Shown: in pieces, positions 1 to 64,000 of the stretch | Position numbering within the stretch: the first letter of the stretch is position 1 | Layout of the letters: each line of letters opens with the position of its first letter | NCBI GenBank assembly: GCA_015065085.1 | Contig: SVQW01000012.1 | Coordinates: 1-64,000 of the forward strand | Source of the DNA: Oscillospiraceae bacterium | GTDB lineage: Bacteria > Bacillota > Clostridia > Oscillospirales > SIG627 | Length of the DNA: 64,000 nucleotides | Direction of reading: 5' to 3' | Translations under genes and position numbers: made by a program | Notes under the pieces: model-generated | Told to the model about the DNA's origin: nothing | Databases searched by the model: none | What the model saw: the letters and a program-made list of their open reading frames with translations, nothing else

Positions 1-127
1 GTTGGAGCCTTCTCAAAACCATCGAGTGGTAGGAGTTGTTAACCAATCCACAGCATCTAAACAATTATACCATAGTTCTTGGAGAGGAACTCTAAAAACT
101 ACTACATTTATTATACGAGGAGTTGTT

Positions 128-307
128 TTGATTAAAGAAAATAAAGCAAATAGAACTCGACAAGTCCAATTCCGAATGGACCCGAAAATATTTAACAAAC
201 TAAAGTCAACCATTGTATATGACGAAGAGATACACAGTATGGCAGACTTATTTAATGAAGCTGCAAAGAAATATTTAAAAGAAAAGGGTGTGAAAATAAA
301 TGGCTAA
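128..307 (+). CDS. Small ribbon-helix-helix-like protein upstream of the methylase
   Basis: A 59-residue basic protein. The frame is open back to the window edge, but a TTG at 128 is preceded at good distance by GAGGAG (117-122), so I place the start there. The stretch TRQVQFRMDPKIFNKLKS followed by two predicted helices resembles a ribbon-helix-helix DNA-binding fold, as in small regulators and antitoxins; this is inference from pattern only. It overlaps the next gene by 8 bp, so the two are translationally coupled, and it could control the restriction-modification genes. An inverted repeat, AGTTC (74-78) with GAACT (87-91), lies upstream and could be an operator. Nothing else recognisable is seen in bases 1-127. 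Confidence 0.5.
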   Translation: MIKENKANRTRQVQFRMDPKIFNKLKSTIVYDEEIHSMADLFNEAAKKYLKEKGVKING

Positions 308-2219
308 AAAAGAAGTAAAAACAGATTTATGGGTATGGGAGCTTTTGAAACAAGCCGATATCAGCCTTGACGCTCAGGGTAGCACCATACTTGAAATAGA
401 TACCGTACTCAAAACAGCCTCCAAGAAAGGCACAGGACGAGTAGGCTTTCCTGAATATGTTGGAGTGGTTAAAGACTACTTGCTTGTTATCGAGGACAAA
501 GCGGACTTGTCAAAGCATATCAAACTTGACGACGGCGGTGTTATCAGTCAAGAAGTGCAAGCCGTAACAGATTACGCCGTTAATGGCGCTGTGTTCTATG
601 GCAAACATCTTGCAGAACATACAAGCTATAAGAAGATAATAGCCTTCGGTGTGTCAGGTGACGAAAAAAAGCACAAGATTTCACCCGTGTATATAGACGA
701 AACAGACTTTTACAGAGAATTACCGGAAGTTGAGTCTTTTATTTCCTTTAACGAGAGCAACATCGACGAGTATTTTGTGCGTGAAGTGTTGCAAGAGGAC
801 ACGGACAGCGAGAAAGAAACAGCGGAAATCTTAAAGGATGCAGCCGCTTTGCACGAAGATTTGAGGAATTACGGCAGTCTTAAAGATACGGACAAGCCGT
901 TGATTGTTTCGGGAATACTGCTTGCACTCAGAGAAATAGAATTCAAAAACTTTTCCATTGAAGAACTAACAGGCGACACTATCAAGACCGACGGCGAAAA
1001 GATATACAGAGCAATAGCAGACAATTTACAAAGGGCTAATGTGGCACCGGAAGTCAAAAAACAAAAACTCTTGTCACAGTTTGCACTAATTAAGGACACG
1101 GCAAAACTTAATTCCGTAGATCCGAAACTGAAAAGGACACCTTTGAAACATTTTACAGAGTTCTTATATGACAAGATTTATCGCTCTATCCGTTACAGCC
1201 AGAGTGCAGAAGATTATCTCGGCAGATTTTACGGCGAGTTTATGAGCTATTCAGGGGGCGACGGACAGACACTTGGTATCGTATTGACACCAAAGCATAT
1301 AACGGAGCTTTTCTGTGATTTGGTTGACATTAAACCGACGGACACAGTTTTCGATCCGTGTTGTGGCACGGCAGGTTTTTTGATTGCGGCTATGCACAAA
1401 ATGTTAAAGCAAGCAACAACCGACAGCGAAAAGCGGAGCATAAAACAAAAGCAACTGCACGGCGTTGAACTTCAACCCTATATGTTCACGATAGCTACAA
1501 CTAATATGATACTTCGGGGCGACGGTAAGAGCAACCTTATAGACACCGACTTTTTGAAGTTAAACCCCAATCAGTTGCAGTTAAAGGGTGCGACAGTTGG
1601 CTTTATGAATCCGCCATACTCACAAGGCAGTAAGGCAAATCCCGATTTATACGAGATAGCTTTCACGGAGCATTTACTGAACAGCTTGACAGTCGGTGCG
1701 AGGTGTGCTGTTATCGTTCCGCAGTCTGCTATGACCGGAAAGAGCAAGGACGAGCAAGCCGTCAAAGAGAGCATTTTGAAGCATCATACTCTTGAGGGTG
1801 TTATCTCATTGAACAAAGACACCTTTTACGGCGTGGGTACTGTTCCGTGTATTGCAGTCTTTACGGCAGGCATACCGCACGAAGCGGACAAGATTTGTAA
1901 ATTTATCAATTTTGAAAATGACGGATACAAGGTAGCTCCGCATGTAGGACTGATTGAAACTGAATCAGTAAAGGACAAGAAAGCACATCTGTTGAGTGTA
2001 TGGCGTGAGGAAATGGAAGCCGAGAGCAAATTCTGTGTATATACAACAGTTGAAGCCGCTGACGAGTGGCTACATAGTTTTTACTATTTTAATGACGAGA
2101 TACCAACCGAGGCGGACTTTGAAAAGACAATCGGAGACTATTTGACATTTGAGTTTTCTATGATAATGCAAGGGCGAGAATATCTGTTTGAGGAGGACGG
2201 CGATAATGCTAAATCTTAA
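300..2219 (+). CDS. BcgI-like restriction-modification subunit: fused nuclease and N6-adenine methylase
   Basis: A 639-residue protein joining restriction and methylation in one chain. Near the N-terminus, PE at 51-52 and EDK at 65-67 fit a PD-(D/E)xK nuclease site. The second half is a class I SAM-dependent gamma-type N6-adenine methylase: motif I is FDPCCGTAGF from residue 351 and the catalytic motif NPPY is at 437-440. The length and a downstream two-domain specificity subunit match type IIB/IIG systems of the BcgI kind rather than classical HsdM, which lacks the nuclease. The stop overlaps the specificity gene by 14 bp. As known for BcgI, the assembled enzyme would methylate and cleave on both sides of a split target; the actual target cannot be read here. 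Confidence 0.85.
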   Translation: MAKKEVKTDLWVWELLKQADISLDAQGSTILEIDTVLKTASKKGTGRVGFPEYVGVVKDYLLVIEDKADLSKHIKLDDGGVISQEVQAVTDYAVNGAVFYGKHLAEHTSYKKIIAFGVSGDEKKHKISPVYIDETDFYRELPEVESFISFNESNIDEYFVREVLQEDTDSEKETAEILKDAAALHEDLRNYGSLKDTDKPLIVSGILLALREIEFKNFSIEELTGDTIKTDGEKIYRAIADNLQRANVAPEVKKQKLLSQFALIKDTAKLNSVDPKLKRTPLKHFTEFLYDKIYRSIRYSQSAEDYLGRFYGEFMSYSGGDGQTLGIVLTPKHITELFCDLVDIKPTDTVFDPCCGTAGFLIAAMHKMLKQATTDSEKRSIKQKQLHGVELQPYMFTIATTNMILRGDGKSNLIDTDFLKLNPNQLQLKGATVGFMNPPYSQGSKANPDLYEIAFTEHLLNSLTVGARCAVIVPQSAMTGKSKDEQAVKESILKHHTLEGVISLNKDTFYGVGTVPCIAVFTAGIPHEADKICKFINFENDGYKVAPHVGLIETESVKDKKAHLLSVWREEMEAESKFCVYTTVEAADEWLHSFYYFNDEIPTEADFEKTIGDYLTFEFSMIMQGREYLFEEDGDNAKS

Positions 2220-3243
2220 CGACAGAGAATGGAAAGTATTTAAAATTTCTTCTTTATTCAAAATAGTATCGGGCAGAGATACGATTTTAGATAACAACAC
2301 AGGGAATATGCCATATGTTAATTCTTCTGGTGTAAACAATGGTATAACTCAATTTGTAAATGAGTTTAGGGTGATTGTAGAAAATTGTATTACAATCGCA
2401 AGAACAGGAACAGTTGGTGCAACATTTTATCAAAAAGGCAAAGTCGCTATTTCTGGTAATATAAGAGCCTTAATCCCTGTTGGATTTGTCTTAAATCAAG
2501 ATATTGCATTGTTTTTAATACAAACGATAAAAAATACAACAAGTGGAAGATTTAGCTATGGAAAAATTTTAGGAACAGAAAGAATAACAAATCTTAAGAT
2601 TTTACTCCCAATTACCGATGACGGACAGCCCGACTATGCTTTTATGGAGCAGTATATCAGGGAGCGAGAGGACAAGCTCAAACAGAAATACAGAGATTTT
2701 GTCAATGCTCAACTTGAAACGCCACCGATACCGCTTGCGGAAAAGACATGGGGCGTGTTCTATCTCAAAGACCTATTTGACATCATACAAAGGGGCAAGC
2801 GACTTGTTAGAGAGCATCAGCAAGCAGGCACAATGCCCTATGTATCATCGACAGCAATGAATAATGGTATTGACGGCTTTATCAGTACGGAACGCACGAC
2901 AAGGGAGTTTTCAAACTGTTTGACGATAGCAAACAGCGGAAGTGTCGGCAGTAGCTTTTATCAGCCGTCAAAGTTTATAGCATCAGACCACATAACCCAC
3001 TTGAAGAACGACAGCTACACAATGTATGTCTATTTGTTCATCGCTACAATGACAAAGCGAATGAGTGAGAAATATAACTTTAACCGAGAGATTAACGACT
3101 ACCGAATATCAAAAGAGAAGATACTGCTACCCACAACCGACGAGGGCAGCCCTGACTACGAGTATATGGAGCAGTACATCAAAGCCGTTATGTTCGGGAA
3201 GTACAAAAAATATCTTGAATATCAAAAATGTCCGCTACTTTAA
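2206..3243 (+). CDS. Restriction-modification specificity (S/B) subunit with two target-recognition domains
   Basis: A 345-residue protein. The start is the ATG at 2206 behind GGAGG (2192-2196); an in-frame TTG at 2188 lies upstream of that site and is less likely. The protein has two halves with the same opening: WKVFKISSLFKIVSGRD near residue 8 and WGVFYLKDLFDIIQRGKRL from residue 182. Each half also carries a MPYV-(N/S)S segment and a GSVG or GTVG segment. This internal repeat is the hallmark of HsdS-like specificity proteins, in which each half reads one half-site. Length and operon position agree with the BcgI B subunit. It pairs with the upstream fused nuclease-methylase. Confidence 0.85.
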   Translation: MLNLNDREWKVFKISSLFKIVSGRDTILDNNTGNMPYVNSSGVNNGITQFVNEFRVIVENCITIARTGTVGATFYQKGKVAISGNIRALIPVGFVLNQDIALFLIQTIKNTTSGRFSYGKILGTERITNLKILLPITDDGQPDYAFMEQYIREREDKLKQKYRDFVNAQLETPPIPLAEKTWGVFYLKDLFDIIQRGKRLVREHQQAGTMPYVSSTAMNNGIDGFISTERTTREFSNCLTIANSGSVGSSFYQPSKFIASDHITHLKNDSYTMYVYLFIATMTKRMSEKYNFNREINDYRISKEKILLPTTDEGSPDYEYMEQYIKAVMFGKYKKYLEYQKCPLL

Positions 3244-3245
3244 CG

Positions 3246-3299
3246 AGCAGGGAATATGTGTACCATATTCCAAACATTTAGGATATCCTAAGACCTTAT
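3246..3299 (+). repeat. 54-bp double-palindrome repeat, copy in restriction island 1
   Basis: Begins three bases after the specificity-subunit stop. It contains the perfect hairpin GGAATATG-TGTAC-CATATTCC and the palindrome TTAGGATATCCTAA. The same 54 bp with one substitution recurs at 35831-35884 beside the second restriction-modification island, where it precedes a methylase instead of following a specificity gene. It therefore belongs to the island, not to a gene family. Confidence 0.8.
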
Positions 3300-3304
3300 T
3301 ATAA

Positions 3305-3336
3305 AAGCCTGAAACGACATCTCTCGTTTCAGGCTT
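3305..3336. terminator. Bidirectional terminator hairpin
   Basis: A perfect 13-bp stem (AAGCCTGAAACGA with its complement) around the loop CATCTC, between the convergent specificity gene and the four-helix-bundle gene. Read leftwards it is followed by TTTTAT, so it fits best as terminator of the leftward gene. Confidence 0.75.
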
Positions 3337-3343
3337 AATGATA

Positions 3344-3694
3344 TTATTTTGATTTAACTGTTTTTAGTGAAGAAATTAACATTCTGCGAATGGCACCACA
3401 TTCATTTTGTATTTTCTTATATTTCTCTTTTTCGATACAATCTGTTTCATATAGTAATTCCAACCAATACTCTGTTTCATAGCATTCTTTTTGTGCTATT
3501 TCAAGCTTTGATATAAAATCATTCTTGCTTTGAGCATATTGTGCTTCGTGAAGATTTGCACCTATTGAGGTTGCAGAACGAAGCAGTTGATTTACCAACA
3601 CCGCTTCTTTATGACTCGATTTAATTTCTCTACACAAGAAAACAATATCCTTTGCAAATTGCTTTGCTTTATCTCTTAAAATACTATCCGCCAT
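3344..3694 (-). CDS. Four-helix-bundle protein (S23/IVP family)
   Basis: A 116-residue, almost entirely helical protein. The motifs LLRSATSIGANLHEA and EIAQKECYETEYWLELL are typical of the 23S rRNA intervening-sequence / four-helix-bundle family. Members are common in accessory DNA and their biochemical role is unclear. The ATG at 3694 is chosen because GAGAGG (3703-3708) stands 8 bases before it; earlier ATG and GTG codons sit on top of that site. A TTGAAA-17-TATAAC promoter lies directly upstream. It lies inside the right end of restriction island 1 and is convergent with the restriction-modification operon. Confidence 0.8.
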   Translation of the reverse strand: MADSILRDKAKQFAKDIVFLCREIKSSHKEAVLVNQLLRSATSIGANLHEAQYAQSKNDFISKLEIAQKECYETEYWLELLYETDCIEKEKYKKIQNECGAIRRMLISSLKTVKSK

Positions 3695-3712
3695 AATCAT
3701 CACCTCTCAATA

Positions 3713-3741
3713 GTTATACTGTAATTTTTCTGTTTTTTCAA
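3713..3741 (-). promoter_or_regulatory. Promoter of the four-helix-bundle gene
   Basis: Read leftwards: TTGAAA, 17-bp spacer, TATAAC, ending about 19 bases before the ATG. Confidence 0.6.
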
Positions 3742-3836
3742 GTTGTATTCTGTACTTCGTACAGAGTGATATTTTTGACAAATCAAAAGTGTTATTAAAA
3801 CCTTTGGTTTTAGTGGTATTTTATTCGCTGATAAAC

Positions 3837-3900
3837 TGCCGAAGGCAATACCACTGCGGAGCAATATCACTACGAAGTAATAGAACTCGCCGTAAGGCGA
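3837..3900. repeat. Array of miniature hairpins
   Basis: Short palindromes follow each other every 16-20 bp: GCCGAAGGC, TGCGGAGCA, ACTACGAAGT and TCGCCGTAAGGCGA, separated by AT-rich linkers such as AATACC and AATATC. The units differ in stem sequence but share the pattern stem-short loop-stem. The rest of 3704-3955 holds only the promoter of the leftward gene and the terminal repeat core; the 78-residue reading frame across it is not supported as a gene. Confidence 0.6.
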
Positions 3901-3914
3901 ATAAAACTGCCGAG

Positions 3915-3937
3915 TGTCCTTAAGAACACTCCGCATA
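3915..3937. repeat. Terminal-repeat core at the right end of restriction island 1
   Basis: Twenty-three bases beginning TGTCCTTAAGAACACTCC and ending GCATA are identical to 35927-35949 at the right end of restriction island 2, in the same orientation. It ends 18 bp before the stop codon of the kinase gene transcribed towards it. The left end of this island is outside the window. Confidence 0.75.
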
Positions 3938-3955
3938 AACCGGACGCATTTTTAT

Positions 3956-4471
3956 TTACAGTTCGATATTTATTTCGTATTCATCATCAATAAGCACATA
4001 ATTAAGCTTGTATTCCTTTGCATTTCTCAGAAAATACGCGTTATCCTCCGCAACACCCTCCGGCGTAAGCTCATCATCACAAATACGCTTTTCGATGGCA
4101 CAGGCATGCTTTTTTATATCATCAAAATGATTTTTTATGTATCTCTCGCTCATTACAAGGCAGTAGTACCTTATATTTTCAAGATATCCGCTGTCAAAAT
4201 CATTTTTCCAGTTGCAAGGGACATAGCACCCCTCCACAATAAGATTCTGATTGTTTTCGATGGCGGTTTTTATAATCTCACGGACTATGGGCCATAAATA
4301 CTCTGTCAGTTCCTTGTCATCGCTTAAAGGAGTAAGCTTTGTATTACCGCTTCGTATAAGACCCATTTTCAAATGATCGATTGACAGGTAAGGATATCCG
4401 TATTTTTCAAGTAGGTTTTGCGCAAGAAGTGTTTTTCCCGTGTGGGAGGCGCCCGTTATAATGATTATCAT
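3956..4471 (-). CDS. P-loop kinase, adenylate-kinase/zeta-toxin-like fold
   Basis: A 171-residue protein with a Walker A loop GASHTGKT at residues 7-14, followed by SIDHLKMGLIRSG, a layout seen in small P-loop kinases (2-phosphoglycerate kinase-like, zeta-toxin-like and shikimate/adenylate-kinase-like proteins). LIVEGCYVP fits a Walker B-type strand. The substrate cannot be told from sequence. AGGGGG precedes the ATG and a TTGACA-18-TATACT promoter lies upstream. It is divergent from the isomerase gene. No antitoxin partner is adjacent, so a toxin role is not favoured. Confidence 0.65.
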   Translation of the reverse strand: MIIIITGASHTGKTLLAQNLLEKYGYPYLSIDHLKMGLIRSGNTKLTPLSDDKELTEYLWPIVREIIKTAIENNQNLIVEGCYVPCNWKNDFDSGYLENIRYYCLVMSERYIKNHFDDIKKHACAIEKRICDDELTPEGVAEDNAYFLRNAKEYKLNYVLIDDEYEINIEL

Positions 4472-4513
4472 TTTTCCCCCTATTACTTTTGCAAATCTTT
4501 TTCCTTATTATAG

Positions 4514-4543
4514 AGTATATCATAATATTTATATTTATGTCAA
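4514..4543 (-). promoter_or_regulatory. Promoter of the P-loop kinase gene
   Basis: Read leftwards: TTGACA (4543-4538), 18-bp spacer, TATACT (4519-4514). It lies about 43 bp before the ATG in a very AT-rich divergent region. Confidence 0.6.
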
Positions 4544-4624
4544 TATTTTAACAAAAATAATATATGATATTGCATTTATTACAAAATAACATTCAAAAAC
4601 GGCACGTTTTTATAATAAATACTC

Positions 4625-4653
4625 TTGAAATATATGTTTTTCCATGGTATAAT
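4625..4653 (+). promoter_or_regulatory. Promoter of the sugar-phosphate isomerase gene
   Basis: TTGAAA (4625-4630), 17-bp spacer, TATAAT (4648-4653), 45 bp before the start codon. Confidence 0.7.
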
Positions 4654-4697
4654 GGTACCAGTATTATTACATAACCAACTATATTGGAGGTATGTTT

Positions 4698-5522
4698 ATG
4701 GAACTTGGTATTTTTTACTGTCAGCTTCTTTCGGCTGAAAAAGAACAGGGCGTAAAATACGAGGATGCAATAGCAAAAGCTCAGTCGCTGGGCATTACGG
4801 CTATTGATTTGGATGTAACCTATATTTATCAGACCGTACCCGAAGTGCTCAAGGAGCATCTTGCGCAATACGGAATGCATGTTTCTTCAGTTCACTCCGC
4901 AGCTCAGTGCAGTGTTTCTCCCGACGGCTGTATACATTTCGGTCTGGAGCGTATGAAGGAGGATATCCGCCGTGCAAAGCGTGTGGGAAGCCCGAGATTC
5001 ATGGCTGTTCCTCAGCTCCCGGACGACTACAAGCCCGAAAACAGAAAGCTGTATGTTGACGGCTTCCGCAAGCTCTTCAAAAAACTGGCTGTGTACGGAA
5101 AAGAAATCGGCGTTCAGGTAACGGTTGAGGATTTCTCCACCACCTCTGTGCCTTACGCTTCCTTTGAAGACCTTGACTGGCTGATGGACAATATACCCGA
5201 GCTTATGTTCACCTTCGATTCAGGTAACTTCCATCTTGCCGGATTCGATGAAATGAAGGCTCTTGAAAAATACACCGACAGAACCGTTTATCTGCACCTC
5301 AAGGGCATTCTTAAGGTTGATTACGAAACCGATATTCTGCGCGACGGCCATTATTTTGAGATAATGGACCTTGGTACGGGCGTTGTTGACAACAAAGCAA
5401 TTTACGACCACTTCAGAAGTGTTGGCTATGACGGCGTAATCATTATGGAGTGCAATTTCAGCGACCAGTACAACCGCACACTCAAATCGGTTGACTTCAT
5501 GAACAGCATAATGAAAAAATAA
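4698..5522 (+). CDS. Sugar-phosphate isomerase/epimerase (AP endonuclease family 2 TIM barrel)
   Basis: A 274-residue protein of the xylose-isomerase-like TIM-barrel superfamily. Metal-ligand-like residues appear in strand-end motifs TVEDFSTTSVPY, FTFDSGNFHLAG, YLHLKG and IIMECNFS, the usual E-D-H-E pattern. Members interconvert sugars, keto-inositols or related polyols; the substrate is unknown. The ATG at 4698 is chosen because GGAGG (4685-4689) is 8 bases away; the ATG at 4692 is too close. It has its own promoter and a strong terminator, so it is monocistronic. Two related proteins are encoded at 35970-37680. Confidence 0.8.
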   Translation: MELGIFYCQLLSAEKEQGVKYEDAIAKAQSLGITAIDLDVTYIYQTVPEVLKEHLAQYGMHVSSVHSAAQCSVSPDGCIHFGLERMKEDIRRAKRVGSPRFMAVPQLPDDYKPENRKLYVDGFRKLFKKLAVYGKEIGVQVTVEDFSTTSVPYASFEDLDWLMDNIPELMFTFDSGNFHLAGFDEMKALEKYTDRTVYLHLKGILKVDYETDILRDGHYFEIMDLGTGVVDNKAIYDHFRSVGYDGVIIMECNFSDQYNRTLKSVDFMNSIMKK

Positions 5523-5525
5523 ACC

Positions 5526-5569
5526 AAAAGTGATATAATTCCGCTAACGCGGAATTATATCACTTTTTT
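5526..5569. terminator. Bidirectional terminator
   Basis: A perfect 19-bp stem with the tetraloop TAAC, flanked by A-run and T-run, between two convergent genes. Confidence 0.9.
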
Positions 5570-5577
5570 ACATTCGC

Positions 5578-6324
5578 CTAAAAAAGCTCGTAAAGAGACG
5601 CGCAGGCAAGAACATCTTTATAATTCAATTCCGATACCGTTACCATTCCGTCGGCAGAGTTGGAATGAATTATTTTGCCGTTGCCGATATACATTGCTAC
5701 ATGTCCTTTGAAAAAAACAAGGTCGGCAGGACGTAATTCTTCCTTTTTAATTTCGTAATCGGAATAAAACGGAAAACGGGCATCACGGTATATTTTTATG
5801 CCGTTTAAGTAATAAGCCATGAAGCACAGCCCCGAGCAATCAATACCAAGCGGTGTTTTTCCGCCCCAGCGGTAAGGCACACCCATATATTCCTTTGCAC
5901 ACCTTATTATTTTTGAAGGCTTTGCACGTTTTTGCGGCACAAGCGGCTCGAGATGGGCACAGGGTACAAAAGCTTCTGTGCCGTTATACTTTACGGTGCA
6001 AAACTTCTCGCCCTTTTCGATAACCTCCAAAAAAGCCCCCTTGGGCAATGTGTCCGAGGGAAGATGTATATATCCGGGCTGAGGCAATATATCACAAAAA
6101 TGAGATTTTACCCGATGGGTAGGTCTGTACGTACCGCGTGTTATATCACATACATTGACATAACCCGCATAGCCGTAGTCTGTTTTACAGAATACCCTGC
6201 CCTCCTTCTGCTCTCCCACAACCGTCACCTCCCATCCGTGCAAAAGCTCGTCAGACACTTCTCCCAACATATTGAACATAAAGCTATGCCCTTTATTTAC
6301 ATAAAAAATGCTGTCGGTCGGCAT
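5578..6324 (-). CDS. Secondary-domain NlpC/P60 cell-wall hydrolase with SH3-like region
   Basis: A 248-residue protein. Residues 1-130 look like two bacterial SH3-type beta modules (cell-wall binding). The C-terminal half is an NlpC/P60 cysteine peptidase: catalytic Cys163 in IDCSGLC, His208 in GHVAMYIG and a third polar residue, His220, in IIHSNS. The family cleaves gamma-D-Glu-diaminopimelate or similar bonds in peptidoglycan stem peptides. No signal peptide is visible at the chosen ATG (6324, AGGGAG upstream) or from the alternative TTG at 6345, so it may act on recycled muropeptides in the cytoplasm. It resembles YkfC-type dipeptidyl peptidases in domain order. Confidence 0.8.
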   Translation of the reverse strand: MPTDSIFYVNKGHSFMFNMLGEVSDELLHGWEVTVVGEQKEGRVFCKTDYGYAGYVNVCDITRGTYRPTHRVKSHFCDILPQPGYIHLPSDTLPKGAFLEVIEKGEKFCTVKYNGTEAFVPCAHLEPLVPQKRAKPSKIIRCAKEYMGVPYRWGGKTPLGIDCSGLCFMAYYLNGIKIYRDARFPFYSDYEIKKEELRPADLVFFKGHVAMYIGNGKIIHSNSADGMVTVSELNYKDVLACASLYELF

Positions 6325-6424
6325 AATAATTAAAACTCCCTTCAAAATTTTACAAATTATACTGTAATTGGAATGATATTTGTGTTATACTATTAGTCAG
6401 TAGAATAATATGGAGGTATTTGCC

Positions 6425-7690
6425 TTGATAAAAGAAAATATTTTCGACAGAATAAGTCTCAACATATCAAAAACAGATAAATTCAAAACGAATTTTCTTT
6501 CTCTGTTCTTTTCGGTACCGCTGAAAGAAGAAACCGCGGCAGAATATGCACTTCTTCCCAAGGTACTCACCAGAGGAAGCAATAAATTCCCTGACATGCG
6601 CGCTATAAACAGACACCTCGACCGTCTTTACGGCGGCCATATATCCACAACGGTATTCAAGCGCGGAGAAAGACAGATAATCGGTATTTTCGCAAGCTGT
6701 CTTTGTAATGAATATGCATTTGAAAAGACAGATATTCTCAAAGAGCTGATAAAAACCGCAGGTGAGCTGTTTTTCAACCCCAAAACCGAAAACGGCGGCT
6801 TTACCGCTTCCTACGTAGAAAGCGAAAAGAAGAATCAGATTGATTTCATAATGGCTCAAAAGAACAATAAAAACCAGTATGCCCTCAGACGCTGTCAGCA
6901 GGAAATGTGTGCCGACGAGGCTTACGGATTAAGCGAGTACGGTACTGCAGAGCAGGTGTCGGCCATAACACCGGTTTCCCTTTATAAAGCCTACAAGCGT
7001 TTTATCGCTCAGGCAAATATTGACGTGTTCTTTGTGGGAAAATGCGACGAAAACACGCTTAAAAGCGATATTACCGAAATGCTGTCAGGCGTGGAGCGAG
7101 CCGATGCTGAGGAATTCAAGCCCAACATTATAAAAACCGTAGGCGAAGTAAAGAATATTGAAGAAGAAATGAACATAAATCAGGGCAAGCTCACGTTGGG
7201 CTTCCGCTCGGGAATGTCCATTTACGACGAAAATTACCTTTCGTTTTCGCTGTTCAATGAAATTTTCGGCGGTTCACCCTCCAGCAAGCTGTTCATGAAT
7301 GTGCGTGAAAAGCTTTCGCTGTGCTACTATTGTACCGCAGTGCCGGAAGCGCACAAGGGACTTTTGTTTGTTGCCAGCGGAATAGAGGTTGAAAACAAAA
7401 AGAAAGCACAGGACGAAATCCTCGCTCAGCTTAATGATATCAAAAACGGAAAAATCAGCGATGCCGAATTTGACAGTGCGGTCAAATCACTGATAAACGG
7501 CTACTCCGAGCTTAACGATGACCCTCAGAGCCTTTCATTGTGGTATTACGGACGTATGCTGGCAGGAATCAGCGAAACACCCGAGGCGGTATGCCAAAAA
7601 ATCACAAATCTCACCAAAGAGGATGTTATAAATGCCGCACGCGGTGTGGTTCTTGACACGGTATACTTCCTGAAAGGAGCAAACCAATGA
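6425..7690 (+). CDS. yfmF: M16-family peptidase-like protein YfmF (inactive partner)
   Basis: A 421-residue member of the pitrilysin/insulinase-like M16 family. The zinc motif HxxEH is absent, as expected for the non-catalytic partner of an M16 pair. The C-terminal half keeps the FNEIFGGSPSSKLFMNVREK signature of the family. The start is TTG at 6425, because the in-frame ATG at 6410 overlaps the GGAGG (6412-6416) that serves as ribosome-binding site. It overlaps the catalytic partner by 4 bp. In Bacillus this pair has been linked to elongation factor P modification; that role is family knowledge only. Confidence 0.85.
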   Translation: MIKENIFDRISLNISKTDKFKTNFLSLFFSVPLKEETAAEYALLPKVLTRGSNKFPDMRAINRHLDRLYGGHISTTVFKRGERQIIGIFASCLCNEYAFEKTDILKELIKTAGELFFNPKTENGGFTASYVESEKKNQIDFIMAQKNNKNQYALRRCQQEMCADEAYGLSEYGTAEQVSAITPVSLYKAYKRFIAQANIDVFFVGKCDENTLKSDITEMLSGVERADAEEFKPNIIKTVGEVKNIEEEMNINQGKLTLGFRSGMSIYDENYLSFSLFNEIFGGSPSSKLFMNVREKLSLCYYCTAVPEAHKGLLFVASGIEVENKKKAQDEILAQLNDIKNGKISDAEFDSAVKSLINGYSELNDDPQSLSLWYYGRMLAGISETPEAVCQKITNLTKEDVINAARGVVLDTVYFLKGANQ

Positions 7691-8976
7691 GTTACGTTCT
7701 TAACGAAAACAAGCATATAAACGAAAAATATTACTATTTCAAGCATAAAAGCGGACTTGATGTTTATGTGATTCCCAAAGAACTCGGCACATATTACGCA
7801 CTGTTCGGAACAAAATACGGCTCTATCGACCGTACCTTCAAGCGTGACTGCGATAAAGATTTCATCACCGTTCCCGACGGTATTGCCCATTTTCTGGAGC
7901 ACAAGCTTTTTGAAAACGAGGACGGCGTAGACACATTTGCACGTTATGCTCAATACGGTGCAAGTGCCAACGCCTACACCTCCTCTGACAAAACCGCTTA
8001 TCTTTTCTCCTGTACCGAGAATTTTGACGAGTCCCTGGAAATTCTTCTGGATTTTGTGTCCCATCCCTACTTCACCGAACAAACAGTGGAAAAAGAACAG
8101 GGTATTATAGCCCAGGAAATAAGAATGTATGAGGACAACCCCGGTTGGAGAGTGTACTTTAATCTTCTTCGCGCGCTTTACAACAAGCACACCGTGCGAA
8201 TCGATACGGCAGGAACGGTTGAATCCATCCGCGAAATAACCCCCGAAATACTTTATAACTGCTACAACACCTTCTACAACCCGGGTAACATGGTGCTGTG
8301 CGTCAGCGGAAAGGTTACTCCCGAGCAGGTTGAAAAAATTTGCGACAAGGTACTGAAACCGGGTGAGACAGTCGGTATCAGCCGTCGTTACGAAGAGGAA
8401 GCGCCCGAAATCTGTGAAAAAATCAAAACCGAAAAGCTTGAAGTAGCTTTCCCTCTGTTTTCTATCGGCATAAAAGACAATGACGTTCCCTCACAGGGAG
8501 AAGCATTGATGAAAAAGCAGGCAGAGCACGAAATAATAATGGAAAAGCTTTTCTCAAAATCAGGTGATTTTTATAACCGCCTTTACGAAGAAGGGCTTAT
8601 CAACAACAAGTTCTCCTCCGGCTACGAGCGCGGCATATCCTTTGCTTTTTCGGACATTTCCGGCGAAAGCCGCGACCCCGAAAGACTTATGCTGGAAGTA
8701 GAAAAGGAGCTTGAAAAATATGCCTCCGATTTTGACACGCTTTTCACCGACGAGGATTTTGACATTGTCAAGCGTGTGGTCTACTCCAAAAACGTTCAGG
8801 ACTGGGGCTCGACCGAGGAAATTGCCAACACCTTTATGGATTTTAAATTCATGGGCGGAGATATGCTTAAGTACCCCAATATTATAGCTTTGCTTACCAA
8901 GGAGGATGTGAAAAAACGCTTTCTTTCCACCTACAAAAGTGAGTTCTGCGCCATGAGCGTGATAATGCCGAGGTGA
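7687..8976 (+). CDS. yfmH: M16-family zinc peptidase YfmH (catalytic partner)
   Basis: A 429-residue M16 metallopeptidase. The inverted zinc motif HFLEH is at residues 68-72 and the distal glutamate region EQGIIAQEIRMYEDNP follows about 75 residues later. Length and order after YfmF match the Firmicutes YfmF-YfmH pair, which would form a heterodimeric clamp. The start overlaps the YfmF stop (ATGA), so expression is coupled. It is followed after 4 bp by lgt. Confidence 0.9.
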   Translation: MSYVLNENKHINEKYYYFKHKSGLDVYVIPKELGTYYALFGTKYGSIDRTFKRDCDKDFITVPDGIAHFLEHKLFENEDGVDTFARYAQYGASANAYTSSDKTAYLFSCTENFDESLEILLDFVSHPYFTEQTVEKEQGIIAQEIRMYEDNPGWRVYFNLLRALYNKHTVRIDTAGTVESIREITPEILYNCYNTFYNPGNMVLCVSGKVTPEQVEKICDKVLKPGETVGISRRYEEEAPEICEKIKTEKLEVAFPLFSIGIKDNDVPSQGEALMKKQAEHEIIMEKLFSKSGDFYNRLYEEGLINNKFSSGYERGISFAFSDISGESRDPERLMLEVEKELEKYASDFDTLFTDEDFDIVKRVVYSKNVQDWGSTEEIANTFMDFKFMGGDMLKYPNIIALLTKEDVKKRFLSTYKSEFCAMSVIMPR

Positions 8977-8980
8977 AAAT

Positions 8981-9811
8981 ATGGAAACAATGATAGGTTT
9001 CCCCGGGCTGGGGATAAAGGATTTCCATGTCAACCCAATCGCCTTTGACGGTGCAGAAATAGGCATGCCGTGGCTGAAAATTGCCTGGTACGGCGTAATT
9101 ATCGCCTTCGGCATGATACTGGCTTACCTTTACGCCCTGAGAAACATGCGAATTGAGGGTATAAAGGATGACCATTTCCTGGATATAATTATTTTCACCG
9201 TTCCCATGGGCATTATTTCGGCGCGCATATTCTATGTACTGTTCAGCCTTAATGATTATCACAGCTTTTACGAAATGATTGCAATATGGAACGGCGGAAT
9301 TTCCATACTGGGAGCGGTTATAGGCGGTGCTCTTACCATAGTTGCCGTTACAAAATTCAAGAGAATATCCACCTTCAAGGCGTTGGACGCCATTGCTCCT
9401 GCAGTAATGATAGGTCAGATACTCGGACGCTGGGGCAATTTCATGAATGCAGAGGTTTACGGCAACGAAACCACACTCCCCTGGCGTATGAGGATAACAA
9501 GTGCGCAGGGAACAATCGAGGTTCACCCACTGTTTTTATATGAATCCCTGTGGAATCTGGCAGGACTTATCATAATACACCTTATTTACAAAAAGAAAAC
9601 CTTTGACGGTCAGATTTTTTTGTGCTATGTATTCTGGTACGGGCTTATCAGGAGTCTGCTGGAGCTTATGCGTAACGACGAATTCATACTCAAAACCTCG
9701 GGCGGACTTCCCGCATCATTCATAGTAAGCGTTGCCGCCTGCGTGACGGCACTTATCGTACTTATAACAAAAACTATTCTTACCAAAAACAAAAAGGAGA
9801 AAAAAATATGA
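8981..9811 (+). CDS. lgt: Prolipoprotein diacylglyceryl transferase
   Basis: A 276-residue polytopic membrane enzyme that moves diacylglycerol from phosphatidylglycerol to the lipobox cysteine of prolipoproteins. The Lgt signature [13 protein letters not shown] starts near residue 149 and HPLFLYES follows; about seven hydrophobic segments are visible. GAGGTG in the end of yfmH is the ribosome-binding site. The stop overlaps the folD start (ATGA). The sugar-binding lipoprotein at 57006-58163 would be one substrate. Confidence 0.95.
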
Positions 9812-10647
9812 CTGTTATAGACGGAAAAGCAGTATCCGCCTCCCTGCGAGCGCAAATACGTGAAGAAGCGGAAAAGCTACCCGAAAAGCCGGGGCTGGCT
9901 GTTATACTGGTGGGAGACGACCCCGCCTCTCAGACCTATGTAAAGAACAAGAAAAAAGCTTGCGACGAGGTGGGCTTTTATTCCGAGGAATACCGTCTGC
10001 CCGCCGAAACCACTCAGGACGAGCTTTTAGAGCTTATAAATAAACTCAACAACGACGAAAAAATCAACGGCATTCTTGTTCAGCTTCCCGTTCCCAAGCA
10101 CATTGACGATGTCGCCGTAATACAGGCTATTGCTCCCGAAAAGGACGTTGACGCTTTCGGATACGAAAACGTCGGCAGAATAATGATAGGCAATTTTGAT
10201 TTCGTACCCTGCACACCGGCAGGCGTCATGCAACTGCTGAAAGCATACAACATTGATGTGAACGGCAAAAATGCGGTGGTTGTGGGACGAAGCAATATCG
10301 TCGGAAAGCCTCAGGCGATGCTGTTATTACATGAAAATGCCACTGTCACAATCGCACATTCCAGAACCAAAAATCTGGCAGAGGTAACAAAAAACGCCGA
10401 CATTCTTGTCAGCGCCATAGGAAAAGCCAAGTTTATAACAGCCGATATGGTAAAAGATGGCGCAGTGGTTATAGATGTAGGCATAAACCGTGACGAAAAC
10501 GGCAAGCTGTGCGGTGATGTGGACTTTGATAATGTGAAGGACAAAACCTCCTTTATAACTCCCGTTCCCGGTGGTGTGGGTCCCATGACCATAACAATGC
10601 TTATGAAAAACACTCTGGAAAGCAAGAAGAAAGCACTTAAAAAATAA
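9808..10647 (+). CDS. folD: Methylenetetrahydrofolate dehydrogenase / cyclohydrolase
   Basis: A 279-residue cytoplasmic bifunctional enzyme converting 5,10-methylene-THF to 10-formyl-THF with NADP+. Recognised from [18 protein letters not shown] with the catalytic Tyr and Lys, from [11 protein letters not shown] in the nucleotide-binding part and from the terminal signature [15 protein letters not shown]. The length is usual. It is translationally coupled to lgt by a 4-bp overlap. Confidence 0.96.
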
Positions 10648-10665
10648 TTTTGAGGATGAAAACAT

Positions 10666-11604
10666 ATGAGTATTAAAATTTTTGAAGAAAACTACGAAAA
10701 CTACGGCAAATGCCTGACAATTTCAAACGAACGTCTGGTTATGAAGGTAACACTTGAGGTGGGTCCCAGAATCATATATACCTCTCTGGACGGAGACAGC
10801 AATATATTTTTCAACGACCTGCCGCGCGCTGAAAAGCGTGAGGGGGCAGATATGGAAAAGGTATATGACAAGGGCGATGTATGGTATATCTACGGCGGAA
10901 CACGTCTGTGGTTCAGTCCCGAGGAAATGCCGCTGACCTATTACCCCGATAATGACAAGGTGGATTATACCGTAAACGGCAACACAGTAACCTTTACTCC
11001 ACCTGTACAGAAGGTTACCATGATGCAGCAGACAATATCCGTCACCATGGACGATACACTTCCCAACGTAAAAATAGACTATACCGCTCAAAATAAAGGC
11101 ACAAAGCCCTGCAAGTACTCCCTTTGGGCAATGTCGGTTTGCGACAAGGGCGGTATGGCAATTATTCCCCAGCCCGCCGACAAAACAGGGCTTCTGGCAA
11201 ACCGGGTTATCTCGGTTTGGGAATACACCGATATGGCAGACAAGCGTCTGAGCTGGGGCAGTGATTACATTGCAGTAAAACAGCTTGACGAAGAGGGTAT
11301 CTCCCCCCTCAAAATCGGTGTGAACAACACCGCGGGCAAGATAGGCTTCGTTCACGGCTCAACACTCCTCATCAATTCCTACACTCCCGACCACAAAAGC
11401 GGAGAATACCCCGATTACGGTGTATCCACCGAAATTTACACCTGCAAAAAATTCATGGAGGTTGAAACGCTGGGACAGCTTTACACCTACGCTCCCGGTG
11501 ACATTCATACTCATACCGAAAACTGGAGCTTTGTGGGCGGTGTGACCCAGCCCGCCATGGACAAAGACGAAATCAAGAGCTTTGCGGATAAGTACCTCAG
11601 ATGA
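10666..11604 (+). CDS. DUF4380-like / aldose-epimerase-like beta-sandwich protein
   Basis: A 312-residue cytoplasmic protein. RLVMKVTLEVGPRIIYTSLDG and the later GGTRLWFSPEE segment resemble the galactose-mutarotase-like supersandwich family annotated as DUF4380. Family members are poorly characterised and presumed to bind sugars. It stands 18 bp after folD with GAGGATG as ribosome-binding site and 15 bp before a sialidase-like gene, so it probably belongs to the same transcript and works on a related sugar. A true epimerase activity is not established. Confidence 0.6.
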   Translation: MSIKIFEENYENYGKCLTISNERLVMKVTLEVGPRIIYTSLDGDSNIFFNDLPRAEKREGADMEKVYDKGDVWYIYGGTRLWFSPEEMPLTYYPDNDKVDYTVNGNTVTFTPPVQKVTMMQQTISVTMDDTLPNVKIDYTAQNKGTKPCKYSLWAMSVCDKGGMAIIPQPADKTGLLANRVISVWEYTDMADKRLSWGSDYIAVKQLDEEGISPLKIGVNNTAGKIGFVHGSTLLINSYTPDHKSGEYPDYGVSTEIYTCKKFMEVETLGQLYTYAPGDIHTHTENWSFVGGVTQPAMDKDEIKSFADKYLR

Positions 11605-11619
11605 AATCGGAGAAAATTT

Positions 11620-12786
11620 ATGAAACCGACTATTTTGAAGCATGGTACAATATACCAGTCCGATCATGTTTTCGGTTACGCAGGCTGGCCTACACTTACA
11701 AAACTTAAAGACGGGACACTTGTCTGCGTGTATTCCGGCGACAGACTTGCCCACGTTTGTCCTTTCGGGCGTGTACTGATGTCAAAATCCTTTAACGGCG
11801 GTGAGAGCTGGAGTGCGCCAATGACGGTTATGAACACCGCTCTGGACGACCGCGACGGCGGAATTGCAGTGTTTGGTGAGAACAGGGACAAAGTAATAGT
11901 CACAAGCTTTACCAATACCATAAAAATGCAGATTGAGTATGCCACCACACCCGACCATCCCCATCATCAATATGCGGGTCAGGAACCCAATCCCGGACTT
12001 ACGGTAGCATATTTTGATAAAATGGAAAAGGCAGGAGTAGCCGAGATACGTGAAAAAGAGGCGCTGGGCAGTACATATGTCATAAGCTTCGACAATTGCA
12101 ATTCATTTACGGATTTTACCCTTTTACCCATTACCGCTCCCCATGGTCCCTGCGTGCTTAATGACGGAAGTCTGTTCTATGTGGGCAGAAATTTCAGCAG
12201 TGAAAAAGGCGAAGATGCCATATACGGCAAGTATCACGCGCTGAAAAAAGGCATTTATTATATGACCGGCAAGGACGGAAAAACATGGACGGATGCGGTT
12301 GAAATACCTATGGTGTTTACCGAGCAACAAAAGGAATGGATGTTCTGCGAGCCTTACGCTTTACAGCTGTCAAGCGGCAGAATACTTGTGCACATACGTG
12401 TTCATAAATTTGAAAACGGCGAGCAAATCGGATGCGGAATTTACCAGTGCCACTCGGACAATATGGGTGAAAGCTGGACACAGCCCAAGCAGATAGTTGA
12501 TGTGGGATTTCCGTCACATCTGACACAGCTTAAAAACGGGTGGATAATTTGTTCTTACGCTATTCGATTTGGAGAACAAAAGGGAGAAAGAGTAATTGTA
12601 AGCAAAGACGACGGCGAAACCTGGAGTGAGGAGTTCATTCTGCGTGACGACGGCGTTGACGGCGACCTCGGCTATCCCTCCACCGTAGAGCTGGACGACG
12701 GAGCTTTGCTTACTGCGTATTATCATAAATTACAAGGTCGTACAAAGCCTGGAATTTACTATACAAAATGGAAGCTTGAATACTAA
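11620..12786 (+). CDS. Sialidase-fold (BNR/Asp-box) glycosidase-like protein
   Basis: A 388-residue six-bladed-propeller protein. Asp-box turns are visible as SFNGGESWS, SDNMGESWT and SKDDGETWS, with a variant SFDNCNSF. No signal peptide is present, so it acts inside the cell. Such cytoplasmic proteins occur in sialic-acid and uronate gene sets, but the exact substrate cannot be assigned, and the arginine triad of true sialidases was not verified. It is the last gene of the yfmF operon, followed by a terminator. A related propeller is fused to a regulator at 61819-63471. Confidence 0.7.
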   Translation: MKPTILKHGTIYQSDHVFGYAGWPTLTKLKDGTLVCVYSGDRLAHVCPFGRVLMSKSFNGGESWSAPMTVMNTALDDRDGGIAVFGENRDKVIVTSFTNTIKMQIEYATTPDHPHHQYAGQEPNPGLTVAYFDKMEKAGVAEIREKEALGSTYVISFDNCNSFTDFTLLPITAPHGPCVLNDGSLFYVGRNFSSEKGEDAIYGKYHALKKGIYYMTGKDGKTWTDAVEIPMVFTEQQKEWMFCEPYALQLSSGRILVHIRVHKFENGEQIGCGIYQCHSDNMGESWTQPKQIVDVGFPSHLTQLKNGWIICSYAIRFGEQKGERVIVSKDDGETWSEEFILRDDGVDGDLGYPSTVELDDGALLTAYYHKLQGRTKPGIYYTKWKLEY

Positions 12787-12798
12787 CATAACAAATTA

Positions 12799-12842
12799 AT
12801 TGGCTGTAAAAAATCAAATTTGATTTTTACAGCCAATTTTTT
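12799..12842. terminator. Bidirectional terminator
   Basis: A stem of about 19 bp from ATTGGCTGTAAAAA (12799) to TTTTTACAGCCAAT with a T-run, between the convergent sialidase-like gene and addA. Confidence 0.85.
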
Positions 12843-12858
12843 GATTCTTAAACGTATG

Positions 12859-15800
12859 TCACAAATACACTTCTCTTGAAAGTGCAAAGGAGTAGATTAT
12901 GATTTCCTTAACGGGTCTTTCGGTGATATCGCTTACGGCACGGGCGTAAAACTCCAGCTGTGTACGGTGGCGTTCAATCAGAATACGTTGGTCATTCACG
13001 CGGTCGGTTTTGAAATCCACAACGGTATAAGTGCCGTCGGGGTTTTCAAAAAAGCAGTCGATAACACCCTGAATAAGTATCTTTTCCCCTTTCACATCGC
13101 TGTCAATGGTATCGGAATCCACCAGGATGTTAAACCGCATTTCACGGCGTACATCACGTGAAGCCTTGATTTTTTTGTACAGATCGGATTTAAAGAAGTT
13201 GTCAAGCTTTGCAAAATCCAGTAAATCGTACTGCTCCTGTGTTATGAAATCCTCACGCACAAGTCTGTCTGCCTCGTATCTGCATCCCTTGGCGGCGCAG
13301 ATTGCATAGTCGCAGAACTGGGCAAAGGTGTGCATGGCAGTTCCCGTTTCAGCACTGATATTCTGCTTTTTACCGCTTACAAAAAACGGGGCTTCAAAAG
13401 CATAGACCTCGGGAGGCTGCTGTGTGTCATCCGTAAGCCCCAGATGAAGCTGACTTACCGAAAGCTTCTGCGGCACTGCCGACAGGCGCTCATGCGGATA
13501 ACAAAAGCTCAGACTGCGAGGGTCAATTTCAGCCACAGGACGGCTTACATTATACACGGCTGTTTTTTGCACATCTTCACTTTCGCCAAGCGGATGAAGA
13601 GTTACATCCAGTTTGAGACTCGGGGCAAAAAAAGTCTGATAAGTCATGATATTTTCTTCATAAGCCGCATCATATTTCAAAACGGATGCAATAATATCGT
13701 AATGGCTGTCCGCCTTTGTAAGCTCATGAAGAGGGTGGGTATTCTTGGCGGCAGAAAGCTCACTCGGTCCCGCGCAGGCAGTCAGCACAAGATGCTTTTT
13801 TGCTCGGGTAAGCGCCACGTACAAAAGGCGCATTTCCTCCTCAAGAAGCTTTTCCTTTTCAGCAAGTGACGCCGTTTTTCGAAGCAGTGTATCATAGCTT
13901 ACGATGCCGTCGGCATCGGTATGCTTCATGGTAACTCCCATTTCCTTGTTGATTATCATACTGCCGGTAATATCGCCCATATTCATCTTTTTATTAAGAC
14001 CGGCTACAAAGCAAACCGGGAATTCCAGACCCTTTGATTTATGCATGGTCATAAGTCTTACGGCGTTACCGCTTTCCTGCGGAACGTTATACGAAAAACC
14101 GTTTTCAATAATATCATTAACATAGGAAATGAACATGAAGAGACCTTTGATGTCCTTGGTTTCAAAGCTTTGTGCAAAGTCATAAAATGTCAGAAGATTT
14201 TCCTTACGGCTTTTGTCGTTCATCAGCGAAAGAACCGAAGTATCGTTGTAAACCGTGCGTATCAGCTGTGCCACACCTATTCCTGTACTAAGCTCCCGCC
14301 AATGCTTGAGGGTGCGGTCGAAGCTGTCAATTTTCATACTCAGCTCATCCTCATGCGTATTGCGGTACGACAACATGGCATTATAAAAGCATCCGTCGGC
14401 ATCATTTTTATCCGCACAAAGCCTTATGTTATAGAGCTGGTCGGGGGTAAACCCGAAAAATGGAGTATTCATTGTACCCACAAGATAAATATCCCTGCGT
14501 GGATTGTCTATGGCATTAAGAATACACAGCATCATAAGAACTTCGCTTTTGTCAAAAAGTGACTCACGGCTCTCGGTAACACATGGAATATCATATTTGT
14601 CCAACACCTGCTTCATTTTCAAAAGTCCGTCGCTGTCACGCGCCAGAACCGCTATATCGCTGTAATCGTAACCGTTTTTTGCAAATTCCGTTATTCCGGA
14701 TGCGATATATTCCCATTCCGCCTGCTTTTCCGCTTTGGAGTCACCGGCACCGCGTGGGGACATTTCAAACACGTGAAGCTGAGGAATTATTTTTTCTTCA
14801 TCCTTGGTGCACACCAGCATGTCCTCGTCAATATACGAGCCGGGGGAAATGCTGTTCATGGTACCCGCAAAAAGCATATTGACAAAATCAAGAACACCGC
14901 CGTTACTGCGGAAGTTTTCTGACAGGAATATTTTCTGTTTTATTTCGCTTCCTGACCCGTAGTATTCAAATCCGTCTTTATATTTTCTGAAAATGGAAGG
15001 GTCTGCACCTCTGAAGCGGTAAATGCTTTGCTTTATATCGCCTACCATAAACAGATTTCTGCCGTTTGAAATTGCGTTAAACAGTATGTCCTGCAAAAGA
15101 TTGGTGTCCTGATATTCGTCGATGAATATTTCGGCATATTCCTCTGTCAGTTTTTCGGCAAGCGGAGTTTTTTCGAAGGTACCGTTTTCGTAATCAAAGC
15201 TTCCGCTTTTGACAAAAGCTTTAAATGTAAAATGGCTCAGGTCGCTGAAATCCATAATGTGACGACGGATTTTTTCCTCACGCATGGAGATTATAAGCTC
15301 ATTTACCATGCGTGCCAGCACACAGCTCATTTTGTAATTCATGGCACATTGCTCGAAAACCGTTTCCTGCGGATATGTAAGAATTTCGGTTTTGAGCATA
15401 TTTATCATTTTTTTGAACTCTTCACGCGCTGATTTTATACGCTCCATTTCGTACTTCAGATCACTTCTTGTGCTCTTGAGGGATTGAGGAATGAAGCAGA
15501 ATATTTTGTCGCGAAGTAAATCATACGAACTGTTGTCCAGTGTGCGGATAAGGTCCTTTACAAAATCCATATCACTTTTAACGGCAGGGTAATAATTCTT
15601 TTCAAGAAGCTCATCCGAAAGTGCAAGCGAGCTTGCGTTATTAAGTACCTTAAATATATTTTCAAGTCTTGTTTGCAGATTGTCTTTGAGAAGCTTTCCC
15701 CAGCTTGTTTCAAATACACCGATTTCACCGCGGTAATAGGACTCCAGTTCATTTTCGGTGCGGGTGTTGATTTTTGTAAGTATATTTTCAGGCTCGGGGA

Positions 15801-16368
15801 AGGATATGAACCTTTTATATATATTGATCAGCGCACTGCAAAAGCCATCATCATCCCTTGCCCCCGAAACAGCCTCGGCAAGATGGTGAAAAGGGCTGGC
15901 GGAAGCATTTTCGTACTCGGCATAGTATTTTTCAAGCACCTCATTAACCTTGCGGTTGAGGAATACACGGCTTTCCGCATCGTCCATAAGCCGCATTTTG
16001 GCAGGAAGCCCCAGAAGATTGAAATTGTCCTTTATGATGGAGGTGTAGAATGAGTCGATGGTTGAGATTTTGGCCTCGCCTATGCGTGAAATCTGACGGT
16101 GCAAATGACGGTCGGAGGGGTTCTCGGCAGATTTTTCGCGAAGTGCCTTGACAATTTTGTTTTTCATTTCAGTCGCCGCGGCACGGGTAAAGGTAACCAC
16201 AAGGAAATCGGTTATTTCACACTTATCCTCAATTATTTTACTGATAATGCGGTTGGTCAGAACAGCCGTTTTTCCCGAGCCTGCCGCCGCAGATACCAAC
16301 AACGTTGCTCCGCGTGCATTTATGGCATTAAGCTGTCCCTCTGTCCATTTGATATCACTTTTTCCCAT
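12859..16368 (-). CDS. addA: ATP-dependent helicase/nuclease subunit A
   Basis: A 1,169-residue UvrD-like superfamily 1 helicase with C-terminal nuclease. Walker A is AAAGSGKT at 27-34; IFIDEYQDTN is the DExx box, LMTMHKSKGLEF motif V and LLYVALTRAK motif VI. The nuclease block is IQGVIDCFFENPDG with VVDFKTDRV, the D...DxK site. With AddB it processes double-strand breaks at Chi-like sites for RecA loading. The ATG at 16368 has GGAGG 7 bases upstream; the ATG at 16374 overlaps the addB stop but is only one base from that site. Confidence 0.95.
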   Translation of the reverse strand: MGKSDIKWTEGQLNAINARGATLLVSAAAGSGKTAVLTNRIISKIIEDKCEITDFLVVTFTRAAATEMKNKIVKALREKSAENPSDRHLHRQISRIGEAKISTIDSFYTSIIKDNFNLLGLPAKMRLMDDAESRVFLNRKVNEVLEKYYAEYENASASPFHHLAEAVSGARDDDGFCSALINIYKRFISFPEPENILTKINTRTENELESYYRGEIGVFETSWGKLLKDNLQTRLENIFKVLNNASSLALSDELLEKNYYPAVKSDMDFVKDLIRTLDNSSYDLLRDKIFCFIPQSLKSTRSDLKYEMERIKSAREEFKKMINMLKTEILTYPQETVFEQCAMNYKMSCVLARMVNELIISMREEKIRRHIMDFSDLSHFTFKAFVKSGSFDYENGTFEKTPLAEKLTEEYAEIFIDEYQDTNLLQDILFNAISNGRNLFMVGDIKQSIYRFRGADPSIFRKYKDGFEYYGSGSEIKQKIFLSENFRSNGGVLDFVNMLFAGTMNSISPGSYIDEDMLVCTKDEEKIIPQLHVFEMSPRGAGDSKAEKQAEWEYIASGITEFAKNGYDYSDIAVLARDSDGLLKMKQVLDKYDIPCVTESRESLFDKSEVLMMLCILNAIDNPRRDIYLVGTMNTPFFGFTPDQLYNIRLCADKNDADGCFYNAMLSYRNTHEDELSMKIDSFDRTLKHWRELSTGIGVAQLIRTVYNDTSVLSLMNDKSRKENLLTFYDFAQSFETKDIKGLFMFISYVNDIIENGFSYNVPQESGNAVRLMTMHKSKGLEFPVCFVAGLNKKMNMGDITGSMIINKEMGVTMKHTDADGIVSYDTLLRKTASLAEKEKLLEEEMRLLYVALTRAKKHLVLTACAGPSELSAAKNTHPLHELTKADSHYDIIASVLKYDAAYEENIMTYQTFFAPSLKLDVTLHPLGESEDVQKTAVYNVSRPVAEIDPRSLSFCYPHERLSAVPQKLSVSQLHLGLTDDTQQPPEVYAFEAPFFVSGKKQNISAETGTAMHTFAQFCDYAICAAKGCRYEADRLVREDFITQEQYDLLDFAKLDNFFKSDLYKKIKASRDVRREMRFNILVDSDTIDSDVKGEKILIQGVIDCFFENPDGTYTVVDFKTDRVNDQRILIERHRTQLEFYARAVSDITERPVKEIIIYSFALSREVYL

Positions 16369-16370
16369 AC

Positions 16371-19300
16371 TCATTCCTCCTCTCCCTTTCTTATTTCCTG
16401 CCACGCCTCTTCAAGATCGTTTACGGTTTCATATCTTCTTCCCTTGCCCTCAAAACGGCAAACAGGATAGTTTTCGCAGTATTCGCAAGAATCTTTGCCG
16501 TATTTAAACGGATTTATGTCAATATTTCCGTCCTTAAGGCAGTTTATATGCCCCGATGCAAGGCGCTTTATATAATTTTCAAGGCTTCCGAACATTTCAA
16601 GAGTGGCAAGACTTTCACCGGCGCAAAGCTGACCGTCCTTTATCTTTACGGGCAAATACACCGAGCCGGGATTTTTCTCCATAGCGCTGACTATTTCCTC
16701 ATTTTCCAGAATAAGCCCGCTGCGCTTGAAGCTTGTCTCTATCTGATGCAGGTATTCCTCACTGCCTGTCTCCACATTCCCCTCTACCTTAGGGCGCATA
16801 GCGGGCACATAAAGTATTCCCGCAGGTGTCACGTCATGCTTTATGCCGTCAACCGTTATACCGCCGCGTCTGACAGAAAACAGATATATCAGCATCTGAA
16901 GCTTGAAGCCGTTAAGTACCTCTTTGAGCTTGAATGTGCCGCTTGACTTACCTGTTTTATAATCCATTATACGCACAAATTCCTCGCCTGACGGAGAAGT
17001 ATAGGTATCAATACGGTCAACAATCCCCTTGAATATCAGCTTTGAGCCATCCTTGAGTTCTATTTCGTAAGGCTGAATTGCTCCGTCGCCAATGCGCGCT
17101 TCCAGCATTGCGGGCTCAAACAGCGATTGGCGAAGCTCATCAACAAGGCTGTGCACCGTCAGAAGTGCAGTTTTTGAAATACGGTCAATAAGATATTTGA
17201 AGCGCGGTGTAGCGCTGTCAAAATCGGGCAGGTTTTCAGTGATATACTGCTGTGTTATTTCGTCGGTCACGCTCAGTATATCCTCATCCGACATATCCCT
17301 GACCTTACCGCCGGTTTTGAGCATGAATTTTTCAAGCACCGCATGAACAAACGTTCCCACAATGGAAAAATCCACCTTTGCGCGCTTTTCGGGCTTCACC
17401 CCCAAAAGATTGGACACAAAATAAGAATACCGGCAGTTTATATACTTTTCAAAAGAGCTTTGGGACATGTACATATCCTTACCCTCAAAAAAGCAGGGCG
17501 AAAGTCTTTGCGGTGTCTCGTATGCGCTGTGGGCAGTGCGAAGATATTCCAGCTTTTCCATGTAATCGGGGTGGTTTTTATAAAACTCGTAAAGCCCTGC
17601 AAGCTTTACCGGGTCGCTCGCATGATTTGCAAGTAAATAATCAAAGCCCTCGTTTTCGCAAACGGGAAGCATGCTGTACGAGTCAAATTCCTCATCCTTA
17701 ACTTCCGTCAGCACCTTCTGCACACGGTGAACAAATGAAGATTTTGTCAGTTCCCCGCCCGTCATATCGTTTGTTCGCCACATAAGATGTATACCATGGG
17801 TAGGGCGGGCAAGCTCAAGATAGAAAAACATCTTTTCGCGGTAGCCCGAATATTCCCCGCTTTCACCCGCATCTATCCCCAGCTCCGCCAGAGTTTTGAG
17901 TTCCTTTTCACTCAGAAGCGCACCGCCGTCGGAAGGCTTCGGAAACTCGTTTTCACACATACCCAGAACAATGGTGTGCTTCACGCTGTCGGTGCGCATA
18001 TGTCCCGCTTCACCTATCTGTACCTGATCCAGTGCACCCGGAATACGCGCCGAAGAACAGGAACTGCAAAGAAGCTTTAAAATATCGCGGAATTTTTCGG
18101 CAGATACATTTCTTTTGCCCATTATCAGAACCATCTGGTCGAGACAGTTCATAAGAATGTTCCATACCGTCATCTCCTCATTGGCAGCGCTGTAATCCCC
18201 TTTTTCGCGCAAAGCATTGCACTTTTCGGTGATTCCGGCAAGTATTTCGCGTCTGGCAAGAAATTCGTACAATGCGGTACAACGCTGTTTTATATCAGAG
18301 TGCTTCATGGCGTCACCCATCTCCGAAAGCGGTTCAAAAACCCTTTTCCTCAGTGAGTTGAGCTTTTCAAGCTTTTCCTTATGCTTTTGTTCAAAAGTCT
18401 CACCGTAGCCGTCGGGGTGCATAGTCCATTCTTTTTCCCAGGCAGATTTTGAATTTATGTTCCAGGTTATAAGATAGCTTTCCAAAAGGAATATTTCGTC
18501 ACCGTCCAGTGACGAAAGACCGCTTTTCAGATATCTCTGCACCGCCTGCAAACGGTATGATTCACTTACACATTCCAGTGCCGAAAAAACAAAGGACAAA
18601 AGCGGTTTCAGTGTTATGTCCTCTCTTACCGACATAAAAAACGGTATTCCGTATTTTTCAAAGTACAAATCTATTATTCCGCGGTAGCTGTCCGGATTGC
18701 GCACCGCCACGGAAATATCGCTGTAACGTATATTTTCTTCTTTCACCAGCCTCTTTATCAAATGAGCCGACGCAATACATTCTTCATATATATTACGACA
18801 TACGGTGACATTCACTCCGTCGGTTTTATCATTCGGTAATGCAAATTCATTAAAAATATTATCCTTCAGGTACTTAAGCCCTTCGGTGCAGGTACGTATA
18901 TCGATATCGGGGGTAATAACATTTACATTTTCCCCCAGTTCCTTCAGCTTATTAAAAGCACTTCGGCATATTTCGAGGCTTTCGTCCAGGACATCACCTG
19001 TTCCCGCAAGAGATATATATACATTGTCTGCCTGATTTACAATTCGGCGTATAACATTCATTTCGCCTGCGCAAAACTCATAAAATCCGTCAATGTACAC
19101 ATTGGCGTCCTCAAAAAAGTAAAACTCATCCAGTGCTTCGCACAGTCTGTCCATATCGTCCAGCGGGTCGGAATAGTTTTCGTGAAGCTTGGCTTTGTAC
19201 GCTGTGTGTATCAGCGAAATATCGTGAAGCTTGCCCTTCAGGATTCCGTCAAATTCATTATCCGTATTCAGAATGTCATTAAGCTGTCCCGCACTTCCAC

Positions 19301-19682
19301 GACGGTTCAGATTATCAAGCTGAGCCGAAAGACGGGAAATAAAGTCGCTGTTGACACTATCGGCATATTGCTCCAACTGCCCCTCAAGCTCCTCCAGAAC
19401 ATCTGCAAGAATAAGCATTTTTCCGCCGCCGTCTATGTATTTTCGGGACATTCCGCCGTATTCACGGAAAACACGGTTACAAAGACGGGTGAAGTTAAGC
19501 ACCTCAAGGTACATATTGCAACGGTTTGAGCACAAAGACACTATCTGCTTTTCACTTATAACCGATTGCTGCTCCGGCACAATGAGAAAAGCACGCTTGC
19601 CGTTTTCAACGTCCTTCTTTATGTTTTCATATATTATCCCGGTCTTTCCGAAGCCGGATTTGGCATAAATAATGTTAAGCAT
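16371..19682 (-). CDS. addB: ATP-dependent helicase/deoxyribonuclease subunit B
   Basis: A 1,103-residue AddB subunit. The N-terminus has a degenerate helicase with the loop SGFGKT at 9-14 and FLIVPEQQSV. The C-terminus has a RecB-like nuclease (GIVDRIDTY, RIMDYKTGK) and an iron-sulfur staple made by the cysteine of INCRYSYF plus CEYC and a further Cys in ENYPVCRF. It is first in the addBA operon, two bases from addA, under a TTGTAA-17-TATAAT promoter. Confidence 0.95.
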   Translation of the reverse strand: MLNIIYAKSGFGKTGIIYENIKKDVENGKRAFLIVPEQQSVISEKQIVSLCSNRCNMYLEVLNFTRLCNRVFREYGGMSRKYIDGGGKMLILADVLEELEGQLEQYADSVNSDFISRLSAQLDNLNRRGSAGQLNDILNTDNEFDGILKGKLHDISLIHTAYKAKLHENYSDPLDDMDRLCEALDEFYFFEDANVYIDGFYEFCAGEMNVIRRIVNQADNVYISLAGTGDVLDESLEICRSAFNKLKELGENVNVITPDIDIRTCTEGLKYLKDNIFNEFALPNDKTDGVNVTVCRNIYEECIASAHLIKRLVKEENIRYSDISVAVRNPDSYRGIIDLYFEKYGIPFFMSVREDITLKPLLSFVFSALECVSESYRLQAVQRYLKSGLSSLDGDEIFLLESYLITWNINSKSAWEKEWTMHPDGYGETFEQKHKEKLEKLNSLRKRVFEPLSEMGDAMKHSDIKQRCTALYEFLARREILAGITEKCNALREKGDYSAANEEMTVWNILMNCLDQMVLIMGKRNVSAEKFRDILKLLCSSCSSARIPGALDQVQIGEAGHMRTDSVKHTIVLGMCENEFPKPSDGGALLSEKELKTLAELGIDAGESGEYSGYREKMFFYLELARPTHGIHLMWRTNDMTGGELTKSSFVHRVQKVLTEVKDEEFDSYSMLPVCENEGFDYLLANHASDPVKLAGLYEFYKNHPDYMEKLEYLRTAHSAYETPQRLSPCFFEGKDMYMSQSSFEKYINCRYSYFVSNLLGVKPEKRAKVDFSIVGTFVHAVLEKFMLKTGGKVRDMSDEDILSVTDEITQQYITENLPDFDSATPRFKYLIDRISKTALLTVHSLVDELRQSLFEPAMLEARIGDGAIQPYEIELKDGSKLIFKGIVDRIDTYTSPSGEEFVRIMDYKTGKSSGTFKLKEVLNGFKLQMLIYLFSVRRGGITVDGIKHDVTPAGILYVPAMRPKVEGNVETGSEEYLHQIETSFKRSGLILENEEIVSAMEKNPGSVYLPVKIKDGQLCAGESLATLEMFGSLENYIKRLASGHINCLKDGNIDINPFKYGKDSCEYCENYPVCRFEGKGRRYETVNDLEEAWQEIRKGEEE

Positions 19683-19710
19683 ATGTACCGCCTTGTTTTT
19701 TATTGAACAT

Positions 19711-19739
19711 ATTATACACTATTTCCCCGACTTTTACAA
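19711..19739 (-). promoter_or_regulatory. Promoter of addBA
   Basis: Read leftwards: TTGTAA (19739-19734), 17-bp spacer, TATAAT (19716-19711), 29 bp before the addB ATG. Confidence 0.7.
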
Positions 19740-19836
19740 GACACATTTTTCACAAGTCAGAGCCAACGTTTGAACGGGTGATTTTCGGAACATGATATAT
19801 TTTTTGCATTGTATAAAATTATTTTCGCCAAATCTA

Positions 19837-19864
19837 TTGACAAGCAAAAAAAATGTGCTATACT
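19837..19864 (+). promoter_or_regulatory. Promoter of secreted protein gene 1
   Basis: TTGACA, 16-bp spacer, TATACT. The spacer resembles that of the promoter at 21855-21882 (both contain AAAAAATGTG), which shows that the two control regions are duplicated. The rest of the 322-bp gap 19683-20004 holds the addB promoter and the leader described next. Confidence 0.7.
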
Positions 19865-19882
19865 GCAAATGTAAGTTTTTAT

Positions 19883-19975
19883 ATGACGAAAAAGTGTACT
19901 CTTGTCCGTGCACACCACTGTTCGGATAAGGTGCCCGCCGTCATTACAAACATCACGTGTTTCTGATACAAACAC
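19883..19975 (+). ncRNA. Candidate structured leader RNA, copy 1
   Basis: The leader can fold with a basal stem ATGACG (19883-19888) to CGTCAT (19939-19944) and an inner stem CTTGTCCG (19901-19908) to CGGATAAG (19923-19930), one G-U pair included. It ends with a hairpin GTGTTT-CTGATAC-AAACAC. The last 21 bases (19955-19975) are identical to 21936-21956. It ends 30 bases before the ATG, just before the GGAGG. It may be a cis-regulatory RNA, or the palindrome may be a repressor operator; no known riboswitch class was recognised. Confidence 0.45.
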
Positions 19976-20004
19976 AAATCAAAATTATTAAAGGAGGCAA
20001 TTAA

Positions 20005-21714
20005 ATGAACACAAAAAAACTTTTCAGTACCTTAGTTATTGCACTTTTATTATGCACCATGCTTTCAGTTTTCGCACTTGCAGCCGGCGATGTTTACCGC
20101 ATTGGCTTCAACAGCGTCGGCGCATACCCTCCTGGCTGCGATCACTTTTTTAGAGGTGTAAATAGTCATGGAGGTCCCACACCTACTCAGTCTGTATCAA
20201 ACTACATTTACAGAGCTGAAGTAGCTAAAGAAAATTTGCCGAACGACAATACCGCGATGCAATTATATTTTAATAATGGTGATGCCAAAAAATCTGCTCT
20301 TGCTGTTAACCTCTACGAGTATCCTTATGTGCAGATTAAGTACAGAACAAATTCTCCTACAATGGGTTTCTATGCTTGGGCGTATGAAAACGGCACCGAT
20401 AGTACCAACGGTAGCGGCGCTGCTTTCTTTGGTTCAGGAAAAGTAACCCCCGATGCGTGGAACACCCTTAATCTTTATTTCCCCAATAATGGTGCCGAAG
20501 GTACCTACAGTGGTACCTATAAAGGTAATACGATAGCTAAACACGTGGGTAGTTTTGGATACCCCTCGCAAGATCGCAAATATCCGGTATGGAGATTGGA
20601 TTTCCGCTTCTACGGTCTGAAAGACTTAAACGAAAATTGGTATGCTGAAATCGAGTACATCGCTTTCTTCAAAACAGAAGAAGCCATGAATACTTATGAC
20701 CCCTATAAGCTTATCTCTTTCGATGGCAAGGGCAATATCAATCTGACCCTGTCCAACATAGTGAAGAATGATGGATGCGGAACTGCTACACAAGAAATAG
20801 CAAACGGCACTTACAGACTCGAAATACCCTACGACAACCCCGTTCTTGCCGGATATTCCGCGTTTTATGACTTCAACATTCCCGAAAACGACCAATTCAA
20901 TCTTAACGACTACCCCTATGCTATGATCAAGTACAAAACTAATTTCCCCGCAGCAACGCAGTTCTATTTCTCTAAACCCGGTGCAAAATGGAGTGGTCTT
21001 TGGTTTGGTTTCAACAATCCGACCGAAAGCGGTTTGAGTTATTTCCAGGCACAGTTCCCTGCCACAACAGAAACCTCTTACACATACAGAGATACAACTG
21101 TCGGTGTATTCGGCTCCGGAGCATTCCCCTCTGAATCATACGATGCCACTGTTTGGAAAATTTTCCTGCAGCTCAAGGCTCTCACAGGAGACCAGATAGC
21201 CGAAATTCAGGAAAAGCAAGAAAACCTCTATTTTGAAATTGAATACATGGCATTCTTCAAATCGGAAGAAGACATGGATGATTTCTATGCTGCCGGATTA
21301 GCTCCTGAAACTCTGGGCGCACAGATAAGAGCCGATGGCACCTTTGGTTTGAGATTCGGATTCGCTCTTGACACCGCTCTTGCTCCCGCAGGCTGCGAAG
21401 TTGTTGAATACGGTGCGGTTATCGGTTTAGACGGCACCACACCCGTTCTGGGCAACACCGCGAAATACGCAGTTGTAAGCTCCGCCAAGGACGGTTTCAA
21501 ATCCGCCACCGACGGCACTGTTATCAGCTACAACGCTGTTGTCACAAACATTCCCGACGGAACCGAGCAGGACAAGCCCAGCCAACTCGCTACCAAGCTT
21601 GTTGCTCGTCCTTATGTCACCTACACCTTTGGAGGATACACCTACACCACATATGGCGCATCCGTTACCAAGAGTGTTGATGACGTACGTGAAGCAAGCG
21701 GTTGGGAAAAATAA
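20005..21714 (+). CDS. Secreted two-module protein with LGAQIR C-terminal domain
   Basis: A 569-residue secreted protein. Residues 1-27 form a signal peptide (MNTKKLF, then a hydrophobic core ending ALA). Two related modules of about 200 residues follow; each ends in an EIEYIAFF or EIEYMAFF segment with KTEE/KSEEDM. Aromatic-rich beta-sandwich character suggests carbohydrate binding. Residues from about 435 begin LGAQIRADGTFGLRFGF and make a domain shared with the proteins at 21984 and 37795. No catalytic motif, sortase signal or SLH domain was seen. A GGAGG precedes the ATG. Function unknown. Confidence 0.75.
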   Translation: MNTKKLFSTLVIALLLCTMLSVFALAAGDVYRIGFNSVGAYPPGCDHFFRGVNSHGGPTPTQSVSNYIYRAEVAKENLPNDNTAMQLYFNNGDAKKSALAVNLYEYPYVQIKYRTNSPTMGFYAWAYENGTDSTNGSGAAFFGSGKVTPDAWNTLNLYFPNNGAEGTYSGTYKGNTIAKHVGSFGYPSQDRKYPVWRLDFRFYGLKDLNENWYAEIEYIAFFKTEEAMNTYDPYKLISFDGKGNINLTLSNIVKNDGCGTATQEIANGTYRLEIPYDNPVLAGYSAFYDFNIPENDQFNLNDYPYAMIKYKTNFPAATQFYFSKPGAKWSGLWFGFNNPTESGLSYFQAQFPATTETSYTYRDTTVGVFGSGAFPSESYDATVWKIFLQLKALTGDQIAEIQEKQENLYFEIEYMAFFKSEEDMDDFYAAGLAPETLGAQIRADGTFGLRFGFALDTALAPAGCEVVEYGAVIGLDGTTPVLGNTAKYAVVSSAKDGFKSATDGTVISYNAVVTNIPDGTEQDKPSQLATKLVARPYVTYTFGGYTYTTYGASVTKSVDDVREASGWEK

Positions 21715-21761
21715 TTAACTAAGCATTCATCTTAACTCCTTATATAAATGATTGCTTTCAG

Positions 21762-21800
21762 CAAACAAGCACCCTCACCACAGGGTGCTTGTTTGTTTTG
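21762..21800 (+). terminator. Terminator of secreted protein gene 1
   Basis: A 14-bp perfect stem, CAAACAAGCACCCT and complement, with a 6-base loop followed by TTTTG. Confidence 0.85.
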
Positions 21801-21854
21801 TGAAATTATTTAAATTTAAATGCATGCAAAATAAAATTATTTTCAACCTTGCTA

Positions 21855-21882
21855 TTGACACAAGGAAAAAATGTGATAAAAT
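21855..21882 (+). promoter_or_regulatory. Promoter of secreted protein gene 2
   Basis: TTGACA, 16-bp spacer, TAAAAT; same layout as the promoter of the paralogue at 19837. Confidence 0.65.
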
Positions 21883-21901
21883 TATCGCGTATAAATATGG
21901 T

Positions 21902-21956
21902 GTGATGAGAGGGTAACCTCGCTGTCATCACGCACACGTGTTTCTGATACAAACAC
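21902..21956 (+). ncRNA. Candidate structured leader RNA, copy 2
   Basis: GTGATGA (21902-21908) pairs with TCATCAC (21925-21931) and inside it GAGG pairs with CCTC around the loop GTAA. After a short linker comes the same 21-base sequence as in copy 1, with the hairpin GTGTTT-CTGATAC-AAACAC, 27 bases before the ATG. The upstream stem differs in sequence between the copies but is present in both, which supports structure over a simple sequence repeat. Confidence 0.45.
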
Positions 21957-21983
21957 TAACAAAATATTTTAAGGAGACAAAAA

Positions 21984-23972
21984 ATGAACGCAAAAAAACT
22001 TCTCAGCATCCTGGCTTTTACACTTTTATTGTGTACCCTGTTGACCGCGTTTGCACTGGCTGACTCCAAAGTCATTCGCTTTGACGGCAACGGAACTGTA
22101 ACTCTTGCCGACGGATACCCCACCGGCGGTACTGTTTCCGATGGCATATTCAAGATGGATATGGCAAAAGGAAGTGTTGTAGGCGGAACTTTCCAGCCCA
22201 CCTTCAAGTTTGCCGACGGGAATTCCTTTGATCTTGCAGAATACCCCTTTGTGAAGATTAAATACAGAACTGATTTTGATTACACAATTCAGTTCTACGT
22301 TAACGACGGCGGCTATTATTCCGATCTCACACGTGTGAGCGGAATTAATGACGGCAACTGGTATACTGCGGAATTGTATTTCAACCTTGACGGTGAAAAA
22401 GCGCGTACCTGGGGCGAACCCGAAAAATACACCGGAAGCGACGGAAAAACCTGGCTTACCACTTATCCCAATGTAACAACACTTTCCGTAACAAACTTCT
22501 TCTTCCAGTTTAAAAACGGTAAAGCTTCTCCTTCCGCAAATTACTTTGCAGAAATTGAGTATATCGCTTTCTTCGCTGATGAAGCCGATATGAAGAAATA
22601 CGATGCAAAGCCCGACAACTACGTACTGCGCTTTGATGACTATTCCGACATAGGTGTTACTATCCCTGCAACATACAGCGGTTTTTCCGTGGATGACGGC
22701 ATTTTACACATCACCACAACCGGAGATGTGACCACTCAGCATAAATTCAATTTTGCCAAATCCTTTAATCTTTACGATTATCCCTATTTCAAAATAAAGT
22801 TCAAGACCAACTGGCCCGCAAACACACAGTTCTATATGCCACGTGCGGAAGGCGGTAACTTCCTTTTCCAGCCTACACAGGACTGGGGCTCAGGCGCAAC
22901 CGAACCCGAGGACGACAAATGGTACGGTGCGGAATTATGTTTTCCTGACGGCGATTCTTATAGCCAAAGTGCTTATATGTATAATGCCGCAGACGGCACA
23001 AAATGGAATTCCCGTATTGCCTCAACCCCCGCATTTCCCACTAAAAACGCTAAGGGAGGTTTGAGCGGATTTTTCATATTCTACCGTTCGATCACCGAAG
23101 ATGATAAGGCGAAAAACTTAACTTATTACACCGATATCGACTATATTGCATATTTCAAAAATCCCGAAGATATGGCAGCATTTACGGCAGAAAAGAATGC
23201 TGTGGATACTGCAGCCACCGCATTGGAAAGCGACACAAGCTTCACTTATACAATGCACCTCGCCGCAACAGAAGCAAATATCGAGAAATATGTAAGAGAA
23301 ACTGTTGAAGCAAAGTATCCCAATCTTTCCGTTACAGTTGAAGCTTCCGCAATTTCAAATGATAACAGCGCATGTGCGGTCGATTTAACTCTCTTCTACG
23401 GTAATACCAATTCCAAGGCTGTTGCTCATGCAACTGTAAATGTCACCCTTACTCATTTACCCGAAATCACTTTCGAAACCCTTGGTGCACAAATCAGAAC
23501 CAACGAGCAAGAACAAACTCAGGCTCTGAGATTTGCGACTCTTATCAATGGTGACACTAATGATGTGTACTCCAATGTTTCTTACGGCATGATAGTTATT
23601 CCTCAGAATCTTCTCAACGCACCGACTTACGCGTTTGAGCAGGCAGCCGTAAACGGTGTAGGCACTCTCAAACTCACAACAATCGGCGGTGCCAATGTCA
23701 ATGCAACCGCAATTGTTAAGAATGCCGACAAAGCACGGGATTGGATTGTGCCCGACGGACGCATATTTACTGTCGCCGTTACAAATATTCCCGAATCAGA
23801 ATATGACAGACTTATAATTGCAAGACCTTTCATCAAATACACCGCGAACGGTGAGGACTTCATGTACTACGGCAAAGCAATCACTCGAAGTGTAAACGGT
23901 GTAATCAATGCATCTACCACAGAGAATAAGCAGGGTTACATTTGGGCAACCGGCGACGAAACCGCAAACTGA
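21984..23972 (+). CDS. Secreted two-module protein with LGAQIR C-terminal domain (paralogue)
   Basis: A 662-residue paralogue of the preceding gene. Signal peptide MNAKKLLSILAFTLLLCTLL, cut after ALA near residue 26. Two modules follow, each ending in a Y-x-(E/D)I-(E/D)YIA-(F/Y)F segment. An extra region of about 90 residues rich in T, A and V is inserted before the C-terminal domain, which begins LGAQIRTNEQEQTQALRFAT. The paralogues share promoter, leader and signal peptide, so a tandem duplication followed by divergence is likely. The terminator is interrupted by the repeated element at 24045-24275. Confidence 0.75.
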   Translation: MNAKKLLSILAFTLLLCTLLTAFALADSKVIRFDGNGTVTLADGYPTGGTVSDGIFKMDMAKGSVVGGTFQPTFKFADGNSFDLAEYPFVKIKYRTDFDYTIQFYVNDGGYYSDLTRVSGINDGNWYTAELYFNLDGEKARTWGEPEKYTGSDGKTWLTTYPNVTTLSVTNFFFQFKNGKASPSANYFAEIEYIAFFADEADMKKYDAKPDNYVLRFDDYSDIGVTIPATYSGFSVDDGILHITTTGDVTTQHKFNFAKSFNLYDYPYFKIKFKTNWPANTQFYMPRAEGGNFLFQPTQDWGSGATEPEDDKWYGAELCFPDGDSYSQSAYMYNAADGTKWNSRIASTPAFPTKNAKGGLSGFFIFYRSITEDDKAKNLTYYTDIDYIAYFKNPEDMAAFTAEKNAVDTAATALESDTSFTYTMHLAATEANIEKYVRETVEAKYPNLSVTVEASAISNDNSACAVDLTLFYGNTNSKAVAHATVNVTLTHLPEITFETLGAQIRTNEQEQTQALRFATLINGDTNDVYSNVSYGMIVIPQNLLNAPTYAFEQAAVNGVGTLKLTTIGGANVNATAIVKNADKARDWIVPDGRIFTVAVTNIPESEYDRLIIARPFIKYTANGEDFMYYGKAITRSVNGVINASTTENKQGYIWATGDETAN

Positions 23973-24016
23973 TATATCCGAGAACAGATTTCTTTAACAG
24001 ACCATATTGTCAGTCT

Positions 24017-24044
24017 TAACAGAGCGCAGAAATGCGCTCTGTTA
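24017..24044 (+). terminator. Terminator hairpin, proximal copy at element site 1
   Basis: TAACAGAGCGCA-GAAA-TGCGCTCTGTTA, a perfect stem-loop without T-run, followed directly by the element end AGACTG. Upstream CAGTCT (24011-24016) can extend the stem with that AGACTG. The same hairpin with small loop changes recurs beyond the element at 24276. Confidence 0.85.
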
Positions 24045-24275
24045 AGACTGTCGAGAAAGTCGTGATACCGCAACGGAAATAATTCATTACAAAAAACAGA
24101 AATAAAGCAAAAAATACTTTAACAGCAGGCGATACATCGAATATCACCTGCTGTTTGTCGCTTTTTGCCGATTCAAGCCTTATCGTACCTTTGTACGCCG
24201 ACAGGCTTTAATCGGCAAAATATCCCTGACTTTTCGAAAGTCTTTCAGTGTGTCGACAGGTTTATCGACACACTG
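24045..24275 (+). mobile_element. Terminator-associated multi-hairpin element, copy 1
   Basis: A 231-bp non-coding element, reverse complement of the copies at 56741 and 60770. From the gene side it has the end AGACTGTCGA, an AT-rich stretch, hairpin AACAGCAGGCGATA/TATCACCTGCTGTT (24121-24155), a long nested hairpin centred on CGTACCTTTGTACG, and a terminal hairpin CAGTGTGTCGACA...CACACTG (24246-24275). Its ends form an imperfect inverted repeat of about 10 bp. It holds most of the 456-bp gap 23973-24428. A reading frame crossing it (24165-24377) is not considered a gene. Confidence 0.75.
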
Positions 24276-24309
24276 AACAGAGCGCAGAAAAGCGCTCTGT
24301 TATTTTTTT
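24276..24309 (+). terminator. Terminator hairpin, distal copy with T-run, site 1
   Basis: AACAGAGCGC-AGAAAA-GCGCTCTGTT followed by ATTTTTTT. It is the second copy of the hairpin at 24017; only this copy has the T-run. Confidence 0.85.
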
Positions 24310-24348
24310 ATCAAATGGTAAATTTTTATGTCACATTTTGTTTATCTA

Positions 24349-24378
24349 TTGACTTTTCGAAAGGAAAAGGTATATAAT
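24349..24378 (+). promoter_or_regulatory. Promoter of the Mrp ATPase gene
   Basis: TTGACT (24349-24354), 18-bp spacer, TATAAT (24373-24378), 50 bp before the ATG. Confidence 0.7.
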
Positions 24379-24428
24379 AGTAAGAAGTTTGCAGAATACT
24401 AATATTACATCTTCGGAGGAATGATAAA

Positions 24429-25274
24429 ATGAGCAACGAACACGAAAACTGTACTCATGACTGCTCTACCTGTAAATCCAACTGCAGCAGCCGTGACCCC
24501 AAAAGTCTTATTGAAAAGCCCAACGAGCTTTCTTCCATAAAAAAGGTTATTGCTATTGTCAGCGGTAAGGGCGGTGTAGGTAAATCTCTTGTCACTTCAA
24601 TGATGGCTACCCTCACCAACCGCAAGGGCTTTAAAACCGCCGTTCTGGATGCAGATATTACCGGTCCATCTATCCCCAAGGCATTCGGCATCACCGAACA
24701 CGCAACAGGCGACGGTGAAAACCACATTATCCCGGTAACCACCAAAACAGGCATCGACATTATGTCTCTCAATCTTCTCACCGAAACCGACACCACTCCC
24801 GTTGTATGGAGAGGTCCCGTTATCGCGGGTGCGGTTAAGCAGTTCTGGACCGACGTTATCTGGAAGGACGTAGACTACATGTATGTGGATATGCCTCCCG
24901 GAACAGGCGATGTACCTCTGACAGTGTTTCAGTCACTGCCGGTAGACGGTATCATTATTGTCACCTCTCCCCAGGAGCTGGTTGGTATGATAGTCGAAAA
25001 AGCCGTAAATATGGCGAAAATGATGAATATTCCCATTCTGGGACTTGTGGAAAACATGAGCTATATTGAATGCCCCGACTGTGGCAAAAAGATAAATGTC
25101 TTCGGCGAAAGCCACATTGAGGAGATTGCCGCAAAGCACGGTCTTGAGGTTTTGGGCAAAATACCCATGGATCCCAAGCTTGCCGCTGCTTGTGACGCCG
25201 GAAAAATTGAAGATTTCGAAAATCACTCTCTTGACGATGCAAATGCCAAAGTTTTGAAAGTTTTCGGAATATAA
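24429..25274 (+). CDS. Mrp/NBP35-family iron-sulfur carrier ATPase
   Basis: A 281-residue cytoplasmic P-loop ATPase thought to carry and deliver Fe-S clusters. The deviant Walker A loop GKGGVGKS is at 46-53. An N-terminal cysteine cluster (Cys8, 12, 15, 19) precedes it and a CPDC pair is at 215-218, the cluster-bridging CxxC of the family. The N-terminal cluster is NBP35-like and replaces the DUF59 domain found in many bacterial Mrp proteins. It is monocistronic, with AGGAATG as ribosome-binding site. Confidence 0.9.
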   Translation: MSNEHENCTHDCSTCKSNCSSRDPKSLIEKPNELSSIKKVIAIVSGKGGVGKSLVTSMMATLTNRKGFKTAVLDADITGPSIPKAFGITEHATGDGENHIIPVTTKTGIDIMSLNLLTETDTTPVVWRGPVIAGAVKQFWTDVIWKDVDYMYVDMPPGTGDVPLTVFQSLPVDGIIIVTSPQELVGMIVEKAVNMAKMMNIPILGLVENMSYIECPDCGKKINVFGESHIEEIAAKHGLEVLGKIPMDPKLAAACDAGKIEDFENHSLDDANAKVLKVFGI

Positions 25275-25331
25275 CTTGCATAACGGCCAAAACTAATGTG
25301 TTAACTTTTTGAAAACATAACACGTAAAATA

Positions 25332-25360
25332 TTGTCAAATCATTTAATATATGTTATAAT
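25332..25360 (+). promoter_or_regulatory. Promoter of pgk-tpiA
   Basis: TTGTCA, 17-bp spacer, TATAAT, giving an untranslated leader of about 135 bases. Early in the leader GTGTG and CACAC can pair across CGCAATGTCGT. The rest of the leader is AT-rich with no recognised regulatory element. Confidence 0.8.
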
Positions 25361-25501
25361 GACTTGTGTGCGCAATGTCGTCACACGTTAGTTATTACCA
25401 AGTTTTCTAATAAAAAAATCCTCACTCATCGTACCGTGTACGGTCTTTAGCCGTTAATTTAGTTTTTAATTAATAAATATCAAATACAAGGAGTTAAACC
25501 C

Positions 25502-26695
25502 ATGGCAAACATGTACAACAAGAAATCCATCGAGGATATCGAAGTATCCGGCAAAAAGGTGCTGGTAAGATGTGACTTCAACGTTCCCCTGGAAGACGGC
25601 AGAATCACCGACCCCAAGAGAATTGTAGAAGCTCTCCCCACCATCAAATATCTCAAGGAACACGGCGCAAAAATCATTCTCACCTCTCACATGGGCAGAC
25701 CTAAGGGCGAATTCAATCTGAAATATTCTCTGGCACCCGTTGCGGCAAAGCTTTCTGAGCTTCTGGGCTGCGAGGTGGCTCTTGCAAAGGATGTTATCGG
25801 CGAGGATGCAAAAGCTAAGGCAGCTGCCCTCAAGGACGGCGAAATTCTTCTTCTTGAGAACGTTCGTTTCCACAAGGAAGAGGAAAAGAACGATCCCGCT
25901 TTCTCCAAAGCATTGGCTGACATGGCTGAAATCTATGTAAACGATGCTTTCGGTACCGCTCACAGAGCACACTCCTCCACCGCAGGCGTTGCTGATTACC
26001 TGCCTGCAGTTTGCGGTTACCTCATTCAGAAGGAAATCAAGATTATGGGCGATGCGCTCAATGATCCCAAGCGTCCCTTCGTTGCCATTCTGGGCGGAGC
26101 TAAGGTTTCCGACAAGATAGGCGTTATAAAAAACCTGCTTGAAAAGGTTGACACCATCATCATCGGTGGCGGTATGGCTTACACCTTCATTAAGGCTAAG
26201 GGTGGCAATATCGGTATCTCCATCTGCGAGAATGATAAGCTGGACCTTGCAAGAGAATTGCTTGCAAAGGCTGAAGAAAAGGGCGTTAAGTTCCTGCTTC
26301 CCGTTGACAACCGTGCGGCAACTGCATACTCCAACGATGCCCCCAACATGGTTTGCGATTCCAACAACATTCCCGACACCCACGAAGGTCTTGACATCGG
26401 TGAAAAGAGTGTTGCTCTCTTCAAGGAAGCTATCAAGGGTGCAGCTACCGTTGTATGGAACGGTCCTATGGGCGTTTGCGAGTTCTCCAACTACGAATTC
26501 GGTACCAAGGAAATAGCGAAGGCTGTTGTTGAAAGCGGTGCCATCTCCATTGTTGGCGGCGGCGACTCTGCGGCTGCTATCGAAAAGCTCGGTTTTGCCG
26601 ACAGAATTACTCACATTTCCACCGGTGGCGGTGCTTCTCTCGAGTTCCTTGAGGGTCTGGTACTTCCCGGTATCGCTTGTCTCCAGGACAAATAA
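25502..26695 (+). CDS. pgk: Phosphoglycerate kinase
   Basis: A 397-residue glycolytic enzyme making ATP and 3-phosphoglycerate from 1,3-bisphosphoglycerate and ADP. Family signatures: [11 protein letters not shown] near the N-terminus, [36 protein letters not shown] and [11 protein letters not shown]. The length is typical. GGAG stands before the ATG. It starts the pgk-tpiA operon with a strong promoter; codon use is biased as expected for a highly expressed gene. Confidence 0.98.
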
Positions 26696-26723
26696 TTATT
26701 AATCTGTAAAGAAGGTTTTTACC

Positions 26724-27479
26724 ATGAGAAAAAAAGTTATTGCCGGTAACTGGAAGATGAACATGACTCCCTCCCAGGCTGTTACACTGGCTACCGAAAT
26801 AATAAACAAAAATCTTGAGAACAACGATTGCGGCATAGTAATATGCGTTCCCGCAATTGACATAGCGGCTGTTCAGCCCATTATTGCTCACACTAATGTC
26901 AAGCTTGGTGCTCAGAACGTACACTTTGCGCCCAGCGGAGCTTTCACCGGCGAATTGAGCGTTGATATGCTCAAGGAAAGCGGTGTTGAATACGTAATAA
27001 TCGGTCACAGCGAGAGACGTCAGTACTTCGGCGAAACCGACGAAACCGTTAACAAGCGTGTTACTGCTGCACTTGAGGGCGGTCTTAAGGTTATCCTGTG
27101 CGTAGGCGAACTTCTCGAAGAACGCGAAGCGGGCAAAACTCTTGAGGTTGTTGACACTCAGACCAGAAAGGCACTGGAAGGTATTCCCGCAAGTGCACTG
27201 GCAAACCTCATAATCGCATACGAGCCCGTTTGGGCCATCGGTACGGGCAAGGTTGCTACCACCGAGCAGGCTGACGAGGTTTGCGGAATTATCCGCGGTA
27301 TCATCGCTGACCTCTACTCCAAGGAAGCGGCTGACGAATTCATCATTCAGTACGGCGGCTCCATGAATGCAAAAAATGCAGCAGAGCTTCTTGCAATGCC
27401 CAACATCGACGGCGGTCTTATCGGCGGTGCTTCTCTTAAATCGGACGATTTCACCGTTATCATCGAAAAAGCACAATAA
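26724..27479 (+). CDS. tpiA: Triose-phosphate isomerase
   Basis: A 251-residue TIM barrel interconverting dihydroxyacetone phosphate and glyceraldehyde 3-phosphate. Catalytic lysine in GNWKMN (residue 11), catalytic histidine in IIGHSERRQYFGE, catalytic glutamate in AYEPVWAIGTGK, phosphate-binding GGS near the end. It is 28 bp after pgk and ends in a clear terminator. Confidence 0.98.
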   Translation: MRKKVIAGNWKMNMTPSQAVTLATEIINKNLENNDCGIVICVPAIDIAAVQPIIAHTNVKLGAQNVHFAPSGAFTGELSVDMLKESGVEYVIIGHSERRQYFGETDETVNKRVTAALEGGLKVILCVGELLEEREAGKTLEVVDTQTRKALEGIPASALANLIIAYEPVWAIGTGKVATTEQADEVCGIIRGIIADLYSKEAADEFIIQYGGSMNAKNAAELLAMPNIDGGLIGGASLKSDDFTVIIEKAQ

Positions 27480-27490
27480 TATATCAATTC

Positions 27491-27530
27491 AACAGCTGAA
27501 AACTTAATTTGAGTTTTCAGCTGTTTTTTT
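27491..27530 (+). terminator. Terminator of pgk-tpiA
   Basis: A 14-bp perfect stem, AACAGCTGAAAACT and complement, loop TAATTTG, followed by a T-run. Confidence 0.92.
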
Positions 27531-27554
27531 ATTACAAATTTAACATGAATTGAC

Positions 27555-27583
27555 TTGACAAATGTAATATATTGTGCTATAAT
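27555..27583 (+). promoter_or_regulatory. Promoter of the DegT-creatininase operon
   Basis: TTGACA, 17-bp spacer, TATAAT: a near-consensus promoter 47 bp before the start codon. Confidence 0.8.
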
Positions 27584-27630
27584 TTTTTTAATGAATAAAA
27601 TAATATTTTGTTTTTAAAAGGAGTGTCATT

Positions 27631-28941
27631 ATGCCTAAGAAAAACACTGACTTTCGATACAATACAGGTGAAACCCGCGTACCTTGGGCAGCAGTAGGTG
27701 AAAACTACAATGCTGTCGACCTTATGGAAATAGTAAAATTTCTCATGCAAGGCGATGGTGAGGAATATGACAACGCCATCAAGGCTGTCGAAGAACAAAT
27801 AATAAAGCTGGGTAAGGTTTCTACTGCTCCCGGCAAGCTTTCACTCGGAAGCAGGGTTGAAGCTCTGGAAGAAAAGGTTAACAAATATCTGGGAACTCAG
27901 GGCAGTACCTTTGTTGCCAATGCTACCGCCGGATTTGAAATTGCATACAAATATGCAAACCTGGGTCCCGGTGACGAGGTTATCGTTCCTGCCATTACCT
28001 TTATTGCTACCATGGCTTATCCTCTCGCATGCGGTGCAAAGGTGGTATTCTGCGATATCGATCCCAAAACCATCAACATGGACCCCAAGGATCTGGAAAA
28101 GAAAATAACTCCTCGCACAAAGATGATAGTACCTGTACATATCGGCGGTTATCCCTGCGATATGGATGCCATTATGGCGATTGCCAAGAAACACAACATA
28201 CTTGTTCTTGAAGACGCCGCCCACGCTTTTGGCGCAATGTACAAGGGCAAAATGATTGGTACTATCGGTGATTTCGCGGGATTCAGCTTCCATGAGGTTA
28301 AAAACTGCACCTCCTTCGGAGAAGGCGGCGTGCTTACCACAAATATTGAGTCCTTCCGCGACGAAATGAAGCGCGCGCGTTTCCTCGGACTTGACTTCTC
28401 GCGCAAAATCAAAAACTGGTTATATGACGTTACCGCAATACAGGGCAAGGATAAGCCTTTTGTGCCCAACAACAGCTCTACTACCGAAATTCAGGCAGTA
28501 GGTCTCAGCCTACAGATAGACCGTTACGATGCTATTCTTGCAGAACGTCGCAGATGTGCCGAATACATGACAAAGCGCCTGAGCGAAAATCCCGCCATAA
28601 TCCCTCAGGATCTCGGCAACAAAGATATTGTTCCCACATTCCACCTCTACCTGTTGCAAATTGACCCCGACAAGGCAGGCGGAGACATTCAGATGCTCCG
28701 TCAGAAGCTGGCGGCAAAGGGTATTACCGAAATTCCTCATTTCGGCCCGCTTTACCGTTTCAATATTCTCAAACAGCTTGGATATGACGAAAAAGAAATT
28801 GCGGCAGGATGTCCTGTATGTGAAGAAGTGTTCGACCGCCGTTTCACTCACCTTCCTATTTACGGTCTTACCGACGAACAGCTTGAATACATGGCTGATG
28901 CAATTCTGGAATCCGTAAAGGAGATGCAAGAAGGTAAATAA
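27631..28941 (+). CDS. DegT/DnrJ/EryC1/StrS-family PLP aminotransferase
   Basis: A 436-residue fold-type I PLP enzyme of the sugar aminotransferase family. The PLP lysine is Lys224 in FSFHEVKNCTSFGEGG; LEDAAHAFGA carries the Asp that contacts the pyridine nitrogen, and IVPAITFIATMAYPLACGA is the N-terminal signature. These enzymes usually aminate nucleotide-linked keto-sugars, but the companions here are two creatininase-family hydrolases, not sugar-nucleotide genes, so the substrate may be an unusual amino sugar or cyclitol. AAAGGAG precedes the ATG. Confidence 0.85.
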   Translation: MPKKNTDFRYNTGETRVPWAAVGENYNAVDLMEIVKFLMQGDGEEYDNAIKAVEEQIIKLGKVSTAPGKLSLGSRVEALEEKVNKYLGTQGSTFVANATAGFEIAYKYANLGPGDEVIVPAITFIATMAYPLACGAKVVFCDIDPKTINMDPKDLEKKITPRTKMIVPVHIGGYPCDMDAIMAIAKKHNILVLEDAAHAFGAMYKGKMIGTIGDFAGFSFHEVKNCTSFGEGGVLTTNIESFRDEMKRARFLGLDFSRKIKNWLYDVTAIQGKDKPFVPNNSSTTEIQAVGLSLQIDRYDAILAERRRCAEYMTKRLSENPAIIPQDLGNKDIVPTFHLYLLQIDPDKAGGDIQMLRQKLAAKGITEIPHFGPLYRFNILKQLGYDEKEIAAGCPVCEEVFDRRFTHLPIYGLTDEQLEYMADAILESVKEMQEGK

Positions 28942-28942
28942 T

Positions 28943-29749
28943 ATGGCCGAAATACACAAAAATTTCATGGTCAACATGACAGTCAAGGACATGCAGGAAG
29001 CGCTGAAAAGGACCAAAACCGTCATTATTCCCGTTGGTGTTGTAGAGCAGCACGGCTATCACCTTCCCCTTTCCACCGACATCCACAACGCAGAAGACCC
29101 GCTCAGAATAGCAGGCGAGCGTCTTAATGCTATCGTAGCCCCTACCGTAAACTACTGCTTCTCGGGCGGTGAGCTTGCAGGTACCGTTAATGTGAGCCCT
29201 CAGGTTTTCGGGCTTTACATGATGGACATTTGTTGTGAATTTGTCCGTATGGGCTTTAAAAACATTGTTATTCTATCCGGACACGGCGGTACGGAAAACT
29301 GGGCAGCACTCAGAGGAGCACTGCAATCCGCAATGCGCAGAACCCCGGAAATGAAAAACGTGAATATTTTTGCAAGAAGCTCCGGCGGATTTTCCGCTAC
29401 AATAAATCACTATTTCGGAATGGAGCCTCAGCACGATTTTCACGCAGGTCTTACCGAAACTTCCAGAATGATGTACTGGGCTCCAGAGCTGGTACGTATG
29501 GATGAAATGGAGCTGGACGAAAAAGAGCTTCTTGAGACAATGCGTATCGACTGTGACTATTATGCCACCGCCGAAAAGAATGTGGACGATGAATTTGTTA
29601 TTCCTTATCTTCACCAGAAGCCCGAGGTAAAAATCGGTGTTATGGGCTTTCCCGAAAAAGCCGACGTCGAAATCGGCAAAAAGATCAGCGACGAAATGGT
29701 AGAAGGCATAGTAAGCTATATAGATATGATAAACGAAAAAACAAAATAA
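28943..29749 (+). CDS. Creatininase-family metal-dependent amidohydrolase, copy 1
   Basis: A 268-residue protein. VVEQHGYHLPLSTDI carries the Glu and His ligands of the family, LSGHGGTENWAAL the conserved GHGG loop and MEPQHDFHAGLTETS further ligands. The family opens cyclic amides and hydrolyses formamides; creatinine itself is not implied. It begins one base after the aminotransferase gene and is about four-fifths identical by eye to the next protein. Confidence 0.8.
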   Translation: MAEIHKNFMVNMTVKDMQEALKRTKTVIIPVGVVEQHGYHLPLSTDIHNAEDPLRIAGERLNAIVAPTVNYCFSGGELAGTVNVSPQVFGLYMMDICCEFVRMGFKNIVILSGHGGTENWAALRGALQSAMRRTPEMKNVNIFARSSGGFSATINHYFGMEPQHDFHAGLTETSRMMYWAPELVRMDEMELDEKELLETMRIDCDYYATAEKNVDDEFVIPYLHQKPEVKIGVMGFPEKADVEIGKKISDEMVEGIVSYIDMINEKTK

Positions 29750-29761
29750 GAGGTTATCGAC

Positions 29762-30568
29762 ATGTCACAAATTTTAAAAAATTTCATGATAAACATGACG
29801 GTCAAGGACATGCAGGAAGCACTGAAAAAAACCAAAACCGTTATTATTCCGGTAGGTGTTGTGGAACAGCACGGTTACCATCTTCCCCTTTCAACCGATA
29901 TTCATAACGCAGAACAGCCTTTAAAAAGAGCCGGAGAGCGTCTTAATGCTATCGTAGCTCCCACCGTAAACTATTGCTTTTCGGGCGGTGAGCTTGCAGG
30001 TACCGTCAATGTAAGTCCGCAGGTTTTCGGGCTTTACATGATGGATATATGCTGTGAATTTGTACGCATGGGCTTCAAAAACATTGTAGTTCTGTCAGGT
30101 CACGGCGGCACGGAGAATTTTGCCGCACTCAAGGGTGCGTTGCAATCTGCAATGCGCAGAACTCCTCAGATGAAAGACTGCACCATTGCGGTTATGACCA
30201 CTATCGACCTTTCTCCCACCTGGCTGAGCCACTTCAACATGCAACCTCAGCACGATTTTCATGCAGGCTGGAGCGAAACCTCTGTAATGAAGTACTGGGC
30301 ACCCGAGCTGGTACGTATGGACGACTTGGCAATGGACGAAAAAAGTATTGCCGAAACTATGCGTATAGACTGTGACTTCTATGCAATTTCCGAAAAAAAT
30401 GTGGATGACGAATTTGTTGTTCCCTATCTCCATCAGAAGCCCGAAGTAAAAATCGGCGTTATGGGGTTCCCGGAAAGGGCTACCGAAGAAATCGGCAAGC
30501 AGATATGTGACGAGCTGGTTGAAAGCATCATAAACTACGTAGATATGCTTAACGAAAAAACAAAATAA
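29762..30568 (+). CDS. Creatininase-family metal-dependent amidohydrolase, copy 2
   Basis: A 268-residue tandem paralogue of the preceding gene. The metal-site motifs EQHGYHLPLSTD and SGHGGTEN and the segment MQPQHDFHAGWSETS are retained. Most differences lie in the segment after TPQMKDC (about residues 145-160) and in the C-terminal third, which suggests different substrates or a hetero-oligomer rather than a dead copy. Last gene of the operon, with a terminator after it. Confidence 0.8.
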   Translation: MSQILKNFMINMTVKDMQEALKKTKTVIIPVGVVEQHGYHLPLSTDIHNAEQPLKRAGERLNAIVAPTVNYCFSGGELAGTVNVSPQVFGLYMMDICCEFVRMGFKNIVVLSGHGGTENFAALKGALQSAMRRTPQMKDCTIAVMTTIDLSPTWLSHFNMQPQHDFHAGWSETSVMKYWAPELVRMDDLAMDEKSIAETMRIDCDFYAISEKNVDDEFVVPYLHQKPEVKIGVMGFPERATEEIGKQICDELVESIINYVDMLNEKTK

Positions 30569-30584
30569 CAGCTTTGTAAAACAA

Positions 30585-30611
30585 AACCCCCACCGCATTG
30601 CGGTGGGGGTT
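30585..30611. terminator. Terminator between convergent genes
   Basis: A GC-rich perfect stem, AACCCCCACCGC with complement around ATTG, between creatininase copy 2 and the leftward SLH gene. A-run on its left and TT on its right; it may serve both genes. Confidence 0.8.
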
Positions 30612-30626
30612 CTGCTTTGGAATGAA

Positions 30627-33026
30627 TTATTTTTCTGCGTTCATGTAGTTGCAAATAAGTATTACGCTTTCCGCACGGGTAATGTTTTCGTCACCGTTGA
30701 AACAGCCGTGTGAGCCGGAAATAATGCCCAACGCCTGCGCCAGTGCGGCGTAACCGATATAATCGGTATCAATAGCGTCATTGTCAGCAAAATCAGTTTT
30801 GAAAATGTTGCCCAGAGTAGCAATCTTTTCATAACCCATACCGCGCATTATGAACTTTGCGGCATCCTTACGCATGAGAGGTGCTTCGGGAACGATATCA
30901 TCGTCCTTTTCGGGAATATAGTAATTACTATACTTCATTTCCTCAACAAGTGCCGAAAGGTTTGCATCAATATCCGAATAACGATAAATTATGGGGTGAT
31001 GATTTGTAACCGCCATAAGCATTGCAATAAATTCCTTCTGGGTGATAGCCTCATCGGGTCTGAAGCTTTCGGAGGCAATAACAACACCTATGTCGGAAAG
31101 AAGCTCTATTTTTTCCTGTGCCCAATGGCCGTCAATATCATTAAAGCCATCAAATTTCTCGTATATCTGATGAACATATTCTTCGCCGTTGTGGTCAATG
31201 GGCTTTCCGCTTACGGCAGAAACTGCATAAAACGGGCACGAGAAAGCATATACAAGACGGGTTTCATCGCGTGTTTCGATAACATCGCCGCCGTAATATT
31301 TGCCCGACACCATATTCGTATCCGCAGCCTTAACTGCCGCTTCGTCGTACAGGTAAACGGTGTAGTGAATGTATTCAAGCTTTACATCGGAATTTTCAAG
31401 ATATATATCCAGCGCTGTTTCGGCATCAATTTCTGCCTTTTCGCTTTCAAAGGTCAGATTGTCTGTCCAGCTTACGGAGTAATTGGTTATCTTACCCTCT
31501 ACGCAGTCAACCGTAACGGAAGCACTGTTGCCCATTACCTGTATTTCGTTGTGAGTGCGGTTATAGCTTGCAGCAAGAGAGGTGTAGTAAACACCATCGT
31601 TATAGCCGTCGTCGTTGCCGTAGTCCTTGGCTTTGTAAGTGAAGGAGTTGGTGGTGCTTACGGAAGCAACAGCAAGGTCGTCATACTTTTCGGGCTGAAC
31701 CTTTTCAAGGAAATTATCTGCAAGCTTTTCTGCCTTTTCTTTTTCAATTTTGAGAACAGGCTTTACAAAATTACCATCTTTATCAAAGTGGTCGTAGTAT
31801 CTGTAAGAGGAGAAGCTCACAAGCTCGCCTGTTACAGCGTTTACGGTTGCACGTGCGGTAAGAGGGCTGAAATCACCTTCGCGTACAACACCCGTGTAGC
31901 TGAGATTCCACACGACGGGTCTGTCGGCGGTATCGGTGTAAGGCTGATAGCTGTAACCGGTGGAATAGGAGGACAGAGTAAAGCTGTCATCAATGGCAAG
32001 GTCGGTGTAGGAACGTACAATCTTGTCCGCATCCTCAACCTTTATATATCCCGCCAGCTCCTGCATACGCTTCAATTCATTTTCGCTGAATTCAACTCTT
32101 GAGGAGGAATTGAGAGAGCCCGACGCCATCGAATCCATCGTAACATTCTCGGATTCTTCGGGAGCCATAAACTTATCATTTGCAGTCCAGCCGTAGTTTT
32201 CCTCAAGATATTCACCTGTGAGAGCCAGAATGTTTTTCTGAGCATCCTTATTAAGGTAAACCGGCTTTGCTATGGTATTAACATACTCACCGTTCTCGTA
32301 ACGGGAAAAAATGCGGTATTTAAGCTCCATTTCGGAGTCAGATTTCCATTTTGCCAAGGCATCGGACGCGGAAATTACATTTTCGGGGCTGTCAAACTCA
32401 AGTCCGGCAGTCCAGTTGATGCTGAAGGAACGAACCTCGCCATCGGTGTGGTCAACCGAAATGCTAAGGCTGTTTGCGTCGTAGGGAATGTCGTTCACAA
32501 CACGGCGGAAATTGAACTGATAGCAGTTGGAGCCGAAATATATTGAAGTATTCTCGGTTATAAGCTCCAGCTCGTTCATTATCTCGGGATACAGCTTCTC
32601 AATAAAGCCGTATGCGGTTTCAAGCGCCTGAGCTTTGCGCACCGCGGGTGCTTTGAGAAGTGTGGGACGGATATATTTATTATAGTATGTTATTCTTCCG
32701 TCTCCGTCAGCATCTATGTTGATATTCTTTGTATTATTCTCAGTGCGCCAGATAAAATTCCAGTTTTCCTTTTGATAGCGTGTGTAAAGGCTATAATCAA
32801 ATTCGGTGTATTCCTCGGGAATGTCAATGAGAAGCTTTACCTGTGTAAGGACCTCTTTAAGACGGTTTTGTTCATCAAACATACCGTCAGCATTTGTCTG
32901 CACATCGGGAATCGGCATAACAGCACGTGTAATACCTGTTCCGTAAGCTTCTGAAAGAACATTAACACTCATTGCAGACAGCATAGCCACTGCAAGAATT
33001 GCAGATAAAATTTTCTTCATAATCAT
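30627..33026 (-). CDS. Secreted YcdB/PepSY-like surface protein with C-terminal SLH domains
   Basis: A 799-residue secreted protein. The ATG at 33026 follows GGAAAGG and starts the signal peptide MIMKKILSAILAVAMLSAMS. The body has two or three repeats containing the pattern GE-V-SFS or GKITNYSVSW followed by SW-(T)-x-L-x-F, typical of YcdB/YcdC-type modules related to PepSY domains. From about residue 650, FNDIDGHWAQEKIELLSDIG and the following 150 residues are S-layer homology repeats that anchor to cell-wall polymers. The gene's start lies only 64 bp from the inverted repeat of the neighbouring island, which therefore abuts its promoter. Confidence 0.8.
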   Translation of the reverse strand: MIMKKILSAILAVAMLSAMSVNVLSEAYGTGITRAVMPIPDVQTNADGMFDEQNRLKEVLTQVKLLIDIPEEYTEFDYSLYTRYQKENWNFIWRTENNTKNINIDADGDGRITYYNKYIRPTLLKAPAVRKAQALETAYGFIEKLYPEIMNELELITENTSIYFGSNCYQFNFRRVVNDIPYDANSLSISVDHTDGEVRSFSINWTAGLEFDSPENVISASDALAKWKSDSEMELKYRIFSRYENGEYVNTIAKPVYLNKDAQKNILALTGEYLEENYGWTANDKFMAPEESENVTMDSMASGSLNSSSRVEFSENELKRMQELAGYIKVEDADKIVRSYTDLAIDDSFTLSSYSTGYSYQPYTDTADRPVVWNLSYTGVVREGDFSPLTARATVNAVTGELVSFSSYRYYDHFDKDGNFVKPVLKIEKEKAEKLADNFLEKVQPEKYDDLAVASVSTTNSFTYKAKDYGNDDGYNDGVYYTSLAASYNRTHNEIQVMGNSASVTVDCVEGKITNYSVSWTDNLTFESEKAEIDAETALDIYLENSDVKLEYIHYTVYLYDEAAVKAADTNMVSGKYYGGDVIETRDETRLVYAFSCPFYAVSAVSGKPIDHNGEEYVHQIYEKFDGFNDIDGHWAQEKIELLSDIGVVIASESFRPDEAITQKEFIAMLMAVTNHHPIIYRYSDIDANLSALVEEMKYSNYYIPEKDDDIVPEAPLMRKDAAKFIMRGMGYEKIATLGNIFKTDFADNDAIDTDYIGYAALAQALGIISGSHGCFNGDENITRAESVILICNYMNAEK

Positions 33027-33090
33027 CATAATCCTTTCCGTATGATGCTTTTTTGACGATACAATATCAAAAAAGTTCCTGTATTTTACA

Positions 33091-33130
33091 AAAAAGCAAG
33101 CGTTCATATGCTGAGTGTTCTTAAGGACAG
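33091..33130. repeat. Terminal inverted repeat, left end of island 2
   Basis: Starts AAAAAGCAAGCGTTC, contains GAGTGTTCTTAAGGACAG at its inner end. It matches the reverse complement of 35926-35965 with two substitutions. Its inner half matches the repeat core at 3915-3937 (one substitution, T for G). Confidence 0.85.
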
Positions 33131-33165
33131 AAAATCCCACTTTCAAAACTCGAAAGTGGGATTTT
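33131..33165 (-). terminator. Terminator of the island 2 operon
   Basis: A 14-bp stem, AAAATCCCACTTTC and complement, loop of 7, immediately after the endonuclease stop (leftwards) and directly abutting the inverted repeat. Confidence 0.85.
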
Positions 33166-33168
33166 CAT

Positions 33169-34857
33169 TTATGCAACAAGCCAACTATCAACGCAGTTTT
33201 GTATCTGAGCGTTCCACTCATTCTCGTTCTCAGATAAATCAATTTGTTCGATTACTTTATCTAAAAATCTTCTTATGTCCTTTGGTGTAGGCTGTGTCTT
33301 GTAATTATATGAGTTCTCTATCATTTTCATAAACTGATCCAATTCAAGTGGAATTATCTTTGTCTTTCCTCCGTAATAGGATATATTCATTTTATTCAAA
33401 GCAAAGAAGTGCGCCAAAGCTGCTCCGTTTATATTAGGAGCAATAAACAGACAGTATGAGTCCTTTCCGGTTCTCTTTTTCATTTGTCCATAGTGCCTTG
33501 CAACAGGTTCTCCCTCTGATTCATACTGTCTTTGTCCTGATTGCAAAGTGACCTCGACAGATAATGCAAAGTCGTCATAATCACATTCGATATCCGGCAT
33601 ATTTCCTTGTGCCGTAGATAACGGTTGGCCTATATCGTCAAATTTAAAATTACCTTTTATGTTCCCACCGTCAAGCATTGTCATAGCTCGCCATGTGTTG
33701 TATTCAAACATAAGAGGAGCATCGTATAATTCGTCAGATATAATCTCGTTAAATGTATCTATTATCTCAGAGTACAACGAATATGACTTGATTTCCGTTA
33801 CTTGTTCTTTGATAACAGCTTCTTTTCTGTCGCTAACAACCTTATCTCTTAAATCTTTAAGTTCGTTGATATTTTGAGTTTCAAGTTCACGCCTTGTATG
33901 CGAACTTATTCTCATAAGATTATCAATAATATTATCTTTGTTATCGGTATAAAGAACCGGTAACGCAGATGAAAATAAATATTCCTTATATGATTTTTCG
34001 TCGTCGGTGTATATCGGTTTGCGTTCGATATTTGATAAGAAATAATCTACTTCATTAATCTTATCTTGGAAAATAGAAATTGTTCTGCTCCTGTGAGTAA
34101 TTGAAATCAATCCAGTATATCTCAAGTATCTAAAACAAGCGTCTGCATAGTCTCGTAAATTATTTTTTTGAGTAGATATGAATTTTTTGAGACTTGCATC
34201 ATTGGTTTCTCTTGTTTTCGTTTTTCCTTCTGCAATTCTATCGCTGTATATTTCTAAAATAGCGTTAGTCCATTCCTCATTAACAAACTTTTTATACTGG
34301 CCTTTGTTTTTTTCTTTTTCGGTGCGGAAGGTGAGTATTTTGTTTTTTATAACTTCAAATTTTCGATAATCTGTAAGCTGTATTGCATACATTTTCAATT
34401 CGTCAAATGTAATATACCCGAGTTCACGCACTAATCTAAACATTTCCAAGTACGGCTTTATATAAAAAGTTCCGCATATTTTTTGGTTTTCTTTATGGTA
34501 TGGTGAAGGTAATTGGAACTTAAGTAACTGTCGCAAAAATATCTCTTGTGGTCTTTTCCCGTATATCAGGTCGTTTCCGGCCTCAGTTAGTTCTATTTTG
34601 GGGTTAAGGTCAATAAAGCCAAGTGCTTTGGGAGCACGGTTAATTCTATCACGAGCACTAAACGCCTTGTCACTTGGGGAACCATTCCCCTCAAAGAAAT
34701 CGGACGCTGCTAAACAATCAATAAAATTTTCTTGTGTTTGTGTATTCCAAGGTTTTCCGCAAAACTGTTCGTGAAGGAGTTTAATCTCTGGTATCATTTT
34801 GCTTGGTGTTCGTGGTGATGTTGTGAAGAATAATACCTTGTTATCAATTCTCGCCAT
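33169..34857 (-). CDS. Type II restriction endonuclease, probably AlwI-like (type IIS)
   Basis: A 562-residue protein. Segments such as LSVEVTLQSGQRQYESEGEP and VARHYGQM, placed after a D-rich strand (MPDIECDYDDFA), resemble the catalytic region of the AlwI/MlyI family of FokI-like type IIS enzymes. Residues 1-230 would be the winged-helix recognition part. It follows the methylase by 12 bp with AGGGGG as ribosome-binding site, so it is produced from the same transcript. The family call is from memory of motifs; if right, the target is an asymmetric site, possibly containing GATC in view of the Dam-like partner. Confidence 0.6.
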   Translation of the reverse strand: MARIDNKVLFFTTSPRTPSKMIPEIKLLHEQFCGKPWNTQTQENFIDCLAASDFFEGNGSPSDKAFSARDRINRAPKALGFIDLNPKIELTEAGNDLIYGKRPQEIFLRQLLKFQLPSPYHKENQKICGTFYIKPYLEMFRLVRELGYITFDELKMYAIQLTDYRKFEVIKNKILTFRTEKEKNKGQYKKFVNEEWTNAILEIYSDRIAEGKTKTRETNDASLKKFISTQKNNLRDYADACFRYLRYTGLISITHRSRTISIFQDKINEVDYFLSNIERKPIYTDDEKSYKEYLFSSALPVLYTDNKDNIIDNLMRISSHTRRELETQNINELKDLRDKVVSDRKEAVIKEQVTEIKSYSLYSEIIDTFNEIISDELYDAPLMFEYNTWRAMTMLDGGNIKGNFKFDDIGQPLSTAQGNMPDIECDYDDFALSVEVTLQSGQRQYESEGEPVARHYGQMKKRTGKDSYCLFIAPNINGAALAHFFALNKMNISYYGGKTKIIPLELDQFMKMIENSYNYKTQPTPKDIRRFLDKVIEQIDLSENENEWNAQIQNCVDSWLVA

Positions 34858-34869
34858 TTGAACACCCCC

Positions 34870-35718
34870 TTAATAATTTTTAACAACAATATGCATTTTG
34901 TCATTGTTAAAGCGATTTCTAATATTTACAGAATAATTTTTATAGTATTCGTCAAATATGTAGTCGCCGTACAATTCTTCCGTCAACGGCGTTTTCCCTA
35001 TTACCATTAAAGCTCGACAATTTAAATTTCTAAAATCTGCTGCTAATCTCCGGTGTTCGGTTTCGTCAAATCCGTTCATCAGGTCAATATTGCCATAATC
35101 ATTAAACACACAATCATACGGCGGATCTAAAAATATAAAATCATCCTCTTGTGCCATATCAAATATTTCTCTGTAATCAACGCTATACAATTCGGCTCTT
35201 TTTAACAACTCACTGTGCTGTTGAGTAACAAGTTTCGTATTTAGATTAGGATATCTTCCAAAAGGAACGTTATATTCTCCATTGTTATTATATCTAATCA
35301 TACCTGAATATGCAGTTTTGTTAATAAAGAAGTACAAAACTCCGTCCAAATAAGTATCGTCTGGATTATTAAATAATGCTCTTATCTTATAGTACAGTTC
35401 TTCGTTTGCGTTTGGCACTCTCTGTTCCGGGCTCTTAGCCTTTAATTCTTTGAAGTCAAGTTGATTCTTCTCGTACAAAGCTTGTAATTCGTCCAACTGC
35501 GAACGCATTTCAGCATAATTATTTCTTAACTGACTGTAAAATGTCATTAATCTTTGGTTTAGGTCGTTAATGATAGCATTGTCAGGCTCTAAATAAAAAT
35601 AAACTGCACCGCCACCGAAAAAAGGCTCTATGTAGCGGTTGAAATCGTCCGGTATATATTGTAAGAAACGGGGAATCTCTCTTGATTTCCCTCCACGATA
35701 TTTCAATACAGGATTCAT
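34870..35718 (-). CDS. Dam-like (D12 class) N6-adenine DNA methyltransferase
   Basis: A 282-residue alpha-class adenine methylase. KYRGGKSREIPRFLQYIP is the N-terminal AdoMet segment, YIEPFFGGGAVYFYL motif I and DPPYD at 198-202 the catalytic motif IV. The order and length match the Dam/DpnIIA family. The ATG at 35718 has GGAGG 7 bases before it; the 16 codons upstream of it are not counted. First gene of the island operon, so the protective methylase is made before the endonuclease. Confidence 0.92.
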   Translation of the reverse strand: MNPVLKYRGGKSREIPRFLQYIPDDFNRYIEPFFGGGAVYFYLEPDNAIINDLNQRLMTFYSQLRNNYAEMRSQLDELQALYEKNQLDFKELKAKSPEQRVPNANEELYYKIRALFNNPDDTYLDGVLYFFINKTAYSGMIRYNNNGEYNVPFGRYPNLNTKLVTQQHSELLKRAELYSVDYREIFDMAQEDDFIFLDPPYDCVFNDYGNIDLMNGFDETEHRRLAADFRNLNCRALMVIGKTPLTEELYGDYIFDEYYKNYSVNIRNRFNNDKMHIVVKNY

Positions 35719-35768
35719 AACAACACCTCCGTTTCCGATTAGTACAACTATCCAATTATTACACATTA

Positions 35769-35797
35769 ATTATAGCACAAATAAAACATAATTTCAA
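35769..35797 (-). promoter_or_regulatory. Promoter of the island 2 methylase-endonuclease operon
   Basis: Read leftwards: TTGAAA (35797-35792), 17-bp spacer, TATAAT (35774-35769), about 50 bp before the methylase ATG. The remaining bases of 35719-35969 hold the 54-bp repeat, a terminator and the inverted repeat. Confidence 0.75.
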
Positions 35798-35830
35798 TAC
35801 AATGTTTCAAAATTGTCCTGTACAGTAACA

Positions 35831-35884
35831 AGCAGGGAATATGTGTACCATATTCCAAATATTTAGGATATCCTAAGACCTTAT
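35831..35884 (+). repeat. 54-bp double-palindrome repeat, copy in restriction island 2
   Basis: Identical to 3246-3299 except one base. Contains GGAATATG-TGTAC-CATATTCC and TTAGGATATCCTAA. Both copies have the same orientation relative to the nearby terminal-repeat core. Confidence 0.85.
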
Positions 35885-35889
35885 ACAAT

Positions 35890-35922
35890 AAAACCCGAAA
35901 CAATACTTTTGTTTCGGGTTTT
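35890..35922. terminator. Terminator inside the right inverted repeat of island 2
   Basis: A 13-bp perfect stem, AAAACCCGAAACA and complement, loop ATACTTT. It would stop leftward transcription from the isomerase operon entering the island. Confidence 0.8.
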
Positions 35923-35925
35923 AAA

Positions 35926-35965
35926 CTGTCCTTAAGAACACTCCGCATAGGAACGCTTGCTTTTT
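35926..35965. repeat. Terminal inverted repeat, right end of island 2
   Basis: Starts CTGTCCTTAAGAACACTC and ends GAACGCTTGCTTTTT. Inverted partner of 33091-33130; its bases 35927-35949 are identical to 3915-3937. Confidence 0.85.
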
Positions 35966-35969
35966 CAGA

Positions 35970-36812
35970 TTATATCTCGGTAAGAGCTTTTGCTATTTTC
36001 GCAAGACCGATTTCATAGTACTCAAGAAGCTCGGCAGGGTAGCGTGTATAGTCACGTGCGCAGGTTTCAATGGAAAGCGCGTTATCAAAACCGATTTCAT
36101 GAAGCGCCTTTCCGAAGCCGTTCCAGTCAATGGAACCGCTGAAGGGCAACCAGTGTCTGTCCTGAACTCCGTCGGTGTCATGTACATGGAGAGTGGTAAG
36201 ATGCTTTCCGCAAAGTCTTACCATATCCGCAGGCTTTTCACCGTACAACCATGCATGGCCTGTGTCATAACAAATCGAAAGATTGGGAATCTTATAGGTT
36301 TCAACAAAGTTGAGCACCTGTTTTACGGTCGAAAGCGAGAAATTTGGGCCAAATGGCATATTTTCAATGCAAACACCCACTCCGAGATTTGCACCATATT
36401 CACAAAGCTCTCTGTAAATCTCAGCGTTCTGATCCAGCATGTCGGGGTATTCTTTCCAGTTTTCATCGTAAATTCTGGTAGGATGAACCACAAGGTACTT
36501 CGCCTGCAGGAAGGATGCGCCCAGAATAGAACGCTTTATGTACTTCATTTTTTCTTTTCTGGATTCGGGTGTGGAGTCGTCTACCGGCCAGGGTCCGTGC
36601 GCCTGACTGTATTCAAGACCCGCATCCAGCACCTTTTTGCGTTCCTCGGTGAGAGCCTTTTTTAATTCGTCCTCCGTCATCTGATAGTATTCGCCCTTGA
36701 TATTTCCCATTTCTCCGGCATCCAAGCAGTCAAAACCATGGCGCTTGAACTTTGCGTAATCCTTTGTTCCGTCCGGATTTTTGTATGCACCGTTGATGAT
36801 ACCTATTTTCAT
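35970..36812 (-). CDS. Sugar-phosphate isomerase/epimerase (TIM barrel), copy A
   Basis: A 280-residue xylose-isomerase-like TIM barrel. VCIENMPFGPNF (Glu ligand), LSICYDTGHAWLYGE (Asp and His), LHVHDTDG and LSIETCARDY (Glu) form the usual metal site. It is the second gene of a two-gene leftward operon, 10 bp after a paralogue that shares the MKIGI-x-(N/S)GAY start. The gene ends at the inverted repeat of island 2, so its own terminator is supplied by the island. Confidence 0.8.
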   Translation of the reverse strand: MKIGIINGAYKNPDGTKDYAKFKRHGFDCLDAGEMGNIKGEYYQMTEDELKKALTEERKKVLDAGLEYSQAHGPWPVDDSTPESRKEKMKYIKRSILGASFLQAKYLVVHPTRIYDENWKEYPDMLDQNAEIYRELCEYGANLGVGVCIENMPFGPNFSLSTVKQVLNFVETYKIPNLSICYDTGHAWLYGEKPADMVRLCGKHLTTLHVHDTDGVQDRHWLPFSGSIDWNGFGKALHEIGFDNALSIETCARDYTRYPAELLEYYEIGLAKIAKALTEI

Positions 36813-36822
36813 AGCTTTTACC

Positions 36823-37680
36823 TCACTGTCTTAATGTAATAATCTCTTCGTGTTCTATAATATATCTTGCTACATTACAAAGATTTGAAGCAAAATATTC
36901 ATGCAGATCAGCGGGCATTCTGCGGGTAACACCACCCTCGAGAGAGAACACACCCTTGTATCCCACATCCTCAAGAGCCTTTCCGAAGCCGCCCCACTTC
37001 ATTCTGCCCTCACCGGGCACCCAGTGATAATCACTTTTTCCGTCGTTGTCATGAACATGCAGGGTCGTAAGCTTATCCCCCATTATTCTGACGGCATCCG
37101 CAGGACCAACCTGGTAAAGCCATGCATGACCTGTGTCAAGACATATGGAAAGATTGGGAATATTTGCATCTCTTACAAAATCCGCAATGGATTGCGGTGA
37201 GGACAATGTATCTCTGATGAAAGGCATATTTTCAATGCATATTCCCACACCGAATTCTGCGCCATATTTGGCAAGCTCGCCGAAAAAGCGGATATTCTCG
37301 TCTATCACTCCGTCATTTTCACGGCTTCCGTCAGCTTCCCACATTCTTGTAGGATGCACAACAAGATATTTACCGTCCAGAAAATGCGTTCCGCGGATAG
37401 CGGTTTTCATATTCTCCAGCTTTTTTGCACGGGACTGCTCGGTGGAATCATCCACCGGCCAGGGAGCGTGAACCTGGCTGAACTCAATTCCCGCATCATT
37501 CGCCTTTTTGCGTTCCTCGGTAAGTGCAGTTTTGAATTCAGTATCGCTCATAGAATAAAACGCACCCTTTGTATTGCACAGCTGCTGATAGTCCATACAT
37601 TCATATCCGTGTTTTCTGCAAGCGGCATAATCTATGCCGTTGGGCGTAGAATAAGCGCCGGAAAATATTCCGATTTTCAT
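36823..37680 (-). CDS. Sugar-phosphate isomerase/epimerase (TIM barrel), copy B
   Basis: A 285-residue paralogue of the preceding protein. Same metal-site motifs: VCIENMPFIRDT, LSICLDTGHAWLY, LHVHDNDGKSDYHW and FSLEGGVTR. The ATG at 37680 is chosen because GGAGG lies just before it; the upstream ATG at 37692 is part of that site. Tandem paralogues of this family often act on two consecutive sugar or inositol intermediates; no substrate can be named. Confidence 0.8.
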   Translation of the reverse strand: MKIGIFSGAYSTPNGIDYAACRKHGYECMDYQQLCNTKGAFYSMSDTEFKTALTEERKKANDAGIEFSQVHAPWPVDDSTEQSRAKKLENMKTAIRGTHFLDGKYLVVHPTRMWEADGSRENDGVIDENIRFFGELAKYGAEFGVGICIENMPFIRDTLSSPQSIADFVRDANIPNLSICLDTGHAWLYQVGPADAVRIMGDKLTTLHVHDNDGKSDYHWVPGEGRMKWGGFGKALEDVGYKGVFSLEGGVTRRMPADLHEYFASNLCNVARYIIEHEEIITLRQ

Positions 37681-37750
37681 GTCGACCTCCATAATGTTAT
37701 TATTTGGTTACAGTATAATACAAACATCAAGAAAAATCAATAGCAAAAAA

Positions 37751-37783
37751 GCAAAAACCATGGATAAAACCCATGGTTTTTGC
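37751..37783. terminator. Terminator hairpin
   Basis: A 13-bp perfect stem, GCAAAAACCATGG and complement, loop ATAAAAC, downstream of the leftward secreted-protein gene at 37795. Confidence 0.8.
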
Positions 37784-37794
37784 AAAAATTCAAA

Positions 37795-39936
37795 TCAGCC
37801 GTTATTCCAGCTATCGTTACTGTTGCCAATATTAGTCTCAACCTGTACAACAGAGCGTACAACAGGGTCAAAATAGTGATACGCACCGTCGTAATAAATA
37901 TATGCCCGCGCAATCAGCTCTTCACTTTTTCTTGCCTCGGTGATGTCCAATACAACTGCAGTGTAGACAGCAAAGGTATCATTGTACTCAAAGATATTCT
38001 CTGCCTTTACATCGGCAAAATTATTTGCAGGCGCATTTTCGTGGGTGAGAGTAGCGGCAGTAACGCCGTCGGGAAGCTCGGACACGGGAAGTATGATAGT
38101 ACCTGCATATCTGGTATCCGCCTCGCCGCCTTCAACATATGTATACTTGATTTCTTCAAGAGTTATATCATCGGTGAAGTTGATTTGTGTACCGAATCTC
38201 AGACCCTGGGGAGCGGTTGTTCTTATCTGCGCACCCAGCATTTCTCCGTCAACATCGATGTCACCCACCGTTTTTACGGTAACTTCGTCTATCCACATGT
38301 AAAAATTCGAACTCTGTCTCAGATTAAAGCCAAATCCGGTGAAATAGCCGTTGCTGTCCTTGAGAGCACTGAAAGTCTTTCCCTGACTAACAACAAACTC
38401 CTCCGTGATCTCGTAATCAATCCACTTTCCCTTGGTAATAGAATGAACATTTGGTATCCAATAAAGATTGTTGTTTGTACCGGGCGTCGGGTCTACAACA
38501 TCAAGGGGTGAATATCTCACATTGTCCGTACCCTCGGAAGCATATAACCTTACGGTAACAGATTCCACCTCGTCGGCAGGTATTTTCAGACCTGAAAAAT
38601 CAAGGTTTACACCCGTACCGGATCCCTGACCTGTAACCTTCCATACGTGACCCTTGTAATCGACGCCTGCAACACCGGGAGCGCCTCTCAGAGCCGCCAG
38701 CTCCTCACCATACCAGATAACGTTGCCAATATACGGGGGATTGTCGCTCACAGTGCTGTTTCTGATTTCGCAAACCTCGGTATAATCGGGAGCTTCATCA
38801 TACTCAACGGTAACACTGTCTATCCACATGTAATCTACGTTCTTAACATTGAAACCGAAGCCGGTAAAATATCCATCGCTGTCCTTTCGGGTGCTAAAGC
38901 TCGTTCCTTTACCGATAAGGAACTCTTCCGTCAACGTGTAATCATACCACTGTCCGGTTCCAACATGATATGAACCGGTAAACCAGTAAGAATAGTTTAC
39001 TCCTGCAGCCGGAACACCGTCAAGGGGAGAAAATCTCACATATTCCTCAGAATCGGTAGGGGCATAAAGTCTTACAGTAACAGACTTTACTGTGTTGGCA
39101 GGTATTTTCATCTTAGTGAAATCAAGGTTTACACCCGTACCGCTTCCATTAGCAGTATCAGCTACATACCACACATGTCCGCTGTAATCAACACCTGCGG
39201 TACCGGGGGCTCCCTTTTGAGCGGCTGTTTTCTCGCTGTACCATTTAACAGCGCCGGGATACGGCGGATTTGCACTTACAGTGCTGTCTCTGATTTCGCA
39301 AACCTCGGTGTAATCAGGCTCTTTGTCATAATCAACGGTAACACTGTCTATCCACATGTAGCGGTCTGAACTCTTAATATTGAAGCCAAAGCCGGTAAAG
39401 TATCCGTTGCTGTCTTTAAGAGCACCAAAGCTCTTGCTGTAAGTAGCAAGTGTTTCTTCTGTAAGCTTGTAATCAACCCACTGTCCCTTGGCAATAGGCA
39501 GCTGAGCAGTAAACCAGTAAACATAGTTGCCTGTTGTGGGGGGCGGAGTATCAAGAGGAGAAAATCTCACATTTTCCGTGCCGGGAGAAGTGTAAACTCT
39601 TATGGTGACAGACTTTACTGTGTTGGCAGGTATTTTCATCTTAGTGAAATCAAGGTTTACACCCGAGCCGCTTCCGGAAGAAGCTGTTACTTTCCATACA
39701 TGTCCGCTGTAATCAACACCTGCAACACCGGGCACACCGTTTTGAGCGGCTGTTTTCTCACTGTACCAGGTAACGGTGCCGAGGTACGGCGGATTTGCAC
39801 TTACAGTACTGTCTCTGATTTCACAAACCTTGGTGTAATCGGGCTCTTCGTCATACTGCGGGGTTGTTGCCGTAACACAGGGAACAAGGCACAGCACCAG
39901 TACCGCCGCCATTACAAGTAATGCGAGTTTTTTCAT
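37795..39936 (-). CDS. Secreted protein with three tandem modules and LGAQIR C-terminal domain
   Basis: A 713-residue secreted protein. The ATG at 39936 has AGGAGG about 10 bases upstream and opens the signal peptide MKKLALLVMAAVLVLCLVPC. Three modules of about 175 residues follow, each starting near PDYT-(K/E)-VCEIR-(D/N)-STVS and ending near YMWID-(S/E)-VTV. The C-terminus, from MLGAQIRTTAPQGLRFGTQI, is the domain also found at 20005 and 21984. Modules look like beta-sandwich binding domains; no enzyme motif is seen. It is divergent from an AraC regulator 294 bp away, which may control it. Confidence 0.75.
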   Translation of the reverse strand: MKKLALLVMAAVLVLCLVPCVTATTPQYDEEPDYTKVCEIRDSTVSANPPYLGTVTWYSEKTAAQNGVPGVAGVDYSGHVWKVTASSGSGSGVNLDFTKMKIPANTVKSVTIRVYTSPGTENVRFSPLDTPPPTTGNYVYWFTAQLPIAKGQWVDYKLTEETLATYSKSFGALKDSNGYFTGFGFNIKSSDRYMWIDSVTVDYDKEPDYTEVCEIRDSTVSANPPYPGAVKWYSEKTAAQKGAPGTAGVDYSGHVWYVADTANGSGTGVNLDFTKMKIPANTVKSVTVRLYAPTDSEEYVRFSPLDGVPAAGVNYSYWFTGSYHVGTGQWYDYTLTEEFLIGKGTSFSTRKDSDGYFTGFGFNVKNVDYMWIDSVTVEYDEAPDYTEVCEIRNSTVSDNPPYIGNVIWYGEELAALRGAPGVAGVDYKGHVWKVTGQGSGTGVNLDFSGLKIPADEVESVTVRLYASEGTDNVRYSPLDVVDPTPGTNNNLYWIPNVHSITKGKWIDYEITEEFVVSQGKTFSALKDSNGYFTGFGFNLRQSSNFYMWIDEVTVKTVGDIDVDGEMLGAQIRTTAPQGLRFGTQINFTDDITLEEIKYTYVEGGEADTRYAGTIILPVSELPDGVTAATLTHENAPANNFADVKAENIFEYNDTFAVYTAVVLDITEARKSEELIARAYIYYDGAYHYFDPVVRSVVQVETNIGNSNDSWNNG
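38275..39852 (-). repeat. Three in-frame tandem repeats of about 525 bp
   Basis: Unit boundaries fall at about 39852, 39330, 38806 and 38275. Units 1 and 2 are nearly identical over stretches longer than 35 bp (for example around 39100-39140 and 39630-39670), unit 3 is more divergent. This points to recent duplication or gene conversion. Confidence 0.7.
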
Positions 39937-40118
39937 TATTCGCATACCTCCTGGAATAATATAATTTTAATATACGTCTCACCGTAGAAAACGCTGTACA
40001 AACGTATGATACGAACATCTGTACATCAATGTATAGTAACTATATAACGAAAAATGCTGTATTTCTATCAAAAATCGTTCAATATATGTCAAAAATAGGT
40101 CAAACTAAAAAATAACGA

Positions 40119-40146
40119 TTGACTTTTTTACATAATAGTGTATAAT
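40119..40146 (+). promoter_or_regulatory. Promoter of the AraC-family regulator gene
   Basis: TTGACT, 16-bp spacer, TATAAT, in the 294-bp divergent region 39937-40230. No convincing promoter was found for the leftward secreted-protein gene. Confidence 0.7.
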
Positions 40147-40230
40147 TAAATCAACTAAACTGAATTGATTTTTTTATTTTGCTGTAATTTAGAATAAAAA
40201 TACAAAAAACAAGTCAAACAGGTAATTCTC

Positions 40231-41073
40231 ATGTTTAAACCGATTTTAACAAAGCTGCCTCTCACCTTCATGCGCATGAAGTACGGATTTCACCGCTCAA
40301 ACCGTTTCACCACGCCGAATGAGCAGGAGCTGGACGATTCTCATATCCACAGTTTTTACGAAATATATGTAAATGTGTCGGGAGATGTTTCATTTCTTGT
40401 AAACAACAAGCTTTTCGGTATAAAAAGTGGCGACATAATCATAACACGTCCCGACGACGTACATGTGTGCATAATAAACAGTCCATGCATACATGACCAT
40501 TTTGTGCTGTGGTTCAGCTGTCCCACCCCTTCAATGCTCATGGAATTTATAGGCAGTGATGATTTCAGACATATATACAGTGCGGATGAAAAAGACAAAG
40601 ATATGCTTTTCAGCATACTTCAGGGTTTGGACAGTTCAGACCGCGACAACAACGAAGCCGCCCGCACCGCCTATATTTTCGCACTTATCGCGCTTATCAA
40701 TGCACGTCATAAGCAAACTGCTCCCAGACCTGCGGATGAAGTAAAAATCCCCGCTGAAATGCAACGCGTTCTGGATTATATAAACGAGAATTTTGCCGCT
40801 ATCCGTTACATCAGCGACGTTGTGGAAAATACCTATGTCAGCACCACCACGCTCAGCCGCTGGTTCAGAAAATACATACATCTTTCCCCTCATGAATACC
40901 TGGAAGCAAAAAAGCTTTCCTACGCGCGAAAGCTTCTGGACGAGGGTAAATCCGTCACGGATGTTTGTATGGAATCGGGCTTTTCCGATTGTTCCCACTT
41001 TATATCCGTATTCAAGAAAAATTTCGGCATTACACCGTCAAAATACGCGCGCGACAGCAAATCAGTGAATTAA
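40231..41073 (+). CDS. AraC-family transcriptional regulator
   Basis: A 280-residue one-component regulator. The N-terminal half is a cupin-like sensor (HIHSFYEIYVNVSGDVSFLV, then GDIIITRPDDVH). The C-terminal 100 residues are the double helix-turn-helix, seen in TYVSTTTLSRWFRKYIHLSP and VCMESGFSDCSHFISVFKK with the final GITPSKY. It is divergent from the three-module secreted protein and convergent with the glucan-synthase-like gene. The ligand is probably a sugar; the target is unproven. Confidence 0.9.
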   Translation: MFKPILTKLPLTFMRMKYGFHRSNRFTTPNEQELDDSHIHSFYEIYVNVSGDVSFLVNNKLFGIKSGDIIITRPDDVHVCIINSPCIHDHFVLWFSCPTPSMLMEFIGSDDFRHIYSADEKDKDMLFSILQGLDSSDRDNNEAARTAYIFALIALINARHKQTAPRPADEVKIPAEMQRVLDYINENFAAIRYISDVVENTYVSTTTLSRWFRKYIHLSPHEYLEAKKLSYARKLLDEGKSVTDVCMESGFSDCSHFISVFKKNFGITPSKYARDSKSVN

Positions 41074-41078
41074 AATCG

Positions 41079-41105
41079 CCCCGACAGAAATAATTTCTGT
41101 CGGGG
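41079..41105 (+). terminator. Hairpin after the AraC gene
   Basis: A 12-bp perfect stem, CCCCGACAGAAA and complement, loop TAA. It has no T-run to the right but GATTTTAA when read leftwards. A partial second copy of its right arm follows (41109-41122). Confidence 0.7.
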
Positions 41106-41147
41106 TGAAATTTCTGTTGGGGTGTTCGGTCTGTCGAAAAAGTAATG
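41106..41147. other. Possible relic of the terminator-associated element
   Basis: After the hairpin come a half-copy of its right arm (TTTCTGTTGGGGT) and then GTCTGTCGAAAAAGT, which resembles the element end AGACTGTCGAGAAAGT (about 13 of 16 bases). The order hairpin, element end matches the intact sites. The match is short and could be chance. Confidence 0.3.
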
Positions 41148-41151
41148 GAGC

Positions 41152-44100
41152 TCACGCATCGCCGGAATTACTCAAAAGCTCGTAATACCACGCTGCAGAG
41201 CCGGTATACCAGCTCCAGCCGCCACGCGCGGGATGGGATATATTTGAATACACATCACCGCAAACCACATACGGCTCGGTCATATACTTTTTGAAAAGCT
41301 GTTCATCCGCGGCACGTAATGCAGGGCACAGTGCTCTTTTGATTTCTTCGGCACGTTCGCTCTGCCCCGCACATTCAAACCCCATTGCTCCCCATACAGC
41401 CGCATGGGTATATTGACCGCCGTTTTCACGAAGCCCCGCCGCATAGCTTTTTATATATCCGGGGTTTTGGTCCGTATCCTCAAAAGGCGGAGAAAACAGC
41501 TTTAAAATGCGGTTTTCAGGGTCGTAAAGGTACTTGTACGCATAATCCAACCCGCTTTTTATACGTGCCTTGTCACTGCGGTATGCATTCGGGCGCGTCC
41601 TTTGGAGAAAATCATCGCATATCGCCGAAAACGCCTGCGGTAAAAGGTCAATTCTACACTCGTCACAGCTTTCATCTCCCAGCGGTGAGCCATCGTCATA
41701 AAAGCCACGCAAAAACCACTTGCCGTTGTAGGCAAATTTATCGATGTTTTTTCCGAGAGTGTCAGAAAGCCTGAAAAAACGTGAAGCATCCTCCCCTTTT
41801 TGAAGACAGACACGGGCAAATTTTTCCAGTACTATGCGTCCGAACAATGCCAGCCATACACTTTCTCCCCTGCCCGCTTCACCTACTGCGCTGAATCCGT
41901 CATTCCAGTCACAGCTTCCGATGAATGGCATTCCGTGTGCGCCAAGTCCGCGTTTTTCAAACAGATTCACCGCACGTCCGCAATGCTCATACACGCTTTC
42001 ATATATATCCGAGCGTTGCGGTGTACTGTATCTTTCATGCTCACTCACTCCCAAAGGCTGGTCGTGAAGGTACCGGACTTTTACATCCCATATGCTGTTG
42101 TCACCCGTTTTTTCTGCATATTCACATGCCGTATACACCAGCCACAGATAGTCGTCAGAGCATCGGGAACGTATTCCGGGCGATGAGCCGTCAGGTGCAG
42201 TGAGATTGTGCCACCAATGCTGGACATCTCCCTCTTCAAACTGATGTGCCGCGCATCTTATGATGTGCCGTCGGGCTATACGGGGATTAGAGCCGAAGAA
42301 TATGCGGCAATCCTGAAGCTGATCGCGGAAGCCATATGCACCTCCCGATTGATACAGCGCTCCTCGTGCGAAAAAACGGCAAAATACCGCTTGATACGGA
42401 AGCCAGAAATTTTTCATCAGCTCAATACCATCCGAACCGACGGGGCTTTTTTGAAGCATTCCCCCAAGCAGCTCCTTTGTCATTTCCAGACTTTGTCCGG
42501 CAAATGCGTCAAAAGTTCCGTTTTTCAGTACTTCAAGGGTATATTCCATCGTTTTTTCGCCTGTTATACAACACAGCGAAAACTCTAAATCACTTCCCTC
42601 TTTTCCTATTACAGCCATATCATTTATTGCGCCGTAGCCGTCAAGCGCTTCAAAAAGTGAGGTATAAACAAAGCAGTTTTCTTCTCTCGGCATTACAACA
42701 AGCCCTTTATCCTTTGAAAAATGAGAGCCGAAAACTATATTGTTTTCACCTCTGACGTAATACACAGCCGATGAAAATGTCGGACGCAATGCATAGAACA
42801 CTTTTTGAGGACGGGAAAGCTTTACCCGCACGGATTTCACAAACAGCTTGTCATGCACGAAAACCTCGATTTTATACGCAGTATCCTGCGCTCTTCCGCT
42901 GTAAACGGCTCTGTTTGGCAGATATTCCACCCTTGAAGCAGTGCGGCAAAGGTCATATAGACCGCTTTCACCCTTCATATACACCGTTTCGCTTGCAAAG
43001 CTGTCATAAGCGCTGTTTTCAAAGCGTGTCAGCCGTCTTTCGTGGGAATTTGAAAACCAGGTATACCCAAGGGAATTTTGGGTTATCACAGTGCCGAAAA
43101 CACGGTTGGACAAAACATGGGCATAACTGAGCGGTGGCCTTTTGCTGTTTTTGTCTATAACGAATCCCAAAGAGGTAAAATCTCCGCCGTAGGTTTCGTA
43201 AACCGCTTCATACTTTTCGCCTTGCCAGTGGCGGTCGGGCGAGGTAAAAATATTATAAAGTCCCGAGGTGTACGGCGCACTCTCTGTTTCTTCATCACCT
43301 TCCAGCCACAAGCATGACACTGTACGGAAAATTTCTCTTGCTTCCGCATCGCCAACGAAAAACAATCCGCCCTTTTTACCTACAAGATAATCGCTTCTGT
43401 ATCCCGAACACAACGCACGAAGACCTCCGGCAATGGGACGGGTGTATACCTCCGTTTCGTTCATCACAAATACCAAATCATACATAAGTCCCTTAAGATT
43501 GCATAATCTGTGAAGCATTATCATACGTCCGCAAAAGGTAAGCTGTTTTTCGCTTTGAACGTACACACATACAACGGGTACATCCCCCGAAACGGAATAC
43601 TTCCACAGCTCTTCACGCGAAAAATTTTTTTCGGGAACAGTGTCAATTGAAACGCCGTTTTGTCTGAACGACACGGCACGCAGAATTTTTTCCATCAGTA
43701 AATGGTCCGAAATGTCCATACGGTCGGTAGAGGTTTCAAGCGCTTTTTTCGTGTTTGCCGTCGCAAGAGCATCAGCCTCACGCTGGGTGCCGTAATTATC
43801 ACGGGCTTTTAAAAATGCATTGATTGCTTTGGCTTTGTCGGTAGCACACAGTACCATAAAGCACAGCTTTTCGGTGCTTTTGCCGTGTCGGTGAGCATTG
43901 GATGAATTCACTCTTATTAAAAGCCTTGGGTCTATGCAGGCGCCCGTTGTACAAGACAGTGTCGCATCGCTTTTCAACACGTCGCACAGCTCATCAAATT
44001 CCGCGAAAAGCATGTCTGCACGTGTCTCGAATTGCAGGTTAACATTTACCTGCGCACAGCCCGCCGCCAGATATAAATCCTCGCCCGGCTTACGTGAACG

Positions 44101-47100
44101 GCGGTGAAAAATAATAATTTTGTTTTGCGCATCATATTCCGCCTCCACCGAAAGCGCACCGAAAGCGGGATGTGCGTCATAATCGTCAAAGCTGTCCATG
44201 ACAGGCTGAAGATACAGCATATATTCCACACTGTCACCTTCACGGCAATTCACACTTATATCTGTGTACATAACGCAGGTGCGTGCCGACAATCGCAAAG
44301 AAGCATTCACCAGTCTGTAACCGTCGGTCATGTTGAAATCGGCACTGTCACGGTTATATTCAAACCCCACCTTTACATCCCCTCCGCACAGCTCGCCCGC
44401 AGGAGAAAATATTTTTCCGTTTATGCAGGCTGCGGTAACGAATCCGCGTCTGCGTGAAGTAATGTCGGTTGGCGGAACATTTACACAGCGGTTTCTTCGC
44501 TCTCCGCGCCTTTCAAGCCATATATGTCCGCTGTCGGACACTCTCAAACTGCTTCTGTATCCGCTGAAAAGCGCTATGCGGGGGTTCGCCGTATCTATGT
44601 GTTCGCTTTTTAGTCCGTAAGGAGACCTCGTGCGTTTTTCGGGTATATCACCGCTGTCAATGTCATTGAAAATATTGGCATCGGTAGGTATTTTTTCCTG
44701 CAAAAGCTCTGCGGCGCACGCCATCTGAGCATCCGCCATAAATCGTCTGCGGAACACATTTGAAAAAACGATATTGGCACAGGCAACTATGCTCATCCCC
44801 ACATGATGCGCCATGTAGCTTTCCACCATGGCATAGTCACCCTCGGCGCGTGAAGGGGTAAAATCCGCCGCTTCATAAAAGCCGTACACCGAGTACATAC
44901 CCAGCGACTTCATGATTTCAAGATTTTCAAGCACTTTTACAGGATTGCACTCCATCATAAGAAATGAAGAATAAGGTGAAAAAACAAACTCCTTGTCCTG
45001 CTCATGTTTAAGACTGAGAAACGGTGCACCAATGGCTTTATACTGATAATTCATGCGGGCATCAAATTCGTAAAATCCGCATTCCGAGCTTCCCCATACA
45101 CGCTGTTTTCCCACCGATGCGCCGTGACGCATCTGCTCGCGGAAAGCAAATTGCAAAGCCTCATAGGAAAAGCTGTTTTTATACACCGGCAAAAGAAGCG
45201 CCGGCATAAAGTATTCAAAGGCAGTTCCCGTCCAGGACGCCGCACCGATATAAGAACCCCGGCTGATGAGTATTCTGCCGATGGATGCCCAGTGACGTTT
45301 AGGCACAATTCCCCGCGCTACGGCATAGTAGCTTGTAGTGCGCGCCTCACTCATAAACAGGTCATAACACCCCTCACCCATGCTGTCATTGTCGGCATTA
45401 TACCCAAGATAAAACAAATCACGCTGAGAATTGTAAAGCGCTCTGAAATCCGTTTTATCCATAATATCGCGTATTCGGCTCATAACAAATTCCAGTCTGC
45501 CGTCCGAGACACTGTATTCCTTAAGTCCCTTCTCCAAAGCCGCAAGACAGGTTATAAAATTACCGCTGTCTACGGTTGAAACGTATTTTGTACCTTCAAC
45601 AGACAGAGTGCAGTTATCGTACCAGTTGAACAAATGACCGTGCCATTTTTCCATTTTGCAAACGGTATCAAGTGTGTTGTTTATGCGCTCATACAGCTCG
45701 TTCCCGTTTATGAATCCGAAATCGCATGCCGCCATTACCGACAAAAGATAAAGTCCTATATTTGTCGGGGAGCATTTACGTGCACAGGAATACACGGGAG
45801 AAAACTGCACGTTATCCGGCGGAAGATGATTTTGTTCAGCCGTCACCTCGGCTGCGAAGAATTTCCACATATCCCGACAATATTCCGTCACGGTATCGCA
45901 TTGCTTTGAAGTGATGCGGAGGGTGTTATCCAACGGACGCGCCAAGAGATAACATATGACCGGGCTGAGAAAGAACATAATACCCATAAATCTCACAAAA
46001 CCGCCGTCGGGCAAAACAAACAGCAGCCCTGCCGCCACACTGTACTTCATATACCCGTAATAAGCACGCAAACCGCCACCCTTAGCCTTATCGGCTTCAA
46101 GAGCGGTTGTCCACTCAAGCATATTTCGGTGTGAAATTTTCATGCGCCACAAGCTTCTTACAATAGCATCCGCATTGATGTACGCACGATGAAAAAGAGT
46201 GGAAATGTCGTAAAGCAAATTAAGAAAAGCAGACCATATACCGCTTATTACATCGGCAGTGAACTTTCGGAATATCTGCTGAAAGCGTCTGCTTGTAACT
46301 ATACCGACGGCATCACACACAAAGGGAACAAACAGATACGACAGTGTGGGTATCATCACACGCTCATATCCGCTTACAGCCGCAAAAACTATGCCGACAA
46401 CACCCAGTATCGGTAGTGTTATGCGGGAAATATTACTCCACAGCTTATATTTTGACAGATTGCCAAGGGGATTTTTCGTGCTTACACCCTCTGCATTTTT
46501 AACTCTTGTTCCGGCAAACGCCATCGCCTGAACATCGCCCCTTGACCAGCGGTGCTCGCGTTTAAAATAGGAAATGGCATTTTGAGGAAGGCTGTCGGTA
46601 AACACCACATCGCTGACAAGTCCGCATCTGAGCAAACACCCCTCCAGAATATCGTGGCTCAGAACGCTTTCGTCCGGAAAAGCCCCGTCAATCACAGTCA
46701 AAAAGGCATCCACATCAAAAATACCCTTTCCGCAAAACATACCGCTCGAAAAAAAGCTCTGGTAGATATCAAATGCGGCAGAGGAGTATATATCCTTGCC
46801 TCCCGCGCCGCTTTTGAGCACGCAAAACGGGGTTTTGCCCGACGGTTCAAGAGCATAGCTCATAAGAGGCTGCATTATTCCGTAGCCGCTTTTTACATAG
46901 CTTCGCCCGTTTTCGGTTTCAATTACGGGCTTGTTCAGCGGATGAGCCATTGCCGAGCAAAGCTGAGGTATCTGCCCCATCCCCACTTCGGTATCCGCAT
47001 CCAATGTGAGTACGTATTTTACGTCTTTAAGCTGTGAAATGTCACCGCCGATATGGCTGAGGGTAGTATCAATTCCCCTCAGCAGGCGGCTAAGCTCAAT

Positions 47101-48411
47101 AACCGCACCGCGCTTTCTTTCGTATCCCATATAGCAGTTCTGGGTCTTGCTGTACACCCTGCTTCGTATGAAAACATAAAAACCTCCGCTGTATTTTCTG
47201 TTAAGCTTTTCCACACACTCCAGTGCGTTTTTTATTATTCTTTCATCCTCCGGGCTTGTTTGGCTGTCACATTCTTTAAGGTCGCCCAGTATCCCGAAAT
47301 ATAGGTTTTTATCACGGTTGGCAAGATAAAACCGCTCCAGTCGTTCAAACAGCTTTCCGTCCTCGTTTTCGCCGAACAGAAGCGATGTTATTACCGTAAG
47401 CGTGCGCCATTCCCTCGGTATACCGCCGGGATGCTCGGATTTCAGCTTAGGTATTATGCCCGGCTTTGCCGTTCGGGAGAAAAAACGGTCACACAGCATA
47501 CGCGTACTTTCAAAAATGGGAATTATAAAAATCAGCACCGACGGTATTATAAAATATCCCATATCCAGACACATACAGACAGATGCAAAAAGCAAACCGA
47601 AAAACACCAATGTCATGGCAATAACATACGGTGCACAATTCGGCTTGTTCATAAGATAAAAGCCTATGTGCCTCATATCACCGTCATTGGCAGTGCATTT
47701 TTCAAGTATTTCCTTAAGCACCTCGGTCTGGCTCATGCGTCTTTTACGGGACAGCTTTTCAAGCCTTGTGCGGTAAAGTGCCTGGGTCGGCTTATCCATA
47801 CGTGAGTAAACTCCCGCAGGGTCCAGCCTCATCATACGCTCGATGGGTGAATATCCCGTCACATATGCCCCAAAATCGATTATGGAGCTTTTTCGCAACG
47901 AGGTTATAAGGTTGCGCGCCAGATTTTCATCCGCAATAGCCTTTTCCGCCCAGGCAAGGTCAGATCCGCCCTTGAATGAAAGCTGACCGCACAACAATGA
48001 AATACGCTGTATAATAACCGCTTTCATTGCATTCTGAACACTTGAAATTTCACGGTCATCCAAAAAGTCGTTACGTGAAAACACTTCAAAAAAACTGCTT
48101 ACAGCGTCGTTATTAAGCTCATATTCCGTGAAAAAGAACAGCTTTTCCACATACGAATAAAGCCGTGAAGACAACGGAAGCTCACGGCGCGGAGCCTTTA
48201 AAAGCTGTTTTGCTTCACGCTCGATAATATAGTAATTATCCGACAGCCACTTGGCACTTACAGCATTGCCCACCGTGTCATTTCTGACAGCGGTACGGCA
48301 AAAACGCTTTATACGCCTCAAATCGGAAGAAATATCCGGGCATTTCTGTATACGCGCGGGGGAATTGTATATTTTTATGGCATATTCCTTTATCTGTACT
48401 TTATCCGGCAT
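41152..48411 (-). CDS. Cyclic beta-1,2-glucan synthase-like protein (GT84 plus GH94)
   Basis: A 2,419-residue membrane protein resembling NdvB/Cgs. Hydrophobic segments near residues 265-310 and in the 680-760 and 800-880 regions frame a glycosyltransferase domain with LDADTEVGMGQIPQLC near 467. A glucoamylase-like part follows and the C-terminus is a GH94-type phosphorylase domain with GSCDWNDGFS, the catalytic Asp near 2168. The family makes cyclic or linear beta-1,2-glucans from UDP-glucose and trims them. The ATG at 48411 follows AAAGGA; 64 upstream codons are open but lack that support. It stands alone, divergent from secA. Confidence 0.85.
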   Translation of the reverse strand: MPDKVQIKEYAIKIYNSPARIQKCPDISSDLRRIKRFCRTAVRNDTVGNAVSAKWLSDNYYIIEREAKQLLKAPRRELPLSSRLYSYVEKLFFFTEYELNNDAVSSFFEVFSRNDFLDDREISSVQNAMKAVIIQRISLLCGQLSFKGGSDLAWAEKAIADENLARNLITSLRKSSIIDFGAYVTGYSPIERMMRLDPAGVYSRMDKPTQALYRTRLEKLSRKRRMSQTEVLKEILEKCTANDGDMRHIGFYLMNKPNCAPYVIAMTLVFFGLLFASVCMCLDMGYFIIPSVLIFIIPIFESTRMLCDRFFSRTAKPGIIPKLKSEHPGGIPREWRTLTVITSLLFGENEDGKLFERLERFYLANRDKNLYFGILGDLKECDSQTSPEDERIIKNALECVEKLNRKYSGGFYVFIRSRVYSKTQNCYMGYERKRGAVIELSRLLRGIDTTLSHIGGDISQLKDVKYVLTLDADTEVGMGQIPQLCSAMAHPLNKPVIETENGRSYVKSGYGIMQPLMSYALEPSGKTPFCVLKSGAGGKDIYSSAAFDIYQSFFSSGMFCGKGIFDVDAFLTVIDGAFPDESVLSHDILEGCLLRCGLVSDVVFTDSLPQNAISYFKREHRWSRGDVQAMAFAGTRVKNAEGVSTKNPLGNLSKYKLWSNISRITLPILGVVGIVFAAVSGYERVMIPTLSYLFVPFVCDAVGIVTSRRFQQIFRKFTADVISGIWSAFLNLLYDISTLFHRAYINADAIVRSLWRMKISHRNMLEWTTALEADKAKGGGLRAYYGYMKYSVAAGLLFVLPDGGFVRFMGIMFFLSPVICYLLARPLDNTLRITSKQCDTVTEYCRDMWKFFAAEVTAEQNHLPPDNVQFSPVYSCARKCSPTNIGLYLLSVMAACDFGFINGNELYERINNTLDTVCKMEKWHGHLFNWYDNCTLSVEGTKYVSTVDSGNFITCLAALEKGLKEYSVSDGRLEFVMSRIRDIMDKTDFRALYNSQRDLFYLGYNADNDSMGEGCYDLFMSEARTTSYYAVARGIVPKRHWASIGRILISRGSYIGAASWTGTAFEYFMPALLLPVYKNSFSYEALQFAFREQMRHGASVGKQRVWGSSECGFYEFDARMNYQYKAIGAPFLSLKHEQDKEFVFSPYSSFLMMECNPVKVLENLEIMKSLGMYSVYGFYEAADFTPSRAEGDYAMVESYMAHHVGMSIVACANIVFSNVFRRRFMADAQMACAAELLQEKIPTDANIFNDIDSGDIPEKRTRSPYGLKSEHIDTANPRIALFSGYRSSLRVSDSGHIWLERRGERRNRCVNVPPTDITSRRRGFVTAACINGKIFSPAGELCGGDVKVGFEYNRDSADFNMTDGYRLVNASLRLSARTCVMYTDISVNCREGDSVEYMLYLQPVMDSFDDYDAHPAFGALSVEAEYDAQNKIIIFHRRSRKPGEDLYLAAGCAQVNVNLQFETRADMLFAEFDELCDVLKSDATLSCTTGACIDPRLLIRVNSSNAHRHGKSTEKLCFMVLCATDKAKAINAFLKARDNYGTQREADALATANTKKALETSTDRMDISDHLLMEKILRAVSFRQNGVSIDTVPEKNFSREELWKYSVSGDVPVVCVYVQSEKQLTFCGRMIMLHRLCNLKGLMYDLVFVMNETEVYTRPIAGGLRALCSGYRSDYLVGKKGGLFFVGDAEAREIFRTVSCLWLEGDEETESAPYTSGLYNIFTSPDRHWQGEKYEAVYETYGGDFTSLGFVIDKNSKRPPLSYAHVLSNRVFGTVITQNSLGYTWFSNSHERRLTRFENSAYDSFASETVYMKGESGLYDLCRTASRVEYLPNRAVYSGRAQDTAYKIEVFVHDKLFVKSVRVKLSRPQKVFYALRPTFSSAVYYVRGENNIVFGSHFSKDKGLVVMPREENCFVYTSLFEALDGYGAINDMAVIGKEGSDLEFSLCCITGEKTMEYTLEVLKNGTFDAFAGQSLEMTKELLGGMLQKSPVGSDGIELMKNFWLPYQAVFCRFFARGALYQSGGAYGFRDQLQDCRIFFGSNPRIARRHIIRCAAHQFEEGDVQHWWHNLTAPDGSSPGIRSRCSDDYLWLVYTACEYAEKTGDNSIWDVKVRYLHDQPLGVSEHERYSTPQRSDIYESVYEHCGRAVNLFEKRGLGAHGMPFIGSCDWNDGFSAVGEAGRGESVWLALFGRIVLEKFARVCLQKGEDASRFFRLSDTLGKNIDKFAYNGKWFLRGFYDDGSPLGDESCDECRIDLLPQAFSAICDDFLQRTRPNAYRSDKARIKSGLDYAYKYLYDPENRILKLFSPPFEDTDQNPGYIKSYAAGLRENGGQYTHAAVWGAMGFECAGQSERAEEIKRALCPALRAADEQLFKKYMTEPYVVCGDVYSNISHPARGGWSWYTGSAAWYYELLSNSGDA

Positions 48412-48587
48412 GATATGTCCTTTCGGAAAGAAAATTTTTACATCGCTTTTATTTTGCACGCATGAAATCAAATCATACATTTTATTATTCAAATGTTTAC
48501 ATTTATCCCTTTCATTGAGAGCAATAATATAGTATAATAAGATGATAAATACACTATTGTAAAATTCGGAAAGGTTGTTGCATACAA

Positions 48588-51335
48588 ATGGGTATAATTT
48601 CAAAAATCTTCGGAACTCATTCCGAGCGTGAAATAAAAAGAATAATTCCGCTTGTGGACAAAATTGAATCCCTTGCCGATGAGTATAAAGCTTTAAGCGA
48701 CGAGCAGCTCAAGGCAAAAACCGCGGAATTCAAAAAACGTCTTGCCGATGGTGAAACACTTGATGATATACTTTGTGAGGCATTTGCAACGGTGCGCGAG
48801 GCATCCGACCGTGTGCTTGGCAAAAGGCATTACAGAGTTCAGCTTATCGGCGGTATAATAATCCATCAGGGACGTATTGCCGAAATGCGTACAGGCGAAG
48901 GTAAAACCCTTGTGGCAACGCTCCCCGCCTACCTCAACGCGCTCTCCGGAAAAGGCGTTCATGTTGTCACGGTAAACGACTATCTTGCCAAGCGTGACAG
49001 CGAGTGGATGGGAAAAGTATACAATTATCTCGGTCTCACCGTAGGTCTTATAATTCACGACATAAAGCCGGAGGACAGAAAGGCACAGTATGATGCCGAC
49101 ATCACCTACGGTACAAACAACGAGTTCGGATTTGACTATCTGCGTGACAACATGGTTATTTACAAGGAGCACATGGTTCAGCGCGGTCATAATTTTGCCG
49201 TTGTGGATGAGGTGGATTCCATCCTCATCGACGAAGCGCGTACTCCTCTTATCATTTCGGGACAGGGCAATGAGTCTTCCGAAATATACGAAACAGCCGA
49301 CAAATTTGCCCGCACTCTCAAGGTATTCCGCATAAAGGAGCTGGACGACAAAAAGGACAACGATGACATTGATGCGGATTACATCGTAGATGAAAAAGCC
49401 AATACTGCCGTGCTCACAAAGTACGGAATAGAAAAGGCGGAGAGCTTTTTCAAGCTTGAAAATCTTACCGACCCCGAGAACTCCGAAATTGCCCATCACA
49501 TCAACCAGGCTATACGCGCACACGGCGTAATGAAGCGCGATGTGGATTACGTGGTAAAGGATGGTGAGGTAATAATTGTCGACGGCTTTACGGGACGTCT
49601 CATGCACGGCAGACGTTACTCCAACGGTCTGCATCAGGCAATAGAGGCAAAAGAGCATGTAAAGGTTGAAAAGGAATCAAAAACCCTTGCCACCATCACC
49701 TTCCAGAACTATTTCCGTCTTTATTCCAAGCTCAGCGGTATGACAGGTACCGCACTTACGGAGGAGTCGGAATTCCGCGAGATATACAATCTGGATGTCA
49801 TTGAAATTCCCACCAACCGCCCCATGATACGCAAAGACAATGTTGACCTTGTTTACAAAACACGTCAGGCAAAGCTCAAAGCCATTGTAGAGCAGATAAA
49901 AAAATGTCACGAAAAGGGACAACCCGTACTGGTGGGTACTGTTTCCATCGACAAGTCGGAAGAGCTTTCACGCATGCTGACAAAGGAAAACATCAAGCAC
50001 AATGTCCTGAATGCGAAGCTTCACGAAAAGGAAGCGGAAATAGTTGCTCAGGCAGGTAAATTCGGTGCAGTCACCATTGCTACCAACATGGCAGGCCGAG
50101 GCACCGACATAATGCTTGGCGGTAACGCAGAATATCTTGCGAAGCAGGAATTGGAGCGTGAAGGTATTGAGGAAAGGCTCCTCATATTATGTGACAGCAC
50201 CTTTGACACCGACGATGCCGAAATACTCGAAGTGCGCGAAAAATTCCGTATCCTGACCGCAAAGCACCAGCAACAGATAGCTCCCGAAGCAGAAAAAGTG
50301 CGTGCAGCAGGCGGTCTGTACATTTTGGGTACCGAGCGCCACGAAGCCAGACGTATCGACAACCAGCTCCGCGGACGTGCGGGACGTCAGGGTGACCCCG
50401 GCGAATCCACTTTCTTCCTCTCCTTCGAGGATGACCTTATGCGTTTGTTCGGAAGCGACCGTGTAATGGGTATGGTTAACCTTGCGCTTGAGGATGACAA
50501 GCCCATGGATATGAAAATCATATCGGGCACTATCGAAACAGCGCAAAAAAACCTGGAAGACAAGCACTTTAACAGCCGTAAGAACGTCCTGAAGTTTGAC
50601 GATGTAATGAATCAGCAAAGAACCATTATCTATGACCAGCGTCGCGAAGTTCTTAACGGCGAAAACATCAAGGAAAAAATAGCAAACATGATGGAGAGCT
50701 GGATAACCTCCAACGTAGACACTTTCTGCTCTGCGGAGGCTGCACCGGACGACTGGAATTTTGACAGTCTGAGAGCTTACTTCGCCATGTTCATGATGGC
50801 GACCGGCGCAGACTTCAGATATGACCAGGAACAGCTTTCATCCGTCACTTCAGATGATATAAAACAGCTTCTTATACAGCGTGCAAACGAAATTTATGCC
50901 AAAAAAGAGGAGCTTTTCGGTGCGGACGATATGCGCGAAGCGGAACGCACCATTCTGTTGGGCAACGTTGACGACAAGTGGATGGAACACATTGACGCCA
51001 TGGATGACCTCAAGGAAGGCATCTATCTCCAGGCATACGCCCAGCACGATCCTGTTACAGCATACAAAATCGAGGGCTCCCAGATGTTCGAGGAAATGGT
51101 TACCGCCATCCGTGAGGACACCGTAAAATCACTTATCATGCTCCAGAAGCAGGAAAAGCCCATTGAAAGAAAGAAGGTTGCCATCGAAACAGGTGCTTCG
51201 CACGGCGCCTCCGACGGCTCTATCAAAAGAAAGCCCATCCACACTGCTCACACAAAGGTCGGCAGAAATGACCTCTGCCCCTGCGGAAGCGGCAAAAAAT
51301 ACAAAAAATGCTGCGGTTGGGATGAATCAAACTGA
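48588..51335 (+). CDS. secA: Protein translocase ATPase SecA
   Basis: A 915-residue motor that pushes preproteins through SecYEG. Walker A MRTGEGKTLVATL, DEAD-like VVDEVDSILIDEARTPL, TNMAGRGTDI and QLRGRAGRQGDPG are all present. The C-terminus DLCPCGSGKKYKKCCG is the zinc-binding SEC-C tail that contacts SecB or lipids. Length is at the upper end for Firmicutes. GGAAAGG stands before the ATG. The many signal-peptide proteins of this window would be its clients. Confidence 0.98.
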   Translation: MGIISKIFGTHSEREIKRIIPLVDKIESLADEYKALSDEQLKAKTAEFKKRLADGETLDDILCEAFATVREASDRVLGKRHYRVQLIGGIIIHQGRIAEMRTGEGKTLVATLPAYLNALSGKGVHVVTVNDYLAKRDSEWMGKVYNYLGLTVGLIIHDIKPEDRKAQYDADITYGTNNEFGFDYLRDNMVIYKEHMVQRGHNFAVVDEVDSILIDEARTPLIISGQGNESSEIYETADKFARTLKVFRIKELDDKKDNDDIDADYIVDEKANTAVLTKYGIEKAESFFKLENLTDPENSEIAHHINQAIRAHGVMKRDVDYVVKDGEVIIVDGFTGRLMHGRRYSNGLHQAIEAKEHVKVEKESKTLATITFQNYFRLYSKLSGMTGTALTEESEFREIYNLDVIEIPTNRPMIRKDNVDLVYKTRQAKLKAIVEQIKKCHEKGQPVLVGTVSIDKSEELSRMLTKENIKHNVLNAKLHEKEAEIVAQAGKFGAVTIATNMAGRGTDIMLGGNAEYLAKQELEREGIEERLLILCDSTFDTDDAEILEVREKFRILTAKHQQQIAPEAEKVRAAGGLYILGTERHEARRIDNQLRGRAGRQGDPGESTFFLSFEDDLMRLFGSDRVMGMVNLALEDDKPMDMKIISGTIETAQKNLEDKHFNSRKNVLKFDDVMNQQRTIIYDQRREVLNGENIKEKIANMMESWITSNVDTFCSAEAAPDDWNFDSLRAYFAMFMMATGADFRYDQEQLSSVTSDDIKQLLIQRANEIYAKKEELFGADDMREAERTILLGNVDDKWMEHIDAMDDLKEGIYLQAYAQHDPVTAYKIEGSQMFEEMVTAIREDTVKSLIMLQKQEKPIERKKVAIETGASHGASDGSIKRKPIHTAHTKVGRNDLCPCGSGKKYKKCCGWDESN

Positions 51336-51374
51336 TTTTGACTCGTATATGCAACCGTAAAGGAGAATGAAAAC

Positions 51375-52649
51375 ATGGGAACAGGTCTTATAATCGCAGG
51401 AACAATATTTCTTCTCAATCCCAATATAAACATTGTGGATCTTCTGCCCGATTTCATAGGATACATTTTGATATTCCGCGGACTTTTCCGACTGGCTGAC
51501 ATGGATGACCGCATGGCAAGCGCCAGAAAAAAAGCAAAATGGTTATTGTTTGTCAGCCTTGCAAAAATAGTTTTCATGCTCCAGCTCCCCTCTTCAAGCG
51601 ACAGTGACGTTCTTTTATTCACATTTTGCTTTGCGGTAATCGAAATACTTTTGTGTATACCGCTTTTCAGCGAATTTTTCGGCGGAATGAACTATCTTTG
51701 CTCCCGCTACGACAACGAAACAGCACTGAAAAGCGAATCGGAAGCCAAGGCGCTTATATATATTTTTTTGATATTAAAAAACGCCCTGCCCGTTATACCC
51801 GAGCTTTTCTCTCTCAACGACGCGACATACGGCTTTGAGCTGAACCATGACCACTACAAGCACATCAGAGACATGGAAATAATAAAAAAGATTTCCGTTA
51901 TAGGCGCTTTTGTAATTGTCCTTATATGTGCCGTTGTGATAGGCATAAAATTTATCTCATATCTCAGAAAAGTAAACTCGGACAAGCAGTTTATTTCACG
52001 TCTTGAAGCCTACTACCGAGAAAATATTCTCAGCGATTCGGCAATGTGGGCAAGACGCCATCAGAATCTTGCTCTCACTTTCTTTGCCGTGGGAATAATG
52101 TTTTTCAACAACATTTATCTGGACACATTCCCGGTAACCCCCGATTCATTGGGATATATATTCTTTCTTGCGGGTGCGTTCTATCTGGCAAAGCTTGGTA
52201 TAAACGTCTTTTGCATGTCGCTGTTATCCGTTGCGGGCACGGCAATATGTGCAGTAAGTAATATTTACCGTATGTACTGCTCGGGCTTCGGTGCCTTTTC
52301 AGGCTACTACTGGGATTACTTCAAAACTTCCTATGCAATACCGCTGGATATAATCTGTGCAGTAATTTTCATTGCAACAACGGCAATACTTCTACGCCAT
52401 ATCCGCACAGTGACTGCCGATAATCCCGACGGTGTGGTATTCCCGTCAAAAGTGCTCACCTCGTTAATTCCCGTCGCGGCGTTATCCACAATGCTTACCG
52501 ACCTTTTGCCCATTCTGGACAAAACAGCAGTTTCAGATGCAATACCGGACTATTACGCCATTTTTGCATTCATAATTCCCGTGTGCACACTTGCTGTAAC
52601 ATCGGTGTGCGCGGCGCAAATGCTCAAAATGCGCACTGCCGCACAATAA
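51375..52649 (+). CDS. Polytopic membrane protein of unknown function
   Basis: A 424-residue integral membrane protein with about ten hydrophobic segments in two halves. The first half starts GTGLIIAGTIFLLNPNINIV and the second repeats a similar motif (FFNNIYLDTFPVTPDSLGYI), so both carry an N-(I)-x-(L/D)-P-D-(F/S)-(I/L)-GYI element. This suggests an internal duplication. No transporter signature or enzyme motif was recognised. It is 39 bp after secA, with AAAGGAG as ribosome-binding site, and 17 bp before the GH106-like gene. Confidence 0.7.
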   Translation: MGTGLIIAGTIFLLNPNINIVDLLPDFIGYILIFRGLFRLADMDDRMASARKKAKWLLFVSLAKIVFMLQLPSSSDSDVLLFTFCFAVIEILLCIPLFSEFFGGMNYLCSRYDNETALKSESEAKALIYIFLILKNALPVIPELFSLNDATYGFELNHDHYKHIRDMEIIKKISVIGAFVIVLICAVVIGIKFISYLRKVNSDKQFISRLEAYYRENILSDSAMWARRHQNLALTFFAVGIMFFNNIYLDTFPVTPDSLGYIFFLAGAFYLAKLGINVFCMSLLSVAGTAICAVSNIYRMYCSGFGAFSGYYWDYFKTSYAIPLDIICAVIFIATTAILLRHIRTVTADNPDGVVFPSKVLTSLIPVAALSTMLTDLLPILDKTAVSDAIPDYYAIFAFIIPVCTLAVTSVCAAQMLKMRTAAQ

Positions 52650-52666
52650 ATTAAGGAGTACAAAGT

Positions 52667-54790
52667 ATGGAAAAAATACAAAGCATTATAAACTCCTCGG
52701 CTGACGCCCTTACTCCCGTCGTGCTCTGGCACTGGAACGGAGCCGTTTCACGCGAGGGTCTGCTCCGACAGCTTGTACGCATGAAAAAAGCCGGGGTTGG
52801 CGGATGCATCGCAGTTTATAATCCCGCGGATAATGCGGAAATAACCCGTGAAGAGCTTTGCGACCTTGTTTTTGTATGCAGTGACGAATGTCAAAAGCTT
52901 AATATGGATTTCGGGATTCTTGATACTCCCGACGGTCATCTGTTATCCGCGGTACACTCCCTTACCGACCGTGCCGTGGCAGTTTATGATAACAATAATC
53001 AAGATGGCTTTATAAGCATTTCACTCACCGAAAATGAAAATGACATAGAATACGCCCTTTCTCGGTTTACGTCATGGAGCAGTGGCAGAAGCCGTTTTGT
53101 TTCGGGCTGTAACATTCCCGAAAGCGATGAAAATGTATTGGAGCTTGCGAAGCATGCCTTTGATATGGCAATCGTTCGCGGTGCCTGCCGTGTTGCTTAC
53201 CCCGTTCCGTATTCACCGAACGGAAATATAACCACCGCGCTCTCTCCCGTTCAGCCCTATTATGACAGCTGTGAAAAGCTCAACGGTTATATTTCCCGTC
53301 TTTCGGCTCTTATGAATGAGGGATGCGACACAGCGGATATACTGCTTATAATCGACAAAGCAGATAACAAAGATGCCGTAAATCTTTACAATCTGCTCTC
53401 AAAGCTTCACATTGATTTTCATGTTGCCGAGGCTTGTGCCATAAAAGACAGCATTAAATATAAAAAGCCTGATGTTTGCATCGATGCAACGAAATATTCT
53501 GATATATTTGTTATCGACAGCCAAAAAGAACACTTCCCCTCCGCTGTTTTGCAGGCATTGGACGAATTTGAAGCAAACGGCGGAAAAATGGTTTGTTTCG
53601 GTGAAAATGTTCCTCTTGAATACGAAAGCATTCTCAGCCATATGTATCGTGAAAAGCTTAAAAATGTCAAAATCCTCTCACGTACGGGAAATGGCGACGA
53701 AATATTGTATCGTTGTCGAAATCACGACGGATTAAAGGTGTATTTCTTTGTAAATACCGCGCCTTACCACGTAGAATCCAAAATATATATAAACGGCGAA
53801 AACAGCGCCGTGCGCCTGAAAGCCGAAAACATGACAAATATACGCCTTTTGGATATCGATTATCCTCAGGGCGTTGCGTTCAAGCTGAATTTTGAGCCGT
53901 ATCAGTCCCATATTGTATTAGTTGCACATGAGGGCACGTTGCCTGAGGGGATAAAAGCAGATAAGCCCGCCACCCACGTCCGTCTCAAAAACGATTGGGA
54001 AATTGAGGAATGTGAAATCAATGCGCTGGTGCTTGACACCTGCCGCATTAAAACAGGCAGTGAGCTTTCCGATGAAATGGAAATATCACATGCCGTAAAG
54101 GTCTCTGAGGGTGAATTCGAGCTTCATTTTGATTTCGAAATTGATGAAGCCATGAGCCTTAAAAGCTGCGAAAACCTCCGATTGGTAATCCATAATGCAA
54201 TGGACCATCATATTTCCGTAAACGGACGGCGAGTATTTTACAACGGTTATTCCTGGTGGCGCGACAGCTCACTGGAAGTTATTGACATAAAAGATTTTGT
54301 TTCAAAAGGACACAACGATATAACTCTGCGCGGCACAAAGCCGTTTGAAAAAATATATCTTATCGGAAATTTCGGCGTATATTCCCGAAGCGGATATCTG
54401 CGCACTGCCCGAAATACGGTAATAACCGACGGACCTTTTGTAATTTCAAATCCCCCGTCGCAGGTACCCGATGGGTTGTTGGCAGATGCCGGAATGCCGT
54501 TTTTCACCGGAAGAATTCTGTTAAAACAGAATCTTAAAATCAAAAAGAGCTTTGGAGAGCGTATTTATCTTGATTTTAACATGCCAAAAGCCGCCATGTG
54601 CCGTTTGTATATAAATTCGGTTGCAGCATTTGACGTTCCGTGGCGTGATTCTCCACTTGATATCACAAGCCTGGTAAAGCGAGGAATAAATACGCTCAAA
54701 ATGGAGCTTATAATTTCCGATAACAACCTTACCAACCCCCGCAAAAACGGAATTTCCAACAGATACCGACTTAACGATACGGGTATTTAA
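52667..54790 (+). CDS. GH106-like (alpha-L-rhamnosidase-like) protein, shortened
   Basis: A 707-residue cytoplasmic protein. The opening VVLWHWNGAVSREGLLRQL and MKKAGVGGCIAVY match the start of the GH106 catalytic domain, where FWFWNG and a GxGG loop are usual. The protein is clearly shorter than typical members (around 1,000 residues), and the normal W-S/P-G-x-AGG segment is replaced by GILDTPDGHLLSA. The C-terminal 250 residues look like galactose-binding beta-sandwiches (HISVNGRRVFYNGYSWWR, RLYINSVAAFDVPWR). It may be a divergent enzyme or a non-catalytic binder. No signal peptide. Confidence 0.55.
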   Translation: MEKIQSIINSSADALTPVVLWHWNGAVSREGLLRQLVRMKKAGVGGCIAVYNPADNAEITREELCDLVFVCSDECQKLNMDFGILDTPDGHLLSAVHSLTDRAVAVYDNNNQDGFISISLTENENDIEYALSRFTSWSSGRSRFVSGCNIPESDENVLELAKHAFDMAIVRGACRVAYPVPYSPNGNITTALSPVQPYYDSCEKLNGYISRLSALMNEGCDTADILLIIDKADNKDAVNLYNLLSKLHIDFHVAEACAIKDSIKYKKPDVCIDATKYSDIFVIDSQKEHFPSAVLQALDEFEANGGKMVCFGENVPLEYESILSHMYREKLKNVKILSRTGNGDEILYRCRNHDGLKVYFFVNTAPYHVESKIYINGENSAVRLKAENMTNIRLLDIDYPQGVAFKLNFEPYQSHIVLVAHEGTLPEGIKADKPATHVRLKNDWEIEECEINALVLDTCRIKTGSELSDEMEISHAVKVSEGEFELHFDFEIDEAMSLKSCENLRLVIHNAMDHHISVNGRRVFYNGYSWWRDSSLEVIDIKDFVSKGHNDITLRGTKPFEKIYLIGNFGVYSRSGYLRTARNTVITDGPFVISNPPSQVPDGLLADAGMPFFTGRILLKQNLKIKKSFGERIYLDFNMPKAAMCRLYINSVAAFDVPWRDSPLDITSLVKRGINTLKMELIISDNNLTNPRKNGISNRYRLNDTGI

Positions 54791-54820
54791 AATAAACTTA
54801 AAAAGGAAGTATACACTTTT

Positions 54821-56710
54821 ATGTGCGGATTTGCAGGACTTTATAAAAAGCTGTCTCTGAGCGAAAAAGACAGGGAAAACATCAAAAACATGTCAAAAGC
54901 AATTGATTACCGCGGTCCCGACCAGGATTGTATAATCACCTATGACAATCTTGCGCTTGCCTTCAGACGTCTCAGCATAATAGACCTCGAAAAAGGTTCC
55001 CAGCCTTTTTGTGGCTTTGACGGACGTTATACTGCGGTGTTCAACGGAGAAATATACAACTACCGTGAGCTTCGTGACGAATTGATGAAAAAAGGCTACA
55101 CCTTTACCACCAACTCTGAAATTGAGGTACTGGTAACGCTGTGTCACGAGCACAAGGGGGACTTTGTAAAGCTTCTCAGAGGAATGTTTGCATACGTGAT
55201 ATTCGACAAACAGGAACAAAAGCTGTTTGCCGCACGCGACCCCTTTGGCATAAAGCCGTTTTACTACCGCGAAAACGGTGAGGGCATAGTATTTTCCTCC
55301 GAGACAAAACCGTTCTTGTTTGATGACAGTATGGGTGGATTTTCAGTTGACAAAGAGATGCTTCAGCACTATCTTTCTTTCCAATACGTGCCCGAGCCCA
55401 ACACCATGAGCCAAAAAATAAAGTCGCTCCCCGCAGGACACAGCATGGTTTGTGATTTTAAATCCGAAAACGCCGTGACGGTGGAAAAGTATTTTGACCC
55501 CATGTTCTGCCCCAAAAAGGAAATAAGCTTTGAGGACAAGGCAAAATTAGTACGCGAAACCGTACTTTCATCCGTCAAGTATCATATGATAAGCGATGTT
55601 GACGTGGGAACGTTCCTTTCCAGCGGCATAGATTCTGCCGTAATAACTGCGGCGGCAAGTAAATTAAACCCGGGTATAAAAGCCTTTACCGTAGCTTTCG
55701 GTGTAAAGGAATATTCCGAAATAGATGCAGCAAGCGAAATTTCAAAGCATCTTGATGTAGAGCACATAAAGCTTGTGGCGGGTGTTGAAGACTTCAAAAA
55801 TGCCTTTGAAAAAGTTGTATATCACCTTGACAACCCCACCGCCGACCCCTCTACCGTTGCAATATATCTGATTTGTCAGGAAGCCGCTCGGCATCTTAAA
55901 GTTGTTTTGTCGGGCGAGGGCTCAGATGAATTGTTCGGTGGATACAAGGTATACGGCTCAGCCATGCCGGCGGCGAGGTTTTATGCTCTGCCCGGCTTTA
56001 TAAAAGAAATCATCTACCGCTTTGCAATGCTTCTGCCCGACAGTGTAAAAGGCAAGGCTTTTATCGAACGCGGTTACACCCCTATCGAAAAGCGTTACAT
56101 CGGAAATGCATTCATATATTCCGAAAAAGAGAAGCCCTCCATACTCAAAACATACGACCCCAACGTAAAATTCTACTCACAGGTGGAGGACATATACAAG
56201 GCATGCAGTCACCTTTCTCCCCCCAACAAAATGCAGTATGTTGATATGAACACCTGGATAAGAGGTGACATTCTTGTAAAGGGCGACCGTCTCAGCATGG
56301 CACATTCACTCGAGGTCCGCGTTCCGTTCCTTGACAAAGAGGTTTTCAAGGTTGCCTCCATGTTATGCGATGAGGATAAGCTTTCCCACGGCACAACAAA
56401 GTATATACTGCGCTATGCCTTCAAGGACATGATAAATGAAGAAACCTTCATGCGTCCCAAGCTGGGCTACCCGGTCCCCGTGTACAAATGGCTCAAAAAC
56501 GAGCTTTATGATTGGGCAAAGGACATTATCGAAAACTCCACTGCCGATGATTATATCGTAAAAGAGGAAGCACTTCGTATGCTCAATGCCCATCGTGACG
56601 GCAGTGAAAACAACTACCGCAAGCTTTGGACAATACTGGTGTTCATCACCTGGTACCGCCTGTACGTTACCGATGCGGAAAAAACCAAAAAAGCAATAAT
56701 GGAAAAATAA
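54821..56710 (+). CDS. asnB: Asparagine synthase (glutamine-hydrolysing)
   Basis: A 629-residue enzyme making asparagine from aspartate, ATP and glutamine. The N-terminal Ntn glutaminase has Cys2 (MCGFAGLYKK) and YRGPDQD; the synthetase domain has the pyrophosphate-binding loop FLSSGIDSAVI and LSGEGSDELFGGYKVY. Length fits the AsnB family. It is followed by a terminator hairpin that contains element copy 2. AAGGAAG precedes the ATG at a slightly long distance. Confidence 0.95.
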   Translation: MCGFAGLYKKLSLSEKDRENIKNMSKAIDYRGPDQDCIITYDNLALAFRRLSIIDLEKGSQPFCGFDGRYTAVFNGEIYNYRELRDELMKKGYTFTTNSEIEVLVTLCHEHKGDFVKLLRGMFAYVIFDKQEQKLFAARDPFGIKPFYYRENGEGIVFSSETKPFLFDDSMGGFSVDKEMLQHYLSFQYVPEPNTMSQKIKSLPAGHSMVCDFKSENAVTVEKYFDPMFCPKKEISFEDKAKLVRETVLSSVKYHMISDVDVGTFLSSGIDSAVITAAASKLNPGIKAFTVAFGVKEYSEIDAASEISKHLDVEHIKLVAGVEDFKNAFEKVVYHLDNPTADPSTVAIYLICQEAARHLKVVLSGEGSDELFGGYKVYGSAMPAARFYALPGFIKEIIYRFAMLLPDSVKGKAFIERGYTPIEKRYIGNAFIYSEKEKPSILKTYDPNVKFYSQVEDIYKACSHLSPPNKMQYVDMNTWIRGDILVKGDRLSMAHSLEVRVPFLDKEVFKVASMLCDEDKLSHGTTKYILRYAFKDMINEETFMRPKLGYPVPVYKWLKNELYDWAKDIIENSTADDYIVKEEALRMLNAHRDGSENNYRKLWTILVFITWYRLYVTDAEKTKKAIMEK

Positions 56711-56713
56711 AAA

Positions 56714-56740
56714 TAAACGGCAAGCGACGCTTGCCGTTTA
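56714..56740. terminator. Terminator hairpin, asnB-side copy at element site 2
   Basis: TAAACGGCAAG-CGACG-CTTGCCGTTTA. Read leftwards it is followed by a long T-run (TTTATTTTTATTTTT), so for the leftward ABC operon it is the distal, functional copy. Confidence 0.85.
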
Positions 56741-56973
56741 CAGTGTGTCGATAAACCTATCGACACACTGTAAGGCTTTCGAAAAGTCAGGGATATTTTG
56801 CTGATTTAAGCCTGTCGGCGTACAAAGGTACGGTAAGGCTTGAAGCGGCAAAAAGCGACAAACAGCAGGTGATATTCGATGTATCACCTGCTGTTAATTT
56901 CTTTTTTGATTTATTTGCGTTTCTTGAAATATAATTTATTTCCGTCGCGGTATCACGACTTTCTCGACAGTCT
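56741..56973 (-). mobile_element. Terminator-associated multi-hairpin element, copy 2
   Basis: A 233-bp element. On this strand it starts with the hairpin CAGTGTGTCGATA-AACC-TATCGACACACTG, then the nested hairpin around CGTACAAAGGTACG, then AACAGCAGGTGATA/TATCACCTGCTGTT (56861-56895), an AT-rich stretch and the end CTCGACAGTCT. Orientation relative to the leftward ABC-binding-protein gene is the same as in copies 1 and 3. It fills nearly all of the 295-bp gap. Confidence 0.78.
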
Positions 56974-56974
56974 G

Positions 56975-57001
56975 TAAACGACAAGTCAAACTTGCCGTTT
57001 A
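56975..57001. terminator. Terminator hairpin, second copy at element site 2
   Basis: TAAACGACAAG-TCAAA-CTTGCCGTTTA: same arms as 56714-56740 except one base, with a different loop. Read rightwards it is followed by TTTTTT. Confidence 0.85.
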
Positions 57002-57005
57002 TTTT

Positions 57006-58163
57006 TTATCCCTCGTAAACCAGATTCCGGTCTATCATATCGTCCACATTCATAGCATTCCACCAGGTACCGGCAATGGCAACCTCGGCAGTCACTTCCT
57101 TGTCCTCAAGAGCAAACACACACTGCTCCACCGCCTGATATCCTATCTGATAGGAATCCTGCGCCACTGCACCCACAAGCTTGGGGCCGGTGGTTTTTTT
57201 CATCCATTCTATCTGCTTTGTGCCGGCATCATAGCCACAGAATTTAATTTTGTCATACTTGCTTCCCGACGCGCCGATAGCGTCATAAACCTGCTTTACA
57301 ACACCCTCGTTGGTCATGAATATGGCATCAGCGCCCTTTTCGTAAAGAGCCTCCAGTGCCGTTTTGTATGCATTGTCCGCATCACCGGGCTTTACCTCTT
57401 TTTCAATAACGCATTTTCCCTTGGTGGTTTCATCGGCTTCGGCAAGCTGTGAAAACTTATCAATAAACCCTTTTGCGCGGTCGATACCTGTCTGAGTTTC
57501 GTCATGCTGAATAACACCCAGAATATAACTGTCAGATGATGCAATTTCATCTTTTATCGAAAGATAAAAATTCTCTGCCGCAAGAGCCGCCGCCTTTTCA
57601 TTACTGGTGGCAACCCAGGCGAGTATGGGATTTTTATTTGCTTTATCAAGTGCCTGAAGGTCATTTGCCCATATACCGCTGTCAAACTGCACCACAGGTA
57701 TATTAAGGTTATAAGCCTGCTTGAGCATATCGGCAAAGCCCTCTCCGATAGTGGCAATAACAAGACCTGATGCCTTATTGGACAGGGCGGTCTGTACCAT
57801 TTCCATCTGAGAGGGGATGTCCTTTGGGGATTCGCTTACGGGACCGCGGTATGTTATTTTGTATCCGTATTTTTTGCCGGCGTCCTCTGCGCCGGCTTTT
57901 ACAGACTGCCAAAAGGCGTGTGATTCGCCTTTGGCAATAACCGCAATGGTCTTGTTGGTGGTGGTTACGTTGTTGTTATTGTTGTTTCCTATTCCGCTGT
58001 CGGTCATGTCGCCGTTGTCGGTGCCGGGTTCAAGGATGCCTACATCACCATTGGAATTAATGTTGTCATCGGTTGTACCCGTATCGCGGGTGCAGGAAAT
58101 AAGGATAAAGGCACATAAAATCAGTGCCGCCAGGGCAAAGCTAAAACGGTAAATATTTTTCAT
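57006..58163 (-). CDS. Sugar ABC transporter substrate-binding lipoprotein
   Basis: A 385-residue lipoprotein: hydrophobic leader and lipobox LISC with Cys24, then an N- and G-rich linker. The mature part is a type I periplasmic-binding fold of the ribose/LacI kind (TIAVIAKGESHAFWQSVKAG, SNKASGLVIA, IPVVQFDSG, KIKFCGYDAGTKQIEW). It would capture a sugar for the permease and ATPase encoded just upstream. Last gene of the leftward operon, GAGGA before its ATG. Confidence 0.9.
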   Translation of the reverse strand: MKNIYRFSFALAALILCAFILISCTRDTGTTDDNINSNGDVGILEPGTDNGDMTDSGIGNNNNNNVTTTNKTIAVIAKGESHAFWQSVKAGAEDAGKKYGYKITYRGPVSESPKDIPSQMEMVQTALSNKASGLVIATIGEGFADMLKQAYNLNIPVVQFDSGIWANDLQALDKANKNPILAWVATSNEKAAALAAENFYLSIKDEIASSDSYILGVIQHDETQTGIDRAKGFIDKFSQLAEADETTKGKCVIEKEVKPGDADNAYKTALEALYEKGADAIFMTNEGVVKQVYDAIGASGSKYDKIKFCGYDAGTKQIEWMKKTTGPKLVGAVAQDSYQIGYQAVEQCVFALEDKEVTAEVAIAGTWWNAMNVDDMIDRNLVYEG

Positions 58164-58187
58164 ACTGTTCCTCTTTCTTTTTTGAAT

Positions 58188-59165
58188 TTATCTTTTGTTT
58201 TTTCGGTTTTTGATTACATCCATCAGCACGGCAACAACAACTATTATGCCCGTCAGGACGTAGGTTACATAGGTTGCGTTGAGGTTGAGATTGAACTTTG
58301 CCAGAACAAAATTAAGTCCGCTCCTGATAACCACCAGCAGTACCGAGCCGATTACCGACCCGCTCACCGAAGCTACACCGCCCGCAGCGCTTGTACCGCC
58401 GATATAGACGCCTGCTATGGCATCCAACTCCATTCCGTTACCCGTTGCAGAGGCAACAGTGGTAAAGGATGCCGACCAGAAGATAGCCGCAAGACCTGCG
58501 CCTATACCGCTGAAAACATAAGCAAGAGTTTTATATCTTGTGGTATTGATACCGGAAAGCCGTGTTGCTTCCTCATTACTGCCTATGGACAGAATATATC
58601 TTCCTATCTTACATTTATACATAAGGTACATGCATACAAGCATAAACCCGAGTATCCAGAATATTCCCGTAGGCACACCGTTTGCGTTGGAGAAAACAGC
58701 ATTGAACCAAGTACCCGTCGGATAGAATATATTCGGAACGGAAACCGCCAGTGCCGAAAGTCCTCTGGCAAACATCATTGTTCCCAGCGTGGCTATAAAA
58801 GGCGGAAGCCTCATTACCGCTACAAGAATCCCGTTAATTATACCGAAAAGCGTTCCTATCGCAAGCATTACAGGAATTGTCGCCCAAAGAGGCATACCTT
58901 CCATATACAGCTTACCTGCCACAACCGATGCGGCAATGCATACAGTACCTATTGAAAGGTCTATTCCGCCGGTGGCTATTACAAATGTTACGCCCAATGC
59001 CAGGAACGCATAGGGTGACAGCGACTGCGCCATGCTGACAATATTATATTTATCCACAAAGTTGGGGTTTAATACGGAAAAAATCACAATCAGCGCAATA
59101 AGAGCGAGAAAAATGATGATATTCTGTTTGCCTTTGGTATTCAAAAAATTAATAAGCTTTTGCAT
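58188..59165 (-). CDS. Sugar ABC transporter permease (RbsC-like)
   Basis: A 325-residue inner-membrane permease of the ribose/galactose branched family, with eight to ten hydrophobic segments. ATGGIDLSIGTVCIAASVVAG is the family signature in the third segment and GGTSAAGGVASVSGSVIGS the cytoplasmic coupling loop. Four bases separate it from the ATPase gene. It forms the channel as a homodimer in known systems. Confidence 0.92.
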   Translation of the reverse strand: MQKLINFLNTKGKQNIIIFLALIALIVIFSVLNPNFVDKYNIVSMAQSLSPYAFLALGVTFVIATGGIDLSIGTVCIAASVVAGKLYMEGMPLWATIPVMLAIGTLFGIINGILVAVMRLPPFIATLGTMMFARGLSALAVSVPNIFYPTGTWFNAVFSNANGVPTGIFWILGFMLVCMYLMYKCKIGRYILSIGSNEEATRLSGINTTRYKTLAYVFSGIGAGLAAIFWSASFTTVASATGNGMELDAIAGVYIGGTSAAGGVASVSGSVIGSVLLVVIRSGLNFVLAKFNLNLNATYVTYVLTGIIVVVAVLMDVIKNRKNKR

Positions 59166-59169
59166 TTTT

Positions 59170-60666
59170 TCACTCCCTCATGGTAGCGTATTTCATTATT
59201 TCCTGCTGAGATGCCTGCGCAATGTCAAGCTCTGCCGTTATGCGTCCCTCGCACATGACTATAACACGGTCACTGAGACGTTGTATTTCACTCAGCTCGG
59301 AGGAAATCATAATAATGGATTTGCCTTGAGAAGCAAGCTTTTCCATCAGCTCGTACATTTCACTTTTTGCACCGATATCTATGCCTCGGGTAGGCTCATC
59401 AAAAATAAAAATATCACAGTTTTTCAAAAGCCATCGCGCAACAATTACTTTTTGCTGATTTCCGCCCGAAAGATTTCTCAGTTCCTGAAAAACCGACGGG
59501 GTTTTGGTTTTAAGAACACTGTTTATCTCAGCTGCGGCATCATTGATTCTTTTGTCGTTTATCCAACCGACATTTATATAATCGTCAAGATTTGCCAGAA
59601 CAGAGTTTTCCGCCACGGATTTTGCCAATAACAGACCGTAGCGCTTTCTGTCCTCCGAAAGATAGCATATACCATGTTTTACCGCATCGGACGGCTCCTT
59701 TATTTTCACAAGCTCACCGTTTATAAATATCTCTCCGCTGTCATATTTATCCGCGCCGTACACCGCACGCGCCACTTCGGTGCGTCCTGCTCCCATAAGC
59801 CCCGAAAATCCCAGTATTTCACCTTTTTTCAGCTTGAAGCTAACATTCCTTATCGTTCCGGCACGGTTAAGATTTCTCACCTCGAGTACAGTGGGTGCAT
59901 CGTTATTTACATTGCTTTTCTCTTTTTTATCACCGTAAATAACACGTCCCACCATCATCTGAACCAGTCTGTCACGGTCATAATCCTTTGCTTCAAGTGT
60001 TCCCACGTATTCCCCGTCCCTCATAACGGTAATACGGTCGGAGATTCTGCCTATCTCATCCATACGATGGGAAATATATATCATTCCGATACCTTTTTTC
60101 TTAAGGTCCTTCATTATTTTGAACAGCTCTTCAACCTCCGGCTGTGTCAGTGCCGCGGTAGGCTCGTCCAGAATAAGAAGTTTTGAGTGATGGGATATGG
60201 CTTTGGCTATTTCCACCATCTGCTGTTTTCCGACAGTGAGCGTTCCCAGAATTTGTGACGGGTCTATCTTTACACCTATTTTTCCGAAAAGCTCAGCAGC
60301 ATCATTTTCCATTTTGCGGTCGTCTATTATGGCACCGCCAATCATTGGCTCACGGCCGATATATATATTCTGCGCCACGGTGAGATGGTTCATCATATTC
60401 AGTTCCTGATGTATAATGGCGACGCCCGCTCTTTGCGATTCGGAAATGTTTCTGAAATGCACCTCGCTTCCGAACAGCTCAATCTTACCGCCATCCGGCT
60501 GATGTATTCCGCACAGAACCTTCATAAGGGTTGACTTGCCTGCTCCGTTTTCGCCCATGAGGGCATGTATCTCACCTGAGTTTAATTCAAAATTTGCTTT
60601 CTTCAGGGCATATACTCCGGAAAAGCGCTTTTCGATGCCGCTCATTTTAAGTATCTGCTCTCCCAT
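59170..60666 (-). CDS. Sugar ABC transporter ATPase with two nucleotide-binding domains (RbsA/MglA-like)
   Basis: A 498-residue duplicated ATPase. First domain: Walker A GENGAGKST from residue 38, LTVGKQQMVEIAKAI as variant signature and LLILDEPTAAL as Walker B. Second domain: GFSGLMGAGRTEVARAV (degenerate Walker A, as usual), LSGGNQQKV signature, IFIFDEPTRGIDIG. It energises import by the permease and lipoprotein that follow. ATG at 60666 follows AGGCAGG; GTG at 60675 is an alternative. First gene of the ABC operon. Confidence 0.93.
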   Translation of the reverse strand: MGEQILKMSGIEKRFSGVYALKKANFELNSGEIHALMGENGAGKSTLMKVLCGIHQPDGGKIELFGSEVHFRNISESQRAGVAIIHQELNMMNHLTVAQNIYIGREPMIGGAIIDDRKMENDAAELFGKIGVKIDPSQILGTLTVGKQQMVEIAKAISHHSKLLILDEPTAALTQPEVEELFKIMKDLKKKGIGMIYISHRMDEIGRISDRITVMRDGEYVGTLEAKDYDRDRLVQMMVGRVIYGDKKEKSNVNNDAPTVLEVRNLNRAGTIRNVSFKLKKGEILGFSGLMGAGRTEVARAVYGADKYDSGEIFINGELVKIKEPSDAVKHGICYLSEDRKRYGLLLAKSVAENSVLANLDDYINVGWINDKRINDAAAEINSVLKTKTPSVFQELRNLSGGNQQKVIVARWLLKNCDIFIFDEPTRGIDIGAKSEMYELMEKLASQGKSIIMISSELSEIQRLSDRVIVMCEGRITAELDIAQASQQEIMKYATMRE

Positions 60667-60741
60667 GTCTCGCACCTGCCTTTTTAAACATTCGTAAACA
60701 GTATGTACACTTGAATGTTTTTTTATTCAACCGCAACAAAA

Positions 60742-60769
60742 AACCTCTTTTTCTTTTTGAAAAAGAGGT
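60742..60769 (-). terminator. Terminator hairpin, distal copy with T-run, element site 3
   Basis: Read leftwards: ACCTCTTTTTC-AAAAA-GAAAAAGAGGTT followed by TTTT. It is the second copy of the hairpin at 61004-61031. Confidence 0.82.
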
Positions 60770-61003
60770 CAGTGTGTCGATAAACCTATCGACACACTGT
60801 AAGACTTTCGAAAAGACGATGATATTTTGCCGATTTAAGCCTGTTGGCGTACAAAGGTACGGTAAGGCTTGAAGCGGCAAAAAGCGACAAACAGCAGGTG
60901 ATATTCGATGTATCACCTGCTGTTAAATTGTTTTTTGATTTATTTTTTTCTTTTTGAAATATAATTTATTTCCGTCACGGTATCACGTTTTTCTCGACAG
61001 TCT
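60770..61003 (-). mobile_element. Terminator-associated multi-hairpin element, copy 3
   Basis: A 234-bp element, about 90% identical by eye to copy 2 and in the same orientation. Its first 30 bases are identical to those of copy 2, and the central hairpin lies at 60890-60924. It lies between the aldolase gene (upstream, leftward) and the ABC ATPase gene, inside the 380-bp gap 60667-61046, which holds nothing else apart from the flanking hairpins. A reading frame over it (60647-60916, leftward) is not regarded as a gene. Confidence 0.78.
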
Positions 61004-61031
61004 AACCTCTTTTTCTTTTCGAAAAAGAGGT
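61004..61031 (-). terminator. Terminator hairpin, proximal copy at element site 3
   Basis: Twenty-eight bases equal to 60742-60769 except one loop base. It stands right after the aldolase gene and is followed leftwards by AGACTGTCGAG, not by a T-run. Confidence 0.82.
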
Positions 61032-61046
61032 TTTCGTTCTTCATAT

Positions 61047-61808
61047 TTAATTCTTGATACTATCAACGGTATCCTTAATCGCCTGATAAAAGATTCCAAC
61101 GTCCACCGAATGGGCGATATACTTTACACCAAGGCTTTTCCATTTCAGAGCATTTTGCAATGTATCGGTAAATGTCCCCACCAAAACGCCTTTTTTGCCA
61201 CATTTTTCAATTATTTCAAGCATCTTTTCCTGTACCAGGGGGTGATCGGTCTGTCCCACAACTCCCATGGACTGGGACAGGTCGTACGGGCCGATGAAAA
61301 TCACATCTATCCCCTCAACCTGAAGAATTTCGTCAAGGTTATTTATTCCCTCGCATCCCTCTATCTGCATAATTATAACGCTTTGGTTTGCCTTTTCAAA
61401 ATACTCAAATCTGTCCATCGAGGAATACTTCGCCGCGCGAACAAATCTGCATACTCCCCTTTCGCCCAAGGGTGAAAACTTTGTTCTTTTTATCACCTCA
61501 AGAGCTGAAGCCTTGTCGGTTATTTGAGGAATCTGTATTCCGCCTGCGCCTATATCCAGCGCTTCCGCCATAACAGAAGGATTGTTCTCCTTGGTGCGTA
61601 TTATGGGGAACATTCCCGTAAGCTGTGCCGCACGCACAAGATTTTGTGCGGACCTGATGGTGTTGGGGCCATGCTCAAGATCAATTATGACAAAGTCAGC
61701 ACCGCCGTAACCCATAGCCTCAATCATTGCGGGGTCTTCGGTTTTGGAAAACATTCCCACAACGCCGTTTTTGAGCTTGTTTTTGAAGTTTTGTACCATT
61801 TTTCTCAC
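61047..61808 (-). CDS. HpcH/HpaI-family aldolase (2-keto-3-deoxy-sugar acid aldolase-like)
   Basis: A 253-residue class II aldolase of the HpcH/HpaI/GarL/RhmA family, cleaving 2-keto-3-deoxy acids to pyruvate and an aldehyde. Motifs: ADFVIIDLEHGPN, FPIIRTKENNPSVMAEALD, GAGGIQIPQI, IIMQIEGCEGINN (metal-binding Glu) and VIFIGPYDLSQSMG (metal Asp). The GTG at 61808 has AAGGA six bases upstream; an ATG at 61799 is an alternative. It is 10 bp from the AraC-sialidase gene, so they share a transcript. The sugar acid is not identified. Confidence 0.88.
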   Translation of the reverse strand: MRKMVQNFKNKLKNGVVGMFSKTEDPAMIEAMGYGGADFVIIDLEHGPNTIRSAQNLVRAAQLTGMFPIIRTKENNPSVMAEALDIGAGGIQIPQITDKASALEVIKRTKFSPLGERGVCRFVRAAKYSSMDRFEYFEKANQSVIIMQIEGCEGINNLDEILQVEGIDVIFIGPYDLSQSMGVVGQTDHPLVQEKMLEIIEKCGKKGVLVGTFTDTLQNALKWKSLGVKYIAHSVDVGIFYQAIKDTVDSIKN

Positions 61809-61818
61809 TTTATATCCT

Positions 61819-63471
61819 TTATTTTTTCAGATTGATTTTGAACAATTCCGCACCGCGACCGATGCCCGCGTGAAGTTTTGTCGCAATTACATAAAGATAA
61901 TCACCGTATTCCCAGGCGGCGGGGTAATGTATTTCGCCCCACGCTTTGCCGCTGGTTTCAAGAATATCAAGCCTTTTTGTGAAGCGCAAGGATTCACCAT
62001 CGGTAAAATATGCCGTAAGCTTGCTACGGTTGAATTTATCGGTATTGCAAAGCATATAATGCCGTCCGTCGCTTAATTCACCGCAATATATTTTTGAAGA
62101 AACATACGGTATGTCATGGGAGTGGGCATTACTCCAGGTTTCACCGCAATCCTTTGAAATATAAACAATGGGAACCCTTCTCAGGTCATTTCTGTTGAAC
62201 ATATACAGCGTTTCCCCTACACATATAACAGATATTTCAGGATGAACAAGCGTTGTACCGTCAGGCAGATTTCCGTTTTCTGCAATTTTAATTAAACGCC
62301 ATTCGGAATCAATTTTTCCGCTGTCGGAAATAAGCACGGCCGGTGTGGTTGGGAAACCGTCCAATTCTGCAATTCTTCCCGGAAGCATAAGCTTTCCGTT
62401 GGGCAATGTCACAACATTCGTGTTTAGCTTAAACGGGATCGGCTTTGACCATAGCAATTCAAATTTATCGGTTTTTGTGTTAAGCATATATAAATCAAGT
62501 GAATGTATATGATCGGGTGCAACCATCTGATTAACAATCATATACAATTTATCATCACAAATACCGTAAACAGGTGGGCAGTAAAGAATTTTTTCGCTTT
62601 TATCCTCGCAAATGATCTCTAATTCCGACCATGTTTTTCCTTCATCAAAGGAACGCTTGCCGCAAATTGGTGTATAGCCGTAAAGCTCACGCTCGCGGCA
62701 ATGGTACCACGATGCATATAACACACCGTGATATTCAATAATGGCTGTTTCGTGTAAAAACTTAAAATTATCATCGGGAGAACAAACACAGACAGATTGT
62801 ATATCCTGTGTGACTGTTTTTATTTCTTTATCCAAAAATTCGGCACTTTCAAATTTTATCGCCAGAAGCATATCATCATATTCATAAAACGGATGAAAAC
62901 ATATATTTTGGGCTTGCTCTTTGAAAACCGTTGGCGTAATACCGATATATTTCGTAAAGGTTTCGGTAAAATAGCTTATATTGTTGTAACCGGACAGGGT
63001 TGCGATATCGGAAATCTTTTCATTCCCCTCCGCCAGCATTCTCATTGCCTTTTCAAGTCTTTTGCGGTTTCTGAAAGTGTTCAGGGTCATTCCGCTTTTA
63101 TCCTTTACCAAATGGCACATATAGTAATAGCTGATGTGAAGCTGTTTTGCTATTTCTTCAAATTTTATGTCGGATGTCATGGTTTCGACAACAGTATCCA
63201 TTATCCGATTGTACAACTCGTTTTCACGTTTTTTAACGTTGTCACGTCCTGTTATAATAAAACTTATTATATCTTCCAAAAGTGCAACATCACACTCGGT
63301 TTTGTCGTTGAATTTCATTATCTTTTCGTCAAGCTGAGAAGGGTCAAAGCTGCATCTCTCCATGCAGTCAATTTTGAAAAACTCAAAAATTTCCGGGATT
63401 ATTTCTTCCTTTTCAAAATTATTTGCAAGGAACTCTGCAATATACTTGCTGTCATTAAGCTTATGTTTCAT
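61819..63471 (-). CDS. AraC-type regulator fused to a sialidase-like beta-propeller
   Basis: A 550-residue protein with an unusual order. Residues 1-90 are helical and unassigned. Residues 95-190 are an AraC double helix-turn-helix: FEEIAKQLHISYYYMCHLVK, GMTLNTFRNRKRLEKAMRML, ISDIATLSGYNNISYFTETF and the final GITPTVFKE. Residues 230-550 form a sialidase-like propeller with Asp-box-like turns SFDEGKTWSELE and SKDCGETWSNAH. The propeller may sense a glycan breakdown product, or still be enzymatic. AGGGGG precedes the ATG. It is transcribed with the aldolase gene, its likely target. Confidence 0.8.
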   Translation of the reverse strand: MKHKLNDSKYIAEFLANNFEKEEIIPEIFEFFKIDCMERCSFDPSQLDEKIMKFNDKTECDVALLEDIISFIITGRDNVKKRENELYNRIMDTVVETMTSDIKFEEIAKQLHISYYYMCHLVKDKSGMTLNTFRNRKRLEKAMRMLAEGNEKISDIATLSGYNNISYFTETFTKYIGITPTVFKEQAQNICFHPFYEYDDMLLAIKFESAEFLDKEIKTVTQDIQSVCVCSPDDNFKFLHETAIIEYHGVLYASWYHCRERELYGYTPICGKRSFDEGKTWSELEIICEDKSEKILYCPPVYGICDDKLYMIVNQMVAPDHIHSLDLYMLNTKTDKFELLWSKPIPFKLNTNVVTLPNGKLMLPGRIAELDGFPTTPAVLISDSGKIDSEWRLIKIAENGNLPDGTTLVHPEISVICVGETLYMFNRNDLRRVPIVYISKDCGETWSNAHSHDIPYVSSKIYCGELSDGRHYMLCNTDKFNRSKLTAYFTDGESLRFTKRLDILETSGKAWGEIHYPAAWEYGDYLYVIATKLHAGIGRGAELFKINLKK

Positions 63472-63568
63472 AAAAATCCCCCTTGATTTATTTATATAAT
63501 TACAGTTTAATTATATCACAATCAAGCCCAAAGCACTATAACAGGTTTGTTCAGTTATCGCACAAATA

Positions 63569-63598
63569 AAAACAAGGCAGAAAATTCTGCCTTGTTTT
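63569..63598 (-). terminator. Terminator of the Dabb gene
   Basis: A 14-bp stem, AAAACAAGGCAGAA and complement, with a very short loop and A/T-runs at both sides. Confidence 0.82.
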
Positions 63599-63605
63599 AA
63601 TAGTT

Positions 63606-63908
63606 CTAAAAATTAAAATCCACAACCGTACGGGAAACAGTGACCTGTCTTACATACTGAGCTACCTTGACATGCTCGGGATGCTCGGCATATATTTTAA
63701 GGTCGTCCTTATTTTCAAATTCGGTGATAAGCACCATATCCCCCGACATATCAGTGCCGGAAATATCAATGCCTATTTCCATTTTTTTGATTTGGGGAAT
63801 TTTGTCCACCAGTGCATAAAGGCTGTCCTTTACAAAGCTGAGATGGTCTGCTTTTGTTTTGCCATTAGCACTGTCGGCAAACTTCCACACAACAATGTGC
63901 TTCAGCAT
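63606..63908 (-). CDS. Dabb-family (stress-responsive A/B barrel) protein
   Basis: A 100-residue ferredoxin-like A/B barrel. MLKHIVVWKFAD, the middle GIDISGTDMSGDMVLITEF and the terminal segment KIYAEHPEHVKVAQYV are typical. Such small dimeric proteins commonly accompany sugar or polyol catabolic genes, without a well-fixed biochemical role. It lies 3 bp after the partial oxidoreductase gene, probably in the same operon. Confidence 0.88.
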   Translation of the reverse strand: MLKHIVVWKFADSANGKTKADHLSFVKDSLYALVDKIPQIKKMEIGIDISGTDMSGDMVLITEFENKDDLKIYAEHPEHVKVAQYVRQVTVSRTVVDFNF

Positions 63909-63911
63909 AAA

Positions 63912-64000
63912 TTAAAATACGATTTCGCGGTTAGCGTCGGAAGAATCGTAGATACCCTGCATAAGCTTTGCAGTGATAATAACGTTGTCAATGTGAGAAG
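63912..64000 (-). CDS. C-terminal end of a probable Gfo/Idh/MocA-family oxidoreductase (partial)
   Basis: Twenty-eight complete codons before a TAA, cut by the window edge. The encoded end SHIDNVIITAKLMQGIYDSS followed by DANREIVF matches the usual C-terminus of Gfo/Idh/MocA NAD(P)-dependent sugar oxidoreductases (alpha-LMQAIYxSA-like helix). The stop is 3 bp from the Dabb start. The assignment rests on this short tail alone. Confidence 0.55.
   Translation of the reverse strand, partial: SHIDNVIITAKLMQGIYDSSDANREIVF

Follow-up and report, generated by a model that had tools for sequence, protein, structure and literature searches.

The repeat that occurs three times in the window (the whole 64,000-nucleotide stretch analysed here) is very probably a MITE, a non-autonomous element that is moved by IS1182-family transposases belonging to a single clade. 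Its target appears to be recognised by shape and not by sequence, since a whole stem-loop is doubled at sites that are unrelated to one another and since relatives of the element carry an IS1182-family transposase.

The element and its flanking stem-loops in the window

The preliminary description of this DNA had reported three copies of an element without a gene of its own, each bracketed by one hairpin on both flanks. All three copies were recovered, no gene was found within them and the paired flanks agree at most or nearly all of their bases, as detailed in the following list.

24018..24043, no strand: stem-loop, left copy, site 1 (AACAGAGCGCAGAAATGCGCTCTGTT), a terminator
24044..24275, forward strand: MITE copy 1, 232 bp, ends set at CAG…CTG; the first base is A, normally C
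24044..24059, forward strand: terminal repeat at the left end of copy 1, CAGACTGTCGARAAAG, with a mutation in its first base; this 16-nt end is common to full-length IS1182 elements
24246..24275, forward strand: right terminal hairpin CAGTGTGTCGACAGGTTTATCGACACACTG of copy 1, the outer arm being the element's right end
24276..24301, no strand: stem-loop, right copy, site 1, 25/26 bases equal to the left copy; a T tract comes next
56714..56740, no strand: stem-loop, left copy, site 2
56741..56974, reverse strand: MITE copy 2, 234 bp
56975..57001, no strand: stem-loop, right copy, site 2, 22/27 bases equal to the left copy
60742..60769, no strand: stem-loop, left copy, site 3
60770..61003, reverse strand: MITE copy 3, 234 bp
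61004..61031, no strand: stem-loop, right copy, site 3, 27/28 bases equal to the left copy

Site 2 lies between convergent ORFs that end at 56710 and 57006. Across the window's genome, 23 long matches to the element were found, which are 82–94% identical to copy 1; a few substitutions between paired flanks are therefore expected, as these are old copies. Fifteen full-length copies have one stem-loop on both sides and a different stem-loop at each site, in line with the earlier observation that the hairpins of the three window sites are unrelated. The other copies are truncated, damaged or tandem.

The element has the usual traits of a MITE, being shorter than 500 bp (220–390 bp in most copies), multicopy and devoid of a transposase gene. 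An autonomous partner in the same genome, common for MITEs but not strictly defining, is missing here: searches with PF13751 and NF033551 found no IS1182-family transposase in the window's genome, in the one congener compared (G001) or in G040, a genome from another family of the order. The copies in the window's genome are thus probably immobile at present. Searches of phage and plasmid collections gave zero matches to the element, and 17 viral contigs that matched the right-hairpin pattern were discarded as chance matches lacking it.

Related elements of 220–390 bp with the same ends (CAGACTGTCGAAAAAG…TCGACACGCTG) were found in many Oscillospirales, and G040 holds a 262–275 bp relative that shares these ends and likewise has duplicated terminators. 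When one end was searched for as an exact pattern, 5/394 genomes of the order gave matches. With the left-end pattern, at least 114 loci were retrieved from GTDB genomes; the matches listed are mostly from Clostridia and include the isolates Gemmiger formicilis ATCC 27749 and Ructibacterium gallinarum DSM 107454. Matches outside the Clostridia (L094, L098, L103, L132, L151 and L163) and one coding match (L104) had no stem-loop and were rejected as chance. Some MITEs are tandem or nested (L015/L016, L021/L023 and L120), and the one at L120 lies directly against another copy's tail hairpin, as though a hairpin of the element itself had been the target. In G040, elements of 381–387 bp (L041/L048 and L064) carry extra sequence near the second interior hairpin.

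Doubling of the whole stem-loop

Among 142 distinct left ends, 114 lay no more than 2 nt from the foot of a stem-loop, defined as an inverted repeat with an arm score of at least 7, compared with 14 of 2533 random positions from the same loci. Left ends that failed this criterion were mostly chance coding matches or damaged copies. Flank duplication at stem-loops is not a chance occurrence. When 62 pairs of flanks were compared, 47 were direct copies of each other, 5 were best read as inverted and 10 were unrelated, some of the latter reflecting a wrong right-end choice by the script and others being real. The search of related genomes that the preliminary description had suggested thus returned the same hairpin on both flanks in most cases.

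The length of the duplication was determined for 54 insertions with CAG/CTG at both ends (40 MITE and 14 full-length IS), and ranged from 20 to 39 bp. The two flank copies were identical in 40 of these 54 insertions (27/40 MITE, 13/14 IS). Further, in 33/54 insertions the outermost bases of the duplicated unit pair with each other and the pairing continues inward to a total of seven pairs or more; most of the others were off by a base or two. Sequence upstream of the left stem-loop copy was A-rich in 29/40 MITE cases, and sequence downstream of the right copy was T-rich in 32/40. These data bear out the earlier observation that the duplicated flank is exactly a whole stem-loop, as the unit stops precisely at the element ends. 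They also support the proposal that the element inserts at terminators and duplicates the stem, with the correction that in a few cases the second copy is inverted or the two flanks are not alike. At L012, L041 and L160 (MITE) and at L237 (IS), one flank is an inverted copy of the other with the loop reversed; at L016 and L148, the element's own terminal hairpin has a flipped loop.

Full-length relatives, the likely autonomous forms, were recovered by a protein search of the order. These IS measure about 1.5 kb, end in CAGnnTGTCGAAAAA…TTCGACAnnCTG and are bracketed by matching stem-loops, so that whole-stem-loop duplication is common to the MITE and the full-length IS. The 16-nt end CAGACTGTCGAAAAAG is also present in the IS1182-family elements L214 and L236; at its right end, the MITE has an additional terminal hairpin. 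Hairpins occur at the IS ends as well, and their stems differ, as in AAAAAGTCCAG…CTGGGCTTTTT and AAAAAGGTCACC…GGTGGCCTTTTT. Genome G207 harbors six identical copies of a 1526-bp IS, five of which are flanked by perfect whole-stem-loop duplications of 20, 21, 22, 26 and 30 bp, while the sixth (L260) has a different stem-loop on each side. The 473-aa transposase P0001 belongs to the IS1182 family (400.1 bits to NF033551, cut-off 270) and matches the DDE transposase domains PF13751, PF05598 and PF01609. In a phylogenetic tree, the IS that duplicate stem-loops form one clade with a support of 99/100; the rows L204, L251 and L258 derive from unreliable ORFs with long branches, and L241, labelled 'other', nonetheless carries a duplicated stem-loop. 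IS1182 elements with ends GGGGCTGTCTC or GGGGCTGTAGC (L089, L204) were dismissed as not of the partner type.

IS1182-family matches were found in 8/26 MITE-bearing genomes. In Ructibacterium (L206) and in G412 (L214, L217 and L220), they lie inside MITE-type ends that touch terminator stem-loops, and the MITE and the CAG-ended IS co-occur in Ructibacterium gallinarum and G412. Since the window's genome and 18/26 MITE genomes show no IS1182-family transposase, it is from shared ends and shared behavior that we infer mobilization of the MITE in trans by the transposase of this clade. The interior of the MITE is more conserved and structured than a simple deletion derivative would need, which counts against the explanation preferred here.

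Unlike stem-loops on the two sides were seen in several full-length copies (L260 of G207, L233, L236 and L246). Such cases, which also include L113 and L115, need recombination or an adjacent rearrangement, and the flanks of the four full-length copies suggest recombination between copies or adjacent deletions or inversions made by the transposase. A different arrangement was observed in distant IS1182-family elements with ends GGMGCTGTTGACAAA (L249 and L248; weaker in L247 and L254), which sit inside a stem-loop. At L249 and L248 the stem arms are split (13 bp and 7 bp, respectively) and a loop of about 5 nt is found on both sides, a pattern that resembles the loop-duplication outcome drawn for IS1272 and that is absent in other members of the group.

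Interior structure and alternative explanations

An alignment of 21 elements, drawn from many genomes, spans their full length and shows three conserved hairpins, in which compensatory changes occur at 24/36 pairs. Cells changed on both sides of the stems numbered 158, compared with 54 expected by shuffling, and 90.7% of cells were paired vs. 30–42% in controls with slid partners. In the interior hairpins, the stems vary and the loops are conserved. G-U pairs are rare (16 of approximately 671 paired cells), which suggests that the interior structure is kept at the DNA rather than the RNA level. Rfam searches with five copies, at E values of up to 1, revealed no group II intron and no other significant match. 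A sub-threshold match to STnc250 (up to 37 bits, gathering cut-off 42) covers window positions 24059–24160 and the equivalent positions in other copies, i.e., the left half of the element; this likeness is probably superficial.

The conserved interior could be taken to mean that the repeat is mainly a structured regulatory or RNA element (a terminator module, a small RNA or a protein-binding cassette) that was spread by IS1182 and retained for a host function. We consider this unlikely. The 158 compensatory changes (vs. 54 expected) and the weak STnc250 match (37 bits) agree with it, whereas the very patchy distribution (5/394 genomes by the exact end pattern), the fact that no constant gene neighbor was seen, the site-specific nature of the stem-loops and the scarcity of G-U pairs argue against it. 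Movement as RNA, either like a terminator-directed group IIC intron or through reverse transcription for which a nicked terminator provides the primer, would also fit hairpins with covarying stems and the choice of terminators as targets. Group IIC introns, however, are not known to duplicate the stem-loop on insertion; together with the lack of any significant match in Rfam, to group II introns or otherwise, and the fact that the gene found between such ends codes for a DDE transposase and not for a reverse transcriptase, this makes the RNA route highly improbable.

It is equally hard to credit that the terminators were already tandem, or were duplicated by recombination, with the repeat merely lying between them. 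Some copies do stand in tandem arrays (the three loci named above), but the boundaries of the duplicated unit coincide with the element ends and its copies are identical in most MITE and nearly all IS insertions. This explanation is, moreover, largely refuted by IS-free orthologous sites. In four congeners of G207 (G425, G428, G420 and G426), one stem-loop and no IS were found at the insertion point; these congeners are different species, and accordingly their stems no longer have the same sequence. The congener G001 is too diverged to provide exact empty sites for the copies of the window's genome, but orthologues could be read on one side, and several of these have just one terminator. Both outcomes that the preliminary description had named as fatal to it, namely a majority of copies without duplicated flanks or empty sites with two terminators, were thus examined, and its reading was not refuted. 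Finally, a hairpin at one element end and palindromic surroundings would fit a hairpin-recognising single-strand HUH transposase of the IS200/IS605 or REP type. Such transposition is not known to leave a target duplication, whereas long duplications are the rule here and the full-length elements carry an IS1182 transposase, so that an HUH enzyme is a most improbable agent.

Relation to known systems and proposed mechanism

The IS1182 family (NF033551; DDE_Tnp_1_6 and DUF772) supplies the transposase common to the full-length relatives and targets palindromes; the MITE differs in having no gene, and the present clade in having CAG…CTG ends and in doubling the whole stem-loop. Duplications of 0–60 bp are reportedly listed for the family in ISfinder. 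That its members target palindromes and terminators has been described (PMC4923244, PMC5678879), and its member ISPse1 makes a 4-bp duplication (PMC3281130). In staphylococci, IS1272 and TnSha1 target unrelated stem-loops by structure, many of them confirmed transcription terminators (PMC4923244, PMC5678879). IS1272 replaces the stem-loop, all or part of which is removed without duplication (PMC5678879), and TnSha1 likewise removes a portion of its terminator targets (PMC4923244). Whole-stem-loop duplication was depicted by Wan et al. (2017) as a possible pathway b for IS1272 (PMC5678879). The elements described here show the outcome of that pathway, in contrast to IS1272 itself, as the stem-loop is doubled and not replaced. 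The ISMac2-related MITEs of Methanosarcina acetivorans (160–169 bp) are, like the present MITE, short gene-less IS1182-family derivatives, and they have 4-bp or no direct repeats, with no stem-loop duplication described in the parts of that report consulted (PMC3852290).

The preliminary description knew of no element with this behavior. This has to be amended, as the ends are of the IS1182 type, the family targets palindromes and terminators and the doubling of a whole stem-loop had already been drawn. The parallels it offered, terminator-directed group IIC introns and REP-directed insertion sequences, hold for the preference for terminator or palindromic targets; these systems use other enzymes and are not known to duplicate a whole stem-loop.

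In transposition by DDE enzymes, each 3' end of the element is joined to one strand of the target, and a 5'-overhang stagger followed by gap filling gives rise to the target duplication. In the mechanism proposed here, the transposase would recognise the extruded cruciform of a terminator and connect each 3' end of the element to the 5' foot of the stem-loop on one of the two strands. Attack at these positions would make the stagger equal to the length of the stem-loop, matching the observed duplications, and gap filling by the host would yield two full stem-loop copies. The left copy would retain the A tract that precedes it and the right copy the T tract that follows it. Transcription from either side should therefore still meet a terminator, which would make the insertion nearly harmless.

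On a broader reading, it would be by shape that the target and the element alike are recognised. This clade's transposase would then bind DNA stem-loops regardless of sequence, the interior hairpins would be kept as binding sites in cruciform or single-strand DNA, and replacement, whole-stem-loop duplication and loop duplication would all exist, split by transposase clade. Taken as a whole, we regard this as possible but rather doubtful.

The MITE is a variant within the known palindrome-targeting IS1182 family, set apart by the doubling of the whole stem-loop. With most DDE elements, the target duplication is short and its length is fixed. Here, the stem-loop present at the target determines this length (20–39 bp), an indication that an extruded cruciform is cut. 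The 1526-bp IS of G207, which is present in six identical copies, would lend itself well to the biochemistry of a mechanism that has so far only been drawn on paper. The insertions may serve as a natural footprint of the sites of cruciform formation in bacterial genomes, and keeping a terminator for each direction of transcription would offer these elements a nearly harmless route of insertion.
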